Below are positions 1 through 64,000 of a DNA stretch of 64,000 bases, one piece after another; the stretch's first letter is position 1, and every line of letters starts with the position of its first letter. This stretch comes from Hoeflea algicola (GTDB lineage Bacteria > Pseudomonadota > Alphaproteobacteria > Rhizobiales > Rhizobiaceae), in the NCBI RefSeq assembly GCF_026619415.1, contig NZ_JAOVZR010000001.1:2898501-2962500 (forward strand), given 5' to 3'. A model generated the notes under the pieces. The model made no database searches. It saw nothing but the letters and a program-made list of their open reading frames with translations, and was not told the origin of the DNA. Position numbers and translations under genes: made by a program.

Positions 1-583
1 AGCACGTGATCCGCAACCACAGCACGCCCTTGTGCTCGATCACCAGCCGCCCGCTTGTCGGTTCAGCGATGATCATCGCATCGAAATTGGAAAGCTGTCG
101 CTCGCGAACCATCGTCAACGCACCGAGCGCGCCGATCTCCTCAGCATAGGTGGCGGCGAAAACCAGTTCGCCACACCATTGCGAAGGCGCCAACTGGCTG
201 TGCCGCATGAATGCATAGAGAAGGGCAACAAGGCCGCCCTTCATGTCGGCTGTGCCGCGGCCATACATGCAGCCATCTTCGATCACGCCGCCGAAAGGAT
301 CATGCCGCCATGGTGCATCACCAATCGGCACCGTGTCCAAATGACCGCTCAGAACCAACCGGGGACCCGGCGAACCACCACGCAGGGTCGCGACCAGATT
401 TGCCTGAACTGCATTTTCTTCAAAGATGGTTGCCGCAATGCCGGCTGTTGCCAACCGCGCCTCAAGCATGCGTGCGAGCGCCAATTCGTTCCCCGGAGGT
501 GAAACCGAGTCAAAACTCACGACCTGCTGGAGAAAGGCAAGCGCGTCACGCTGTTCTGTACGCAAGGGGGGATGTTCACTCAA
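1..583 (-). CDS. M20 family metallopeptidase (ArgE/DapE-like), C-terminus beyond the left edge
   Basis: This is the N-terminal part (about 194 residues) of a zinc-dependent amidohydrolase of the acetylornithine deacetylase / succinyl-diaminopimelate desuccinylase family. The translation contains the metal-binding block LSGHLDTVP, the block YGRGTADMKGGL with the second metal aspartate, and the catalytic glutamate pair in ATYAEEIG, in the usual family order. The best start is TTG at 583-581, because a strong ribosome binding site (ggagga) lies about 7 bases upstream and no ATG fits the N-terminus. The gene runs off the window, so the C-terminal dimerisation and metal domains are not seen. It is divergent from the PucR-type regulator, with about 150 bp between them, so that regulator may control it. 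The substrate cannot be told from this part. Confidence 0.85.
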   Translation of the reverse strand, partial: MSEHPPLRTEQRDALAFLQQVVSFDSVSPPGNELALARMLEARLATAGIAATIFEENAVQANLVATLRGGSPGPRLVLSGHLDTVPIGDAPWRHDPFGGVIEDGCMYGRGTADMKGGLVALLYAFMRHSQLAPSQWCGELVFAATYAEEIGALGALTMVRERQLSNFDAMIIAEPTSGRLVIEHKGVLWLRITC

Positions 584-735
584 TAACCAGTCCTCCGAAA
601 CCTGCAGTGAGCCTACCGGCCTGTCGGCAAAAAACTATTGACCACGGCAATGAAAAGAGTGTTAGATATTTGTACCGAGGATACAAAGAAGGGCCGCGCA
701 ATTTTGGTTTCGAATTGCCGAAGGGGATTGATTTC

Positions 736-2337
736 ATGGCCTTAACGGTCGAGCAGGTCCTTGACCTGCCTGCGATGCACGGAAGTGCATTGCTTGCCGG
801 CAAAAACGGAACCAATCGAATTGTCGAGACTGCGACGGTGCTGGATGCACCCGATGCTGTGCGCTGGCTACGGGGCCGGGAATTGGTCCTTACGTCGACC
901 TACCCGCTGCTTCAGCTGCGCAACAATCTGGACAAGTTTGTTCATGATCTGGTCGATCATGGCGCGTCCGGCCTCGGCCTCAAGCTGAACAGGTACATGA
1001 AGAGCGTTCCACAGGAGATGATCGACTGCGCCAATGCCCTCGATTTCCCCATTTTGGTCGTTCCGGAAAATGCTGCCTGGGTCGAGATCATCACCCCCGT
1101 GATGTCGAGTTTCTTCGAAACCCGCGCACCGAGGGTGGCGCAGCCCGAGTCGCTAGGCGGGCGTTTCGGCCAGATCATGCTGCCGGACATCTCTCTTGAG
1201 CAACTGCTTGCCGAGCTCAGCAAGATGATGTCGAACCCGATCGTGGTGATCAGTCCGATGGATGGCCTGTCTCTCAGCGCGCCACACAAAAGCGAAGCGG
1301 ACATTCAGGCAGCCCTGACGCTTTTGGAGGAGGACGGCTGGAAAAGCGAGTGCCTTGACCCGGCCAATGATCTCCACCGGCGGACAGGCCGGGGTACGAG
1401 CATTGTATTCTCGCCCTACGAACGTGCCAATGACATGATTGGCAACCTCGTCGTGGTGGAGAAGACACGAAAGCTCACCGGTGCGGATCTGGAAGATCTG
1501 GTTTATGCCAAAATGCTGATTTCGCTCAAGATTCGTCAAAACCGAACCGACCAGAGCGTTATCTTTGAACGGCAAAACGAGTTCGTTCTTTCCTTGACCG
1601 ACCGCAGTATAGGCAGCCAGAACGTTTCTGCGCTCACCGCACGCTACGCGGCAATCGGCAAACGGCTTCATCCCCGTTATGTCTGCATCATCATCGCTTT
1701 TCAGGAAGTTGACACCGATCATTTTCGAGCCCTGTCCAGCGCCTTGCGGGTGCACTTCACCAAATCTGACGGACCTATTACGGGGGTCATCAATAACGAA
1801 CAGGTTGTTGTCATGGTTCCGGAGGACGACGACGGGATTTGCCGCCCCGACGTTCTGACAGAACAAATCAACACACAAATGCGCAAGATCGGTGCACATG
1901 CGGCGATCTGGTCTGCCGGTGTAAGCCAGGTTACCACGGTCAATCATTTCTATCGTGCCTACGAACAGGCCAAACAGGCGCTGGACCATGGTCGCAGTGC
2001 AAACGGGGTTGGCGTACACCTGTATGATGAAACGGGATTTTACCGCCTGTTTTCACGCAGCTCGATGCAGCCCGACGTGCAGCGCTTTGTTCACGAATGG
2101 CTTGGCACGCTGATAGAGCATGACCAGAAGAACAAGGTAAACCTGCTCGAAACCTTCCGCACATTTCTCGACTGCGATACCAACTACCGGGAAACCGCAC
2201 GGGCATTGAACATCCACCATAACACTGTGCGCTATCGCATTGGTCTTGTGGTTTCGATGACCCATAAAAAGGCGCTGCAGCCCAAGCTCAGGCTGCATTA
2301 TCACCTCGCCCTCAAACTCCTGCCGCTGGTGTCGTGA
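736..2337 (+). CDS. PucR family transcriptional regulator
   Basis: The predicted protein of 533 residues has the PucR architecture. An N-terminal purine-catabolism-regulator domain (about residues 1-120, starting MALTVEQVLDLP and containing RGRELVLTSTYPL) is followed by a long middle region. A C-terminal helix-turn-helix of the PucR_C type includes YRETARALNIHHNTVRYRI. The open frame extends upstream to position 211, but the domain begins at ATG 736, which has an aaggggat binding site. Such proteins regulate catabolism of purines, amino acids or related nitrogen compounds. It is divergent from the M20 peptidase gene and not in the same unit as the minus-strand amide operon, from which it is separated by an IS66-type insertion. 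The effector is unknown. Confidence 0.85.
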   Translation: MALTVEQVLDLPAMHGSALLAGKNGTNRIVETATVLDAPDAVRWLRGRELVLTSTYPLLQLRNNLDKFVHDLVDHGASGLGLKLNRYMKSVPQEMIDCANALDFPILVVPENAAWVEIITPVMSSFFETRAPRVAQPESLGGRFGQIMLPDISLEQLLAELSKMMSNPIVVISPMDGLSLSAPHKSEADIQAALTLLEEDGWKSECLDPANDLHRRTGRGTSIVFSPYERANDMIGNLVVVEKTRKLTGADLEDLVYAKMLISLKIRQNRTDQSVIFERQNEFVLSLTDRSIGSQNVSALTARYAAIGKRLHPRYVCIIIAFQEVDTDHFRALSSALRVHFTKSDGPITGVINNEQVVVMVPEDDDGICRPDVLTEQINTQMRKIGAHAAIWSAGVSQVTTVNHFYRAYEQAKQALDHGRSANGVGVHLYDETGFYRLFSRSSMQPDVQRFVHEWLGTLIEHDQKNKVNLLETFRTFLDCDTNYRETARALNIHHNTVRYRIGLVVSMTHKKALQPKLRLHYHLALKLLPLVS

Positions 2338-2530
2338 GCTAATAAAGAGATGAAGAGGCTGGACTTTCCATGGCCGCACGGGGTGTGGCGAGCAGTCGGC
2401 AGACTGCACCGTACTTTCCCATTGAAGGCAAACCGAAAAAATTGATCTCGAAAACCCGAATATTCGATCGTCAACACCCCAAGATCGAAAGGACTTTCGG
2501 TAAGCTGATTGAGCGCGGCAAATCCATATC

Positions 2531-3905
2531 GTAATTACCCACCCCCTTGCCATGCACCACAATGTCTGAATCCATGATGATATGGATCGGACTGATTTGC
2601 AGCAGCTGAGCAAGGACGAATTGATCGAGATGGTGCTTCGGCTCCAACGGCCTTCCAAGGATTCTCGGACGTCTTCCAAGCCGCCCTCGACGGACAAGAA
2701 AGAGAAACGCGTCAACTCACGACCGGGTGGAGCCAAGCCCGGGCATGAACCCCACAATAGGGTGCTGGCGGATTTTGCCGACATGTTTCGCGATCATGAA
2801 CCGACCGCCTGCAAGAGATGCGGCCATGCGTTTTCCGGTGATGATACGATGGTGCTGGCCGGGGCCTATGACGAGATCGATATTCCTGCGATCCGTCCTC
2901 ATGTCACCCGGCATCGGCGTTTTTCCTGTCATTGCCCGCAATGCGGCACGACAACAAAAGCCACCGCACCTGCCGTGGCAACCGCAACGCCGTTCGGGCC
3001 AGGCATTCACGCGCTGGCGATCTACCTCAAGAGTTTCCATGCATTGTCTTACGAACGCCTGAGCGGTGTGTTCATGGATATCTTCGGCCTTAATGTGAGC
3101 GAGGGCGCGATCATGAACATGTTTTCCCGCTCCCGTCCGAGCTTCCAGGCCACAGCACAGGCCGCCAAGGCCAGCCTTCGAGCCGCCCGCGTTGTCGCCA
3201 GCGACGAAACCGGTGTGCGTATCGAGGGCACAAATGCCCAACACTGGGTTTTTCATTGCAAGGATGCTGTTGTCCACCAGCCCGATTACTCCCGTGCAGC
3301 ACGGGTCGTTCACGAGACCATGGGCGGCCATGTCCCCGAGGTATGGATATCTGATCGGTATTCAGCCCAGCAATCTCACGGCCATCGACATCAAACCTGC
3401 CTTGCACATTTGGCGCGTGATACAGCCTTTGCGCTGGAACATGGCGAGGATGATCTCCCTCTTCGCTTCCAGCTTTGGTTTGGCCGTGTGTTTGATTTCG
3501 CCAGAGCCATAAGCACATTCGCTGCGTCTACCGTCGCAAGCAAGAAGCGCAAATTCGATAAACAGCTTGCCGGGCTTCTATGCGCCCCGACTTCGTGCGA
3601 CCTGGCCCAAAAGCTCCAGGCCAAGATCGGGCGGGCCCGCGATCAGCTGCTGACGTTTTGCGACTATCCCGGAGAAGTCGATGTCACCAACAACACATCT
3701 GAGCGAAAGCTCCGTCCATGGGTCATTCAGCGAAAGGTGACAAACGGATATCGCGCCATGTGGGCCGCCCAAGCCGAGGCGGATGTACGCACGACCATCG
3801 ACACCGCCCGCCTCAAAGGCGCAAACCCCTTCCAGGTCATCGCATCCGTCCTGGCATAGGCCGGTAGAAGAACCGGAAATCACGAATTCGGGGGTGGGTA
3901 ATTAC
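2531..3905 (+). mobile_element. IS66-family insertion sequence (single-ORF type), complete
   Basis: The element is 1375 bp long. Its ends are perfect 16-bp inverted repeats, gtaattacccaccccc at 2531-2546 and the reverse complement at 3890-3905. They begin with GTAA as in the IS66 family. The flanks carry a perfect 8-bp target duplication, tccatatc, at 2523-2530 and 3906-3913, which is the length typical for IS66. One transposase gene fills the element, with no separate TnpA/TnpB accessory genes, as in the ISBst12 subgroup. Confidence 0.93.
2582..3859 (+). CDS. IS66 family transposase
   Basis: The 425-residue protein has the IS66 order. It has an N-terminal coiled leader with SSKPPSTDKKEK and a zinc-binding segment with two CxxC pairs (CKRCGH and CHCPQCG at about residues 78-120). 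The DDE-type catalytic core has candidate acidic residues in VVASDETGVRI, VWISDRYSAQ and NNTSERKLRPW. The reading frame is intact, and its length fits the single-protein members of the family. It lies alone between the terminal inverted repeats, so the element appears capable of moving. Confidence 0.92.
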   Translation: MDRTDLQQLSKDELIEMVLRLQRPSKDSRTSSKPPSTDKKEKRVNSRPGGAKPGHEPHNRVLADFADMFRDHEPTACKRCGHAFSGDDTMVLAGAYDEIDIPAIRPHVTRHRRFSCHCPQCGTTTKATAPAVATATPFGPGIHALAIYLKSFHALSYERLSGVFMDIFGLNVSEGAIMNMFSRSRPSFQATAQAAKASLRAARVVASDETGVRIEGTNAQHWVFHCKDAVVHQPDYSRAARVVHETMGGHVPEVWISDRYSAQQSHGHRHQTCLAHLARDTAFALEHGEDDLPLRFQLWFGRVFDFARAISTFAASTVASKKRKFDKQLAGLLCAPTSCDLAQKLQAKIGRARDQLLTFCDYPGEVDVTNNTSERKLRPWVIQRKVTNGYRAMWAAQAEADVRTTIDTARLKGANPFQVIASVLA

Positions 3906-4195
3906 TCCATATCTGCTAAATGCGATGCCCGCACTGTCCAAGCCTGCCACCTGTATCGCAGCTACCGGCATCTTCCAGCTGCAATCAATGATTCTTGAAC
4001 CAAAAAAAGGAAAGCAGGAGAATACCGAGAACTGGTTGCTGCTGGCAAAGATCCTATGGCCGTTCAGCGCAAGTCCGAAGAACCAACTTTTGCGAAATGC
4101 GCGGGGTTGTTCCTGACTTCGATGGAAGGGCAGTGGCGCAACGAGAAACCTTGCCAAGCGGGCGGCATCCATACACGACACTACCGGTGAACAAC

Positions 4196-5980
4196 TTATC
4201 CCGATTCCGGGGCAACCAGATGACCAGCACCCACATCGACCAGGGCCTGCCGCGCGGGGCGTGAACCCAGAGGCCAGACAGGGCTTGGAACCTCTCCAGT
4301 CAGCCGAGGCAGGCCTGCGCGCGGGCTGCGGGGATCAGGGACAGGGACGGCGGCAAGAAGCCGTTTGGTGTAACTGTGGCGCGGGTCGCCGAACACCTGT
4401 TCACGGGTTCCCATTTCGACGATCTGGCCCAGATACATGACCGCCACCCGATCGGAAATGTTCTCGACGACAGCCATGTCGTGGCTGATGAACAGGTAGG
4501 TCACCCCCACTTCCTTTTGAAGGTCACGCAGCAGGTCCAGGATCCGGGCCTGGATCGAGACATCAAGTGCGGCCACGCTCTCGTCGCAGACGATCAGCTG
4601 GGGCTTGAGCGCCAGCGCCCGGGCGATGCAAATGCGTTGACGTTGGCCGCCGGAGAACTGGTGCGGATAGCGGTTGTAATAGGCAGGCGACAGGTCGACC
4701 CGTTCGAGTAACTGGTAGACGCGTGCGCGTTGTTCTTCGATGGTACCGATGTTGTGGATGGCTAACGGCTCGCGGATAAGCTCGCCAACCGTCATCCGCG
4801 CATCGAGCGCGGCCATCGGGTCCTGAAAGACGATCTGCAGATCGCGGCGCAGTGCCTTGCGGCCTGCTGCGTCCAGACGAACCAGGCTGTTGCCGTTCAC
4901 CTCTATGTTGCCGCTGTAGGGCACCAGTCCGACCAGCGCCTTGGCAATCGTGGATTTGCCGCAGCCGCTTTCCCCGACAAGCGAAAGAGTCTCGCCGCGG
5001 ATAATCTCGAGCGAGACATGCTCCACCGCATGGACTTGAGCCTTGATCCGGCCGAGTACACCCTGACGGACGGGAAAGCGCACCGAAACATCTTCAATGC
5101 GCACCAGGGGTTCATGTTTTTTGAGCGGCGCACGCGCCTCGGCGCCGCCGATGCGTGGCACAGCGGCCAGAAGTTCACGTGTGTAGTCTTCGCGCGGGTT
5201 TTCAAACAGTTCGACCGTGGCGGCGCTTTCAACGGTGCTGCCCTTTCGCATGACGATCACACGGTCGGCCATTTCAGCCACAACGCCCATATCATGGGTG
5301 ATCAGAATGACCGAAGTGGACAGATCTCGCTGAAGATCGCGCAGCAGGTCCAGCACCTCGCGCTGTACTGTCACGTCGAGCGCGGTGGTCGGCTCGTCGG
5401 CAATCAGCACGTCGGGACGCAGGGCGATGGCCATGGCGATCATCACCCGTTGGCGCATGCCGCCGGAAAGTTCATGGGGAAATTGCTCAAGCCGTTTCTC
5501 GGGCTGTGACAGGCGAACGGCACGCACGGCTTCCAGCGCGCGTGCCCGCGCATCGCTCACGGATACGGGGTCGTGGGCGCGGATCGCCTCGATCAGTTGC
5601 CGGCCGATGCTCATCACCGGGTTCAGCGCAGTCATCGGTTCCTGGAAGATCATGGCGATGCGGGCGCCGCGCAGCGCGCGCATCTGCGATTCCGGCAGGC
5701 TCGTCAGTTCAATCTCGCCCAGCCGGATCGAGCCCTGGGTGATCCGCACGGCCGGCTGGGGCAGAAGCCCCATGCAGGCAAGTGACGTGATCGATTTGCC
5801 TGAGCCACTTTCCCCAGCGATGGCCAGCACCTCGCCGCGGTTGAGATCAAAGGAAAGGCCCTGTACCAACGGCACCAGCCCATCCTCTGACCGGGCCGAG
5901 ACATGAAGATCACGGACCGACAGGACAACGTCCTGCCTGTCCGCATCCAGCACCGGTGAAAGCGGTTCAGCAACTGTCAT
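4196..5980 (-). CDS. ABC transporter ATP-binding protein, fused DppD-DppF type
   Basis: This 594-residue protein contains two complete ABC ATPase domains in tandem. Each has a Walker A motif (GESGSGKS, then GESGCGKS), a signature (LSGGMRQR, then FSGGQRQR) and a Walker B segment (VLIADEPTTALD, then LIVCDESVAALD). The C-terminal oligopeptide-transporter extension is visible after the second domain. Fused pairs like this energise peptide/opine/nickel-type importers such as GsiA. The chosen ATG at 5980 overlaps the stop of the upstream formamidase by four bases. It is the last gene of the amide operon and would pair with the two permeases there. Confidence 0.92.
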   Translation of the reverse strand: MTVAEPLSPVLDADRQDVVLSVRDLHVSARSEDGLVPLVQGLSFDLNRGEVLAIAGESGSGKSITSLACMGLLPQPAVRITQGSIRLGEIELTSLPESQMRALRGARIAMIFQEPMTALNPVMSIGRQLIEAIRAHDPVSVSDARARALEAVRAVRLSQPEKRLEQFPHELSGGMRQRVMIAMAIALRPDVLIADEPTTALDVTVQREVLDLLRDLQRDLSTSVILITHDMGVVAEMADRVIVMRKGSTVESAATVELFENPREDYTRELLAAVPRIGGAEARAPLKKHEPLVRIEDVSVRFPVRQGVLGRIKAQVHAVEHVSLEIIRGETLSLVGESGCGKSTIAKALVGLVPYSGNIEVNGNSLVRLDAAGRKALRRDLQIVFQDPMAALDARMTVGELIREPLAIHNIGTIEEQRARVYQLLERVDLSPAYYNRYPHQFSGGQRQRICIARALALKPQLIVCDESVAALDVSIQARILDLLRDLQKEVGVTYLFISHDMAVVENISDRVAVMYLGQIVEMGTREQVFGDPRHSYTKRLLAAVPVPDPRSPRAGLPRLTGEVPSPVWPLGSRPARQALVDVGAGHLVAPESG

Positions 5981-6936
5981 TCGAATACGACTCGGGGGAA
6001 GTAAAAGCTGACGACCACATTGGGCATGTCCACGATTTCGGAAATCCGCAGATCGCCACAGGTGGATGCCAGCATATAGGCGTCGGCTGGGGACAGTTTC
6101 TGTGTGGCGCACAGCAGATCAATCATGCCGGACAAGGCGTCTTTTGCTGCGGTCCAAAGATCAGGACCAATTCCGGTTGTCACCTCATAACCCTTGGCGT
6201 CGAGATGCCGGGTGACAGGGCCGGGGGTGGTAAAGCGTGGGGTTTTCAGCGGTTGATCCTTGATCAGATCCAGGGTCAGGATCGCGTCGAAGGGACTTTC
6301 GATCGCTGTCCCGCACACTTCGCCGTCGCCTTGCGCGGCATGGGTGTCGCCAACGCTGAACAGGGCGCCTTCCACTTCCACCGGCAGGTAAAGCGTGGTG
6401 CCCGCCGCCAGGTCGCGGATATCAAGATTGCCGCCCACCCTGCGCGGGGGAACAACCGAGTGCAGCCCCGGCTCCGCGGGCGCATTGCCGATGGTTCCGG
6501 CAAACGGCTTGAGCGGCACACGACCGTTCTTGCCGAACAGTGCCGGCTCCTTGGCATCGACGTCGAATTTCCACACCGTCAGCGCCGGTTCGGCAAACTG
6601 ATCGGCCAGAAGCCCAAAGCCTGGAATGATCGCGGTCCAGCCAAATCCCGCCCCTTCACGCAGTTGCGGGGTGAAACCTTCAATGGTCACCTTCAGCACA
6701 TCGCCGGGCTTTGCCCCATCGACGAAGATGGGGCCGGAAACCGGATTGATTTTGCCAAAATCCAGTTTTGCCACTTCCTCGACGATGGAACGGGGGCCAA
6801 GCTGGCCCCCGGAACTGTCGAGGCACTGGAACAGGATTGTCTCGCCCGGCGCAGCAGTCAAGGCAGGGGCAATGCTATTGTCCCAGCCGAAATGGTGCTG
6901 ATGGGCGTGGATAGTGTGGTTACAGTGCTTGCACAT
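5977..6936 (-). CDS. Acetamidase/formamidase family protein
   Basis: The 319-residue protein matches the FmdA_AmdA family, which hydrolyses formamide or short aliphatic amides to the acid and ammonia. Supporting blocks are HHFGWDNSIAP near the N-terminus, GPIFVDGAKPGDVL, and the family signature GDTHAAQGDGEVCGTAIE, which carries the conserved cysteine. An aaggag binding site lies 11 bases before the ATG. It sits between the solute-binding protein and the ATPase gene of the same operon. The AmiC and AmiR homologues at the operon start also point to amide sensing. The exact amide substrate cannot be read from the sequence. Confidence 0.9.
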   Translation of the reverse strand: MCKHCNHTIHAHQHHFGWDNSIAPALTAAPGETILFQCLDSSGGQLGPRSIVEEVAKLDFGKINPVSGPIFVDGAKPGDVLKVTIEGFTPQLREGAGFGWTAIIPGFGLLADQFAEPALTVWKFDVDAKEPALFGKNGRVPLKPFAGTIGNAPAEPGLHSVVPPRRVGGNLDIRDLAAGTTLYLPVEVEGALFSVGDTHAAQGDGEVCGTAIESPFDAILTLDLIKDQPLKTPRFTTPGPVTRHLDAKGYEVTTGIGPDLWTAAKDALSGMIDLLCATQKLSPADAYMLASTCGDLRISEIVDMPNVVVSFYFPRVVFE

Positions 6937-6944
6937 GCCGTGCC

Positions 6945-8555
6945 TTACTCCTTGATGAAGACGTAGTCGTAGTTGACAGGGATCGACACTGGATCAACAA
7001 AAAGCGCATCGTCACCGCCAAGGCGGGCCGATTTCATGGTGAAGCGCTGCTCGTTGAACACCGGCGCCCATGGCGCGTCTTCCATCACGGCCATGTAGAT
7101 ATCGGACCACATCTTCAGGCGTTCATCGCCCTTGGCCGGATCGACAATGGAATCTGCTTCTGCAGCTTTGGCGTCCAGATCCTCGTTGCAGTATTTTGCC
7201 CAGTTCCAGCCGCCTTCCACGGCGCCACCGCATCCCAGGATCGGTCCATAGAAGTTGGCGGGATCCGGGAAGTCGGCAATCCATGCCATGCCACCAGACC
7301 AGATCATCGGCGCGGTGCCTGCGCCGCCCGCCTCGATCACGTTGGCTTGTGCCAACGACTTGATCGCTGCATCGATACCGATCGCCTTCAGGTCCTGCTG
7401 GATGGCCTGGGCGATTCGCGGGTTGGGGTCCGTGTTCATCACGAACAGCTCGGTTTCAAATCCATCGGCATAGCCCGCGTCGGCCAGAAGCTTTTTCGCA
7501 GCTTCGGGATCATACGCATAGCCGGCGTAGTCCTTGGTGTAACCGGGCATGGTGGGCGGCAGCGGCTGGGTTGCAGGAACCGCGCGGCCGTTGATGACCT
7601 GCACGATGCGATCCTTGTTGATGGCCATGTTGACGGCGCGACGTACTTCGACCTTGTCGAAAGGGGCGGCAGTGACGTTCATGGTGACATAGCCCGTGTG
7701 AAGCTGGCCACCCTCGACAACCAGCGCTGCCTGCTCGGGGTCATTCATTACCTCGACAAATTTTGCAGGCGGGATTCCGTCACCGGGAATGTCCACTTCG
7801 CCGTTCTGGGCGCGCAGCAGGGCCACGATAGGTTCCTGGCCAACCTCGACGGTGAAACTGTCGAGATAAGGCACGCCCGAGATCCAGTAATCAGGGTTCT
7901 TCTCAAACGTCAGACGCTGGCCCAAAGACCATTCGGTGAGCTTGAAAGCGCCGGTTCCGACGGGCTTCTTGCCGAAATCGGCCCCTTCGGCCTCCACTAC
8001 TTCTTTCGGCACCACGAACGAGAAGTTCAGTGCCATGATATGCAGGAAGGTGGCGTCTGGCCGCGACAGCTTGATGACCACAGTGTTTGCGTCAGGCGCA
8101 GTCACTCCCGAAAGGCCATCTGCCTCGCCCGCCGCAGCTGCATCAAAGCCTTCGATCATACTGAAGAAGCCCTGTCCGGGGGACTGGGTGGCCGGGTTGA
8201 CCACACGGTTGAGCGAATAGACAACATCATCGGCCGTCATCGCGCGGCCGTTGTGGAACTTCACGCCCTGGCGCAGGTTGAATGTATAGGTCAGCCCGTC
8301 ATCGGACAGGGTGTGGCTTTCGGCCAGGCCGGGGCGCAGCACGGTGGTGCCTGGCTCATAATCCATCAGCCCGTCAAACACCGACTTGATCATGGACCAG
8401 TTTTGCCAGTCATAACCGATGGCAGGGTCAAGCGTGGCGACGTCGTCCTTGTAGGTGACAATCATGTTGCCGCCAAGCTTGGGTTCGTCACTCTGCGCAA
8501 ACGCCGGAACCGCCATCAGAGCGGCAAGTGCGGTAGACAATAGTAGTTTTTTCAT
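6945..8555 (-). CDS. ABC transporter substrate-binding protein (SBP family 5)
   Basis: The mature protein is a periplasmic binding protein of the DppA/OppA class. A signal peptide is visible (MKKLLLSTALAALMAVPAFAQ), followed by the family-5 pattern LRPGLAESHTLSDDGLTYTF and LRQGVKFHNGRAMTADDVVYS. The open frame extends further upstream, but ATG 8555 is the right start because it begins the signal peptide and has a ggagag site eight bases before. The gene lies just after the two permeases. Family members bind peptides, opines, nickel chelates and glutathione, so an amide-related or small-peptide ligand is an inference from context. Confidence 0.92.
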   Translation of the reverse strand: MKKLLLSTALAALMAVPAFAQSDEPKLGGNMIVTYKDDVATLDPAIGYDWQNWSMIKSVFDGLMDYEPGTTVLRPGLAESHTLSDDGLTYTFNLRQGVKFHNGRAMTADDVVYSLNRVVNPATQSPGQGFFSMIEGFDAAAAGEADGLSGVTAPDANTVVIKLSRPDATFLHIMALNFSFVVPKEVVEAEGADFGKKPVGTGAFKLTEWSLGQRLTFEKNPDYWISGVPYLDSFTVEVGQEPIVALLRAQNGEVDIPGDGIPPAKFVEVMNDPEQAALVVEGGQLHTGYVTMNVTAAPFDKVEVRRAVNMAINKDRIVQVINGRAVPATQPLPPTMPGYTKDYAGYAYDPEAAKKLLADAGYADGFETELFVMNTDPNPRIAQAIQQDLKAIGIDAAIKSLAQANVIEAGGAGTAPMIWSGGMAWIADFPDPANFYGPILGCGGAVEGGWNWAKYCNEDLDAKAAEADSIVDPAKGDERLKMWSDIYMAVMEDAPWAPVFNEQRFTMKSARLGGDDALFVDPVSIPVNYDYVFIKE

Positions 8556-8583
8556 CGTTTTCTCTCCCATTGGTAGGTTGCAT

Positions 8584-9504
8584 TCAGCGTAAACGGATAC
8601 GCGGGTCGATAAGGGGGGCGATAAGGTCGGCCAAGAGGTTGCCGAGCACGATGGCAAAGGCCGACACGAGCGTGACACCCATGATGATCGGGATGTCGAC
8701 GCGCTGGATCGCCTGCCAGGCCAACTGGCCAATACCGGGCCAGCCGAAGACGCTTTCCACCACCACAATGCCTGACATGAACATGCCGATATCAATGCCA
8801 ACCATGGCGATGATCGGCAGAATGGCGTTGGGCAACGCGTGGGCCAGAATAACGCGGGTGCGGTTCAAGCCTTTAGCGCGTGCGGTGCGGATGAAATCGG
8901 CGCGCAGCACATCCAGCATCGAAGAGCGCATGATGCGTGAATACCAGCCGGATCCAAGGATACCCAGGGTCAGCGCCGGCAGCACCAGATGTGCGAAGGT
9001 GCCGTAGCCACCAATCGGGAACCAGCCCAATTTGACGGCAAAGACATAGAGCAGCAGCAGCGCAACAACGAATTGCGGGGCGGATACCGAGACAAAGCTT
9101 CCCAGCATCAGCACGTTGTCCAACGGCCGTCCACGGTAGAGCGCCGCGATCATGCCCAGTGTCAGCCCGATTGCCAGCTCACAAAAAATCGCCGCGACCA
9201 TCAGCAAAAGCGTGGCTGGCAGCCGTGAAACAAGCAATGCGCCCACTTCGGTTTTCTGCAGATAGGAGCGCCCTAGATCGCCGCCCAACAGGTTCCACAG
9301 ATAAGTGCCGTATTGCACGATGAAGGGTTTATCCAGGCCAAGCTGGCTGCGGATGCTGGCGACCGTCTCAGCCGTGGCCGACCGACCGGCGATCTGGCGC
9401 ACCGGGTCTGCGGGCAGGATGTATAGCAGCACGAAAGTGATGAAAGACACGCCCAGCAGGATCAAGGCGGACTGGATCAGGCGGCGCAGAATATAAGCTG
9501 GCAT
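8584..9504 (-). CDS. ABC transporter permease, DppB type
   Basis: The 306-residue membrane protein begins MPAYILRRLIQSALILLGVS, typical of DppB/OppB. It carries the transporter inner-membrane loop RADFIRTARAKGLNRTRVILAHALPNAILP, the EAA motif that contacts the ATPase. Five to six hydrophobic segments can be seen. Its ATG overlaps the stop codon of the upstream DppC-type gene (TGATG), which suggests translational coupling. It works with the DppC-type partner, the binding protein and the fused ATPase of this operon. Confidence 0.93.
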   Translation of the reverse strand: MPAYILRRLIQSALILLGVSFITFVLLYILPADPVRQIAGRSATAETVASIRSQLGLDKPFIVQYGTYLWNLLGGDLGRSYLQKTEVGALLVSRLPATLLLMVAAIFCELAIGLTLGMIAALYRGRPLDNVLMLGSFVSVSAPQFVVALLLLYVFAVKLGWFPIGGYGTFAHLVLPALTLGILGSGWYSRIMRSSMLDVLRADFIRTARAKGLNRTRVILAHALPNAILPIIAMVGIDIGMFMSGIVVVESVFGWPGIGQLAWQAIQRVDIPIIMGVTLVSAFAIVLGNLLADLIAPLIDPRIRLR

Positions 9505-10400
9505 CAGTCACGCCCCTGTTGTGTCGGATCGAGAATGTCGCGCAGGGCATCACCGACCAGGTTGAAGCCCAGCGCCAGCGCCAGAATGGCCGCGCCGGGA
9601 ATGAACACCAGCCAGGGCGCCGACTGGAAGTAGGTCTGGTTTTCAAAAATGATGTTGCCCCAAGACGGTGTTGGCGGCTGCACGCCGACGCCGAGGAACG
9701 ACAGCGTCGCCTCCAGCAGAACCGTGGTTGAAATGCCCAGCGTGCCCCAGACGATCAAGGTTGGCACCAGATGCGGCAGGATATGACGAAAGAGAATGCG
9801 CACATGGCCCGCACCCAGCGTCTTTACTGCAGCGATGTAATCCCGCTCGACCAGCGATGAAGTCTGCGTAAAGATCACCCGGGCCGTCTGCACCCAGTTC
9901 ACGAAGGCAATCACCATTGCCACGATCCACAGCGATGGGGAAAAGATTGCCGCAAGGCAGATCGCCAGAAGCAACGCTGGAAAGGCCATCATGAGATCGG
10001 TAAAGCGCATCAAAACCGCGCCCACCACGCCGCGAAAATATCCCGCGGTAACCCCGACAAGCGTACCGATAAGCAGTGCGACCCCATTGGCCACAACTCC
10101 GATCACCAGCGACGTCTGAGCGCCGAAAAGCAGGCGTGAAAACAGGTCGCGGCCCAGTAGATCCGTGCCAAGCCAATAGACCGCACCGGGGGGCAGCGGG
10201 GCGCCTTCGATCGTCAGCCCGTCAAAATGCTGCTCGTTGGGATCGAAAGGCGTAATCCAGGGTGCCAGCGTCGCGCCAAGAATGCAAATGAACATGATCA
10301 CGAGCCCAATCACTGCCAGCTTTCGCTGGGCCAGCTTCCGCCAAACCGAATGCGAACTGACGGCAACTGGCTCAAGGGAGATCGACGCGTTTACTGTCAT
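9504..10400 (-). CDS. ABC transporter permease, DppC type
   Basis: The protein (298 residues from ATG 10400) is the second permease of the peptide-type importer. It has the N-terminal DppC segment with WRKLAQRKLAVIGLVIM, a periplasmic loop with HWLGTDLLGRD-like sequence (YWLGTDLLGRDLFSRLL), and an EAA loop with RDYIAAVKTLGAGHVRILFRH. An upstream in-frame ATG at 10430 lies deeper in the preceding gene. I prefer 10400, which overlaps the ANTAR gene by 29 bases and follows an aaaggtg site. The gene is translationally linked to the DppB partner. Confidence 0.9.
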   Translation of the reverse strand: MTVNASISLEPVAVSSHSVWRKLAQRKLAVIGLVIMFICILGATLAPWITPFDPNEQHFDGLTIEGAPLPPGAVYWLGTDLLGRDLFSRLLFGAQTSLVIGVVANGVALLIGTLVGVTAGYFRGVVGAVLMRFTDLMMAFPALLLAICLAAIFSPSLWIVAMVIAFVNWVQTARVIFTQTSSLVERDYIAAVKTLGAGHVRILFRHILPHLVPTLIVWGTLGISTTVLLEATLSFLGVGVQPPTPSWGNIIFENQTYFQSAPWLVFIPGAAILALALGFNLVGDALRDILDPTQQGRD

Positions 10401-10983
10401 CCGACACCTTTTCGCTTGAGTGGTTGGCAACCAGACGTTGGGCAGCCTCTTCGATGGTTATGCGCCAGGCCATTGCCGTCTGGCGCAGCAATTCATAGGC
10501 CTCAGCCTGGCTTTTGCCGCGAAGCACAAAGATCATCACCGCCTGCACGATTGTCTGGCGCGCCGAAAGCCGTGCCTCGAGATCGGTGATATGGGCCGCG
10601 GCCTCGTTGGTGCGGTCAAAATTGCTGCGCGCGACCAGGAGTCCTGCATAGACACCCTTGTCGCTGACGGGCTTGAGCAATTGTGCATGGGCACCCATCG
10701 TCATTGCCCACCGCAACCGGCCCGGGGCTTCAGAGCCGATCAGAGCGATCAACGGCATCGGCGAAGCGCCGGGCTTCCAGGGAAACTGCTCCTCATGGGC
10801 CATGTCGGCGTCGTAGAACACGAAATCTGCCATCACTGCCTCAGCCGGGAGCTCGGGCCAGGCCTCATGCACATCCAGGCCGATCACATGCAACTGCCGC
10901 AATAGCGGCTGCATGGAGGGATGCGGGCGGTGCAACACAAAAGCCTTGGCCTCGCCTAAATTGTCGGTGCGGATCCGCGTCAT
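10372..10983 (-). CDS. ANTAR domain antiterminator, AmiR-like
   Basis: The 203-residue protein has a degenerate receiver-like N-terminal domain without an obvious phosphoacceptor context. The C-terminal ANTAR domain starts near DLEARLSARQTIVQAV and contains RGKSQAEAYELLRQTAM. AmiR proteins bind nascent RNA and prevent a leader terminator from forming. They are held inactive by the AmiC partner until an amide binds. The gene overlaps the AmiC-like gene by four bases, just as amiC-amiR pairs do elsewhere. A terminator-like hairpin lies upstream of the operon and fits this role. Confidence 0.88.
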   Translation of the reverse strand: MTRIRTDNLGEAKAFVLHRPHPSMQPLLRQLHVIGLDVHEAWPELPAEAVMADFVFYDADMAHEEQFPWKPGASPMPLIALIGSEAPGRLRWAMTMGAHAQLLKPVSDKGVYAGLLVARSNFDRTNEAAAHITDLEARLSARQTIVQAVMIFVLRGKSQAEAYELLRQTAMAWRITIEEAAQRLVANHSSEKVSDDSKRVDLP

Positions 10984-12059
10984 GATACCACCCTGAGGTT
11001 GGAGCGGGGCAGGGACGACCGATCGCGCCGCGTCCAGTAGGGGTCGGCGGCAATCTCGGGAAGGCGCAGGATTTCTTCAAATTTCCGGCCGCGCAACTGT
11101 GCGATCACCACCGGCTGGCTGGCATGCTGGTTTTCACTGTCCAGACGCAGAGGGCGCCCCTGTTTCGCCGCCAGCGCGATCAGGTCGGTCAGCGGCAGCA
11201 TTTCTGCGCCCGGATTGGCATTGAGATACCCGGCCAGTTCATGCACCGCCAGTCTGGACATTTCGGCGATCGACCCGTGCCCGACCACATCTTGCTCGAA
11301 GAACGGACCAGCCGCATACATTCCTTCAGCCGCAGTGCCCGCTGCAGCAATTTCGCCTTCGGTGAAGTTGCATGACAAAACCGGCAGCATCTCCGCGTTA
11401 CCCGCTTCGGCGCGCATTTTCCCCAGCCGGGCAAGAAAGCTGTAGGAGCTCTCGCCGATCAGCGAGTTGACGACGAAATCAGGTTGCAGTGCCCGGATTT
11501 CCTCAAGGATCTGGTCGAGCCCGGTATCGCCAATCGGAAGATAACGGTCGGAGAGGATCTGGCCGCCCAACGTGCTGATTTTTTCGCGGGCTATCTGGGC
11601 AATTTCCCATCCCCAGATATAGTTCGACCCCACCAAGCAGACCTGATTGCCAAACCTGGGCGTCGCAAATTCCAGCAGCGGCAAAAGATGCTGATTGGGG
11701 CACGAATGCGTGTAAGCCACATGCTCGTTGGCCTCGAACCCTTCATAGGGCGCGGAATACCAGAGTGCGCCGTGAAAACGCTCCAGTTCAGGGATGACTT
11801 CCTTGCGGCTCGACGAGGTGATGCAGCCGAAAATATGTCGCACACCCGTGTTTTGCAGCATGTCACGGCACAGAGGCGCATAGCGATCAAGCCGGCCTTC
11901 AGGGTCGCGCTCCACCACCGAAAACCCGACGTCCAGCGCAGGGTCCGCGTTGATCTCGGCGACACCGCGCAGAATGCCTGTGCGCGCAACCATCGCCAAG
12001 GCGGAATAGTCGCCGCTGCGCGAGTGTAAAAGGCCGATCTCAATGTTTCGCTTCATCAT
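10980..12059 (-). CDS. AmiC-like amide sensor (transporter substrate-binding fold)
   Basis: The protein of about 359 residues resembles AmiC/UrtA-type periplasmic-binding folds but has no signal peptide, so it should act in the cytoplasm. It starts MKRNIEIGLLHSRSGDYSALA and keeps the family blocks GSNYIWGWEIAQIAR and PDFVVNSLIGESSYSF. In Pseudomonas, AmiC binds amides and releases AmiR. The same adjacent order here supports that role. ATGs at 12059 and 12056 are both possible. The open frame extends to 12086, but that stretch is the run-out of the leader hairpin. It is the first gene of the seven-gene operon. Confidence 0.85.
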   Translation of the reverse strand: MMKRNIEIGLLHSRSGDYSALAMVARTGILRGVAEINADPALDVGFSVVERDPEGRLDRYAPLCRDMLQNTGVRHIFGCITSSSRKEVIPELERFHGALWYSAPYEGFEANEHVAYTHSCPNQHLLPLLEFATPRFGNQVCLVGSNYIWGWEIAQIAREKISTLGGQILSDRYLPIGDTGLDQILEEIRALQPDFVVNSLIGESSYSFLARLGKMRAEAGNAEMLPVLSCNFTEGEIAAAGTAAEGMYAAGPFFEQDVVGHGSIAEMSRLAVHELAGYLNANPGAEMLPLTDLIALAAKQGRPLRLDSENQHASQPVVIAQLRGRKFEEILRLPEIAADPYWTRRDRSSLPRSNLRVVS

Positions 12060-12072
12060 GGGCCACAAAATC

Positions 12073-12118
12073 AAAAAGCCCCGCACCGATTCGCGGTTCT
12101 GCGAACGGTCCGAGGCTT
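12073..12118 (-). terminator. Leader terminator hairpin before the amiC-like gene (putative antitermination target)
   Basis: On the minus strand a long hairpin with arms of about 18 bases ends in TTTTT only 13 bases before the first ATG of the operon. The inner stem is TTCGC/GCGAA with a six-base loop AGAACC. The outer stem is AAGCC..CG pairing with CG..GGCTT. This has the shape of an intrinsic terminator. Its place, directly in front of an AmiC-AmiR pair, makes it the likely site of ANTAR-controlled read-through. The loop has the A1 of the ANTAR hexaloop rule but A rather than G at position 4. Confidence 0.7.
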
Positions 12119-12265
12119 GATTGCCAAATATGTCTGCGCCTTTTTAGCGTCTCCTGAGCGTTAACGCTAGCCCGGCAGCAAATTAATCACTCAATGATGG
12201 CATTGCCAAATGGTTTGAGCAATTTTCGTAGACTATGCAGCATTGGTCGCCCAGCAAATTAGAGT

Positions 12266-12666
12266 TCAATTGTTTGGCGCGTTTTCTTCCGGAAGTGGCG
12301 GAACGCTGTGCCACCATTCGTCGAAGCGGAAGCAAAGGCCGTCGTCGTTTAGATACACGTGACAGATTCCATCAAACCGTATGGTTTCATCCGTAGGAAT
12401 CCACCCCGAAGAAGCCTTCCAACGTACCACCGCGAAATCATCAGTTTCACCAAGAAGTTCATAAGAGAACTTGATGTCTTTCTGGTATTCCCCCGCCCCA
12501 CTATCTATATAGTCTTTGATGGCTGCCTTGCCTAGGATAAGATCATGAAACGGGGTGTACTGTAGGTGGCGTCTTCTGTGAAGATATCCAGAATCGCCTG
12601 AGTATCCTTGTGATCCAACCTCGCCCATAAGTGAAAATCGTTGAACCAAAACTCCCTGTTGCGCCC
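12266..12666 (-). pseudogene. SnoaL-like (NTF2 fold) protein, frameshifted and without a start
   Basis: Two frames together give a SnoaL-like polypeptide. The N-terminal part reads FNDFHLWARLDHKD and ILDIFTEDATYSTP in one frame. The rest, PFHDLILGKAAIKDYI through FRFDEWWHS, is in another. The junction is at a run of four C on the minus strand (about 12554-12557), where removing one base restores the frame. No start codon precedes the N-terminal segment, only a stop, so the gene also looks truncated. Family members are small ligand-binding or cyclase-like proteins. A continuous frame from 12649 exists but its first 30 residues do not fit the family. Confidence 0.6.
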
Positions 12667-12792
12667 CGACGTTTGCTGCTCTCAGGCGCTAGGCGGCCTT
12701 GGGTGTCTCAGAAACCAACCGCCGGGCTCTAGTGCACACTCAGCACACCAATAGAATTTAATAATGTAAATACAATTACTTAGACAGAAATT

Positions 12793-12812
12793 TGGCGGAG
12801 AGGGTGGGATTC
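12793..12812. repeat. Distal att repeat (copy of the tRNA-Ser 3' end)
   Basis: This 20-bp stretch is identical to the last 20 bases of the tRNA-Ser gene at 33035-33054. The sequences on either side differ, so the match is a bounded direct repeat. It marks the far end of the integrated island, where the chromosomal sequence formerly following the tRNA resumes. Confidence 0.88.
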
Positions 12813-13303
12813 TCCACCAAACTCCTGAAAATATTGATAGAAATTGCCTAATTAAGCCTGACCGCGTGTTCAACGATACATTGAACGATACCCCGGAAAT
12901 TATTCGATCGCAAGACAGCGATTTCGTAACTTGTCGTCACCAGCACCGCTCGTTGGCTCCAATTAGGGTCGTTAGGGTCGCGATATACGTGGGGGTCCTT
13001 ACGACTGGAACGGGCTGAGGAAGTCGCCTCAGCCACCTGTAGCTTTTAAGTTGCGCAGCCATCGCTCAATGCGGAAATAATTTCCGCATTCCGAAAACTG
13101 CAGGCTGCAGATAAATACGCATTCCAGTTTGCAAAGGTGGACGTATTTGGGTTGATTGATTACCTCGGTCTGAGGAGCAAGTTGATGGCCAGATCGTTTT
13201 GCGCAGAGCCAATTGTCAACCCTCCATACACTGTGCCCCCTTGCCATCACCCTCTGTGCCTCAACCATCCGCCAATCCAAGGCAACCGACTATCAGGATG
13301 AAC
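12813..13303. other. Island left-end intergenic region
   Basis: About 490 bp between the att repeat and vsr hold no supportable gene. Short minus-strand frames here lack homology-like motifs and good start sites. The region carries one copy of the island palindrome (13068-13090) and probably the promoter of the vsr-dcm operon. Confidence 0.5.
13068..13090. promoter_or_regulatory. Island palindrome, copy 1 (23-bp perfect palindrome)
   Basis: The core gcggaaataatttccgc is flanked by aat and att, which extends the symmetry to 23 bp with a single central base. The same 17-bp core occurs at 27625-27641 and 32871-32887 inside this island. This copy lies about 256 bp inside the left att repeat and 214 bp upstream of vsr. 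It is probably an operator or a recombination accessory site. Confidence 0.65.
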
Positions 13304-13705
13304 ATGGCCGACGTATTCACCAAAGCAAAAAGATCCGACATCATGTCCCGCATAGCGGGCAAGAATACCAAGCCCGAACTTAGCGTCCGATCTGCTCTCC
13401 ATTGTGCCGGCTATCGTTTTCGCCTCCATAGGAAAGACCTTCCAGGAAAGCCTGACCTAATTCTCCCGAAACACCGGGTCGCTGTTTTTGTCCATGGTTG
13501 CTTTTGGCACGGCCATTGTTGCAAACGCGGGAAGCGCCCTACTACCAACGAAGCGTTCTGGACGGAGAAGCTCGACAGAAACCTCAAACGGGACGAAACC
13601 AACGTGGAAGCCCTTGAGAAGCTCGGCTGGACGGTCTGGATAATCTGGGAATGCGAGATAGCGGCCGGAACAGATCGCCTACTGGCCTACCTACGCGCAA
13701 AGTGA
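13304..13705 (+). CDS. vsr: Very short patch repair endonuclease
   Basis: The 133-residue protein is a Vsr-type nicking endonuclease that starts repair of T:G mismatches arising from deamination of 5-methylcytosine. It begins MADVFTKAKRSDIMSRI, the usual Vsr N-terminus. It keeps the catalytic aspartate in KPDLILP (residue 51) and the histidines in VHGCFWHGHCC (64 and 69), plus the zinc cysteines. An ATG two codons earlier (13298) is also possible; MADVF fits the family better. It stands 131 bp before the cytosine methyltransferase gene, the usual partner. Confidence 0.95.
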   Translation: MADVFTKAKRSDIMSRIAGKNTKPELSVRSALHCAGYRFRLHRKDLPGKPDLILPKHRVAVFVHGCFWHGHCCKRGKRPTTNEAFWTEKLDRNLKRDETNVEALEKLGWTVWIIWECEIAAGTDRLLAYLRAK

Positions 13706-13836
13706 GAGGATCACACCGTTCGAATCGTACCCAACGGGCGTTGCAAATTGTGACAAATTCTGTGGCTCTTCCTTTGGACTTTAACGATTAAACCAATTAC
13801 GCAGAAGAAGCATATTATCACCAATGAAGAGCTTAC

Positions 13837-14976
13837 ATGATCAGCAGCCAACCCAGACCAGTTAAAGTAGTAGACGTCTTCGCTGGAGCTGGCGGCCTTT
13901 CGCTTGCTGCTAAACAGGCCGGAATGGATGTCGTATTCGCCGTTGAGTTGGACAGATGGGCTGCTGAAACGTATCGATTGAACTTTTGCAAGGAAGGCGA
14001 TCCAGATTCACCTACCCTCTATGAAGCGGACATCGCAAATCTATGTCCGGATGAACTGCGAGAAAAGCATTTTGGCGACAACGGGAATTGCGACATTCTG
14101 CTTGGCGGACCTCCCTGCCAAGGTTTTTCAACTCATCGAATAAAGAATGCAGGTATCAAGGATCCGAGAAACAAATTGATCCACCGCTACTTCGAATTTG
14201 TTCGCGCCTTGCGACCGAAGGTGTTCGTTATGGAAAATGTGCCGGGGATTCTCTGGGAGCGGCACTGCGAGTATCTTGAGCAATTCTATGAGGAAGGCAG
14301 GCGCGAGGGGTATCATATGTATGACCCCGTCGTATTAGATGCGCGTGATTTCGGACTGCCGCAGCGAAGAAAGAGGGTTTTTGTTCTGGGTGTTGAACAA
14401 AACGTTGACAGAGGCTCTTTTGCCTGGCCGCCTCCTCCAACACATGGCTCTGAAAAATTGCGACAGGAAAATCCCGACCTACTTCCCTGGGTACCATGTC
14501 AAAGAGTTTTCGGTCCGGTGAAAGCGGGTGACCCCAACAATGTTCATATGCAGCACTCTGAGGCGCTGACTGAGGTCTTCGCCAGAACTCCGCACAATGG
14601 TGGAAGTCGGAGAGATTCCGGCCGCACTTTGCCGTGCCATGAAAAACACAATGGCCATAAGGATGTCTACGGCCGAATCGACCCCAGCCAGCCGGCACCG
14701 ACAATGACAACGGCTTGCATCAATCCTTCGAAGGGGCGTTTCGTACACCCACGCGAAAACCATGGAATTACTGCACGGCAGGCGGCACGGATTCAGACTT
14801 TTCCGGATAATTTCCAATTTGCCGGCGGCTTAATGGCCGCGGGGAAGCAAATTGGGAACGCTGTACCGGTCAAACTTGGCGAGGTAATATTACGGCAAAT
14901 GTCGGCATTGCTGTCCAGTGAGACCGGCCTTCCGTTGGAGCTCAATCAAGTCGATGGCGAAGTGCGGTTCGCATGA
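13837..14976 (+). CDS. dcm: DNA (cytosine-5-)-methyltransferase
   Basis: The 379-residue protein has the C5-methyltransferase motifs in order. Motif I is VVDVFAGAGGLSLAA (SAM binding) and motif IV is GGPPCQGFS, with the catalytic cysteine at residue 94. Motif VI is MENVPGIL, motif VIII is LPQRRKRVFVLGV and motif X is IGNAVP near the C-terminus. The target recognition region lies between about residues 240 and 300, and its specificity cannot be read. The stop codon overlaps the start of the downstream ATPase (ATGA), so the two are co-translated. No separate restriction endonuclease gene follows. Confidence 0.95.
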   Translation: MISSQPRPVKVVDVFAGAGGLSLAAKQAGMDVVFAVELDRWAAETYRLNFCKEGDPDSPTLYEADIANLCPDELREKHFGDNGNCDILLGGPPCQGFSTHRIKNAGIKDPRNKLIHRYFEFVRALRPKVFVMENVPGILWERHCEYLEQFYEEGRREGYHMYDPVVLDARDFGLPQRRKRVFVLGVEQNVDRGSFAWPPPPTHGSEKLRQENPDLLPWVPCQRVFGPVKAGDPNNVHMQHSEALTEVFARTPHNGGSRRDSGRTLPCHEKHNGHKDVYGRIDPSQPAPTMTTACINPSKGRFVHPRENHGITARQAARIQTFPDNFQFAGGLMAAGKQIGNAVPVKLGEVILRQMSALLSSETGLPLELNQVDGEVRFA

Positions 14977-17942
14977 TAAATTCAGTGGCCTTCCAAACGC
15001 GCGCCCGAACAGTCGACCATCTTGGCCGGGAACAAATAGCGGACTGTCCCACTGCGATTTCCGAGCTTTGGAAGAACGCTTATGATGCATATGCGCGCAA
15101 CGTGAGCCTTCACATCTTCGACGATCAGGAACCGGTTGCGGCCATTTTCGACGATGGTCATGGCATGAGCTACGATGAATTTGTCAACCGATGGCTTGTC
15201 GTCGGAACGGATTCAAAATTCGATAAGAGCATAGCAGATCAGGCTGACCGCGATGGCCTGCCCAAGCGAACCAAACAAGGCCAAAAAGGCATTGGCCGTC
15301 TTTCCTCGGCAAATCTTGGCCCGCTTCTTTTGGTCGTGAGCAAAAGAAGGAATGAGGACTTCGTTGCTGCCCTGATCGACTGGCGCATTTTTGAAAACCC
15401 CTACCTTGTTCTATCAGACATCGAAGTTCCGGTTACGCAGTTCGGACAAAAGGATGAACTTTTCCATCTCTTGCCTGAAATGTTCGACCGGCTAACGGAC
15501 AACATTTGGGGCAGCTCGCGGGATACGGAGCGGGCACAGCGTTTGAAACTCGCTTGGGAAACTTATGATCGTGTAACTTTGGAAGGCAATCCGGATGCAG
15601 AAGAGCCTTCCAAACTCATTGCAAGTACGATCATCAATGCACGTTTCGAGGAACGGCATTTTGAACCTTGGCTGATCTGGAAGGGCGACCGGGAACACGG
15701 AACCGCTTTGATAGTGTCTGACATCAACTATGATCTTAGAGCACAACTACCTTCGGTACAGCCAGATGCTAATGTAACCGGCATTCGGGAGTCGTTTTTC
15801 GCGACGCTATCTGCCTTTACGGATCCATACGTCGATCCTGGTGCCACCGAATACAATTCTTTTGATCCCGAGTTTTCGTATGAGGTCAAGACTTGGAACG
15901 GTCGCGGCGCAAAGGTTGTAATTGAAGACGATCGCCAAACTATCAATCGTTCTATTACGGAAGAAATGGAGCATGTTCTCTCAGGCAATATTGACGCAGA
16001 TGGCGTGTTCCGAGGCCAAATAAAGGCCTTCGGAGAGTGGCGAAAGCTTGGCGCAGATTATGAAATACGACCACCAGCGGATTTCAAGATGCCGAGTGGT
16101 CCAACAACATTTGTCGGTCCATTTAGTTTGCATGTTGCTACTTTTGAAATCAGTCGCTCGAATTCTACTTTGTCGGACGCAGAGCACTCCTATTTCTTGG
16201 ATCTTGGTCAATCGTACAGCGGTTTCTTGGTGTTTAGAAATGGACTACGGGTATTGCCTTATGGCCGAATTGATAATGACTTCTTCCAGATTGAAACTCG
16301 TCGCAGCATCAATGCTGGCCGAGAATTTTGGAACGCCCGAAGAATGTTTGGTCGGGTAGCAATCTCTCGTGAGAGGAACCCCAATCTCCGGGACAAGGCT
16401 GGCCGAGAAGGTTTTATTGATAATCGCAGCGCGAAGGCTTTGCGGACGTTAGTTCAGCACATTTTACGGCGAGCTGCATATGATTTTTTTGGCAGTTCAT
16501 CCGATCTTCGCAAAACGGTACTGCCCGATATTCAAGCTCGGAATTTGCGAGAGAAAGCAGATGCTGAGCGCAAAGAACTCGCCAAAAAGAATGCTCGTAA
16601 ATTCAGAGCCCAGCTCAGGAACAACCTGCCTCAACTGTCAAAATTGATTGAAAGCACAAGCCAGCTGCCGTCAGAATTATCAATTGAGGATCAGCAGGGG
16701 CTTGAGGATGCCCAAGTGTTGATCAACGATTTGAGCGAGCAGCTAAGTGACCTAAGACTCACAGCTGCACCAACAAAACTTGGCTCCGCTGAAGACGACT
16801 ATCGAGCCTATCGGACCATGTATGTTGAAATGCAGGAACGCATAAGATCACTAGAAGAGACGCGCGCGGAAGCCATCGAGAAAATAAATCCGGCTAGACC
16901 TGATGAAGTTGCCCAGAGACAGCTGAACAGCTATGCCAGTCGTCTTCATGGTCGTCTCAAGTCATGGCGCAAGGCCATCGACGAACTCCAGGGCTCCGAG
17001 CGAGATCGAGTCAGCGCCTTGTTTGATGAGCGAAACAAAGCATTCCATGCCTTAGCACTTCCGCTTGTTGATCAAGTTCGAATGGGGCGACTTGGGCTTG
17101 ATGATGCGTTGCAACACATGAAGGTGCTGCAAATCAAACTCGACACGGAAAATGAAGACACCTTCCAGTCCTACTTGGATGCCTTGGAGGTGATGAGCGA
17201 GAACATCAACATCGAGTTGATCGCCCGACAAGGAATGGCGGAAAATGTAGAACTCCGCGACGATCTGAACCGCCTCAATCAGGTGGCCCAGCTGGGAGTA
17301 ACCGTCGAGATTTTGGGACATGAGCTTAACAGCAACGAACGTATGATTCGTGAAGGCATCCGGCAGATTCGGGCTGCGGGGGACGTGCCGGGTACCCGTC
17401 TGGTCCAAGAAGGGTTTGAGGCCCTTAGCCAGCAGCTCGATTTCCTTTCGCCATTGAAAGTTTCCGGAAGCCGGACGCGTCGGCTAATCACCGGCGAAGA
17501 AATCGTGGACTATCTTGCACGTTTCTTCGAAACCGTAGCTAACAATAGAGAGATCAGGATAAGTGCTTCGAGCGATTTTAAGGCATTTTCCATTGAGGAA
17601 CAGCCTTCCAGGCTTCTGCCGGTCTTCGTGAATTTGGTGAACAACAGTGTCTATTGGCTCGTCAATTCTCTTACAGCAAATCCCGAGGTGTTACTTTCAG
17701 TGCAAGATGGAAAGGTCATTGTTTCCGACAATGGGCCTGGGATCGATCCGCTTGATCAGGAAAGCCTCTTCAAGATGTTTTTCACGCGGAAATCCAGTGG
17801 CGGACGAGGGATTGGATTGTATCTTTGCCGCGTCAATCTAATGGCAGGTGGGCATTCGATTGAGTATGCGAGCGAACGGAAGCATCGCGTACTTTCAGGA
17901 GCAAATTTCTTGATTGATTTTAGGGGAGCAAGATTTGCCTGA
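14973..17942 (+). CDS. Dual GHKL ATPase / histidine kinase-like protein (MORC/MutL-type N-terminus)
   Basis: The 989-residue protein has two Bergerat-fold ATPase modules. The N-terminal one shows ISELWKNAYDAY (E31, N35), IFDDGHGMS (residues 59-66) and GQKGIGRLSSANLG (103-116), as in Hsp90/MutL/MORC proteins. A charged, probably coiled-coil region covers about 530-760. The C-terminal module is like a histidine kinase: GHELN with a candidate phosphoacceptor His at about 783, N-box NLVNNS at 887, DNGPGID at 919 and GRGIGL at 944. The gene is coupled to dcm upstream and overlaps a receiver-type gene downstream by eight bases. MORC-like ATPases in restriction-modification operons are known, so a role in defence or DNA surveillance is likely. 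Confidence 0.85.
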   Translation: MINSVAFQTRARTVDHLGREQIADCPTAISELWKNAYDAYARNVSLHIFDDQEPVAAIFDDGHGMSYDEFVNRWLVVGTDSKFDKSIADQADRDGLPKRTKQGQKGIGRLSSANLGPLLLVVSKRRNEDFVAALIDWRIFENPYLVLSDIEVPVTQFGQKDELFHLLPEMFDRLTDNIWGSSRDTERAQRLKLAWETYDRVTLEGNPDAEEPSKLIASTIINARFEERHFEPWLIWKGDREHGTALIVSDINYDLRAQLPSVQPDANVTGIRESFFATLSAFTDPYVDPGATEYNSFDPEFSYEVKTWNGRGAKVVIEDDRQTINRSITEEMEHVLSGNIDADGVFRGQIKAFGEWRKLGADYEIRPPADFKMPSGPTTFVGPFSLHVATFEISRSNSTLSDAEHSYFLDLGQSYSGFLVFRNGLRVLPYGRIDNDFFQIETRRSINAGREFWNARRMFGRVAISRERNPNLRDKAGREGFIDNRSAKALRTLVQHILRRAAYDFFGSSSDLRKTVLPDIQARNLREKADAERKELAKKNARKFRAQLRNNLPQLSKLIESTSQLPSELSIEDQQGLEDAQVLINDLSEQLSDLRLTAAPTKLGSAEDDYRAYRTMYVEMQERIRSLEETRAEAIEKINPARPDEVAQRQLNSYASRLHGRLKSWRKAIDELQGSERDRVSALFDERNKAFHALALPLVDQVRMGRLGLDDALQHMKVLQIKLDTENEDTFQSYLDALEVMSENINIELIARQGMAENVELRDDLNRLNQVAQLGVTVEILGHELNSNERMIREGIRQIRAAGDVPGTRLVQEGFEALSQQLDFLSPLKVSGSRTRRLITGEEIVDYLARFFETVANNREIRISASSDFKAFSIEEQPSRLLPVFVNLVNNSVYWLVNSLTANPEVLLSVQDGKVIVSDNGPGIDPLDQESLFKMFFTRKSSGGRGIGLYLCRVNLMAGGHSIEYASERKHRVLSGANFLIDFRGARFA

Positions 17943-19810
17943 CCCAGCTTCTTTTTCCGATTTGGTCCGTGAGGCCTTTATTGATCCGCTGCGCTCGGTT
18001 TTGATCGTCGACGATCAGTATCCAACCTGGGAAGAGATACTTAACTCAAAGATAGAGGCTGGCGCAAAGAACGACGCTTTGGATGCGCGCTCGGAAAAAA
18101 AGAGTGGACCACGCAACCAAACGGGCCTTTGAAAGTAATCAAAGAATTCCGCAACAAGAAACCCGGTTTCGTAATTGATATTCACGATGCGCTTGCGCCT
18201 TCCCCTGCTGCGATTGCGGCAGGTACCAAGCCGCAAGAAAGCCCATCAGAACTCGCCGACCACTTGCATCAATCAGACCTTCTGGTACTCGATTACAATC
18301 TGGAAGGCCCTGGAGGGTTAAGAGGCAAAAAAGCGAGGGAAATCCTTCGCATGGTTCTTTCGAACAACCACTTTAATTTGATCATTGTTCATACCGGTGA
18401 GGATGATCTGGACGAGGTGATGGCGGAGTGCCTGCTTTCCCTAATGCAGAGCTGCACCTCGCAATTCGATGGAAAATTGCTTGCTGAGCTAAAGTTACTG
18501 GATGACATATTGGACGAAATGGGAGACGAAGAAGAATTTGACCGGAATCACCTGAGCAATATTTTTTCAACCCAAGAGTATCTTGAAGTACGCCAGAAAG
18601 ACGCTTTGGGAATAGCTAGTTTCATGCGAGGTGAGGGGCGGCTTGCGCCACTTCAAAAGTGGGGAAAGGATCTTGGATTAAAAGGGGGAAGCTAAAGACC
18701 TTTCTATATTGGGCAATTCGTGAATTTGAGAAAACTAAACTTTCAGAATTCACTGAAGCCCCGCCTGAAGGGCTTAAATGGAAAGATCGAGGTGGGTGCA
18801 AGTGGTTGCGCAGCTCGAAAGGTTTCGTGACATTTGTGGAGAAAGGTCCTGATGACTTGCTTGGAGAGATGCAAAAAGCTCTCGAAGACTGGCAGCCTAC
18901 GCCTTCCCGATTACTCTCCGCCAAATATCGGCACGAGCTTAGTAGCATGGGTGTCGAGGCTGAAGATAAATCTCTCGTAAAGACACATGTTTTTGCGCAG
19001 TTCTATGACAGCATTCTGGAGCCCGCCCGGGAAGGAGTTCCTCCTCCGCAAGCAGCGCTATCAAGAGAATTCAAACTGAAAGAACATGTCTCAAGACAAT
19101 CTGAGGCAATCTCTTTTCTGATTACGGACGAAATCGTGGCATTCGGCGAGCGCATCATCGAGGCTGATGAAGCCAGCGGCAGAACTTTCGCTTCCCATTA
19201 CGGTATCGATCTATCCGATGGGAAAATCAAGAAATCTGCAGTCGATCAATTCAATAGTTATGTATCAACTTTGCCAATGAAGCCAGGCTCTGACCAGCTG
19301 GACAGTGGACACATTTTTAAACTTGGCAATGACTGGTGGGTTTGCGCCACACCTGCTTGTGATCTGCAACCCGGTCAGAATACGATTGCCTTTACCGGTT
19401 CGAGCAATGAACTGCGCCCGTTCACAGCACTGCAACTGCTTCCAATAAAGCCCGAAGAGCTGGAAAATGACCACATAAACAGCGGCTCCTGTTGCTTCGT
19501 TCACGATCAAAATACTGGGAAGGTCATCTGTCTCGGCCTTCGCTCGATCCCGGACGAAAAGAAGCCTGCTACGCAGAAGGTAACTTGGCGAACGTTCCTA
19601 GCGAAGGATCAAGGATTAATTTCGGACGGTATTTGCAAAATTGTTCAGCTCAAACTTACCGACTCGACCGTTGAAATGCCTGAGTTTAAAGGAACAGTAA
19701 TTGCAAAACTCCGATACGAGTATGCGCTCAATTATATTCAGAGAGTTGGGGCCAGTGTTTCAAGGATTGGACTTGGATATGCGGCATACCCTTCCGGAGA
19801 TGCGGTTTGA
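17935..19810 (+). CDS. Receiver-domain protein, coded in three frames (two -1 shifts)
   Basis: Three overlapping frames form one protein of about 620 residues. The first (TTG start at 17935 with an aggggag site) gives the receiver beginning SVLIVDDQYP. The second (18102-18695) continues with DLLVLDYNLEG, which holds the candidate phosphoacceptor Asp, and IIVHTGED. The third (18686-19810) has a C-terminal region of unknown function with WLRSSKGFVTFVEKG. The joins lie at an A7 run (18095-18101) and at AAAAGGGGGA (18680-18689). Both need -1 shifts. The gene overlaps the kinase-like gene, so it is the likely phosphotransfer partner. It may be expressed by frameshifting, be split, be inactivated, or reflect homopolymer sequence errors. 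Confidence 0.65.
18096..18102 (+). other. Slippery heptamer A AAA AAG in the receiver gene
   Basis: In the incoming frame the codons are gaa aaa aag, giving the exact A-AAA-AAG heptamer used for -1 frameshifting in dnaX and many insertion sequences. A -1 slip joins SEKK to EWTTQPNG and then KVIKEF, which restores the receiver domain. The unshifted frame ends at 18132. No strong downstream hairpin is obvious. Confidence 0.5.
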
Positions 19811-20074
19811 CTAATTGATCGTGACCTCGCCCAAGTCGGATTTGAGGGCGTCCTACGCGTAAATGGAAAAACAGGCTGCAGCCACGCAGAATTTGGCCGC
19901 CCCATTAAGTTCGCCCTTCAAGTCATTCCCCAAAAGGGTTGTGGAGTTGTCGACTATCCGTATCAAGTACCCCTGTCGCCATCAAATCATCGGCTCCCCA
20001 ATCTAATGACAGCCTACGGATGCGCAACGCATTTTGAACATCTTTGTGAAACCTCATCGAATTGGGATGGATGA
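19811..20074 (+). other. Open stretch after the receiver stop, possible gene fragment
   Basis: The same frame stays open for 87 codons directly after the TGA of the receiver gene, reading IDRDLAQVGFEGVLRV and FGRPIKFALQVIPQKG before a TGA at 20072. The composition looks protein-like, but there is no ATG, GTG or TTG start with a binding site. It may be a remnant of a further domain or gene. I recognise no family. The rest of the gap to 20236 shows nothing. Confidence 0.25.
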
Positions 20075-20236
20075 TCAATTGGTCAGAAATGGCTCTCACG
20101 CCAGCACATTCGGGACGGCAGGAATTACGTCATGGATAGGCGATTCATGTTCAAACGTCGTTATAGTTAGTAATGGGGGGAAGACAGGCAGGAAGGACCA
20201 AACAGCATTTGGATAGCGGCGCTATATAGCGACCGA

Positions 20237-20557
20237 TCATGCTGAGTTGAGATGCCGCTTCGGGCGGAACGGGAATAGGCCATCGGCATAACGTGCAGTA
20301 AGCTCTTCGAAGACATCTTCGCTTTCTCGGACATCAAAACCCTGAAGCTCAAGGCCATCAACAATTTCATCACGCAGACGATCCAACGCCTCGCGCCGTC
20401 CCAGATGGTGCTTCCTGGCGCTCATGATCATTTTCCAAAACAGCATCCGAGCAAGGTCATCCCGTGATGGCCGACGCCGATTGCGGGCCTCGTCCCTCAC
20501 TCTTTGCTGCCGCGCTCGCTGTTTGGCATTGATTTCCCGTTTTGATTTCTTTGTCAT
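20237..20557 (-). CDS. Small basic hypothetical protein
   Basis: This 106-residue protein begins MTKKSKREINAKQRARQQR and is very rich in Lys and Arg in its first 35 residues, then has an acidic, helical C-terminal half (EIVDGLELQGFDVRESEDVFEELT). The start at 20557 has an aaggag site with a six-base spacer. An in-frame ATG further upstream has no such site. The basic-then-acidic layout suggests nucleic-acid or partner binding, but I recognise no family. It is separated from the IS5-type element by about 400 bp containing GAATCG repeats. Confidence 0.6.
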   Translation of the reverse strand: MTKKSKREINAKQRARQQRVRDEARNRRRPSRDDLARMLFWKMIMSARKHHLGRREALDRLRDEIVDGLELQGFDVRESEDVFEELTARYADGLFPFRPKRHLNSA

Positions 20558-20578
20558 CCTGATCTCCTTTTTCATCAT

Positions 20579-20963
20579 GGAGACTCAGTCTGCTAGCCGA
20601 CGATGCAAGCAACAAACGCCGTCTGCCTGTCAATGTTGACAATCCGGAACGGAATTGCGCAGCGGGGTTGGTTTCGAGGTTTCCAACCTTCTGTCTGCAA
20701 ACGCCGTGCGAAGAAGAATCGCAGCTTCTTTGTTTAGAATCGGCAGGACAGAATTCAGAATCGTAACAGGATAAATTGCGATGATTTTTTTCGAGTTGCC
20801 CGCACGTCATCGCAGTCGGCTTCAATTCACCGGAGACTTGAAACCTATCCCTCGCAAGTCCCCTTAATGGAAGTCAAGTTGCGACGCGTTTTGTAAGCTG
20901 ATTCATATGCAGCAATTTCCATAATTGAGCGGCATGATAAGGAGGAGGGGCCCGTAAGGACTA
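20579..20963. other. Intergenic region with short GAATCG repeat array
   Basis: About 385 bp separate the small basic gene from the IS5-type element. The only structure seen is the three-unit GAATCG array at 20716-20778, with weaker similarity in the 60 bp before it. No gene is supportable. Confidence 0.5.
20716..20778. repeat. 21-bp periodic GAATCG repeats, array A (3 units)
   Basis: GAATCG begins at 20716, 20737 and 20758, exactly 21 bp apart. The first two units are similar to the first two of the longer array at 23145, matching at roughly seven in ten positions. Each unit contains a GANTC site, the CcrM methylation sequence of alphaproteobacteria. Confidence 0.65.
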
Positions 20964-21800
20964 GGGGCTGTTGACGTTCGGGATTCCCAAATCACCTGAC
21001 TTCTGATTCAAGGTTGCAAACGGAGGAGAGCAACCTTGACCCGAAGAGTCCTATCCAATTCGCAATGGGCGATCATCGAACCTTACTGCCTGGGTAAAAC
21101 CACCGATCCCGGACAAACCGGACGTGACCCACGGCTTTTCGTGGAGGCAGTCCTCTGGATCGTCCGCACGGGCGCGCAATGGCGTGAATTGCCCGCTGAG
21201 TTTGGCAAATGGAATTCTGTATTCAAGCGGTTCCGCAGATGGGTCAAAGCGGATGCTTTCTATAGTATGTTCAAAGCATTAGCCTCAGACGCCGATCTGG
21301 AATACGCAATGATCGACGGTACTATCGTCAAGGTTCATCGCTCAGGACAAGGCGCAAAAGGGGGACTCTTTGCCAGGCCATTGGACGCTCTCGGGGGGCA
21401 TAACGTCGAAGATACTGGCTCTGACGGATGCGCTCGGTAATCTCGTCGATTTCTGTCTGATGCCAGGCCAAGCTCATGATCTGCGCGAGACCGATGCGTT
21501 GATCAGCGGCTTGTCCGCCGGATATTTGCTGGCGGACAGGGCCTTTGACGCGGATTGGCTGCGCAATGGCCTGCTGGATCGCGGCATAACCCCGGTCATA
21601 CCGCCAAAATCCAACCGGAGGTTCCCGGCAGAGTTCGACAAGGAAACCTACAAATGGCGGCATTTGATCGAAAACTACTTTGGCAAACTGCAGGAAAACA
21701 GAGGGATAGCAATGCGCTCTTGCAAAACCGACCAGAGTTTCAAAGCCTTCATCTCAATTGCCGCAACGCTCATTCACACACGGTAAACGTCAACAGCCCC
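20964..21800 (+). mobile_element. IS5-family insertion sequence (IS427-like), complete
   Basis: The 837-bp element has perfect 15-bp inverted repeats, ggggctgttgacgtt at 20964-20978 and its complement at 21786-21800. It is flanked by TA on both sides, consistent with the 2-bp TA duplication of this group. It carries a transposase in two overlapping frames. Confidence 0.88.
21036..21786 (+). CDS. IS5-family transposase, two frames joined by -1 shift
   Basis: The first frame starts at TTG 21036 after a ggaggag site and gives MTRRVLSNSQWAIIEPYCLG through HRSGQGAKGG. The second frame supplies TLCQAIGRSRGGITSKI and the C-terminus with YLLADRAFDADWL. It ends RWRHLIENYFGKLQENRGIAM-like (KWRHLIENYFGKL) before the stop at 21786. 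The join that restores the family sequence GAKGGTLCQAIGRSRGG is a -1 step at AAAAGGGGGA (21356-21365). Two-frame transposases with programmed shifting are normal for this IS group. The DDE aspartates in AMIDGTIVK and LLADRAFDAD and the glutamate in LIENYF are visible. Confidence 0.85.
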
Positions 21801-23017
21801 TAATGCGATCTGAGAAATTTGCCCTTAGCTCCCAGGGATACGGACGATTGTTCAAAGCGGTTCCCGGCAGCAAAATACCAAAAGTCCTCCGCAGGTGAAA
21901 CGACGACCTTGTTGCGGCCCGAGGCCTTCGCTGAATAAAGTGCTTTATCAGCCCGGTCTATCGCGGGATGCAGTGTAATCTCACCATCCCGGATAGCCGA
22001 TACACCAAAGCTCGCAGTCACTTCTGACAAAACTCCGTCAAGCCTCCAGGCGCGCCCAGAAAAGGCAACCCGCAGGAGCTGAGCAAGACGCGTAGCGTCT
22101 TCCTGAGAGGTTCCAGGAAAGTAAGCAACGAATTCCTCGCCACCAAGTCGGGCGGCATATCCATGGGAACCTGTCGCGTTTTGCAACTCTTTGGCCAAAA
22201 CCACGATGACTTTGTCGCCTACCGCATGTCCATATTTGTCGTTGATCTGCTTGAAGTGATCGATATCGCAGATAAGGATCGAGCCGTTGAGCGCATTGTT
22301 CTTCGTCAACATTTCAACAACTTCATTGAGACCGCGACGGTTGAGGAGTCCCGTCAGTGCATCTCTTCCCGCAGCATCACGATGTTTGTCAATTGCCGCC
22401 GATGCCATTGCGCCCAATGCGGAGAATGGGAAGAGCATGCAAATCGTTATCGTTGTTATGTGGACGACGAGATTATAGTCGGAATTTACGAAGTCAGCGA
22501 GCTGATCGCTGGACTCGGTGAAAAAGTAGAAGAACGTGGTGCGTACGAGCGTATCGATGGTAACTATCCAGCCTGCGACGATCATGATTTTATCGGCTGG
22601 ACGGGAAGCCCTCGGTATCGCCATCAGCAATGCCGAGCCAAGCAAAATTGCAAAGGCGACGTCTGTGACCAGCAATTGGTCGTTCAGGTTGGCCGATATG
22701 AATACAGTATAGCCATTAAAGGGCACATACGTGAAAGCAAATAGCCGCCGTTCCCACCGCCGCATTGGCGCATCAAAATGCAAGAGCACAGCGCTGCTGT
22801 AGAAGTAAGCTGCGCCAATGAATATAAAGCCGGATACAAATGCGTCGAATGCCGGAGCTATCGGGAATGCCGAAAATCCGAAGCCGGTAGCCGTGAGAGC
22901 AAACCCTGCACTCCATTGCCAAGAGGTCGCAATCCTGAGATGCCAGAGTATCAAGAATGCGAGTGAGATGAGACTGATAATCGAAACGGGCAAGTAAACG
23001 ATAATGCCGCTATCCAT
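21800..23017 (-). CDS. Membrane-bound diguanylate cyclase (GGDEF domain)
   Basis: The 405-residue protein has six or more hydrophobic segments in its first 210 residues. The GGDEF domain follows from about residue 225, with GRDALTGLLNRRGL, DIDHFKQINDKYGHAVGD and the active-site motif ARLGGEEFVAY. It should make cyclic di-GMP. The RxxD inhibitory site is not seen at its usual place before GGEEF. The final codons run into the IS5-type element: the stop TAG is formed by the TA target site plus the first base of the IS. The last residues may therefore differ from the original protein. The gene lies between the two GAATCG repeat arrays. Confidence 0.9.
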   Translation of the reverse strand: MDSGIIVYLPVSIISLISLAFLILWHLRIATSWQWSAGFALTATGFGFSAFPIAPAFDAFVSGFIFIGAAYFYSSAVLLHFDAPMRRWERRLFAFTYVPFNGYTVFISANLNDQLLVTDVAFAILLGSALLMAIPRASRPADKIMIVAGWIVTIDTLVRTTFFYFFTESSDQLADFVNSDYNLVVHITTITICMLFPFSALGAMASAAIDKHRDAAGRDALTGLLNRRGLNEVVEMLTKNNALNGSILICDIDHFKQINDKYGHAVGDKVIVVLAKELQNATGSHGYAARLGGEEFVAYFPGTSQEDATRLAQLLRVAFSGRAWRLDGVLSEVTASFGVSAIRDGEITLHPAIDRADKALYSAKASGRNKVVVSPAEDFWYFAAGNRFEQSSVSLGAKGKFLRSH

Positions 23018-23344
23018 CTTTCTAACCTAAAGCTATAAATATTACCGACTGCAACCTCAGTGTGTAGCCGTGCTGGGTTAAGTTTCAGTGACTTCAGAAC
23101 TGCAGGCTGCTGGAAGCGCTTGATACAGTTAAGTTCCCCGACCAGAATCGCAGATTCCTGGTTTGGAATCGGTTGGGCTGAAACCGGAATCGCCGAGGCA
23201 GAGTCCGGCAACGCAAGGACTGATGTCTGAAACTGCGAAGCCTAAATCGGAAACGCCGTATCAGAGTACAGAATCGCAAAGACGTACTTTAGAATCGTTG
23301 GCGCCCGGATGGGTAACGCGGAAGCCGAATTCTGAATCGTGCTT
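23018..23344. other. Intergenic region containing the long 21-bp repeat array
   Basis: About 325 bp lie between the diguanylate cyclase start and the M41 peptidase stop. Two thirds of it is the 21-bp periodic array. Plus-strand translation gives heptads of the type ES-x5, but there is no credible start, so I do not call a gene. Confidence 0.5.
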
Positions 23345-23354
23345 TCAGGGCGCC
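23145..23354. repeat. 21-bp periodic GAATCG repeats, array B (10 units)
   Basis: Ten consecutive 21-bp units start at 23145, 23166, 23187, 23208, 23229, 23250, 23271, 23292, 23313 and 23334. Six start exactly with GAATCG and the others with close variants (GCAACG, GAAACT, GAAACG, GTAACG). The rest of each unit is variable. The last unit overlaps the stop codon of the M41 peptidase gene. Twenty-one bp is two helical turns, so the sites face the same side of the DNA, as in iteron arrays. Confidence 0.75.
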
Positions 23355-24121
23355 GGCTTTTCTAGGCCCGTTGCGGCTACGTTCATTTCCTGAGCAAGCA
23401 ACGCTCTGACTTCGCTACCATCAAGGGTCCTTGCCTCAGCAAGACGGGTTGCCAGTGACAGGAGCGCATCGCGATGCTGCGATAGCATTTCGACGGCCAT
23501 GGTCTCTGCGACCTCAAGCCTTGCATGGACATGATGCGCCAACTGGCGATCGAGCGAAAGGATCGATGAGTGATCCTTCACTGAACGGTACAATAGCGGC
23601 TGGGTTGTCCCGAATCCGAGATTGGCCTCTGCATCTGTCGCCAGCCTCGTGGCATGTGCAAGATCAGACGTGTCATTGCCACCGGAGCCTACAACATGAT
23701 CACCAAAAATGAGCTTTTCCGCGGCCCTGCCAGCGAGCGTACAGGCGATCATCTGATTGAGCCATGTTTCAGTCTGAATGACATTTTTGCGCATCTGACT
23801 TTCGACATAGCCACCGGAGCCATTGCCGACCGTTACGGTTGAAACGGTTGCGATATCAAAAGCGGTCCATGCAAATGCATGCCCAGCTTCGTGAACTGCA
23901 ATTCGCCAGACAAGCTCTGGTGACATTGCCGACTGGCCAGCAGTAAGCGCTGCATGAATGTCACTGTAATACAGCGATCGCTTCTCCCGACGGGCCTTCT
24001 GACGTGCTTCACGGATCAGCCGTTCGATGTCTGCACCTGTCCTGCCGGCGGCAGCCAGCGCCAAGGGCTGGAGCGCTGGGTTCAAATCGGGTGCTGCGGC
24101 GGAGATATGAGACTTATCCAT
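23345..24121 (-). CDS. M41 (FtsH-like) zinc peptidase, separate subunit
   Basis: The 258-residue protein is the proteolytic half of an FtsH-type protease. Residues 20-60 (LALAAAGRTGADIERLIREA) match the end of the FtsH AAA lid. The zinc motif VHEAGH follows at residues 77-81, then GSGGNDTSDLAHATRLA with the third zinc ligand region, and LGFG. The ATG overlaps the end of the AAA+ ATPase gene by eight bases and has an aaggag site inside that gene, so the two are coupled. No membrane segment is present, unlike FtsH. It probably forms a soluble AAA+ protease with its neighbour. Confidence 0.85.
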   Translation of the reverse strand: MDKSHISAAAPDLNPALQPLALAAAGRTGADIERLIREARQKARREKRSLYYSDIHAALTAGQSAMSPELVWRIAVHEAGHAFAWTAFDIATVSTVTVGNGSGGYVESQMRKNVIQTETWLNQMIACTLAGRAAEKLIFGDHVVGSGGNDTSDLAHATRLATDAEANLGFGTTQPLLYRSVKDHSSILSLDRQLAHHVHARLEVAETMAVEMLSQHRDALLSLATRLAEARTLDGSEVRALLAQEMNVAATGLEKPAP

Positions 24122-26120
24122 TGATGAGCACTCCTTCTTTGCTGTCACAGTGTTTATCGCTGCCGTCATGGGCAGTGCTGTCGATGCAGTGGACGCGCAA
24201 AGTACCAGATGCACTTTTGGAACCGGCGGAACTGCCGGTCTCACTGCTGTTAAGGACCGCGTCGAGATCATCTCCCAAATGATGCGCAATGATTTTCGCT
24301 AGCGCAGTCGTATCTGGGGTCGGGATAACAATGTGCTTCTCAAGACGCCCTGAACGCAGAAGAGCAGGGTCGATTTTTTCCGGCCGGTTGGTCGCGCCAA
24401 CGACAATGACGCCTACGGTTTTCGCTGCCCCATCGAGCAATTCGAGCACTCGATTTACGAGGCTCGACCAATAATCGTCGTAAGGTCGGTCACTGCCGCC
24501 GCGATTTCCAATGTTGTCGATCTCGTCGATGAAGAGGATGCAAGGCGCATAGCTATTGGCTTGCTCGAAAGTGGCGTTAATGGCTGCCAGAACATCGCCA
24601 AGATTCGACGCTTCCAGCCATCTCGCCACCGACGTCGCGATCAGTGGCACACCCAGCGTGTTGCAAAGCGCCTTGGCGAAGGTCGTCTTGCCCGTACCGG
24701 GCGGCCCAGAGAGCAGCAGCCGTGAGCTGAGATCGGACCACTCGACTTCCTTGCTCCCGAACGCCTCAAGGTCGATCTTGAGGTCAAGAGCCCAATGCCG
24801 GGCATCGCCATAACCGGCCAACCGTTCAACAAAGAGGCAATCCTTTCCGGATGGTGGTTTGACAGGTTGCTTTGCCTTCTGCCCCCTGGCTGTTTCTGAC
24901 CCGGTCGTTGTCTTGACTGGCTCGATCATGTCGAAGCAGCCAGAGTATTTCTCGCGCTTCCTTGCGTCCGAGCGGCCCGATCTGTTCAGCAACGAACCAA
25001 GCTCGCAATCTTTCTCGTCGTCATCCTTGGCTTCTGCTCGTGCCGCGTTTTCAGCTTCAAGCGTGGTCAGGATTCCGATGATTTTTGTCAGGGATCGACC
25101 TGGGCGGATTGCGATAGCCAGATCATCGATGCCGAGATGGAGCGGCTCGAATTCGAGTTCGCTCATCAGAAACCACGAGCGACCAACAGGGATTTGACAA
25201 CAGATGGCGAGCACATCAGCGATCAGGCTTGCATCAATTCCGTTACCCTGGATCACAATGTCCGCGACGGCAGCAAGACGTGCCGCTAGTGGCTGTTCTC
25301 TCTCATCAGAGATGATCAAAGGCTTGGATGCAGCAAGCACCTTGTTCGACACGAGCCGCCGCATATCATCATGACGATCAAGCCGCTCTAACAAAGCGCT
25401 CCCGCAGCAAGCGAGTGACCTTCGTCGTTTTGAATCCGCCAATGATTTATAGTGCCCTGTGAGGCCTGGGCCATCCGAGATCGGTTCAAGAGATGTGTAG
25501 AATGGCAGAATCAAGCCCTTTTCAAGCATACGGCCGAGCTGTTTTTCAAAACCGTGAACCGGAATCTGCACCGCGATGATCGGGCACTCGGACTTCATGA
25601 CCGCGAGCAGTCGATCGAGGATTTTCTTATCTTTCTCAAAAGCCCTCGCGAGCAATAGGGCTGTCGCGACTTCACGAACGTTCAGCGTGGGCGCAAAGCC
25701 CCCTACAATTGAAAGTACGTGGTCCCGAAGCCTGAGCAACTTCGATGAACTCGGCGTGGTCCCATTTTGATCGACGCGCACTGAACAAACAGGTTTGTCG
25801 ACTTCGCCGACCTCTCCAAACTCCTCATCGTCGAAATCATTGAACTCGCCAGATTCAAGCTTCATTTCGAGCCGTTTCCTGTTGCATGATGACACCTTCA
25901 GGAGGTTCCGCGTCAGGTCCCGATCATGATCAACATCACCCGAGAACTGAGCTGCCTGGTCCGCAGAAAGCCGCCAGACTGTGCCGTCACGCGAGGTTAC
26001 GCCGAGCTGATGCTCTTCAAGAACGCCAGCTTCTGCGGCACGACCAAAAGCTTCGAGCCGGGCAGCGCGGCTTTGGCGGGATAGGAGATACCGAGAAACA
26101 CGTTTGCTGATCTTGCTCAT
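24114..26120 (-). CDS. AAA+ ATPase, FtsH-like core with a long novel N-terminus
   Basis: The 668-residue protein has an FtsH-like AAA core at its C-terminal side. Walker A is GPPGTGKTT at about residue 472 and Walker B is CILFIDEID at 527. The second region of homology is GATNRPEKIDPALLRSGRLE from about 575. The AAA lid is cut short after TPDTTALAKIIAHHLGDDLD and replaced by a polar tail with SETGSSAGSKSASG. The missing lid helices are at the start of the downstream M41 peptidase. The first 400 residues match no domain I know and may select substrates. A gaggagg site precedes ATG 26120. The two proteins should assemble into a protease. Confidence 0.85.
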   Translation of the reverse strand: MSKISKRVSRYLLSRQSRAARLEAFGRAAEAGVLEEHQLGVTSRDGTVWRLSADQAAQFSGDVDHDRDLTRNLLKVSSCNRKRLEMKLESGEFNDFDDEEFGEVGEVDKPVCSVRVDQNGTTPSSSKLLRLRDHVLSIVGGFAPTLNVREVATALLLARAFEKDKKILDRLLAVMKSECPIIAVQIPVHGFEKQLGRMLEKGLILPFYTSLEPISDGPGLTGHYKSLADSKRRRSLACCGSALLERLDRHDDMRRLVSNKVLAASKPLIISDEREQPLAARLAAVADIVIQGNGIDASLIADVLAICCQIPVGRSWFLMSELEFEPLHLGIDDLAIAIRPGRSLTKIIGILTTLEAENAARAEAKDDDEKDCELGSLLNRSGRSDARKREKYSGCFDMIEPVKTTTGSETARGQKAKQPVKPPSGKDCLFVERLAGYGDARHWALDLKIDLEAFGSKEVEWSDLSSRLLLSGPPGTGKTTFAKALCNTLGVPLIATSVARWLEASNLGDVLAAINATFEQANSYAPCILFIDEIDNIGNRGGSDRPYDDYWSSLVNRVLELLDGAAKTVGVIVVGATNRPEKIDPALLRSGRLEKHIVIPTPDTTALAKIIAHHLGDDLDAVLNSSETGSSAGSKSASGTLRVHCIDSTAHDGSDKHCDSKEGVLING

Positions 26121-26214
26121 GATTGTTCCTCCTCAGAGCATGCAGAGTAATCTGCAATTGTCTGGAAATTCGCAGGCAGAAACCGCCGATTGCCATCAAG
26201 CCAGTCTTTAAGAA

Positions 26215-26487
26215 TTAGGCCTGCTGGGTGCTTGAACCGGCACAACAACTCAAGTCTGCGCTGCAAGCCCTGGGCAGCCTGGTGTTGCCGGCCTCAGCTG
26301 TTCCAGCGTGATCAATAATTTTCTGGACTGTCCTCGGTGCCATTTCGTCAACGAGGTCAGGCGTCGGATTGCCCTCGCAAGACATCGCGAAAATCTCAAG
26401 CTCAATCTCAGCCGGACTTTGCGCCTTGCGGTTTGGCTTCAGTTTCCGAGGTTTGGTAGCAGTTGACTGCTTTCGAGAAGTGGTCAT
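26215..26487 (-). CDS. Small hypothetical protein
   Basis: A 90-residue frame starts MTTSRKQSTATKPRKLKPNRK, with a basic, low-complexity N-terminus. It is followed by AEIELEIFAMSCEGNPTPDLVDEM and a Cys-rich tail (ADLSCCAGSS). It lies between the PD-(D/E)XK-like gene and the AAA+ gene on the same strand, which supports its being expressed. The ribosome binding site is weak and an alternative start exists at 26532. I recognise no family. Confidence 0.4.
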   Translation of the reverse strand: MTTSRKQSTATKPRKLKPNRKAQSPAEIELEIFAMSCEGNPTPDLVDEMAPRTVQKIIDHAGTAEAGNTRLPRACSADLSCCAGSSTQQA

Positions 26488-26654
26488 CGGACCAGCATGA
26501 TGTTGAACATCCGCTTTTTGAGGGAATGGCACGACGTTGTTGTTGGGGGGATGGAATTGGATTTACGCATGACAAATTTCTCCAAGCGCCAGATCGGAAG
26601 ATCGGCGGCTGTTGTGAACAAAAAGGTAGATTGATGGATTGAGCTGATTGCCTG

Positions 26655-27566
26655 TCAGTGCCGAACGGGCACTTGAGCAAATCCCAGCTTGATCATTTGC
26701 GGCTCTCTGCGGGTCCCGATGCCAGAGCTTCCGCCACAGGTCTGATCATCCTCATCATCAGGCTCAGTCTCTTCTGCCGCAGTCATTACATCGACCGCCG
26801 TCGTTATCTGATGACCGGATTTGCTGGAGAAGGTTTCACAAGCCAGCTCCCAGTTTGCCTGGATGCGCGAGCGGAATTTCCTTTGTAGCAATCCGATTGC
26901 TTCGCCGGCGCCGGCGATTTCGACGAGGTGATCAAGGTGCGAGATATGCCAAATGCCGCCATTAAGATCAGTCTTTCGATTATCGGCCGTTAGGATCACG
27001 ACTCTCACCTCTTCGGCGATCAAGCGTTTGTGCTCTTTATAGAGGAAGTCAGACACCACAAGCCCAGCCGCTTTCATGCGTTTCATCAGCTCCTCGATCC
27101 GCGCACGGTCATAAGTATTGATGCTGCGTTTCGCATCCACCACATGGGCCACCTTCGTGAGCCGATTGAGAACAATAAGATCGGGCGTATAGGTTTTGCG
27201 ACCACCTTGATCGGCATCGAACGTCAATGACCGATATTTCGCTGGGTCATTCAGTTCAACCAGTTGTAGAGCTGCCGGTAAGACCGGCAGGCGCAGGTTC
27301 TGCGTGATTACTTCCAGGTCTGGATTGCTCTTGGCGACCGCAGCAATGCCGCGTTCAATCAGCCGGCCTTCCAGTGCAGGCATAGACCGCAGCATTGTCG
27401 CGAGATCGTCAATGCTGCCAGAGAGCGCTTCTGCCAAGGCATCCGCGGACAGCGAGGATTCGACAAGCTCATTGATGAGCTCTTTAAACTGCAGCTTCAA
27501 TTCCGGACAATCGGCGGAATATGCATACACGGGTGTGGTAGTAGACTTGAGGGTATTCATGTTCAT
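26655..27566 (-). CDS. Hypothetical protein with PD-(D/E)XK nuclease-like core
   Basis: The 303-residue protein starts at ATG 27566, with an aggaga site five bases before it. The first 110 residues are helical. From about residue 130 the pattern YTPDLIVLNRLTKVAHVVDAKRS fits the PD...(D/E)xK arrangement of restriction-type nucleases, with an Asp in a PD pair and DAK about 14 residues later. The tail is acidic (EETEPDDEDDQ). A copy of the island palindrome lies 57-77 bp upstream. No named family was recognised, so the nuclease assignment is inference from the motif alone. Confidence 0.55.
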   Translation of the reverse strand: MNMNTLKSTTTPVYAYSADCPELKLQFKELINELVESSLSADALAEALSGSIDDLATMLRSMPALEGRLIERGIAAVAKSNPDLEVITQNLRLPVLPAALQLVELNDPAKYRSLTFDADQGGRKTYTPDLIVLNRLTKVAHVVDAKRSINTYDRARIEELMKRMKAAGLVVSDFLYKEHKRLIAEEVRVVILTADNRKTDLNGGIWHISHLDHLVEIAGAGEAIGLLQRKFRSRIQANWELACETFSSKSGHQITTAVDVMTAAEETEPDDEDDQTCGGSSGIGTRREPQMIKLGFAQVPVRH

Positions 27567-28428
27567 GGGGGTCTCCTGTTGAGGAGCGATAACGCAGCAT
27601 ACGTCCAGACACGGAGGGTCAGATGCGGAAATTATTTCCGCATTGATCGCCCCTGATGGGCGGCCGGACCATGGGTGTCGGCGAGAAGCTGAGCGAGATC
27701 GCTTTGTGGTGTAACGATCAGCTGTGCGAAATTGACATCGGTAACGGCGATATATCGCCGGCCAGATATAGCCGCGATCGGGCTTCAACGGGAGATGGAT
27801 GCGATGGGTCTTTCCCAACAGGGGAGATAACGGTAAAGGTCAACATAGCCTTAGGCCTTTCTAGAGAAGGTTGCGGGTCAGGCCCTCGTTCGATGTTAGC
27901 CGCATCGGCGGGGGCCGTTAAGTCGCTGCAGAACATCAGTTTCTGGCGACAAAACAAAAATAGTCCGGGGTTGCTTCTCCGGCAAGACCAAAAGAACGTA
28001 TCCGGAACAAGAGCTCCGGCATGGTTAATAGATGACGCGGGTGTTCCGAAGTTCTGACAGAGAACAATTCAGTTCTAGCGGGGCTGTTGGAGCAATACAG
28101 AAAACGATGAGCCGTCGTCAATTTGGGCGGAAACCGGAAGTTCGCTGCGGGATGGATCGAGGTCTGCTTTGCGGACAAAGCGCCAGTTCGCTGCATCTGC
28201 TCCAACGGCTGGTGAATGCTGGATGGTGAAGGTTATTTCAATCTGGCCACGCATCCACCAAACAAGCTATATGAATAATTAATGAGATATGATTTCTCAA
28301 ATCTGTACAAGCTGTCGCAGATATGTCGAATTCAGTTTTTCGGGCGGAGGCCTCATTTCAAGAGAATGCCTAAGCCTTGATTTGCACACCAGATGCCAAT
28401 TTCGATCATTTATTCTACTTACCGATGA
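27567..28428. other. Long intergenic region
   Basis: About 860 bp without a supportable gene. It holds one copy of the island palindrome near its left end. Several short frames on both strands lack binding sites and domain motifs. The divergent genes on either side probably have their promoters here. Confidence 0.45.
27623..27643. promoter_or_regulatory. Island palindrome, copy 2 (21-bp perfect palindrome)
   Basis: The core gcggaaattatttccgc (27625-27641) is the same palindrome as at 13071 and 32871, read from the other strand at its central base. The symmetry extends to 21 bp. It lies 57-77 bp upstream of the PD-(D/E)XK-like gene, a normal place for an operator. Confidence 0.65.
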
Positions 28429-28905
28429 ATGCTGAAAACTAAATCAGGGCTGCCGGATATGTCTCAAGCTAACGACGAAACGCGTAAAGCGATGCATGGC
28501 CGTAATTGGATCGTGATCATAGCTGTCGGGATCGTGGGGTTTCTAGGACTTAGCTTCGGCTCGAAATGGTGGTTAACGCGGCTTCCTGATGGCATGGATT
28601 GTCATGAGGTGCTTAGAATCGACGGCCAGATTGAGGGCCTCGACTTCACACCACGTTTTACAGAAGAAAAGCAAATCATGCGGTTTGAGGTGCGAACCGC
28701 GGCTGGGCAATCGATGCCAAATTGCATGATGACACAGTCAGCGTTTCGGTGCTCGATAGACGGGCCGGTGATGATACGCACGAAAATTTGGAACCGTGAT
28801 CGGCGCTATTTCCCGATTGGGCCGGGCGAGAGCGCAGTAATTCTGGGGACTGAGACGTTTCTTAACTGTACGATTACGCATCAGAACGAAGCGGAAGTTA
28901 TCTGA
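28429..28905 (+). CDS. Hypothetical protein with one membrane segment
   Basis: The 158-residue protein has a short charged N-terminus and then one hydrophobic segment at about residues 28-45 (IVIIAVGIVGFLGLSFGS). A probably extracytoplasmic domain follows with four Cys (CHEVL, NCMM, FRCSI, NCTI), which could form disulfides. The start may instead be ATG 28459. No family was recognised. It stands alone, with long gaps on both sides, in the island. Confidence 0.55.
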   Translation: MLKTKSGLPDMSQANDETRKAMHGRNWIVIIAVGIVGFLGLSFGSKWWLTRLPDGMDCHEVLRIDGQIEGLDFTPRFTEEKQIMRFEVRTAAGQSMPNCMMTQSAFRCSIDGPVMIRTKIWNRDRRYFPIGPGESAVILGTETFLNCTITHQNEAEVI

Positions 28906-29819
28906 TATCGGGTAATTTTGGGTGGCGATTGCGGGATCAATATTACCGGCCCTGCAACCCCTCGCAGTGACGCCAGACCCTTTGCGTATTCGATTTGTTT
29001 GTCTCACCGTTGACCACTCAGCGGTTACGATGGGCCAAGAACGCTCTCTTATTAAATACCGCTATTTTGTCCCTTAATGCTGACATCAGACACGTGTAAT
29101 TTTAGCATGCAAAGTCAGCACATCTGACATTGGAGTATCGCGCATCGGTCAATATGGGCTCATTCCTGCCGTTAACTGCGAAATGCGGCAAGGTCCGCAA
29201 AGGGCCGGAAGCGCCAAAGCGTCCAGTGCGGGTGAATGTCAGCTTAGCCGGCTCGGCGCTAGGAAGCAGACAGTCCCCGGCCCCATTCCAGTCATTTGTC
29301 ACGGGCGCAATCAACTGTGGTTCCCGACATCCTAAGCCTTTCGAACTTTCCCCAATGCACCGCCGTATTCGGGCAATTGCTCCGATCTCAGAAAGCCCAA
29401 ACCAGGGCGTAAGGCCGCTGCCCGCATTGACGATCAGTTCGAAAGGTATGCATGCGCACCTACGTCCGAAAGGCAGTCGCCTTTCAGGACAGAACTTTTG
29501 TTAGGACCAGTTTAAAGTGGGCAAAGTAGCAACTTCCCTACCCAACCGAGGGTCGGCTCAAGGGATGAAACGCTCCACTGTTTCGGAAAGGTAGTCATGA
29601 CAGCTTTCATAAAGAATTGTGAAGCGACTCCATACCACAATTTGTAGCAACCAAAAATTGTAAAAATAATTATCTGGATCAATCTAAGCCTTACATTGCC
29701 GTTCCGGAATGTATTGTTTTTGGCTATATTCAAAATAGTGTATTTGCTACAACCTAATATTTTGAAGTACAATGGTTATATCTACAACATTGTAGTGGTA
29801 AAAGTAAATGGAGTAAGCC
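28906..29819. other. Long intergenic region with inverted motifs
   Basis: About 910 bp hold no supportable gene. The right 200 bp are AT-rich and contain TTGTAGCAA (about 29641-29649) and its inverted copy TTGCTACAA (about 29747-29755). The palindrome ctacaacattgtag lies at 29782-29795, right before the DUF3102-like gene. Confidence 0.45.
29782..29795. promoter_or_regulatory. 14-bp palindrome before the DUF3102-like gene
   Basis: The sequence ctacaa-ca-ttgtag lies 24 bp upstream of ATG 29820. Half-sites of the same type (CTACAA) occur at about 29750 and, inverted, at about 29642. The placement suggests autoregulation by the product of this gene or another island regulator. Confidence 0.45.
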
Positions 29820-30979
29820 ATGTCTTCGATAGACCGAAAAGTACAGCGCACAGCCGCAGCCAAGCAGACCAAGAAAACACGTGCGGAAAACAACACTGCC
29901 GCGAAAAGAAGGTGCGCGCAGCGCGGGCACCGAAGGAAATTGACGAGCCGCTCTCGCCAGAAGCTGAAGCGCGCCTGTCTGAACTCGTTAAGCGAATCGT
30001 CTCATTGCATCGCAAGTCGACCGGGCAGGTGTTTGAACTAGGTGAGTGCCTGGCTGAAGCAAAGTCTGTTCAGCCAATCAAGCGCTATGGCCGCTGGCTG
30101 AAAGAAAATTGCGGCTACAGTGTCCGTTCGGCCTGGAGTTTTATCTCCGTGCACGAGCGACTTGCTGATCACCGCGAACGACTTGAACAGCATGCAGTGG
30201 GAACAACCGCACTCTTCGAGCTGGCGAAAGGTGAGCCGGATCAGATCGAGGATGTCATCAAGCAATTTGACGAAGGCAAGAGCCTCAAGCCCATGGAAAT
30301 CAAGGCGCTCATCGGCGGCAAGAAGAATGAAGCTGAAGAGCATATCGATCCGAGACAGCTGGGCGGCCAGGCAGGGTTACAAAAAATGGCTGCTGCCAAG
30401 CTCAAATCCGACATGGAGGAGTTTCATCGGCTTGCAGCCTTGGTCCTTGAAGAGCTTGAGGAAGCCATATCCCGGGTTACCGCGGGAAAACGGATCATCC
30501 TGCGAGCACTCGCCACTGGAGTTGAACTCCGAGCGCGGCATGCATCGGACCTCTTCAAAGACATCGCCGCACCACTTCGTCCTGTCGACCATCTTCCGCG
30601 TGGCAATCTTAGCCATGCGAAGATTGGCGATCAGACCGGCTGGGGAGCCGTCCAGGACAGCCTCTATCGTTTGGGCGGTGTTGGCTCATGGCCTCACCGC
30701 GATGAAATGGAAAAATGGGTGATCGAAGTAGCGCACCCGGCGCTACGTTTCGCAGTCCATGGCGAACCATATGTTGTCAGCCCAAAACCGGCCACTGCTC
30801 CCGTCTTGGATGTCGCAAAAGCTGACAACGACGTCACGAAAAATGATCAAATTGTGGTCGATAAGGAAACCGACGCTGATGAGACCACACCAAGCATTTC
30901 ATATGCCGAATTGGATGCAACACTCGACAACCTTATGGCGGTCAACAAGGCACCCGCTGAAGCACGCATGTCGCGATAA
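29820..30979 (+). CDS. DUF3102-like protein, frame broken by one base near 29906
   Basis: The best start is ATG 29820, with ggag seven bases before it. The first 29 codons (MSSIDRKVQRTAAAKQTKKT) are in one frame. The rest, VRAARAPKEIDEPLSPEAEARL onwards, is in the -1 frame, and the join is at an A4 run (29904-29907). The combined protein is about 386 residues. Residues 40-150 (RLSELVKRIVSLHRKSTGQVF and ENCGYSVRSAWSFISVHERL) resemble DUF3102-type proteins often found in plasmids and islands, which include DNA-binding and partition-associated members. The second frame has no good start of its own. It may be a sequence error, a decayed gene or a translational shift. Confidence 0.55.
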
Positions 30980-31032
30980 CAGGGGGCACGAGTTCGGCGG
31001 TTACGCCGCTCAATTCCTGCCCCAAACACCTA

Positions 31033-31067
31033 CCAAAGCCCCGCTCAATTCCCCAGCGGGGCTTTGG
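31033..31067. terminator. Bidirectional terminator between convergent genes
   Basis: A perfect 13-bp stem, ccaaagccccgct at 31033-31045 and its complement at 31055-31067, encloses a nine-base loop. It lies between the stop of the DUF3102-like gene and the stop of the integrase gene, which converge here. Confidence 0.8.
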
Positions 31068-31087
31068 CCTTTCCGATCAGGCATTTG

Positions 31088-32950
31088 CTATAGGTCTTCG
31101 GGCCGCCGCCGCGTTTTTGCTAGCTGATCAAAATCCAGGTCTCGGAACATCGAAAAATCAATCTTTGGATTGAGCGGCAAAGTAGCGAACATCTCGGCTT
31201 CGGACTCAGTCAGGGTTTTCCATCCGTACTTGTTGTGATCGTCGCCGCCGAGCGCATGCCCTGCCTGCATTCGCCGTTCACGCTCGCCGATCTTCTTGTC
31301 CTCACGTGCCTGGCTAATGTAGTCACCGCGCAGAGAATGAAAGCGTTCGCCTGGCGAATCTTTGATGCCTGCCTTGTCAAAAAGACGTCTCATGTATTTC
31401 GACGCATTTTTCGCGGGATTAGCAAGTTGCATAAGCTGTGGAAACAGGAAGTTGTCGCCCTGCTTTCGGGCCCACTCGACATAGCCGATCTCGACCAGAA
31501 AATTGTGAAGTACAAAATACCGGCCGCTTTCTGTCGTCTTGATTGGTCGTCGGACCCACTTACCTCCGACCATCGCAATCCCTTCCACTTCTGCTACCCA
31601 GATTCCGTCGAACTTCTCCGTGATGTCGGTCCCCACTAGATGCGTGAGCAGACCCAGACGGCGGCTGGTCAGCAAACCAAGCAGAGGCATCATGACATCG
31701 TCGATATACGGCGATTGAACGCCCGTGCGGAAAAGCTGCGTCAGCTTCTTCGCTGACAACGGCTCTGCGGAAACCGCATCCCGGGCAGCCTTGGGGTATT
31801 TAAGCGCAACATTTTTCACTGGGTTGTCGAAATCATGTTGCGTGGCTGCATTGCTGAAGACCGGCTTGATGACACCCATGAAACCATTCTGCAGCGTGTT
31901 CTTCGCAATCGATTTCTTGCTGAAATCCCGATTGCTGTCGATGATCTCTCTAGCTGACAGATGAGACGGTTTATCATTATGTTTGCTCGGCCAGAACTGC
32001 ATCAAATTGATGAAAGCCTGAAGATCGGTCGGCGTGTAGCGATCGATCGGGTGATCGCCAATCAGCTCCACGAATATGTTCAGACGCATCTCGGCAGTCT
32101 TGATGTCGCCGCTGGCCTCTCCCATGGCCGTGACCCGTTGCGCAAGATATTCGCTAGCAGCAATGCTGAACAACGGTTTGTCGGATGGCTCACGTTCTAC
32201 AAATCGCCGATCCTTGTCGACCTCCGTTTTTACCTTCGCATTGACGAGTCCGGCCCGTGCGCTGATCTTGCCCTTGCCTATTGAGCCGCCTCCAAGTGGG
32301 GGCATGAGAAGCGACACTGGATCGTCCTTTGCTCTCTCGACCAAACGCCTTGCGAGCAATTCGGCGTTATCGCCGAGTGCCTTGTTGTAATCTTCACCCG
32401 CATCCTTGCGCGCCTTTTCCTGTGCAATCTGCACAAGCCCGCGCATCATTGCAAAATTGCCTTCCTCTTCGGCTGTTGACGGAGGAGGAGGACTGCTGAT
32501 GTCGTAAAGTGCCGACTTGAGGCTCATGGTCACAGCTTGCCAGGCGCGCTTGCCTTTGGCTTCCTCATCGAGGCCATCAACATCGCCGCCCAACATGTCT
32601 TCCATCAATGGCCAGAAACCGTTCTCATCGTTGTTCGCCTTGGACATGGCAATCTCGATCCGTTCAAACTTTTCACGTGCGATCGTGGCCAGCTTGTCGG
32701 CAATCTTGCGGGCCTGAGGTTTCGGGATGACACCGAGGCCAACCCGGATAGGCCGCTTGACCTCACCGGCGATCGCTTTGGGCAGTCGCATCTGAAACAT
32801 ATAGGCCGAACCCGTTTTGATCAGGTAAAGACCGGGTGAGGAGCGAGGGCGACGTGTCTTGGGCTGATTTGCGGAAATAATTTCCGCGTTTTGGGATGAT
32901 ACCCCCGACGATACAGGCAACGATACAAATTGACTTTCTGACATTGGCAA
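31088..32950 (-). CDS. Tyrosine recombinase / island integrase
   Basis: The 620-residue protein is a phage-type site-specific integrase. The catalytic residues are visible: Arg in LLTSRRLGLLTHL (about 430), His and Arg in FHSLRGDYIS (538, 541), His in MQAGHALGG (565), and the tyrosine nucleophile in DDHNKYGW (575). The N-terminal 400 residues contain an arm/core-binding region with LAQRVTAMGEASG and RLNIFVELIGDHPIDRYT. It starts about 85 bp from the tRNA-Ser 3' end, the target of the island. The N-terminal codons include a copy of the island palindrome, which encodes NAEIISA. The start (32950 or 32944) has no strong binding site and could be further inside. Confidence 0.93.
   Translation of the reverse strand: MPMSESQFVSLPVSSGVSSQNAEIISANQPKTRRPRSSPGLYLIKTGSAYMFQMRLPKAIAGEVKRPIRVGLGVIPKPQARKIADKLATIAREKFERIEIAMSKANNDENGFWPLMEDMLGGDVDGLDEEAKGKRAWQAVTMSLKSALYDISSPPPPSTAEEEGNFAMMRGLVQIAQEKARKDAGEDYNKALGDNAELLARRLVERAKDDPVSLLMPPLGGGSIGKGKISARAGLVNAKVKTEVDKDRRFVEREPSDKPLFSIAASEYLAQRVTAMGEASGDIKTAEMRLNIFVELIGDHPIDRYTPTDLQAFINLMQFWPSKHNDKPSHLSAREIIDSNRDFSKKSIAKNTLQNGFMGVIKPVFSNAATQHDFDNPVKNVALKYPKAARDAVSAEPLSAKKLTQLFRTGVQSPYIDDVMMPLLGLLTSRRLGLLTHLVGTDITEKFDGIWVAEVEGIAMVGGKWVRRPIKTTESGRYFVLHNFLVEIGYVEWARKQGDNFLFPQLMQLANPAKNASKYMRRLFDKAGIKDSPGERFHSLRGDYISQAREDKKIGERERRMQAGHALGGDDHNKYGWKTLTESEAEMFATLPLNPKIDFSMFRDLDFDQLAKTRRRPEDL
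32871..32887. promoter_or_regulatory. Island palindrome, copy 3
   Basis: The 17-bp palindrome gcggaaataatttccgc is repeated here within the annotated 5' end of the integrase gene and about 150 bp from the right att site. If the true integrase start is downstream, this copy would be in its promoter. Confidence 0.6.
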
Positions 32951-33033
32951 AAGCCCTTGTTCTGGGCGGCCAGTCTCAAAAAAACCTTATCTATCAAAAA
33001 CTTGGAAGTTTCCGCTTTGGGTGCCCCGAGGGG

Positions 33034-33124
<91 letters not shown>

Positions 33125-33451
33125 GCGTCTTTGGTCGGCGCAACATCAGTGCGCGGTCGCCTCCATAACCGGCGCGGCCCGCTTGCACAAGGGGTAAGTT
33201 TGCCTGTTGCCTCTCTTGCCGGGCCGAAACCGCCAATTTGGCTTGACTCACGGCACTGGCTCACGTATCCCGCGAACCGAATGCGGCGTGGGGCTTCCGG
33301 CGCCGTTGGCCTTTGGTTGAGAATTCCATGAAACTGGAACTCAGGCAGGCTTCACCCGGCCATCCGACAAACGGACCGGCCGATCAGTTCCGACTGGCAA
33401 AAAGACGGCCCGCCGCAAGGTGAGAGCCGGACGAACACGAAAGGACAAAAG
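33125..33451. other. Leader region before rplU
   Basis: About 327 bp between the tRNA and rplU contain no gene. They must hold the promoters for the rplU-rpmA unit and, on the other strand, for tRNA-Ser. An aaagga binding site precedes the rplU start. No clear riboswitch or terminator was seen. Confidence 0.5.
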
Positions 33452-34075
33452 ATGTTCGCAGTCATTAAAACCGGCGGTAAGCAGTACCGCGTCGCCGCCA
33501 ATGACGTTCTGGCGATCGAAAAGCTCGAGGGCGCCGCTGGCGATACCGTCGAGTTCAACGAAATCCTGATGGTCGGCGAAGGCGCAGGCGCAACCGTAGG
33601 CGCTCCGCTTGTCGAAGGCGCCATGGTCGTTGCCGAAGTTGTCGAGCAGGGTCGCGCCCGCAAGGTTATCGCCTTCAAGAAGCGCCGCCGGCAGAACTCC
33701 AAGCGCATGCGCGGTCATCGTCAGCATCAGACGGTCGTCAAGATCATCGACATTCTGACCGGGGGCGCCAAGCCCTCCAAGAAGGCTGCCGCGAAGAAGG
33801 AAGCCGCCCCCAAGGCTGAAGCAGCAAATGCTGCTCCCGCGGCAACATCGGCGTCGCCGTTGTTCACCGCACCGGCGGGCGAGCCCGACAATCTGACCAA
33901 GATCAAGGGCATCGGCCCGGTCGCAGCCGGTCAGCTTGCCGAACAGGGCATCACCACCTTTGCTCAGGTCGCAGCGTTTTCGGATGCCGACATCACCCGC
34001 ATTGACGAAGCCATGCCGTTCAGCGCCGAGCAGATCTCGGATTGGCGTGATCAGGCCAAGGCTCTCGCCAAGTAA
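33452..34075 (+). CDS. rplU: 50S ribosomal protein L21, with C-terminal extension
   Basis: The first 102 residues are a standard L21 ([41 protein letters not shown]). After an Ala/Lys-rich linker there is an extra helix-hairpin-helix-like domain ([21 protein letters not shown], residues about 148-207). This is related to the small domain fused to L21 in many Rhizobiales. L21 binds 23S rRNA in the large subunit. The gene is followed 78 bp later by rpmA, the usual order. Confidence 0.97.
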
Positions 34076-34153
34076 TTAACCGCCCGTTCGGGCCCTGGCG
34101 GCCAAAAGCCGCAAACAGACAATCGCCCCCAAGGGCGGAACAGGAGCAGACCC

Positions 34154-34423
34154 ATGGCACACAAAAAAGCTGGCGGTTCAACGCGTAACGGTCGCGATTC
34201 CGAATCCAAGCGCCTCGGCGTGAAGAAGTTCGGTGGCGAATCCGTCATTTCCGGCAACATCATTCTGCGTCAGCGCGGCACCAAGTGGCATCCCGGCACA
34301 GGCGTTGGCCTTGGCAAGGATCACACTATTTTTGCCGTGCAGCCTGGCAATGTTGACTTCCGCAAGAAAGCCAACGGCCGAACCTATGTGTCCGTTGTCG
34401 CGAAAGCGGAAGCAGCGGAATAA
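34154..34423 (+). CDS. rpmA: 50S ribosomal protein L27
   Basis: The 89-residue protein begins [20 protein letters not shown], the typical L27 N-terminus that reaches the peptidyl transferase centre. It contains [20 protein letters not shown]. An aggagc-like site precedes the ATG. It follows rplU, and a strong terminator lies after it. Confidence 0.98.
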
Positions 34424-34501
34424 GCCGGATCGCATTTTGCAGGCCGGCGTCTCATCGACCCGGCCTTTGCAGGCATCCTCCGGACTACCGGAAAATGGAC
34501 A

Positions 34502-34535
34502 GGGGAGATGGGACACCATCTCCCCTTTCTTTTTG
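34502..34535 (+). terminator. Rho-independent terminator after rpmA
   Basis: A perfect 10-bp stem, ggggagatgg at 34502-34511 and ccatctcccc at 34516-34525, with loop gaca, is followed by tttctttttg. It closes the rplU-rpmA unit just before the GNAT gene. Confidence 0.9.
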
Positions 34536-34554
34536 TCCAAACGGAGGAATGACC

Positions 34555-35265
34555 ATGAGACAAGAACCCAGTTGCAGCCCCGGTGACGGCGTTCGGGCGC
34601 CCAGAGACGGTTTATGCACTAGTCTGAGCGACGGCTTGAGTGCCACGCTCCCCCTGCCCGACAGCGCCGGCCAGTGCTCCGTCGATGTGTTTGACTGCCC
34701 GGTTCTGCTCACCGAGAACCTGGTGCTGCGCGCACCCCATGTCGAAGACATCGACGCCATTACCATTCTCGCCAACAATCCGGCGGTTGCCACCATGGTG
34801 GCACGCATGCCGTATCCCTATGGCCGCTCAGACGCCGAAACCTTCGTGCGAACCTCGGCCAAACGCGAGAATGGCAATTGCGTCTATGCGATCACCGAGG
34901 CCGACAGTGGCCGCTTTCTCGGCTGTTGTGCACTGCAATGCGCCGAGGATGGCAACGCCACCGAACTGGGTTACTGGGTGGGTGAGCCGTTCTGGGGCCA
35001 GGGCATTGCCACACAGGCGGTCCATGCCCTGGTCGGCATGGCGTTTAGGACCCGCGATATCGATCACATTGATGCCAGGGTCCGCGTCACCAACCCGGCG
35101 TCCCGGCGGGTGCTGCAAAAGAGCGGCTTCCAGTTCCAGGGCACAGAAATGGTCCCGGTGCTGGCATTGCGGGCTGCCGCGTCGATGGAGTGGTTCCGGC
35201 TTGACCGCAAGACCTGGTTCTCGCTGATCAGTTGGTCGGGGGAACACCGCGCCCCGGCCGCCTGA
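34555..35265 (+). CDS. GNAT family N-acetyltransferase (RimJ/RimL-like)
   Basis: The protein of 236 residues has a GNAT domain of the RimJ/RimL type from about residue 50: LVLRAPHVEDIDAI, GYWVGEPFWGQGIATQAVHAL (the acetyl-CoA loop) and NPASRRVLQKSGFQ. The first 40 residues are low in motif content. ATG 34555 fits best with a ggagga site seven bases before it. ATG 34549 is too close to that site. The gene stands between rpmA and obgE, a common Rhizobiales order. The acceptor is unknown. Confidence 0.88.
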   Translation: MRQEPSCSPGDGVRAPRDGLCTSLSDGLSATLPLPDSAGQCSVDVFDCPVLLTENLVLRAPHVEDIDAITILANNPAVATMVARMPYPYGRSDAETFVRTSAKRENGNCVYAITEADSGRFLGCCALQCAEDGNATELGYWVGEPFWGQGIATQAVHALVGMAFRTRDIDHIDARVRVTNPASRRVLQKSGFQFQGTEMVPVLALRAAASMEWFRLDRKTWFSLISWSGEHRAPAA

Positions 35266-35424
35266 GGTCAGCCCCCGGGTCAGGTCAACACGACACATCA
35301 ACGCCGGCGGCATTGGGGCCGCCGGTGCACGCGAAATGCGATATTCTTTGACCTCTAAGCCGCGGGCGTTTATCGATGCCCGCACGTGCGGCCGCCCGAC
35401 AGGGCCTGACCGCTTGACGCATGA

Positions 35425-36480
<1,056 letters not shown>

Positions 36481-36482
36481 GC

Positions 36483-37625
36483 ATGGCCGTCCACCGCAAG
36501 CCTGTTTCGGCGCACAAGCGCATCGTCATCAAGATTGGCTCGGCGTTGCTGGTTGACCGCAAAAGCGGCCTCAAGGTGGCCTGGCTGGATTCGCTTTGCA
36601 CCGACATTGCCGAACTGAAGGCCGCCGGATCCGAGGTTCTGGTAGTTTCCTCCGGCGCCATCGCGCTGGGGCGCACCGTGCTCGGGCTTCACGCCGGTGC
36701 GCTGCGACTTGAGGAAAGCCAGGCCGCAGCCGCAGTCGGCCAGATCGCCCTCGCCCGGTCATGGTCCACCGGGCTGTCGGGCCATGACATTGTCGCCGGC
36801 CAGATCCTGCTCACCCTCGGCGACACCGAGGAACGACGGCGCTATCTCAACGCCCGCGCCACCATGACCGAACTGATGCGCCGGGGCGCGGTGCCGATCA
36901 TCAACGAAAACGACACCGTCGCCACCTCGGAAATCCGCTATGGCGACAACGACCGGCTGGCCGCCCGCGTTGCCACCATGATCGGCGCCGATCTGCTGGT
37001 GCTGATGTCCGATATTGACGGGCTCTACACCGCACCACCCGCTACCGATCCCGACGCACGGTACATCGAGATCATCGACGCCATCGGCCCGGATATCGAG
37101 GCGATGGCCGGTGATGCCGGCTCCGAACTCTCGCGCGGCGGCATGAAAACCAAGATCGACGCCGGCAAGATCGCCACCGGCGCCGGCTGCGCCATGATCA
37201 TCGCCTCCGGCAAGACCGACCACCCGCTTTCCGCCATCGACAACGGTGCCCGCTCAAGCTGGTTTGCACCTTCCGGCACGCCGCAATCGGCGCGCAAGAC
37301 CTGGATAGCCGGACAGCTCGATCCATCGGGGAGATTGTTGATCGACGCCGGAGCCGAACGAGCGCTGCGCTCGGGCAAAAGCCTGCTGCCGGCCGGCGTT
37401 CGATCCATTGTCGGTGAATTCCACCGCGGCGACCCGGTAGCCCTCTGCGATGCGTCGGGCCGCGAAATCGCCCGTGGACTGTCGGGCTATGACGCAGAGG
37501 AAGCGCGCCGTATCGCCGGCCGCAAGTCGAGCGAGATCGAGGCCATTCTCGGCTATTCCGGTCGCGCCGCGATGATCCACCGCGACGACATGGTAATTAC
37601 CTCCGGCAAGGGCTTGGGCGTTTGA
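36483..37625 (+). CDS. proB: Glutamate 5-kinase
   Basis: The 380-residue protein phosphorylates glutamate in the first step of proline synthesis. The amino-acid kinase domain shows [45 protein letters not shown] and [18 protein letters not shown]-terminal PUA domain (about residues 280-370) follows, as in the long ProB form. It starts directly after obgE and is followed by proA, so the pathway genes are in one unit. Confidence 0.98.
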
Positions 37626-37709
37626 TCCGTGGCAATGGCGCAACGCCGCTTTACGCCATCCCGCTGATTGCGTAAGAAATGCGCTTGATCGCCCGCCGGG
37701 AGACCCGCC

Positions 37710-38993
37710 ATGCTTGAAAAGACCAGTCCACAATCCGACGTCGCCGAAGTGATGGCCGATATCGGCCGCCGCGCCAAGGCAGCAGCCCGGCCACTGGCGA
37801 TTGCCGGCACCGAGCGGAAGAACCGCGCACTGGAAGCCATGGCGAACGCCATCGACAATCGCCGTGCCGAGATCCTGACTGCCAATGCGCGCGACGTCGA
37901 AGCCGCCCGAGCCGGTGGCATGGCCAGTTCCTTTATCGACCGGCTGCAGCTGGATGACGCCCGCATCGACGCGATCATCACAGGCATTCGTGCCATCGCC
38001 CAACTGGATGACCCGGTTGGTGGAGTGATTGCCGCTTGGGAACGACCCAACGGGCTGAAGATCGAGCGCGTCCGCACGCCGCTCGGCGTCATCGGCGTCA
38101 TCTATGAAAGCCGCCCCAATGTCACCGCCGATGCCGGCGCCCTGTGCCTCAAGGCAGGCAATGCCGTCATCCTGCGCGGTGGATCGGATTCGTTTCATTC
38201 CTCCCGCGCCATCCATGCCTGCCTGGTCGATGGTCTTCAAAGTGCTGGCCTGCCCGCCGACGCCATCCAGATGGTGCCGCTGAGCGACCGCGCCGCTGTC
38301 GGCGAATTGCTGACCGGCCTTGATGGTGCTGTCGACGTCATCGTCCCGCGCGGCGGCAAGAGCCTTGTCGCCCGGGTACAGGCCGATGCACGGGTGCCGG
38401 TGTTCGCCCATCTCGAGGGCATTTGCCATATCTATGTCGACGCTTCCGCCGACCCGAAAATGGCCCGCGCCATAGTCACCAACGCCAAGATGCGCCGTAC
38501 CGGCATCTGCGGCGCAGTCGAAACGCTGCTGCTTGACCGTCACCTCGAACCGCAGGTGGCAAAGGGCATCCTCGGGGACCTTGCCGCCGCCGGCTGCGAA
38601 GTGCGCGGCGATGATGCAGTGCAATCATTGCTGTCCGAGGCCGTACCTGCCAGCGATGAGGACTGGCGCACCGAATATCTCGACGCCATCATCTCGGCGC
38701 GGTTTGTCGATGACATCGGCGGCGCCATCGACCACATCTCCCGTTATTCGTCGGGCCACACCGAAGCGGTGATCGCCGAGGATGCCGGCGTCGTCAGCCG
38801 CTTTTTCAACGAGGTTGATTCCGCAATCCTGCTGCACAACGCCTCGACCCAGTTTGCCGATGGCGGCGAATTCGGCATGGGCGCGGAGATCGGCATCGCC
38901 ACCGGCAAGATGCACGCCCGCGGCCCGGTTGGCGTCGAACAGCTGACATCCTTCAAATATCGCGTGCACGGCGCGGGCCAGACCCGGCCCTGA
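37710..38993 (+). CDS. proA: Gamma-glutamyl phosphate reductase
   Basis: The 427-residue enzyme reduces glutamyl-5-phosphate to the semialdehyde, the second step of proline synthesis. It has the ProA aldehyde-dehydrogenase-type fold with [32 protein letters not shown] and the active-site region [16 protein letters not shown], with the catalytic Cys. A gggaga binding site precedes the ATG. It lies between proB and nadD. Confidence 0.98.
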
Positions 38994-38995
38994 CG

Positions 38996-39634
38996 GTGGA
39001 GCACACCTATACGCCGCCATTCCTGAAAATGCCGCATGTTGAGAAAGGCATGCGCGTCGGTCTGTTCGGCGGGTCCTTCAATCCGCCCCACCAAGGCCAT
39101 GTGCTGGTTGCAGAGATCGCCCTGAGACGACTGGGTCTGGATCAATTGTGGTGGATGGTGACGCCAGGAAATCCGCTCAAGAACCATGGAGAACTGGCAA
39201 CCCTTGAAGAACGCGTCGAACTGAGCCGGCAGATTGCCCCCGGCCCGCGGGTCAAGGTCACTGCGTTTGAGGCGGCCAATGGGTTGCATTACACGGCGCA
39301 GACGTTGGCATTCGTCAAGGCCCGTAATCCCGGCGTGCGCTTTGTCTGGGTGATGGGCGCCGACAATCTGAAATATTTCCACCTTTGGCAGAACTGGCGC
39401 GGCATTGCCGAAACCTTCCCCATCGCCGTGATCGACCGGCCTGGTGCGACACTCGCCTATCTGTCATCGAAAATGGCCAAGGCCTACGATCAGGCCCGCA
39501 TCGACGAGGATGACGCTGGTGTTTTGCCGTTCCTCAAGGCTCCCGCATGGACCTTCATCCATGGCCCGCGTTCGCCATTGTCTTCCAGCGCAATCCGCCA
39601 GGCCCGCGCAGACCCGTCAAATTCGACGTCTTGA
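38996..39634 (+). CDS. nadD: Nicotinate-nucleotide adenylyltransferase
   Basis: The protein catalyses the transfer of AMP to nicotinate mononucleotide in NAD synthesis. It has GLFGGSFNPPHQGHVLVAE (the nucleotidyltransferase HxGH motif) and SPLSSSAIRQ near the C-terminus, for the SxTxxR-like site. The GTG at 38996 gives 212 residues. ATGs at 39029 and 39050 are alternatives closer to the conserved core. It is two bases after proA, with rsfS following. Confidence 0.95.
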   Translation: MEHTYTPPFLKMPHVEKGMRVGLFGGSFNPPHQGHVLVAEIALRRLGLDQLWWMVTPGNPLKNHGELATLEERVELSRQIAPGPRVKVTAFEAANGLHYTAQTLAFVKARNPGVRFVWVMGADNLKYFHLWQNWRGIAETFPIAVIDRPGATLAYLSSKMAKAYDQARIDEDDAGVLPFLKAPAWTFIHGPRSPLSSSAIRQARADPSNSTS

Positions 39635-39680
39635 AATTGTAATGGGTCCATGACTATCTTGAAGGTACGGCGCATTTGTT

Positions 39681-40142
39681 TTGACGCGTGCGTCGTTTGT
39701 TGGACTGTTCAGGACAAGGAAAGGAACCACCCTGAGAACAGCACACGATAAGGGAAACGCGACGAGCGGTTTCTCCCAGGCGGCGGGTAGCGGCGAACGT
39801 ACCGCTTTGCGCCAGCTTCAACTGGTCCGTGAAAATCTCGCGGACTCCAAGGCGGAAGACGTCGTTTTCATCGACATTGAGGGTAAATCGGCCCTGGCTG
39901 ATTTCATGGTAGTGGCCTCCGGTCGCTCCAACCGTCATGTTGCCGCAGTCTGCGACCGTCTGATCAGCGAACTCAAGGATGCCGGTTTCGGTACCCCGCG
40001 GGTCGAGGGTCTGGCGACCGGCGACTGGGTATTGATCGATGCCGGTGATGTCATAATCCACATCTTCCGACCCGAAATCCGGGAATTCTACAATATCGAG
40101 AAGATGTGGCAGGCAGAAGCCGAGGACGAAAAACTGCACTGA
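39681..40142 (+). CDS. rsfS: Ribosome silencing factor RsfS
   Basis: The protein has the DUF143/RsfS core LADSKAEDVVFIDIEGKSALADF, MVVASGRSNRHVAAV and WVLIDAGDVIIHIFRPEIREFYNIEKMW. RsfS binds L14 and keeps ribosomal subunits apart in slow growth. The start is uncertain: the frame opens with TTG 39681 without a clear binding site, while a CTG at 39732 follows aggaaagga. The gene lies between nadD and rlmH, the normal order. Confidence 0.93.
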   Translation: MTRASFVGLFRTRKGTTLRTAHDKGNATSGFSQAAGSGERTALRQLQLVRENLADSKAEDVVFIDIEGKSALADFMVVASGRSNRHVAAVCDRLISELKDAGFGTPRVEGLATGDWVLIDAGDVIIHIFRPEIREFYNIEKMWQAEAEDEKLH

Positions 40143-40355
40143 CCGTCCCGGTCGGATCGGTCTCATACGGTTGTCTGCACCGACTGAATGAACCCAGATC
40201 CGGGGCCCGGGCCTGAAGGATCTGTCGGGCGTGTGCGAATTCACGCGTCACTCCAGCCATGCGGTTTGCATGGGCTCGGGGGTGGCGCCCAGACTCCATC
40301 CGTTGCGCATCGTTTCCCAAAACGCGGCGCGGCCGGCAAGACTGCAGGTTCCAAT

Positions 40356-40838
40356 ATGCGCATCACCCTATTTGCCGTCGGCCGGCTCAAGTCCGGGCCC
40401 GAAAGCGAGCTCGCGACCCGCTATCTTGATCGTTTCGCCAAGGCCGGCACCGCGATCGGGCTGGATTTCGCCCGCGTCATCGAGGTGGCAGAAAGCCGTG
40501 CCGCCACCACGGAACTGCGCAAGCGCGAGGAAGCTGCGCTACTCGAGCGCAGCCTGCCCGATGGCGCCGCGCTGATCCTGCTCGACGAACGCGGCAAGAC
40601 GCCCGATTCCCCCGACTTCGCCGATCGGCTGGCAAGGCTGCGGGACGACGGGCGGCGCGACCTGGTGCTGGCGATTGGTGGGCCCGATGGGCTGGACCCC
40701 GCATTGCATGCCCGCGCCGACGCCATCATCTGTTTTGGCCGCATGACCTGGCCACACCAGCTGGTGCGCATCATGGCGGCTGAGCAGCTCTATCGCGCCG
40801 TCACCATATTGTCAGGCCACCCCTATCATCGCTCCTAA
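40356..40838 (+). CDS. rlmH: 23S rRNA (pseudouridine(1915)-N(3))-methyltransferase RlmH
   Basis: The 160-residue SPOUT-family enzyme begins MRITLFAVGRLKSGPE and contains LLDERGKTPDSPDFADRL, LAIGGPDGLDP and the C-terminal knot region RMTWPHQLVRIMAAEQLYRAVTI ending HPYHRS, as in RlmH. The frame is open further upstream, but ATG 40356 gives the usual length. It methylates the 23S helix 69 pseudouridine. Confidence 0.97.
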   Translation: MRITLFAVGRLKSGPESELATRYLDRFAKAGTAIGLDFARVIEVAESRAATTELRKREEAALLERSLPDGAALILLDERGKTPDSPDFADRLARLRDDGRRDLVLAIGGPDGLDPALHARADAIICFGRMTWPHQLVRIMAAEQLYRAVTILSGHPYHRS

Positions 40839-40928
40839 GCAAACCTCCGCTTAGGGATCGCAAAGAAGTGATCCGTCGCGAGCCTATGGTTCATGGAGCG
40901 TTAACGCCGAATTCGCTAGGATAGGAAA

Positions 40929-42338
40929 ATGTCGAACGTCCAATCCTCATGGATTCCGGCTGGCGTTCCGCTGGCTTCAGCAGCCCTGTTCGGCTTCCGC
41001 GCAGTGCTGGTTTCGTTGCTGCTTGCGCTATCCTTACCCGCTGGCGCGACTGAGCTCGATGACGACGAAATCAGCGCCGTGACCGGCGACCTCGAACAGC
41101 AAAAACAGGCCAGTAATCTCGAACTGATGACGGTTGCTGAGCAGGCCGCTGCCGCCACCCGCGCGCTCACCGCCCTGCAACAAGACATCGCTGCGCTGCG
41201 CAGCGACCAGCAGGCACTTGACCAGAAGATCGCGGCCACCGCCGCCCGGCGCGCCGATCTGGATCAGCGCATTGCCGCCGGCGAGCAGGCAATGGCCGAT
41301 CTGTCCGAGCGCCACGACGCGGTTCGCCTGTCGCTGGTATCGCGCCGCGCCGTGCTGGCCGAGGTGCTTGCCGCGCTGCAGCGAATCGGCCGCGATCCGC
41401 CGCCGGCGCTGTTGGTCAGCCCCGAAGACGCGCTTTCATCCGTCCGCAGCGCCATCCTGCTGGGCGCCGTGGTGCCCGAGATCCGCGCTGAAACCGAGGC
41501 GCTGGCCAGCGACCTGAAGGAATTGGCATCGCTCAGACAGGCGATCACGGAAGAGCGCAGCGCACTGGCCAAGGCGCTCTCCGACAATGACGCAGAGGAG
41601 CAGCGACTGTCCAACCTCGCCGCCGAAAAGGAGGCTCTGCACGCCGAAAGCGAACGCCGCCTCGAACGTGAACAACAGCGCGCCGAAGCTCTAACCGAGC
41701 GCTCTGCCGAGCTCGAATCGGTGATCGCTTCGCTCGCCGGCGAGATCGAAACCATCAGGCAGGCAGCCGAAGCCGCCCGCAAGGCCGAAGAGGACCGCCA
41801 GCGCCGGCTCGCCGAGCAATTGGAACGCGCCCGCGCCTACGCCGCCGTGGCGCTGCCCGACAAAAACCGCATTGCACCGGCATATGCTTTCTCGAAATTG
41901 CTGGGAGCATTGGACCGGCCGGTGGCCGGCGACACCATTCGCTATTTTGGCGCCGATGACGGCGCTGGGCATCCGCTGGCTGGCGAGATCGTTGCCACCG
42001 GCAAGGGCGCCACGGTGCTGGCCCCTGTCGACGGCTGGGTCGTCTATGCGGGACCCTTCAGAAGCTACGGTCAGGTGGTCATTCTCGATACCGGTGAAAA
42101 GCATCATGTGGTTCTTGCCGGAATGGAAAAGCTCAAGGTCTCAACCGGCCGCTTCGTTCTTTCAGGCGAGCCGGTGGCCACCATGGGGCAGACAAGATTC
42201 GCAGGCGCGTCGGCATTGACGCTGGCATCGGAGCGGCCAACGCTCTACATTGAGTTCAGAAAAGACGGTCAACCCGTTGATCCGCGCGCATGGTGGAAAG
42301 ACGAGATGTCTTCAGGAAAGGTAAGCAATGATACGTAA
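40929..42338 (+). CDS. Murein hydrolase activator EnvC family protein (M23 peptidase fold)
   Basis: The 469-residue protein has an N-terminal signal/membrane segment (about residues 20-38, LFGFRAVLVSLLLALSLPAG). Long coiled coils follow at 40-300 and a C-terminal LytM/M23 domain contains GWVVYAGPFRSYGQVVILD. The usual zinc histidines of active M23 enzymes are only partly present, as in EnvC-type activators of amidases. It overlaps the ctpA start by 11 bases, a typical Rhizobiales pair. It acts in the periplasm in cell separation. Confidence 0.92.
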   Translation: MSNVQSSWIPAGVPLASAALFGFRAVLVSLLLALSLPAGATELDDDEISAVTGDLEQQKQASNLELMTVAEQAAAATRALTALQQDIAALRSDQQALDQKIAATAARRADLDQRIAAGEQAMADLSERHDAVRLSLVSRRAVLAEVLAALQRIGRDPPPALLVSPEDALSSVRSAILLGAVVPEIRAETEALASDLKELASLRQAITEERSALAKALSDNDAEEQRLSNLAAEKEALHAESERRLEREQQRAEALTERSAELESVIASLAGEIETIRQAAEAARKAEEDRQRRLAEQLERARAYAAVALPDKNRIAPAYAFSKLLGALDRPVAGDTIRYFGADDGAGHPLAGEIVATGKGATVLAPVDGWVVYAGPFRSYGQVVILDTGEKHHVVLAGMEKLKVSTGRFVLSGEPVATMGQTRFAGASALTLASERPTLYIEFRKDGQPVDPRAWWKDEMSSGKVSNDT

Positions 42339-43650
42339 GGTGACACTTCTGGCTGTCGGCGCCCTGATGGGAGCGACTGCTGTGAGCGCGGTCAATTCAT
42401 TTGGCGGCTCTGCCAACGCGGCGGGAACAGCGACCTACCGGCAACTCGCCATTTTCGGCAATGTCTTCGAACGCGTCCGCGCCCAATACGTAACGCCGCC
42501 CGAGGAAGACAAGCTGATCGAAAGCGCCATCGACGGCATGCTGACGTCGCTCGACCCGCACTCGAGCTACCTCAACCAGGAAGCCGCCGATGACATGCGA
42601 ACCCAGACCCGCGGTGAATTCGGCGGGCTCGGCATCGAAGTCACCATGGAAGACGAACTGGTCAAGGTGATCACACCGATCGACGACACCCCCGCCTCCC
42701 GTGCCGGGGTTCTCTCCGGCGACTTCATCTCCGAAATCGACGGTGAAGCTGTGCGCGGCCTGTCGCTCGCTCAGGCCGTCGACAAGATGCGCGGCCCGGT
42801 CAACACCGCGATCGAACTCACCGTGCTGCGCGAAGGCGCCGACCAGCCGATCAAGATCAAGGTTGTGCGCGACATCATCGCGGTCAAGGCAGTTCGGTTC
42901 CGCGCCGAGGGCGATGTCGGTTACCTGCGGGTGATCTCGTTTACCGAAAAGACCTATGACGATCTTTCCGATGCCATCGAGACCATCACCAAGGAAATCG
43001 GCGAAGACAAACTCAAGGGCTTCGTGCTTGATCTCCGACTCAATCCGGGCGGACTGCTCGATCAGGCAATCAGCGTTTCCGACGCCTTCCTCGATCGCGG
43101 CGAAATCGTCTCGACCCGCGGCCGTAATCCCGAGGAAACCCGGCGCTTCAATTCGCGGCCCGGCGATCTGATCGGCGGCAAGCCAGTGATCGTGCTGATC
43201 AATGGCGGCTCGGCTTCGGCCTCGGAAATCGTCGCCGGCGCGCTTCAGGATCACCGCCGCGCCACCATTCTGGGCACCCGTTCGTTCGGCAAGGGATCGG
43301 TGCAGACCATCATCCCGTTGGATTCGTCGACGGCGCTGCGGCTGACCACGGCACTCTATTACACGCCGTCAGGCACCTCGATCCAGGGCACAGGCATCAA
43401 GCCTGACATTCGCGTCGAGGAGCCGGTGCCTGAAGAATTGCGCGGGCGTGTGAAGCCTTCCGGCGAAAGCGAACTGCGCGGCCACATCCAGGGTGAGAAC
43501 GAGGACGACGAAGGTTCGGGCTCGATCGCCTACGTACCGCCGGACCCGAAGGACGACGTGCAGCTCAACTATGCTTACGACCTGCTGCGTGGCACCAAGA
43601 CCGATCCGGCCTTCCCGCCCAGCCCCGAACAGGCTGCCGTCAAGAACTGA
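42328..43650 (+). CDS. ctpA: C-terminal processing peptidase, S41 family
   Basis: The 440-residue periplasmic serine protease has a signal-like N-terminus and a PDZ domain at about residues 90-170 (GGLGIEVTMEDELVKV, SRAGVLSGDFISEIDG). The S41 core has the catalytic serine in NGGSASASEIVAGAL and the lysine in SFGKGSVQT. It follows the EnvC-like gene with overlap. A long hairpin is present after its stop. Confidence 0.96.
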   Translation: MIRKVTLLAVGALMGATAVSAVNSFGGSANAAGTATYRQLAIFGNVFERVRAQYVTPPEEDKLIESAIDGMLTSLDPHSSYLNQEAADDMRTQTRGEFGGLGIEVTMEDELVKVITPIDDTPASRAGVLSGDFISEIDGEAVRGLSLAQAVDKMRGPVNTAIELTVLREGADQPIKIKVVRDIIAVKAVRFRAEGDVGYLRVISFTEKTYDDLSDAIETITKEIGEDKLKGFVLDLRLNPGGLLDQAISVSDAFLDRGEIVSTRGRNPEETRRFNSRPGDLIGGKPVIVLINGGSASASEIVAGALQDHRRATILGTRSFGKGSVQTIIPLDSSTALRLTTALYYTPSGTSIQGTGIKPDIRVEEPVPEELRGRVKPSGESELRGHIQGENEDDEGSGSIAYVPPDPKDDVQLNYAYDLLRGTKTDPAFPPSPEQAAVKN

Positions 43651-43662
43651 TGGACCGATTTT

Positions 43663-43707
43663 CCGCCGCCCCGCCTGCAACGCTACGGCTTGCAAGCGGG
43701 GCGGCGG
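43663..43707 (+). other. Intercistronic stem-loop between ctpA and the deacetylase gene
   Basis: A 12-bp perfect stem (ccgccgccccgc at 43663-43674 with its complement at 43696-43707) is extended inside by tgcaa/ttgca. No T-run follows, so it is not a normal terminator. It ends nine bases before ATG 43717 and could affect mRNA processing or translation of the downstream gene. Confidence 0.6.
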
Positions 43708-43716
43708 GCTGATTCA

Positions 43717-44997
43717 ATGACCGCCGCATCGGGATTCGGACAGAAGAACGTGGGCAACAATCTCCATCAACCGCTGGGTCAGGACCGCAAGCCGAAAGCT
43801 CGCGAGGGCAAAACGGCGGATTCGCATTGGGGTCGCCGGCTCGTCATCGCCGCCGTGCTGCTGGCTGTTGTCGGCGGCGCCGGTTGGATGGCGTTGTCAG
43901 GCGCGCGCGTCGAGACCACCGAAACCGCGGTGGTGATGCAGACATCCCGAACCGATGCCGCATCACAAGCGGCAAACGAAGCGACCGACGTATCACCCGC
44001 CGATGAAGAAGCCGAACTGGTCACCGACCAGGCTGGCACTGATGACACGCTGCCGGTACAGGACGGCAAATCCGGCGCCAAGATTGTTACCACCCTCGGC
44101 GACGATGGTGAGAAGCTGGAAAACATCACACCGGTCGACCGTGACAACAAACGGCCAGTGCTGCTCAAGATACCCGGCCGGATCGGGCAGAACCCCCGCC
44201 TTGCCCATTTGCCGGACCCTGCGGTGATCGAACAGACCGAAAACGGCCGGTTGCCGGTTCGCGGCGCCAATGGCGAACGTCCTTTCGATGTCTATGCCCG
44301 CCCCTGGTCGGGCGCACGCGGCGCCCGTATCGCCATCATCGTCGGCGGGTTGGGCCTGAGCCAGACCGGCACCCAATACGCCATCAAGGCCCTTCCCGAG
44401 GAAATCACCCTGGCCTTCGCCGCCAATGGCAACAGCCTGCAGCGCTGGATGCAGGAAGCCCGGCGCGGTGGCCACGAGATCCTGCTGCAGGTGCCGCTCG
44501 AACCCTTCGATTATCCCGCCAACGATCCCGGCCCGGGTACGCTGACCGTCGCAGCCGGCGCGGCGGCCAATCTCGAAGAGCTTCACGCGGCGATGAGCCA
44601 GATCACCAATTACACCGGTATCACCAATTTCATGGGTGGCCGGTTTCTGGCTGATCCCGACGCGCTGGAACCGATCATGCGCGACCTTGCCGACCGTGGT
44701 CTCATGTTTGTCGATGACGGCACCTCGGCGCGCTCACTGGCCGACCGCTTTGCCAAGACACTCGGGATTCCTTTCGCTGCCTCCGATATGGTGCTCGACG
44801 CCACGCAAGAGCGCGGCTACATTCTCTCCAAGCTGGATGATCTGGAACGGGTGGCCCGGCGCAATGGTCAGGCTGTTGGCGTTGCCTCGGCATTCGACGT
44901 CAGCGTCGACGCCATCGCCACCTGGAGCAATGAAGCCAAGGCCCGCGGAATCGAGATCGTCTCGGCCTCCGCGGTCGCCGACGATCCGGAACAATGA
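43717..44997 (+). CDS. Divergent polysaccharide deacetylase family protein
   Basis: The protein (426 residues from ATG 43717) has a cytoplasmic tail and one membrane segment (LVIAAVLLAVVGGAGWMAL). An acidic linker is followed by a YibQ-type divergent polysaccharide deacetylase domain with RIAIIVGGLGLSQTGTQYAI, HEILLQVPLEPFDYPANDPG and LMFVDDGTSARSL. GTG 43750 (VGNNLHQPLGQDRK) is an alternative start that fits how such proteins often begin. It lies between ctpA and rppH, the conserved order in this group. Confidence 0.9.
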   Translation: MTAASGFGQKNVGNNLHQPLGQDRKPKAREGKTADSHWGRRLVIAAVLLAVVGGAGWMALSGARVETTETAVVMQTSRTDAASQAANEATDVSPADEEAELVTDQAGTDDTLPVQDGKSGAKIVTTLGDDGEKLENITPVDRDNKRPVLLKIPGRIGQNPRLAHLPDPAVIEQTENGRLPVRGANGERPFDVYARPWSGARGARIAIIVGGLGLSQTGTQYAIKALPEEITLAFAANGNSLQRWMQEARRGGHEILLQVPLEPFDYPANDPGPGTLTVAAGAAANLEELHAAMSQITNYTGITNFMGGRFLADPDALEPIMRDLADRGLMFVDDGTSARSLADRFAKTLGIPFAASDMVLDATQERGYILSKLDDLERVARRNGQAVGVASAFDVSVDAIATWSNEAKARGIEIVSASAVADDPEQ

Positions 44998-45009
44998 ACG
45001 GGATGCTTG

Positions 45010-45546
45010 ATGGGCAACAAACAACGCAGCACCAGATCCGCCGCTGATCTGCCTTACCGGTTGTGCGCGGGAATCATGGTGCTCGACCACCGCGGGCTGG
45101 TTTGGGTCGGTCGGCGTATCGCCGCGGGCAACACCGAATATGACGGGTCCCCGCAGCTCTGGCAGATGCCACAGGGCGGCCTTGATAAGAACGAAGACCC
45201 GTATCAGGCAGCGCTGCGCGAACTCTATGAGGAAACCGGCATGAAGTCGGTCGAGCTGCTTGGCGAAGCGCCCGACTGGATCGATTATGATCTTCCCGAT
45301 CATCTTCTCGGCATCGGCCTCAAGGGCAAATATCGCGGCCAGCGGCAGCGCTGGTTCGCCTTGCGCTTTGTCGGCGATGAGAGCGAGATTCAGATCAATC
45401 CCCCGCCGGGCGGTCACCAGCCAGAATTTGATGTCTGGGACTGGAAACCCATGCAGGATCTGCCGCAGCTGATCGTTCCTTTCAAACGCAAGGCCTATGA
45501 ACAAGTGGTCGCGACATTTGCCCACCTCGCAGGCGCCCAGCAATGA
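45010..45546 (+). CDS. rppH: RNA pyrophosphohydrolase (Nudix)
   Basis: The 178-residue protein has the Nudix box [22 protein letters not shown] and the RppH start context [23 protein letters not shown]. It removes pyrophosphate from the 5' end of mRNA and so starts decay. ATG 45010 is chosen over the TTG one codon earlier. It overlaps the racemase gene by four bases. Confidence 0.95.
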
Positions 45547-46247
45547 AATTGATCGGGCTGCTCGGCGGCGTCGGCTGGGAAACCACGGCCATCTACTACC
45601 GTCTGCTCAATGAATATACGCAGCGCGAACTGGGCGGTTATCATTCGGCCCGCATTCTCATCCATTCACTGGATTTTGGCGACATAGAAGGCCATCGACG
45701 CGCTGGCAACTGGGATGAGATCGGCCGTATCCTGTGCGAGGCGGCCGGCACGCTGAAGGCCGGCGGCGCCGAATTCATCGTGCTGGCGACCAACACCATG
45801 CACCGCATTGCCGACCGCATCAGCGCCGCTTCCGATCTCGAACTGCTTCACATCGCCGACCCTGTCGGAGCCAAACTGCGCACCGATGGTTTTACCAAGG
45901 TGGCTCTGCTTGGCACCCGGCACACCATGGAAAGCGATTTCTATCCGGTTGTCCTGGAGACACGCTACGGGCTTTCCGTCATCACGCCCGAACCGGATGA
46001 GCGCGCCGAGGTGCAGCGGATTATCAGCGACGAACTCAACCACGGCATCATCCGCGCGGGGTCTGAATATTTCGTCGGCGAACTGGTCAAGAAACTTCAC
46101 GCCCGCGGGGCCGAAGCGGTTATCCTCGGATGCTCTCACATCACTACGATCATCCCGCCGGAATGCGATGTCATTCCGGTCTATGACACCACCCGACTGC
46201 ACGCCCGCGCGGCGGTCAAACGCGCACTGGAGATCGGCCATGACTGA
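45543..46247 (+). CDS. Aspartate/glutamate racemase family protein
   Basis: The 234-residue protein starts [20 protein letters not shown] and contains the two cysteine/threonine-centred racemase blocks: [16 protein letters not shown], with Thr in place of the usual first cysteine, and [13 protein letters not shown]. Family members interconvert D- and L-aspartate or glutamate. The missing first cysteine suggests altered or one-sided chemistry, as in YgeA-type proteins. It overlaps rppH before it and the GNAT gene after it. Confidence 0.88.
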
Positions 46248-46776
46248 GTTGCGTGGCATAGCCGCAAAAACCCGCTACCGCCCCGGCGAAGCATCCGACC
46301 TGCCGGCAATCCGCGCTGTCGAGGCGCTCAGCTATGCCGGTGTCGAACCTGATGCCGGGCTTTCGGAGGCCCTTGTTACGGCATCCGTCGACACGCTCTC
46401 CCATATCGCTGAAATCGACGGTCAACTTGTAGGTCATATCCTGCTGACCCGGATTGACGGGCCCGAGCGGGCCCTGGCATTGGCGCCACTTGCGATCCTA
46501 CCAGACTGGCGCGACATGCAGATCGGCACAGAATTGGTGAGGCATGCCCTGCGGCGCGCCCGCAAAGATGGTTGGCGCTCTGTGTTTGTCTATGGGCAGC
46601 CCGACTATTACGGCCGCTTCGGCTTCAAGTCGCATCTCGCGGACCCCGCCGAGATCGGCTGGCAGGGACCACGCTTTCTGGCGCTGGAGCTGGTCAGTGG
46701 CGCGCTCAAGGGCTGGACCGGTCCGCTACGCTATCCCGAAGCCTATCAGGCCGTAGCTCACGCCCTGCAGCGATAG
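46240..46776 (+). CDS. GNAT family N-acetyltransferase (YhbS-like)
   Basis: The 178-residue protein has the GNAT core: YRPGEASDLPAIRAVEALSY, LAPLAILPDWRDMQIGTELVRHAL (acetyl-CoA loop) and VFVYGQPDYYGRFGF. The last block is typical of YhbS/predicted N-acetyltransferases. The frame is open upstream, but ATG 46240 fits the domain and overlaps the racemase stop by eight bases. The acceptor is unknown. Confidence 0.88.
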   Translation: MTELRGIAAKTRYRPGEASDLPAIRAVEALSYAGVEPDAGLSEALVTASVDTLSHIAEIDGQLVGHILLTRIDGPERALALAPLAILPDWRDMQIGTELVRHALRRARKDGWRSVFVYGQPDYYGRFGFKSHLADPAEIGWQGPRFLALELVSGALKGWTGPLRYPEAYQAVAHALQR

Positions 46777-46920
46777 AAGCGGCATCAGCGCCCAATTGGT
46801 GGGCTCCCGGGAACCTTCCAGATGAAAACACCGCATAGGTCGGGCAAATTCGCGCGAATGAGCTTCTACGCGCCTCCGTCGCCTTCCAATCACCCATAGC
46901 CGCTCTATCGACAAACAAAA

Positions 46921-46942
46921 AGGACGGCCCGAAGACCGCCCT
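46921..46942. terminator. Terminator downstream of atpC (bidirectional)
   Basis: The stem aggacgg/ccgccct (one mismatch) with an eight-base loop is flanked by ctttttg on the minus strand and tcttttc on the plus strand. It lies 26 bp after the stop of atpC and after the convergent GNAT gene. Confidence 0.7.
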
Positions 46943-46967
46943 CTTTTCATTCATGATTCGAATATGT

Positions 46968-47384
46968 TCAGGCCGGCAGGATGGCGCCCTGCAGCGTGGT
47001 CAGCTGGTCGAGATATTCCAGCGCCTTCTGCTTGTCGTTGTTATTTTTCGCATCGGCGTGATCTTCACGCGCGTTTTGCAGCCGGCGGTCGAGATCTTCG
47101 CGGTCTATGTCGCCGACAGCGACAGCCGATTCAGCCAGCAGCGTGCAACCGCTCGGCAGGATGTCGGCAAAACCGCCGAACACCACATAACGCTCAGTCT
47201 TGCCTTCGGCAGTCTGGACCGTGACAACACCAGGCTTGATGGTGGTCATGGTTGGCGCATGATGCGCCATGACCGTCATTTCGCCATCCGTACCCGGAAG
47301 CACGACTTCGGTAGCGGTTGCTGAAAGCAGCAGCCGCTCCGGAGATACGAGTTCAAAATTGAAGCTGTCAGCCATGACGTTCAC
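46968..47384 (-). CDS. atpC: ATP synthase epsilon subunit
   Basis: The 138-residue protein begins MADSFNFELVSPERLLLSA after an upstream Met-Asn-Val and contains PGTDGEMTVMAHHAPTMTTI and VFGGFADILPSGCTLLAESA. It is the F1 subunit that couples and restrains rotation. ATG 47375 is an alternative start. It is the last gene of the atpHAGDC cluster. Confidence 0.97.
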   Translation of the reverse strand: MNVMADSFNFELVSPERLLLSATATEVVLPGTDGEMTVMAHHAPTMTTIKPGVVTVQTAEGKTERYVVFGGFADILPSGCTLLAESAVAVGDIDREDLDRRLQNAREDHADAKNNNDKQKALEYLDQLTTLQGAILPA

Positions 47385-47410
47385 TTTATCATCTTGTCAG
47401 ACGGTAGCCC

Positions 47411-47433
47411 GTGCCGGGCAACAAACCCGGCAC
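47411..47433. other. Stem-loop in the atpD-atpC gap
   Basis: The sequence gtgccggg at 47411-47418 pairs with cccggcac at 47426-47433 around a seven-base loop. It lies between atpD and atpC and has a T/G-rich but not strong T tract beyond it on the plus side. It may stabilise or attenuate the atp transcript. Confidence 0.55.
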
Positions 47434-47450
47434 GGTCCGTTTGGTTTTGT

Positions 47451-49016
<1,566 letters not shown>

Positions 49017-49895
49017 TTAGAGCGCTTCCGCACCCGAAATGATTTCAATGAGTTCCTTGGTGATCTGGGCCTGCCGCTGTCGGTTGTAGCTCATCGACAG
49101 TTTGTCGATCATGTCGCCAGCATTGCGCGTTGCGTTGTCCATCGCGGACATTTTCGCGCCCATTTCACCGGCAACATTTTCCAGCAGTGCCCTGAAGATC
49201 TGCACCTTGATCGAGCGCGGCAGCAAATCCTCGAGGATTTCCTCGGCGCCGGGCTCGTAATCGTAAACCGCAGAGGCTGACGTGTCCGCATCCGCGGCCG
49301 ACGCTGAGGCCGGGATGATCTGCTGCGCGGTCGGAACCTGGCTGATGACCGACTTGAACTCCGAATAGAACAGAGTGCAAACGTCAAAGCCACCTTCAGC
49401 AAACAGATCCATGACTTTCGTCGCGACCAGTTCGGCCTGAGCGAAACTCATCTGCTTGACCTCGCGGAAATCCACCCGCTCGATGATCAGCGACGCATAT
49501 TCACGGCGCAGAATATCATAGCCCTTCTTGCCGACGCAGATGATCTTGACGTCCTTGCCATCGGCCAGCAGCCGGCGAACATGTTCGCGGGCAAACCGGG
49601 CGATCTGCGAATTGAAGCCACCGCACATGCCACGTTCGGCAGTGCAGACCACAAGCAGATGCGTGTCATCCTTGCCGGTGCCTGTCATCAACCGCGGCGC
49701 TTCATCGCCACCGCCGACAGCTTCGGCGATGTTGGACATCACCGCTGCCATGCGCTGCGAATAGGGCCGGGCAGCCTCGGCCGCCTCCTGCGCACGCCGA
49801 AGCTTCGCCGCGGCGACCATCTGCATCGCCTTGGTGATCTTCTGCGTCGCCTTGACGGAGGCGATCCGGTTTTTCAGATCCTTGAGTGAAGGCAT
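49017..49895 (-). CDS. atpG: ATP synthase gamma subunit
   Basis: The 292-residue protein begins [20 protein letters not shown] and ends with the C-terminal helix [20 protein letters not shown] and [15 protein letters not shown]. It is the rotating shaft of F1. It has the extra loop typical of alphaproteobacterial subunits ([15 protein letters not shown]). Confidence 0.98.
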
Positions 49896-49922
49896 CCGTT
49901 ATCCGTCCTCGGTCTCTTGCCG

Positions 49923-51452
49923 TTAGGCAAAGTTTTTGGCGTAAGTGTCGATGGCGGCCTTCAGCTGCGACTTGAGATCGTCGCTGAGAGCCTTCTCCTT
50001 GCGGATCGCCTCAAGCACGTCCTTGCCTTCGCTGCGCATATGCGCCAGCAGGCCGTGTTCGAACCGATTGACATCGCCGACAGCGATCTTGTCGAGATAG
50101 CCGTTAACACCAGCGTAGATCACCGCGACCTGTTCTTCGGTCTTGAGCGGCGAGAACTGCGGCTGCTTGAGCAACTCGGTCAGGCGCGCACCGCGGTTCA
50201 GCAAGCGCTGGGTGGCGGCGTCGAGGTCGGAACCGAACTGCGCAAAGGCCGCCATTTCGCGGTACTGCGCAAGCTCGCCCTTGATCGATCCGGCAACCTG
50301 CTTCATCGCCTTGACCTGAGCCGCCGATCCCACGCGGGACACCGACAGACCGACGTTCACGGCCGGGCGGATGCCCTGGAAGAACAGATCGGTTTCAAGG
50401 AAGATCTGACCGTCGGTGATCGAAATCACGTTGGTCGGGATGTAGGCCGACACGTCGTTGGCCTGGGTCTCAATCACCGGCAGCGCGGTCAGCGAGCCAG
50501 CGCCATTGGCTTCATTGAGCTTGGCCGAGCGCTCGAGCAGGCGCGAGTGCAGGTAGAAAACGTCGCCGGGATAGGCTTCGCGGCCTGGCGGGCGGCGCAG
50601 CAGCAGCGAAATCTGACGATAGGCCACAGCCTGCTTGGACAGATCGTCATAGGCGATCAGCGCATGCATGCCATTGTCGCGGAAATATTCGCCCATCGCA
50701 CAGCCGGCGAACGGCGCCAGGAACTGCATCGGCGCCGCATCGGATGCGGTGGCAGCGATGATGATCGAATATTTCAGCGCGCCGCGGTCTTCGAGAACCT
50801 TGACGAACTGGGCAACCGTCGAACGCTTCTGGCCGACCGCGACATAGACGCAGTAGAGCTTTTCCGCCTCGGGGCCGTTCTCGTGGATCGGCCGCTGGTT
50901 GAGGAAGGTATCGAGAATGATCGCGGTCTTGCCGGTCTGGCGGTCACCAATCACCAGCTCGCGCTGGCCACGGCCGATCGGGATCAGCGCATCGATGGCT
51001 TTCAGGCCGGTCGACATCGGCTCATGCACCGACTTGCGCGGCATGATGCCCGGCGCCTTGACGTCCACCCGCGAGCGGAGCTTGGACTTGATCGGACCCT
51101 TGCCGTCGATCGGGTTGCCGAGCGCGTCAACAACGCGGCCGAGCAGCTCGGGGCCAACCGGTACGTCAACGATGGCGCCGGTCCGCTTGACGATGTCGCC
51201 TTCCTTGATGTCCCGGTCGGAACCGAAAATCACGATGCCGACATTGTCGGCTTCAAGGTTGAGCGCCATGCCGCGAATGCCGCCTGGGAATTCGACCATT
51301 TCACCGGCCTGGACATTGTCGAGACCGTAGACACGGGCAATACCGTCACCGACGGAAAGCACTTGGCCGACTTCCGAGACTTCGGCTTCCTTGCCGAAAT
51401 TTGTGATCTGGTCTTTGAGAATTGCGGAAATTTCCGCGGCGCGGATATCCAT
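49923..51452 (-). CDS. atpA: ATP synthase alpha subunit
   Basis: The 509-residue protein begins [16 protein letters not shown] and contains the P-loop [29 protein letters not shown] and [18 protein letters not shown]. It forms the F1 hexamer with AtpD. Its ATG overlaps the atpH stop codon by one base (TGATG). Confidence 0.98.
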
Positions 51453-52012
51453 CAGCCAACCTCTTTCAGTGCATGCTTAAGGGTGGAAAGTTTTGTGCGA
51501 AGCGATGTGTCGACCTGGCGTGAGCCAATCTTGACGATCAGGCCGCCCAGCAACGACAGATCAACAGTGACATCGAGCGTCACGGTTTTCCCGGTCACGC
51601 CCGAAAGCGCGACCTTGAGTTCTTTTTCCTGCGCCGCCGACAGGGCGTGCGCCGTGGTCACATCGGCGGTCACCTCGCCGCGTTCCCGGGCAACCGTCTC
51701 GTGATAGGAACGAACGATTGCGGGTACGGCGAAGAGCCGGCGGTTGCGAGCGACCACCTGCAGGAAATTGCCTGCCAAACCGGAAATTCCGGCTTTGCCG
51801 ATCAGCGCCGTAATCGCACGGCTCTGATCCTCGGCAGAAAAGACTGGGCTTTTGACGAGGCGCTGCAAATCGGCGCTGCCGTCAATCAAAGCCTGAAAAC
51901 GGTCAAGGTCCTTCGCCACGGCGTCAACCGATTTGGCTTGGGCGGCCAGCTCGTAAAGCGAGGAGGCATACCGTTCGGCGACACCGGAAATATACTGGGA
52001 GTTGTCGGCCAC
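51452..52012 (-). CDS. atpH: ATP synthase delta subunit
   Basis: The 186-residue protein begins with [26 protein letters not shown], and ends [25 protein letters not shown], the OSCP/delta signature. It links F1 to the b subunits. The frame is open upstream to 52303, but homology starts at GTG 52012. It is the first gene of the F1 cluster. The Fo genes are not in this window, as is normal in the group. Confidence 0.95.
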
Positions 52013-52262
52013 GGGCGGGATTGTCTCTCGTTGGCATCCAAGTGCTTGCACTCGACCGGAATCGGGAAAGGCAAACCTTTGATTTTGTTTCGGTAATTTT
52101 CGGGCCTCCCACACCGTAAGGTATGTTTTTCCCGAAATGCGCGGTCCGTCTAGCATAGTGTGTCGGGACTCGCAACACGCCGGGGGCGGCTTAACGCTCC
52201 TGCTTTGGGATGAGTTGCCCCTTATTGACGCTCTCGTGTGGCCAATAACCGGCGGTTTTGCG

Positions 52263-52652
52263 TCAGATAAAGCCAAGTCCGTAGAGCAGCGGCATTGCGG
52301 CAAGCAGCGCCTCGATTGCCACCGAAATGAAATTGTAGGGCGTCATTCCCCGATCCGACAGCATCGAAATGATTCGCCCGAATGCGGTAAACGCCCACCC
52401 CGCACCCAGCGCCAGATAGATTAATGGTTGAGCGAAAAGCATCGCGCATATCGCCACCCCGAGGTAAAACCCGGCCATGGTGGCGCGCGCTTCCGATACC
52501 GCTTCGGGGTGATCGGGCGAAGTCTGCAACCGCAGGATCCTGAGCGACAACCGTGGCCCGAACATCAGCAACAGGCCAAAGCCGAGCGTCACCAGCGCCG
52601 ACGACCAGGCCAGCCATTCGCCCTGCGTTGTCGGCCAGTAGAATTCGATCAT
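52263..52652 (-). CDS. Small integral membrane protein (DUF4345-like)
   Basis: The 129-residue protein has four hydrophobic segments (about residues 15-33, 58-75, 77-95 and 108-126) and the pattern ARATMAGFYLGVAICAMLFAQP, then RIISMLSDRGMTPYNFISVAIE, similar to DUF4345-type proteins. Its role is unknown. It lies between the atp cluster and the EamA gene on the same strand. Confidence 0.7.
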   Translation of the reverse strand: MIEFYWPTTQGEWLAWSSALVTLGFGLLLMFGPRLSLRILRLQTSPDHPEAVSEARATMAGFYLGVAICAMLFAQPLIYLALGAGWAFTAFGRIISMLSDRGMTPYNFISVAIEALLAAMPLLYGLGFI

Positions 52653-52751
52653 GCGCGCGTCTCCAATTTGCCAGGCCCGGCGATGCCACCGGGCGGTTTT
52701 CCTGTGCGACGCTTTAGCACGCCCCGACAGCGCGCCATAGCCATGCCAACA

Positions 52752-53723
52752 TCAGCGCACGGCTGCAGCCAGCCGCTCGCGCCGCGCGATATTGCGTTCC
52801 CGATTCATGATGTAAAGCCCGCTCAGGCAGATGATCACCGCGCCGGTAAGCGTCCAGCCATCAGGAAGATCGCCGAACACGACAAATCCAAACAGCGTCA
52901 TCCACAACAACTGGCTGTAGACGAAGGGCGCCACCTTCGAGGCGCTGGCCAGTCGGCTGGCCCGCACCAGCAGCAGATGGCCGCCGGCGCCGAACAGGCC
53001 AAGGCTGGCGAGCAACACGATCTCCAGCCAGCCCTGCGGCATGGTTGTGGCATAAAACGCCGACGGCGCCAGCAACACGGTTCCGATGATGCCCGAATAG
53101 AACACCATGCTTGACAGGCTCTCGCGCGCCACCAGCTTGCGCGTCAGGATCGAATAGACTGCGTAGGTCAGCACCGCCGCAACAGACCAGAGAATTGGCA
53201 ACTGGAACACGCCCGACCCCGGACGCACCACGATCAGCACCCCGACAAAACCGACGACAATCGCCGCCCAGCGGCGCGGTCCGGCCCATTCGCCGAGCAT
53301 CGGCCCGGCCAGTGCCGTGACCAGCATCGGCCCGGAGAGAAAGATGGTCACCGTCTGCGCCAGTTGCAGATCGCGCAGCGCCAGGAAGTTGAACAGGGTG
53401 GTGGCCGGCAACAGCACCCCGCGCAGGATCTGCAAGCCGGGATTGTGCATCCGGTAAAGATCCTTCCGCCGCCAGCCCTGAAAGACGATAAGGGAGAGCA
53501 ACGTGTGCCCGGCAAACCGGCACCAGACCACGAACACCGCCGCATAGCCGATTGTGACAAGATATTTCGCCGTGGTGTCGAGCAGCGCAAAGCCCATGAA
53601 GGTGCCAAGCGCCAGAATCATCGCCACAGGCGGCATCGCCTCACGGTCAACGTCGTGCCGCGCGGGCCGGTCGGGAAGTATGTGATCCAAGATGGTGTTC
53701 TCGTTGCAGAAAGAGCAAGACAT
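52752..53723 (-). CDS. EamA/DMT family transporter
   Basis: The protein (323 residues from ATG 53723) has about ten hydrophobic segments arranged as two EamA repeats: one with LGTFMGFALLDTTAKYLV and one with ILWSVAAVLTYAVYSILTRKL. Conserved blocks such as LLPATTLFNFLALRDLQLAQT support the drug/metabolite transporter superfamily. An agaggtg site precedes the start. The substrate is unknown. Confidence 0.88.
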   Translation of the reverse strand: MSCSFCNENTILDHILPDRPARHDVDREAMPPVAMILALGTFMGFALLDTTAKYLVTIGYAAVFVVWCRFAGHTLLSLIVFQGWRRKDLYRMHNPGLQILRGVLLPATTLFNFLALRDLQLAQTVTIFLSGPMLVTALAGPMLGEWAGPRRWAAIVVGFVGVLIVVRPGSGVFQLPILWSVAAVLTYAVYSILTRKLVARESLSSMVFYSGIIGTVLLAPSAFYATTMPQGWLEIVLLASLGLFGAGGHLLLVRASRLASASKVAPFVYSQLLWMTLFGFVVFGDLPDGWTLTGAVIICLSGLYIMNRERNIARRERLAAAVR

Positions 53724-53822
53724 GCACCTCTGGGCGAGGACTGTCAAAATGCGGGGCCCACCCAAACGGTGGACTGTCCCGCATTTCGGTTAGGCCGTAT
53801 CGCTTTCGCTCCTGCAAGCGCC

Positions 53823-54275
53823 TCAGACGCCGCAATCGCCCTGATAGGCAATCTCGCTGCTGTTGCCCGATCTGCTCACCTTGATGGTGCCGGAATAGCC
53901 AGCCGATTCGCTGCCCTGCTCCCCATCCATCATGGTCAGTTCAACGCGGTAGGGATCAACATCATGGCTGCGGTAGATACGAACCACACCGCCGTCAATT
54001 TCCTGCACCTCAGTTTGCGCCAGCTGCCGCAATTGATCGTCGATCCGCATGAACGGCGCTTCGATCGTATCGGTCTCATCGACCGGGAAATTGGTGAATA
54101 GCACCCATCGCCAGGATGATGGATCGTCATAGACAAAATTGTGGTCGGCGCGCATGAACGAGCAATAACTGTCAATATCCGGCCAGACGATCTCGCCGAT
54201 CCGAGGCCCGCCTTCCTGGGCAAACGCAGCGCCGGTCATCAGTGCTGCCAGTGCTGCAAGCGTCAATGCTTTCAT
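53823..54275 (-). CDS. Hypothetical exported protein
   Basis: The 150-residue protein has a clear signal peptide (MKALTLAALAALMTGAAFAQ). A mature domain follows with two cysteines (IDSYCSFM and GDCGV) and a pattern of beta strands. A gggagaga binding site lies three bases before the ATG region. No family is recognised. It is probably periplasmic and disulfide-bonded. Confidence 0.7.
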   Translation of the reverse strand: MKALTLAALAALMTGAAFAQEGGPRIGEIVWPDIDSYCSFMRADHNFVYDDPSSWRWVLFTNFPVDETDTIEAPFMRIDDQLRQLAQTEVQEIDGGVVRIYRSHDVDPYRVELTMMDGEQGSESAGYSGTIKVSRSGNSSEIAYQGDCGV

Positions 54276-54360
54276 GCTGTCTCTCCCAATTCCGATTTCC
54301 TCCGCGTTGAAGCTAACAATTTGCTTCATCAATGCAACAAGGCGAGATACCAGTCACCTT

Positions 54361-54573
54361 TCAGCCCTGCGCCTGTTCGAACATATCCCGGATGATCTTA
54401 CCGGCATTGCGCGCCTCGACTTCCGATTCGCGCACCAGCGTGTCGAAATGCTGCGTCAGCGCACTGACCTGCTTGCTGTCGCGGTACACCAGGTAGAACT
54501 GCCCGACATAGACTGCCGCCAGCAAACGTCCGAAAATGGAAACCGGCGCCGAAAACACCTTCTTCGAGATCAT
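54361..54573 (-). CDS. Small hypothetical protein with one membrane segment
   Basis: The 70-residue protein starts MISKKVFSAPVSIFGRLLAA, has one weak hydrophobic segment, and ends in a charged helix (RESEVEARNAGKIIRDMFEQ). Its ATG overlaps the stop of the upstream XRE regulator by four bases, so the two are coupled. I recognise no family. Confidence 0.6.
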   Translation of the reverse strand: MISKKVFSAPVSIFGRLLAAVYVGQFYLVYRDSKQVSALTQHFDTLVRESEVEARNAGKIIRDMFEQAQG

Positions 54574-55214
54574 AAAGATACAGCCTCAGCGACGGATACA
54601 GCCGGGCGCAGCCGGTCTGCCATGAATTCGATCTGCTCGGCCCGGATATCGCGGTCGAGCCCTTCCCAGTAGCCATGCCCCCGCGCCAGCGATCTCACCT
54701 TGTCGATCGAGACGCAGATTTCATAGTCCGATCCCGGCGCGCGCAGCCACTCGGTGGTTTCGTGCATGGCGCCGCGCGCCTGTTCCGGAGTCTTGTCGAG
54801 AAACGCGGCATATTCCCATTCCAGCACCGCTTCGGTTTTCAATATATCGGGAAGCATCGCCGGCACATGCCGGATCTTGTGGCCGGCGGCTTCCTGGTGC
54901 CAGGCGATGATCTGTTCATCCGCCGGTGTCCGCTGCGCGGTTTCCATGCGGAAATTGGCCGACAGCACTTCCGCCGCCGTCTCGGGCCGGTCTGACAATC
55001 CCAACAGCCAGTCCGCGCTGACGCCCAGCGCCTGCGCGCATTCGGCCGCCAGATGCGCATTTGGCAGCCGCACCTCGTCGTTGGCCAGCAATTGCGCAAT
55101 GGTCGAGCGATCGACCCCGGCCTCCCGCGCCAACGCGCTGCGGCTCATTGCAGTCAGGGCCAGGCGGGCAGCCAGCCGGTTACGAAACAGTTCTGCGCGC
55201 TCATTCTTGTGCAT
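54570..55214 (-). CDS. XRE family transcriptional regulator
   Basis: The 214-residue protein has an N-terminal helix-turn-helix of the XRE type (LTAMSRSALAREAGVDRSTIAQLL) and a C-terminal domain of about 110 residues with WHQEAAGHKIRHVPAMLPDI and CVSIDKVRSLARGHGYWEGLDR. The second part resembles the ligand domain in a group of rhizobial regulators. It is coupled to a small membrane protein, which may be its target or partner. Confidence 0.82.
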   Translation of the reverse strand: MHKNERAELFRNRLAARLALTAMSRSALAREAGVDRSTIAQLLANDEVRLPNAHLAAECAQALGVSADWLLGLSDRPETAAEVLSANFRMETAQRTPADEQIIAWHQEAAGHKIRHVPAMLPDILKTEAVLEWEYAAFLDKTPEQARGAMHETTEWLRAPGSDYEICVSIDKVRSLARGHGYWEGLDRDIRAEQIEFMADRLRPAVSVAEAVSL

Positions 55215-55362
55215 CGCCTATTTTTTGCATCATTGGTGATATTAATCAACAAATGAGATTTTACGGAGCGAAAACACCAAATTCCGGCAGTACGCTGCTT
55301 GGCCTAGTATCGGACTCGCCAGAACCCGAAACCAATCCGAACCCAGAAATCGGAGGCCCACC

Positions 55363-55575
55363 ATGGACTCAAAAATCAGAACCATCGTCAAAGCCATCAC
55401 CTGGCAGATCCTCGGCCTTGCTGTCAGCGGCGCGTTGGCCTGGTTTTACACCGGCTCGGTGATCACCGCCCTGTCTTTCGCCTTCTCGACAGCGACAAGC
55501 GGACTGGCCTTCTTCATCGTCCACGAACGGATCTGGGCACGGGTGAGATGGGGCATCCGGGAGCGACACGCATGA
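55363..55575 (+). CDS. DUF2061 family membrane protein
   Basis: The 70-residue protein has the DUF2061 pattern: RTIVKAITWQILGLAVSGALAW, YTGSVITALSFAF and FIVHERIWARVRWG. Two membrane segments are visible. Homologues are small proteins of unknown function, sometimes beside sulfate or cysteine genes. Confidence 0.85.
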   Translation: MDSKIRTIVKAITWQILGLAVSGALAWFYTGSVITALSFAFSTATSGLAFFIVHERIWARVRWGIRERHA

Positions 55576-55811
55576 GGGCGCAAGGTAAGCTGGCTCCGGT
55601 TTTACAAGCTAACCGAGGTGGTCAGATGACCGTTGAGAGGAGCAGCGCAGACCCCTGGGCCGACGCTCCCGACCCAGGGCCGAACCTAGCACTCGTCTGC
55701 CTGGAGCCCGCCTTCAGCTTTGCTGCCGGTTACTCGAACGACATTTCCGAGTATCGAAGCAGGACATCTTTCGGTACCGAATAACAGGCTTTGACGTCCT
55801 AGAGGCTTGTG

Positions 55812-56216
55812 TCAGGCCGTTCGCCGAATGGTCCCGACAAGCTCGATTGCTTCGCTCAGCGTGTTGGAAATGGTGCCGTATTTGCGGAGATTCCGATGCA
55901 ACAGGTCCAACCTCTCGTCGGTCTCGTCCGTGTCGACCACGATTTCATAGTCGATACGGACCATTTTGGGCGGGCTGTCCTGCCGGACACCATGCAGTTT
56001 GATGTCGATGGCGCGCAGATCGAACTCAAGCAGGGGCGCCACCCGTTCGGCCCCCTTCAGCATGCAAGCCGCGAGGCTCGCCAGCAGCATTTCTGCCGGA
56101 TTGAACGCGTCATCGCGGCCCGCCACATCTGTGTCCAGAACGATCCGTGCGTCCTTGGCATAGGCTTCTGATCCGTGGTCGTCGATTCGGCGGGCAGTTA
56201 CGTTGTATTCAAGCAT
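55812..56216 (-). CDS. OsmC family protein
   Basis: The 134-residue protein has the OsmC/Ohr-like fold pattern: NPAEMLLASLAACMLKGAERVAPLLEFDL, with the first cysteine in AACM. No clear second peroxidatic cysteine is seen, so a reductase role is uncertain. It lies downstream of the thioredoxin-like and permease genes and may belong to that unit. Confidence 0.82.
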   Translation of the reverse strand: MLEYNVTARRIDDHGSEAYAKDARIVLDTDVAGRDDAFNPAEMLLASLAACMLKGAERVAPLLEFDLRAIDIKLHGVRQDSPPKMVRIDYEIVVDTDETDERLDLLHRNLRKYGTISNTLSEAIELVGTIRRTA

Positions 56217-56249
56217 GTCTTTCGCTCCACAAAGGCGACGTCAGGAAAC

Positions 56250-56486
56250 TCAGGCCGCCAGCCATTGCTCCAGCTTGGCCGCGTCGGGAAGCCCACCCGC
56301 ATGGACGAGCTTGCCATCAACCGCAAGCGCCGGTGTCGACATGACACCCGCCATTGCAATGGATTTGGCGTCAGCTACCTTTTCGATGGTGACATCAATA
56401 CCCAGTTTCGCAGCCGCGTCGCGCACCATCTTTTCGGTGGTCTCGCAGCGCTTGCAGCCAGGGCCGTAAACTTTGACAGATTTCAT
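56250..56486 (-). CDS. Thioredoxin-fold redox protein (redox-active disulfide protein 2 type)
   Basis: The 78-residue protein has a thioredoxin-like fold with a CxxC motif in VYGPGCKRCETTEKM and the cis-proline region GVMSTPALAVDGK. Such small proteins often stand next to UPF0718-type permeases and ArsR regulators, as here, 37 bp after the permease gene. A role in moving electrons or metals for that permease is inferred. Confidence 0.88.
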   Translation of the reverse strand: MKSVKVYGPGCKRCETTEKMVRDAAAKLGIDVTIEKVADAKSIAMAGVMSTPALAVDGKLVHAGGLPDAAKLEQWLAA

Positions 56487-56522
56487 GGGATGTCCTTTCA
56501 GGGTGCGAAATCATGAACCCGG

Positions 56523-57581
56523 TTACAATAGCAAGTTGAAGAGGTAGCCGGTGGCGAGGATGCCCGCCGAAACAACAGCGATAAAGATCGCGATCAACCG
56601 CAACGTCAGCACCTGTTTGAGAATGATCATTTCCGGCAGCGACAGCGCGATCACCGACATCATGAAGGCGAGCGTCGTACCAAGAGCCGCGCCCTTGCCC
56701 AGCAATGCCTCCACGATGGGAATGACGCCTGCAGCATTGGTGTACATCGGCACGCCGACAACCACCGCTGCGGGCACCGACCACCACGCCTCACCCCCCA
56801 TGATCTTCAGCATCATCGCTTCGGGCACATAGCCGTGGATCAATGCGCCGATACCGATACCGACCAACACCCAGATCCAGACCTTGCCGACAATCTCGCG
56901 GACTTGCTCGACGCCGATTTTCAACCTGTCGATAAATATGAACTTTACCTCGGGCAGGTCGCCAACCGGGCCAGCGTTCAGTTCGCGCACCCAATCCTGC
57001 AGGTAGCGTTCCAGCCTCATCTTCCCCATCACGTAGCCTGCGACCGTGGCAATCGAGAAGCCGAACACAAGATAGATCGTGGCAATTTGCCACCCGACCA
57101 GGCCATAAAGCAGCCCAAGTCCGACAGGGCCGACCATCGGACCTGCGATCAGGAACGAAAACGTCACGCCCAGAGGGACGCCAGCCGAAACAAAGCCGAT
57201 GAAAAGCGGCACAGACGAGCACGAACAAAACGGCGTCAGCACCCCCAGTAAAGCCGCCAGCGGATAGCCCAGTATCTCTCGTTTGCCCGCAAGCATTGCA
57301 CGGGTCTTCTCGGGGCTGAACCAGCTGCGCAGCACGCCCGTCACAAAGACGATACCCGTCAGTAGCAAAAGCACCTTTGGCACATCATAGGCGAAGAATG
57401 CGATCGCCTCGCCGCTGTGGCTGTCGCGGGCAACGGGGAACAGGGCGGTGACCCATTCGGAGAAGGGGATCAACTGACCGTATGCCAGCCAGCCAATGAC
57501 AGCAGCACCAAAAATACCCGCATACCAGACCCAGTCTGACGTTTCGCGTTTCGGACCAATTTCATGGATTGCCGTCGTCAT
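56523..57581 (-). CDS. Permease of the UPF0718/ArsP-like family
   Basis: The protein (352 residues from ATG 57581) has eight or more membrane segments and the conserved block GVLTPFCSCSSVPLFIGFVSAGVPLG, with a CSCS cysteine motif, and PMVGPVGLGLLYGLVG. Family members include ArsP, an exporter of trivalent organoarsenicals, and permeases of unknown substrate. The ATG overlaps the stop of the ArsR gene (ATGA), so they are coupled. The substrate is unknown. Confidence 0.88.
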   Translation of the reverse strand: MTTAIHEIGPKRETSDWVWYAGIFGAAVIGWLAYGQLIPFSEWVTALFPVARDSHSGEAIAFFAYDVPKVLLLLTGIVFVTGVLRSWFSPEKTRAMLAGKREILGYPLAALLGVLTPFCSCSSVPLFIGFVSAGVPLGVTFSFLIAGPMVGPVGLGLLYGLVGWQIATIYLVFGFSIATVAGYVMGKMRLERYLQDWVRELNAGPVGDLPEVKFIFIDRLKIGVEQVREIVGKVWIWVLVGIGIGALIHGYVPEAMMLKIMGGEAWWSVPAAVVVGVPMYTNAAGVIPIVEALLGKGAALGTTLAFMMSVIALSLPEMIILKQVLTLRLIAIFIAVVSAGILATGYLFNLLL

Positions 57582-57865
57582 GCGATTTCCTGTTCGAAGA
57601 GTTTTTCGGCGTTCAAAACGGCGGAGATCATCGTCGTGATTTCTGGCGCAATATCCGGGCTTCGCCGAAAACGGACCCATTGCGCATCACGCCGATCGAC
57701 GACGAGACCAACTTCACGCAACACCTTCATGTGTCGCGACATGCGGCTCTGGCTTGCATCAAGCCGGTCCATCAATTCGCAAACGCAATGCTCACCGCCA
57801 TCCCAAACGATGGCGAGTGCGGCGCGGCGGGTTGAATCGCAAAGGGCGTTGAGTATCTCCTGCAT
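57578..57865 (-). CDS. ArsR family transcriptional regulator
   Basis: The 95-residue winged-helix protein starts MQEILNALCDSTRRAALAIV and contains CVCELMDRLDASQSRMSRHMKVLREVGLVVDRR. The cysteine pair in HCVCEL matches the metal or arsenic sensor site of ArsR proteins. An inverted repeat just upstream is a likely operator, so it should repress its own unit, which includes the permease, the redox protein and perhaps OsmC. Confidence 0.9.
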   Translation of the reverse strand: MQEILNALCDSTRRAALAIVWDGGEHCVCELMDRLDASQSRMSRHMKVLREVGLVVDRRDAQWVRFRRSPDIAPEITTMISAVLNAEKLFEQEIA

Positions 57866-57874
57866 GACGCGTTA

Positions 57875-57894
57875 ATATGCGCTTTTCCGCATAT
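57875..57894. promoter_or_regulatory. Likely ArsR operator
   Basis: The perfect inverted repeat atatgcg (57875-57881) and cgcatat (57888-57894), six bases apart, lies 10 bp upstream of the ArsR ATG. Its symmetry and place fit an autoregulated ArsR site. The 220 bp beyond, up to priA, show no gene. Confidence 0.7.
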
Positions 57895-58116
57895 GCGCGT
57901 TGATCCATATCAATCTGCTCTGCAGGCTCGGCCCTTCGATAACAGCAGCCAATGGCGCTGGCGCAGCGAATTGATACTTTGTCCGCTTACGCGCCGTTGG
58001 TGCCGTGCGCTGTGAAAGCTCGCAGCCCGCCTATTTCACCAGAAGAAGATCTGTAGAGAACATCTGAAAGCCCCCGTAACAAATAGTCCATCCTTCTCGC
58101 TCCACGTGGCTCTACT

Positions 58117-60321
58117 TTACAGAAAGCTCTGCGGATCGATATCGACCTGAACCTGCACCGAGCCGCGCGGCTTCGGGCCCTTGGCCAGCATCTGTTTCAG
58201 GAATGCCTGCATGTCGTTGCCGCGCGCACCATGCACCAGCAGCCTGAACCGGTAGCGGCCGCGAATCAGCGCCAACGGCGCTTCCGCCGGGCCGAGCACC
58301 ATGATTCCCGAGGATGATGGCGCACAGCCGCGCAAGGCCCGCGCATGGCTCTCTGCCTCAGGCCGTGTCGCCGCCGAAATGATCACCGAGGCGAGCCGCC
58401 CGAATGGCGGCAGCACCGCCAGCCGCCGTTCCTCGGTCTCGCGTTCGTAGAACGCCTCCGGATCGCCCGACGCCAGGGCCTGCATAACCGGATGCTGCGG
58501 TTGAAACGTCTGAATCAGGCCGTGGCTCTTGCGCCCCGACCGCCCCGCCCGGCCGGTCACCTGGGAGAGCAGCTGATAGGTGCGTTCAGCCGCCCGCGGG
58601 TCGCCGTTTGATAGCCCCAGATCGGCGTCGACCACGCCAACCAGCGTCATCAGCGGAAAATTGTGGCCCTTGGCCACCAGCTGTGTGCCGATGACGATAT
58701 CGGCCTCACCCTTGGCAATTGCTTCGAGCTCGATCCTGAGCCGCCGTGTACCACCCGTCATGTCGGATGACAGCACGATGGTGCGCGCCTTGGGAAAATG
58801 CTTGTCGGCTTCCTCGGCGATCCGTTCGATTCCCGGGCCGCAGGCAACCAGATGGTCCAGCGTTCCACATGACGGACAGGCCTGCGGCGTCGGCTCGTTG
58901 TGGCCGCAATGGTGGCATTGCAGTTGCGCCCGGAACCGGTGCTCGACCAGCCAGGACGAGCATTGCGGACACTCGAACCGGTGCCCGCACACTCGGCACA
59001 AGGTCAGCGGTGCATAGCCGCGCCGATTGAGAAACAGCAGCGATTGCTCGCCACGCTCCAACGTCTCGGCCATCGCCTTGAGCAGCACCGGCGACAGGAA
59101 GCCGCCGCGCGCCGGCGCATGCCGCCTTAGATCCACCAGCTTGAGATCAGGCAGCCCGGCATCGGCGTAGCGGCCCGACAGCACCAGGTGATGGTAGCGC
59201 CCCTGGGCGGCGTTGACGCGGGATTCGATTGACGGCGTCGCCGAGGCCAGCACTACCGGAATATCGGCGAGCCGCGCCCTGACCACCGCCATGTCACGGG
59301 CATTGTAGAACACCCTATCCTCCTGCTTGTAGGCCGGGTCGTGCTCCTCATCGACAATGATCAGGCCGAGATCGGAAAACGGCAGGAACAGCGCCGAGCG
59401 TGCGCCGGCCACCACATTGACCCGACCCTCGGCGGTCTGCCGCCAGACCTTTTCGCGTGTTCTGGGCGCCAGTTCCGAATGCCATTCCGCCGGCCGCGCC
59501 CCGAACCGGTCGTGAAACCGGTCGAGGAATGCGCTGGTCAACGCGATCTCCGGCAGCAGGATCAACACCTGCCGGCCCTGCCTTATCGCTTCGGCGATTG
59601 CCTCGAAATAGACTTCGGTCTTGCCCGACCCGGTAACGCCATCAAGAAGCGTCACCGCAAATCCGCCCTTGGCCACCGTGGCGCGCAGCGCATCGGCCGC
59701 TGCAATTTGGTCGATTTCCAGTTCGGCCGGGCTGAAATCCGGATCGGGCGCTGCCACCACGGGTGGCGGCGGCAGCTTGACCGCCTCGAACACGCCCTGC
59801 GCGGCAAGCCCGTCGATCACCCCGGGCGACACCCCGGCGGCGTGTGCCAAGCCGCTCTTGCTCCAGGCCAGCCCGTCACCGGCCTGTGCCAGCACCCGCT
59901 CGCGGGCCGCCGTCAGCCGCTCCGGCTGTTCACCGGTCAGCCGCAGCGCATTGATCATCGGCTCGGGATCAAACGCCGCCGGCGCCCTCAGCGCCATCCG
60001 CGCCACCAGCCCGGGCGGCGACAGCGTATAGGCCGAAACCCAGTCGATGAACCGCCGCATTGGCTCGACGATCGGCGGACAGTCGAACACCTGGACGATT
60101 TCGCGCAGCTTGTCGGGATTGATCACGTCGGCGGGGCCGTCCCATACCAGCCCGGCAACCAGCCGCGGGCCCAGCGGCACCTGCACGATCTGACCTGGCA
60201 CAGCGTCAACGCCTTCAGGCAGCGCATAGGAATAGGCCCGCTCGGCAGGCATCGGCAGCAGCACCGGAACCACTTTACGCGGAAACAGCCCACCATCAAT
60301 TTGTCGCGAATCTTTGTCCAT
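58117..60321 (-). CDS. priA: Primosomal protein N' (replication restart helicase)
   Basis: The 734-residue protein has the PriA order. The N-terminal DNA-binding domain comes first, then Walker A GVTGSGKTEVYFE and the DEEH box in IIVDEEHDPAYKQED. The zinc-binding region has repeated CxxC pairs (LCRVCGHRFECPQCSS, CHHCGHN, ACPSCG), and motifs V/VI are in IVIGTQLVAKG and QVTGRAGRSGR. It restarts stalled replication forks. ATG 60321 is taken as the start. An ATG at 60342 is also possible. Confidence 0.97.
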   Translation of the reverse strand: MDKDSRQIDGGLFPRKVVPVLLPMPAERAYSYALPEGVDAVPGQIVQVPLGPRLVAGLVWDGPADVINPDKLREIVQVFDCPPIVEPMRRFIDWVSAYTLSPPGLVARMALRAPAAFDPEPMINALRLTGEQPERLTAARERVLAQAGDGLAWSKSGLAHAAGVSPGVIDGLAAQGVFEAVKLPPPPVVAAPDPDFSPAELEIDQIAAADALRATVAKGGFAVTLLDGVTGSGKTEVYFEAIAEAIRQGRQVLILLPEIALTSAFLDRFHDRFGARPAEWHSELAPRTREKVWRQTAEGRVNVVAGARSALFLPFSDLGLIIVDEEHDPAYKQEDRVFYNARDMAVVRARLADIPVVLASATPSIESRVNAAQGRYHHLVLSGRYADAGLPDLKLVDLRRHAPARGGFLSPVLLKAMAETLERGEQSLLFLNRRGYAPLTLCRVCGHRFECPQCSSWLVEHRFRAQLQCHHCGHNEPTPQACPSCGTLDHLVACGPGIERIAEEADKHFPKARTIVLSSDMTGGTRRLRIELEAIAKGEADIVIGTQLVAKGHNFPLMTLVGVVDADLGLSNGDPRAAERTYQLLSQVTGRAGRSGRKSHGLIQTFQPQHPVMQALASGDPEAFYERETEERRLAVLPPFGRLASVIISAATRPEAESHARALRGCAPSSSGIMVLGPAEAPLALIRGRYRFRLLVHGARGNDMQAFLKQMLAKGPKPRGSVQVQVDIDPQSFL

Positions 60322-60417
60322 GTAGCGTGACCTTGCCCCCACATTGGGCTAAAGGAAACCCAGATATATCATTGAAGCGCCGGCACGAACCCGCCGCTGA
60401 AGCTTTGGAGTAAGAAA

Positions 60418-61071
60418 ATGAAATTCTTTGTCGATACCGCCGACGTCAACGAGATTCAGGAACTCAATGATCTGGGCCTGATCGATGGGGTGACCACCAA
60501 TCCGTCGCTGATCATGAAGTCCGGCCGCGACATCCAGGAAGTTACCAAGGAAATCTGTGCGATTGTCGACGGCCCGGTCTCAGCCGAGGTCACCGCCACC
60601 GAGTATGACGCGATGATGAAAGAGGCGGCGGTGCTGGCCAAGATCGCCGACAACATCTGCATCAAGCTGCCGCTGACGCTCGATGGCCTCAAGGCTTGCC
60701 GGGCGCTGGTTTCCGATGGACACCAGACCAATGTGACGCTGTGCTTCTCCGCCAACCAGGCACTGCTCGCCGCCAAGGCCGGGGCCAGCTTCATTTCGCC
60801 CTTTATCGGCCGGCTTGACGACATGGCCATGGACGGCATGGATCTGATCCGCGAAATCCGCCAGATCTACGACAATTATGGCTTCGACACCGAAATTCTC
60901 GCCGCCTCGATCCGCACCGTCAACCATGTGCGCGAAGCAGCCCTGATCGGCGCCGATGTGGCCACTATTCCTGCCTCCACCATCAAGGCTCTGGTCAAGC
61001 ACCCGCTCACCGACAAGGGTCTTGAGAATTTTCTCGCTGATTGGAAAAAGACCGGCCAGAAGATTGTCTGA
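60418..61071 (+). CDS. fsa: Transaldolase / fructose-6-phosphate aldolase
   Basis: The 217-residue protein is of the small transaldolase type: [31 protein letters not shown], the Schiff-base lysine in [39 protein letters not shown] and [14 protein letters not shown]. It transfers dihydroxyacetone units or cleaves fructose-6-phosphate. An agtaag-type region precedes the ATG. It is divergent from priA and convergent with the acyltransferase gene. Confidence 0.93.
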
Positions 61072-61114
61072 GCAGACGACACCGACACCCGCATGAGCCA
61101 TGCCGGGCCGCTTT

Positions 61115-62023
61115 TCAGGCGGCCTGGCTCCAGTCGCTCGGAGCCGCCTCAAACGCCCGGTTCGGGTCTTTGGCAAGCCCGTGCACGGTGTGATATTCGA
61201 GCGCCCGCACCGCTTCATTGGGGTCGCCGTCAAGCGCTTCCGGCATGATCGGCTCGCCGACGGTAAACCGGAATGTATGGTTCTTCTTGTTCAGAAGCTC
61301 GTGAAACACAGTCATGTCGCGCAGCTCTGTCGAGTGCTTTGACAGCCAGTAGAACAGCCCGGAATTGCGCGCCGAGACGTGCACAGGAACCACCGGCAGC
61401 GAATGCCGTCGCGCCAGCGTCACCGCCGATACCTTCCACGGACGTTCGGTGAGTTTCCCTTCGTTCCAGAACGCAATTCGGCCCGATGGAAATAGCACCG
61501 TGGCCTTGCCGTCCTGAACCGCGCGGTTGGTCAGTTGCAAGGTCTCGCGGGTTTTGTCACGGCTCTTGAAATCATCGCGCCATTCCACCGGGATGATGAT
61601 TTCATCAAATCGCGGGCTGACCCGCACCGCGTCGCGATTGGCAAAGATCATCATGTCGGGCCGGTGCCGGGTGAGAAAATCGAACATTGCCACGCCATCG
61701 GCGATACCGGTTGGGTGATTGGCGACCAGAAGAAAGCCGCCCTCGCGCGGAATCCGGTGCGCGTTTTGCGACTGGATATCGAGCTGCAGCAGATCGCTGA
61801 GATATTTGAAGGCTTCGTGGCCTGACATCGCTGAAATCGCGTCAGCCATTCGCACAGCGGCGCCATATTTCAGGGTTGCGTAAACCAGTGGGCGCATCAA
61901 CGGCCATGCCGGATGCGCCACGAGACGGCCACCCCGCTCGCCGATCAGCTGATCGATGATATGCCCCGGGCGGCCGTGGGCCAAAATCTGTAAGCGGTCA
62001 GATATATCCGCCACATACGCCAT
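61115..62023 (-). CDS. Lysophospholipid acyltransferase family protein
   Basis: The protein (302 residues from ATG 62023) has the PlsC-like acyltransferase pattern: LLVANHPTGIADGVAMFDFL, with the catalytic N-H-P-x4-D variant of the HX4D box, then GKATVLFPSGRIAFW and LPVVPVHVSARNS. It probably adds acyl groups to glycerophospholipid or related lipid at the inner membrane. The frame opens earlier at GTG 62083. I chose 62023 because agagggg precedes it. Its 3' end overlaps a GC-rich inverted repeat shared with the fsa end. Confidence 0.85.
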   Translation of the reverse strand: MAYVADISDRLQILAHGRPGHIIDQLIGERGGRLVAHPAWPLMRPLVYATLKYGAAVRMADAISAMSGHEAFKYLSDLLQLDIQSQNAHRIPREGGFLLVANHPTGIADGVAMFDFLTRHRPDMMIFANRDAVRVSPRFDEIIIPVEWRDDFKSRDKTRETLQLTNRAVQDGKATVLFPSGRIAFWNEGKLTERPWKVSAVTLARRHSLPVVPVHVSARNSGLFYWLSKHSTELRDMTVFHELLNKKNHTFRFTVGEPIMPEALDGDPNEAVRALEYHTVHGLAKDPNRAFEAAPSDWSQAA

Positions 62024-62188
62024 GGAACCGACCCCTCTGGACTCCGCTGTCGCAGAACCTATGGCAAGCGATTGTGATGTCACGATGACACCACGCTAAC
62101 GCTCTCGTTTACCCCCCGCTAAGGCCTCAATGCAATAGTCGGCTGCAAGTTCCGCAACATCGCGGAGGCGAATACTCATGGGTGCATC

Positions 62189-63124
62189 ATGCAACAACCG
62201 CTGGTTATCGCCGCCCCGGACGTGATTCTGGAACAGCAGCACTGGCTCGCGCAACTGATCCAGGAGCGACGGCTGTCCGCCAAGACCGCCGAAGCTTACG
62301 AGCGCGACCTGCGGCAGTTCTTGAGTTTCCTGACCGGGCATCTGGGTGGGCCGCCGAGGATTGCCGACCTCGCCGATCTCAAGCCACTCGACCTGCGCGC
62401 CTTCATGGCCGTGCGCCGCCGACAAGGCGCCGGCGCCAGAACGCTGGGCCGCGGCCTTGCCGGCATCCGTTCGTTTCTCAGGCACCTCGAGCGCAAGGGG
62501 CTGGCCAACGCCGCCGGTGCCGCCGCCACCCGCGCGCCCAAACAACCGAAATCTCTGCCCAGGCCGCTCAATGCCCGCGATGCCTGCCGGGTGGTCGACA
62601 CCGACCTTCAGCTTGCCGACGAGCCCTGGATTGCTGCCCGCAACGCCGCCGTGCTGACACTGCTCTACGGTTGCGGCCTGCGCATCTCCGAAGCCCTGTC
62701 GCTGACGATTGCCGATCTGCCGCAGGGTGGTGAAAGCCTGCGAATCACCGGCAAGGGCGACAAGACCCGGCTTGTGCCGCTGTTGCCGATCGCCCGTCAG
62801 GCGGTCGATGCCTATCTCAAGCTGTGCCCCTATGCGCCGGCGCCCGATGCACCGATGTTCCGCGGCGCCCGCGGCGGCCCCTTGCAGCCGGCCATCGTGC
62901 AAAAGGAAATGCGGCGGCTGCGCGGTGCGCTCGACCTGCCCGACAGCGCCACGCCGCATGCACTCAGGCATTCATTTGCCACCCACCTGCTCGCCGGTGG
63001 CGGCGATTTGCGTACCATCCAGGAACTGCTCGGCCATGCCAGCCTCTCGACCACCCAGGTCTATACCGGCGTTGATACCAGCCGGCTAATCGAGATTTAC
63101 GACCGCGCCCATCCCCGCGCCTGA
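62189..63124 (+). CDS. xerC: Tyrosine recombinase XerC/XerD type
   Basis: The 311-residue protein has an N-terminal SAM-like core-binding domain (LSAKTAEAYERDLRQFLSFL) and the catalytic domain: Arg in YGCGLRISEAL, Lys in ITGKGDKTRLVP, His-Arg in HALRHSFATHLL, His in LLGHASLSTTQ and Tyr in VYTGVDTSRL. It acts at dif to resolve chromosome dimers. Its place near priA and fsa is the usual position of the XerC-like gene in Rhizobiales. It is core and not the island integrase. Confidence 0.9.
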   Translation: MQQPLVIAAPDVILEQQHWLAQLIQERRLSAKTAEAYERDLRQFLSFLTGHLGGPPRIADLADLKPLDLRAFMAVRRRQGAGARTLGRGLAGIRSFLRHLERKGLANAAGAAATRAPKQPKSLPRPLNARDACRVVDTDLQLADEPWIAARNAAVLTLLYGCGLRISEALSLTIADLPQGGESLRITGKGDKTRLVPLLPIARQAVDAYLKLCPYAPAPDAPMFRGARGGPLQPAIVQKEMRRLRGALDLPDSATPHALRHSFATHLLAGGGDLRTIQELLGHASLSTTQVYTGVDTSRLIEIYDRAHPRA

Positions 63125-63339
63125 TCCCGCAAACCCGGCCCCGCTTTGTGTCGACCGCCGACGCAGCGGCAGGACCTTGGTCGGCCTCGCTATTTCGCAG
63201 GCTCAGGCCCGCGCAGTCTTGCCCGAGACGGTCGTTAACCTGGCATTCACCACGTCTGCAGGCGGACTGACCGATTAACCCAATTGTCGCCACCACGGCG
63301 CTAGAATGGCAGGAACGATTCAACAGGAATGGCCTGCAC

Positions 63340-64000
63340 ATGCGACACCAGCCCGTCATTTCCAAGCTGCACACGATGTGTGTGCGGGTTCCCCGGCTGG
63401 TCTTTGCAATTGCCGCGTCGCTACCGCTGGTCTTGCTCTTGTTGCTGGTAACCGGTCTGCTGCTCGGTGGCGGCAAGGCTCGCGCCGAAACCGCCGAATC
63501 CTGTGGTGGCGAGAATCTGGTGACCCGTCTGGCAACCACCAACCCGGAAGCACTGGCTAAGGCCCGGGCCGAGGCAGAGGCGATCCCCAATGGCCGCGGC
63601 CTGTTGTGGAAGATCGAAAAACCGGGTCTTGAGCCGTCCTATCTGCTCGGCACCATGCATGTCACCGACCCCCGCGTCACCCGCATGCCCGATGCAGCCC
63701 GCACCGCTTTCGACACAGTCGATACCGTCGTCATCGAGACAATCGACATTCTCGACCCGGCCAAGGCCCAGGCCGCAATGATGATGAAGCCGGAACTGAC
63801 GATGTTTACCGACGGCACCACGCTGACCTCGTTGCTGAGCGCCGAAGACGCCCACATCGTCGAGGCCGAACTGGCGCGCCGCGGCATTCCTCTGGCGCTG
63901 GTCTCCCGCATGAAGCCATGGATGATCGCCGGACTGGTCGCTCAGCCCGCCTGCGAGATCGCCCGCAAGGCAGACGGCGCTGAATTCCTCGACATGAAGA
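63340..64000 (+). CDS. TraB/GumN family protein, C-terminus beyond the right edge
   Basis: The frame from ATG 63340 stays open to the end of the window (220 codons). It starts MRHQPVISKLHTM, has a long hydrophobic segment (VFAIAASLPLVLLLLLVTGL) acting as signal or anchor, and then the TraB/GumN pattern GRGLLWKIEKPGLEPSYLLGTMHVTDPRV with the conserved GTMH. Family members are thought to be metal-dependent exported proteases; this is not proven in bacteria. The right end is missing. Confidence 0.85.
   Translation, partial: MRHQPVISKLHTMCVRVPRLVFAIAASLPLVLLLLLVTGLLLGGGKARAETAESCGGENLVTRLATTNPEALAKARAEAEAIPNGRGLLWKIEKPGLEPSYLLGTMHVTDPRVTRMPDAARTAFDTVDTVVIETIDILDPAKAQAAMMMKPELTMFTDGTTLTSLLSAEDAHIVEAELARRGIPLALVSRMKPWMIAGLVAQPACEIARKADGAEFLDMK

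Follow-up and report, generated by a model that had tools for sequence, protein, structure and literature searches.

What is the function of a gene block that places a very-short-patch repair endonuclease and a cytosine methylase beside a kinase-like protein with two GHKL ATPases and a receiver-domain partner? We addressed this question for a locus within a 64,000-nucleotide stretch of the Hoeflea algicola genome (hereafter, the window). The reading we prefer, to which we assign a probability of roughly 0.5, is that the locus represents a mobile phosphorelay linked to DNA modification, of the HEF_HK/Response_reg_2 kind, whose receiver protein either is the effector or gates it. A sequence-only reading of the same DNA had proposed a phosphorelay defence module, an interpretation that is partly supported by the analysis below. 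The relevant features are as follows.

13304..13705, + strand: vsr, very-short-patch repair endonuclease, 133 aa (PF03852, E 2.9e-33, and TIGR00632, above cut-off)
13837..14976, + strand: C5-cytosine DNA methylase, 379 aa (PF00145, E 2.8e-62, and TIGR00675, above cut-off)
14973..17942, + strand: double-GHKL kinase-like protein, 989 aa (Pfam domains above cut-off; key residues kept in 80 relatives)
17932..18132, + strand: receiver gene piece 1, frame 1, possible TTG start at 17935 (PF19192 positions 2-32, below cut-off)
18045..18695, + strand: receiver gene piece 2, frame 2, with the phospho-acceptor Asp and a helical insert (PF19192 positions 72-147, E 1.3e-16)
18635..19810, + strand: receiver gene piece 3, frame 3, with the receiver beta5 strand and the entire output domain (no Pfam match)
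12793..12812, no strand: 20-bp direct repeat at the tRNA-distal island end (exact copy of 33035-33054)
33035..33054, no strand: 20-bp direct repeat within the tRNA-Ser 3' end, the other island end (exact copy of 12793-12812)
33035..33124, - strand: tRNA-Ser (cga), likely attachment site (ARAGORN)
31088..32950, - strand: 620-aa ORF adjoining the tRNA, tyrosine-recombinase-like by eye only

All module genes are on the plus strand and those for the methylase and the kinase overlap by 4 bases, but the run of four overlapping genes that had been proposed does not extend to vsr, which is separated from the methylase by a 131-base gap. The proposed gene content was confirmed by Pfam for the cytosine methylase, Vsr and the 989-residue protein alike, including the MORC/MutL-like and histidine-kinase-like ATPases of the latter, with HATPase_c_3 (residues 27-137), HEF_HK (773-829, containing His783) and HATPase_c (878-969) all above the cut-off. 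The genome has a single match each to PF19191 and PF19192. Against PADLOC-DB 2.0.0 the kinase gave only weak N-terminal matches, to restriction enzymes, and none of the three receiver pieces matched any model at E <= 1; the known restriction families in Pfam were absent from the module pieces and the subset of island ORFs scanned. At the sequence level, the locus combines a C5-methylase, a double-GHKL protein whose N-terminal MutL/MORC-like ATPase motifs and histidine-kinase core are both intact, and a cognate receiver that carries an output domain of its own.

The module occupies the tRNA-distal end of an island, a call that follows from the repeats, the tRNA and the base composition (G+C of 0.519 within 12,793-33,054 compared to 0.607 in the remaining window). 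The island bears signs of mobile DNA, with a 20-bp repeat of the tRNA-Ser end at either boundary. The integrase candidate, the 620-aa ORF, has no Pfam match at E <= 0.01. An IS4/5-family transposase lies on two overlapping ORFs (DUF4096 and a DDE domain) at 21036-21786 (+), and FtsH-like AAA and M41 peptidase domains lie on two overlapping ORFs in different frames at 23345-26120 (-), making up a second split island gene.

The claimed receiver-domain partner was recovered as a domain (PF19192 above cut-off at 18045-18695) but not as a single gene; one intact receiver gene in the window is ruled out, as the pieces occupy three frames. Searched singly, they match residues 1-41 (66% identity), 55-254 (44%) and 237-628 (47%) of an intact relative from Pantoea dispersa, and since the pieces in three frames tile this relative, the copy is broken or mis-sequenced. 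The receiver gene is broken in the assembly, by decay or sequencing error, and because two frame changes interrupt it, the local copy of the module has probably lost its activity, unless the changes stem from sequencing errors; undamaged copies are found elsewhere. Programmed frameshifting is thought unlikely because the receivers of relatives are single ORFs, although the 79 receivers in that count had been selected as ORFs of more than 450 aa and are a biased test of it. We give a substantial minority chance to the alternative that the local copy works and that both frame changes arose in sequencing or assembly. In its favour, the pieces are still 44-66% identical to the intact relative, the kinase is undamaged, and the AAA/M41 gene is also in two frames, as indel errors would give, but this second split gene is equally compatible with island decay. 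For one Pectobacterium genome, a receiver likewise divided over two ORFs was attributed to an assembly or prediction error in the parts of PMC8011034 considered here; damaged module copies are, however, also found in E. coli, through IS1 insertion or an internal stop. The E. coli loci L127 and L128 present an internal stop in the methylase, a split kinase, and IS1 cutting the receiver or the kinase.

Relatives of the kinase were obtained by scanning one genome per species, and the best 80 of 424 (38-83% identity) were kept; these loci were selected on kinase similarity, so that the counts describe the closer relatives. The gene neighbourhood of the pair recurs: the receiver directly follows the kinase in 79 of the 80 loci, which is more than chance, and the sole miss (L071) is a 3.6-kb contig. 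The receiver is always on the strand of the kinase (79/79), with no gap between them from the first possible start codon in 75 of 79. A C5-methylase belongs to the contiguous block in 73/80 loci and is present anywhere in the examined flank in 76/80; for the other four, a contig end cuts the flank in three, but not in L072. The methylase is upstream in 60 of 72 loci and on the same strand in 67 of 72, and Vsr is found in the examined flank of 40 of the 80. The distribution is sparse: within the order, 8 of 297 genomes have Response_reg_2, and within the phylum 11 of 398, the own genome being included in both. A phage origin of the long form was rejected, as the phage collection yields only three partial matches, two of them in 5-6 kb unannotated fecal records.

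The residues on which a phosphorelay would depend are conserved. His783 is present in all 80 kinases and is followed by Glu in 72 (Glu784 in the window) and Asp in eight, and Asp119 of the receiver, together with D26 and K306, occurs in 79/79; D27 is kept in 77/79 and T154 in 76/79, with Ser in the other three. All 80 kinases retain E31, N35, D60, G62, G64, G103, G106 and G108 of the N-terminal ATPase and N887, N891, D919 and G921 of the kinase core, in which G923 (one Ser) and G944, G946 and G948 (one gap) are each found in 79/80. The relatives also share a K475-AGREG segment, whose Lys may correspond to that of the S5 domain which follows the GHKL domain in paraMORC proteins. Across the 72 loci with all three genes, the distance correlation was 0.928 for kinase and receiver, 0.417 for kinase and methylase, and 0.378 for receiver and methylase. 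None of 999 permutations reached an observed r (maxima 0.131, 0.198 and 0.211, respectively), but because the permutation ignores phylogeny, the contrast between the r values carries the weight. Kinase and receiver behave as one unit, and the methylase is partly exchangeable.

The combination of a kinase and a receiver is shared with Detocs, a two-component system of phage defence that consists of a TPR sensor kinase, a lone receiver and a receiver-phosphorylase effector; it has, to our knowledge, neither a methylase nor a MORC-like ATPase. By its sequence features, that is, three kinase domains, a His followed by Glu/Asp, an adjacent Response_reg_2 protein and a C5-methylase/restriction-modification (R-M) neighbourhood, the locus is a member of an already described kind. 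Bellieny-Rabelo et al. reported the HEF_HK (PF19191)/Response_reg_2 (PF19192) pair, next to a C5-methylase and Vsr, in 2021, in the parts considered without a function (PMC8011034); a lack of transmembrane segments is a further feature of that kind. The window agrees with it in the three-domain kinase, the receiver family, the upstream C5-methylase and the nearby Vsr, and differs in its broken receiver gene. The split receiver domain, the output barrel and a short sister form are not described in those parts, and they are added here along with the survey of 80 relatives, the residue conservation and the co-divergence. The open-licence literature yielded the 2021 description but no phage test of the pair that we could recognise; in the portion of the DefensePredictor paper at hand, a figure legend lists HATPase and REC, which may or may not stand for this pair, among the domains of predicted, unvalidated systems (PMC13092281).

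The N-terminal GHKL domain of a paraMORC in an R-M locus is present with intact motifs (HATPase_c_3; residues 80/80), and the methylase and Vsr neighbours are likewise common to both (Iyer et al. 2008, PMC2292703, seen in part). Beyond this, the window kinase carries an H box and another ATPase, of the kinase type, and is paired with a receiver, whereas the terms receiver and response regulator are absent from the text of PMC2292703 as far as it was available. The N-terminal ATPase also resembles that of the BbrUII/HgiDII restriction enzymes (NF050001; residues 12-136, 61.5 bits, E 5.5e-17), but the score is far under the 550-bit family cut-off and the remaining protein is unrelated. A GHKL ATPase is further shared with the phage-defence protein VcSduA of the Shedu type, which, according to the parts of PMC12137116 used, was tested there and is a single protein with a C-terminal nuclease, without a kinase core or receiver.

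Structure prediction and profile searches, which had been proposed as a check, gave a modelled receiver fold but no convincing relative of the output domain by sequence or Foldseek. In the model, a helical insert splits the receiver domain, and the unannotated output domain ends in a small barrel with an invariant Gly and an invariant Cys-Asp. Compared by sequence to solved structures, the whole receiver protein found nothing convincing (best E 0.092) and the output domain alone reached a best E of 1.2, while Foldseek had no hit with E <= 0.001, either with the complete receiver model in the PDB or with the output domain in the PDB and viral models. The modelled barrel weakly resembles MazF/CcdB, in fold only: of the 11 families that the 78 output domains hit at E <= 0.1, none was PemK (PF02452), and no MazF sequence link was found, with hhalign against seven PemK ORFs, a small set in which L171 is apparently in the wrong frame, giving 0.2%.

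One rival reading takes the pair to be purely regulatory: a two-component system that controls a separate R-M system, at the level of either expression or activity, without being an effector itself. This reading was put forward in PMC8011034 (as far as considered), and restriction genes do adjoin the pair in some loci: among the matches listed (25 of 169 Pfam families) for the nearest gene on each side, 142 proteins from the 80 loci include HNH_2 (8), Mrr_cat (4), AspBHI_N (3) and MvaI_BcnI (2), besides phage integrase (7), and among the listed 25 of 75 PADLOC models the flanking proteins match HNH families (8 and 7) and type II enzymes (5 and 3). E. coli SE15 has methylase, kinase and receiver in that order, with an HNH_2 restriction enzyme directly after the receiver, within a tRNA-Leu island that also carries ArdC, MobH and an integrase. 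Against it, the output part has no recognised DNA-binding domain, and in three plasmid loci the core comes with no gene annotated for restriction within roughly 25 kb, although the gene tables there are incomplete. Restriction genes near the pair are frequent, not universal. They sit directly beside it in a minority of loci, so that the receiver may act as an effector or may gate a separate enzyme; we judge a purely regulatory pair unlikely. A divergent copy in E. coli strain GPEC1176 has no annotated restriction gene within the 12.5 kb shown.

A shorter sister pair, consisting of a dual-GHKL kinase of about 750 aa and a receiver protein of 414-480 aa, was found on viral contigs (L117, L118, L120, L121 and L123), in a single genome (L187) out of 398 from the phylum, and on an Allorhizobium conjugative plasmid (L188). 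The receiver follows the kinase in seven of eight loci, the exception (L119) being the same contig as L134. Three short kinases checked match HATPase_c_3 and HATPase_c, not HEF_HK, and five short receivers checked match no Pfam receiver family at E <= 0.05. Short and long kinases are nevertheless related (hhalign 100%, E 1.1e-48) and their barrels are homologous (93.1%, E 3.2e-7, 126 columns; reversed control 0.1%); the whole-receiver profiles score lower than the barrels alone (88.7% over 41 columns and 77.7% over 39 columns). Directly upstream, all five viral short-form loci with room carry an N6_N4-type methylase (PF01555, above cut-off), and this triad of methylase, kinase and receiver recurs in L187 and in L188, in the latter with the methyltransferase assigned by annotation. 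That the double-GHKL protein is a MutL stand-in for Vsr which repairs deaminated 5-methylcytosine, with the receiver as its switch, is very improbable despite the MutL-like N-terminal ATPase with its weak mutl match, the 40/80 loci with Vsr and the cooperation of Vsr and MutL in E. coli (PMC2292703, in part), because half of the loci have no Vsr in the examined flank and the sister form pairs with N4/N6-type methylases, where deamination of 5-methylcytosine poses no problem.

A second viral scan yielded 39 loci, 34 of them with a kinase ORF of at least 650 aa; six of the contigs had entered the counts above. When a permissive two-motif pattern was applied, 30 of 32 genes immediately following the kinase looked receiver-like (30/31 in the set without L167; L134, with an oppositely oriented next ORF, was excluded), compared to 2/31 genes upstream and 4/26 in third position. 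The commonest Pfam families among 88 flanking proteins are methylases (Eco57I 14, N6_Mtase 12, N6_N4 7 and C5 2), families that overlap on single proteins. The viral loci L135-L165 hold varied GHKL kinase-like genes of 680-910 aa; the receiver-like genes after them differ widely in length, and Eco57I-type methylases are frequent in the flanks. For L140, E. coli genomes gave no near match. L125 (9995-14268) encodes a further variant, a 796-aa dual-GHKL protein and a 621-aa protein with a weak Response_reg match.

The preferred reading, a mobile phosphorelay linked to DNA modification, is consistent with the constant pairing, the methylase linkage, the signs of mobility and the modelled receiver fold, and suggests that the module is probably a DNA-sensing defence switch. 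In such a switch, the partner methylase would mark the DNA state as self and the N-terminal GHKL clamp would register that state; ATP-driven closing of the clamp would drive autophosphorylation of His783, the phosphate would pass to the receiver Asp (119 in relatives), and the output barrel would then be a restriction-like effector or gate one. A more specific version, which we hold only tentatively, is phosphorelay restriction, in which the pair itself would be the restriction arm: a methylase of any class would mark self, the MORC-like kinase would read unmarked DNA, and phosphorylation of the receiver would activate the barrel, with its invariant Cys-Asp pair, as a new effector. If the pair is the effector arm, bacterial two-component signalling would be joined to restriction-modification, and MORC-like ATPases would gain a measurable readout in the form of phosphate transfer. 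The question is testable in a standard host, since complete E. coli genomes carry DNA matching the kinase gene of Pantoea allii: there is a match in 214 of 5,426 genomes, always on the chromosome, and in 205 of the 214 it extends over at least 80%.
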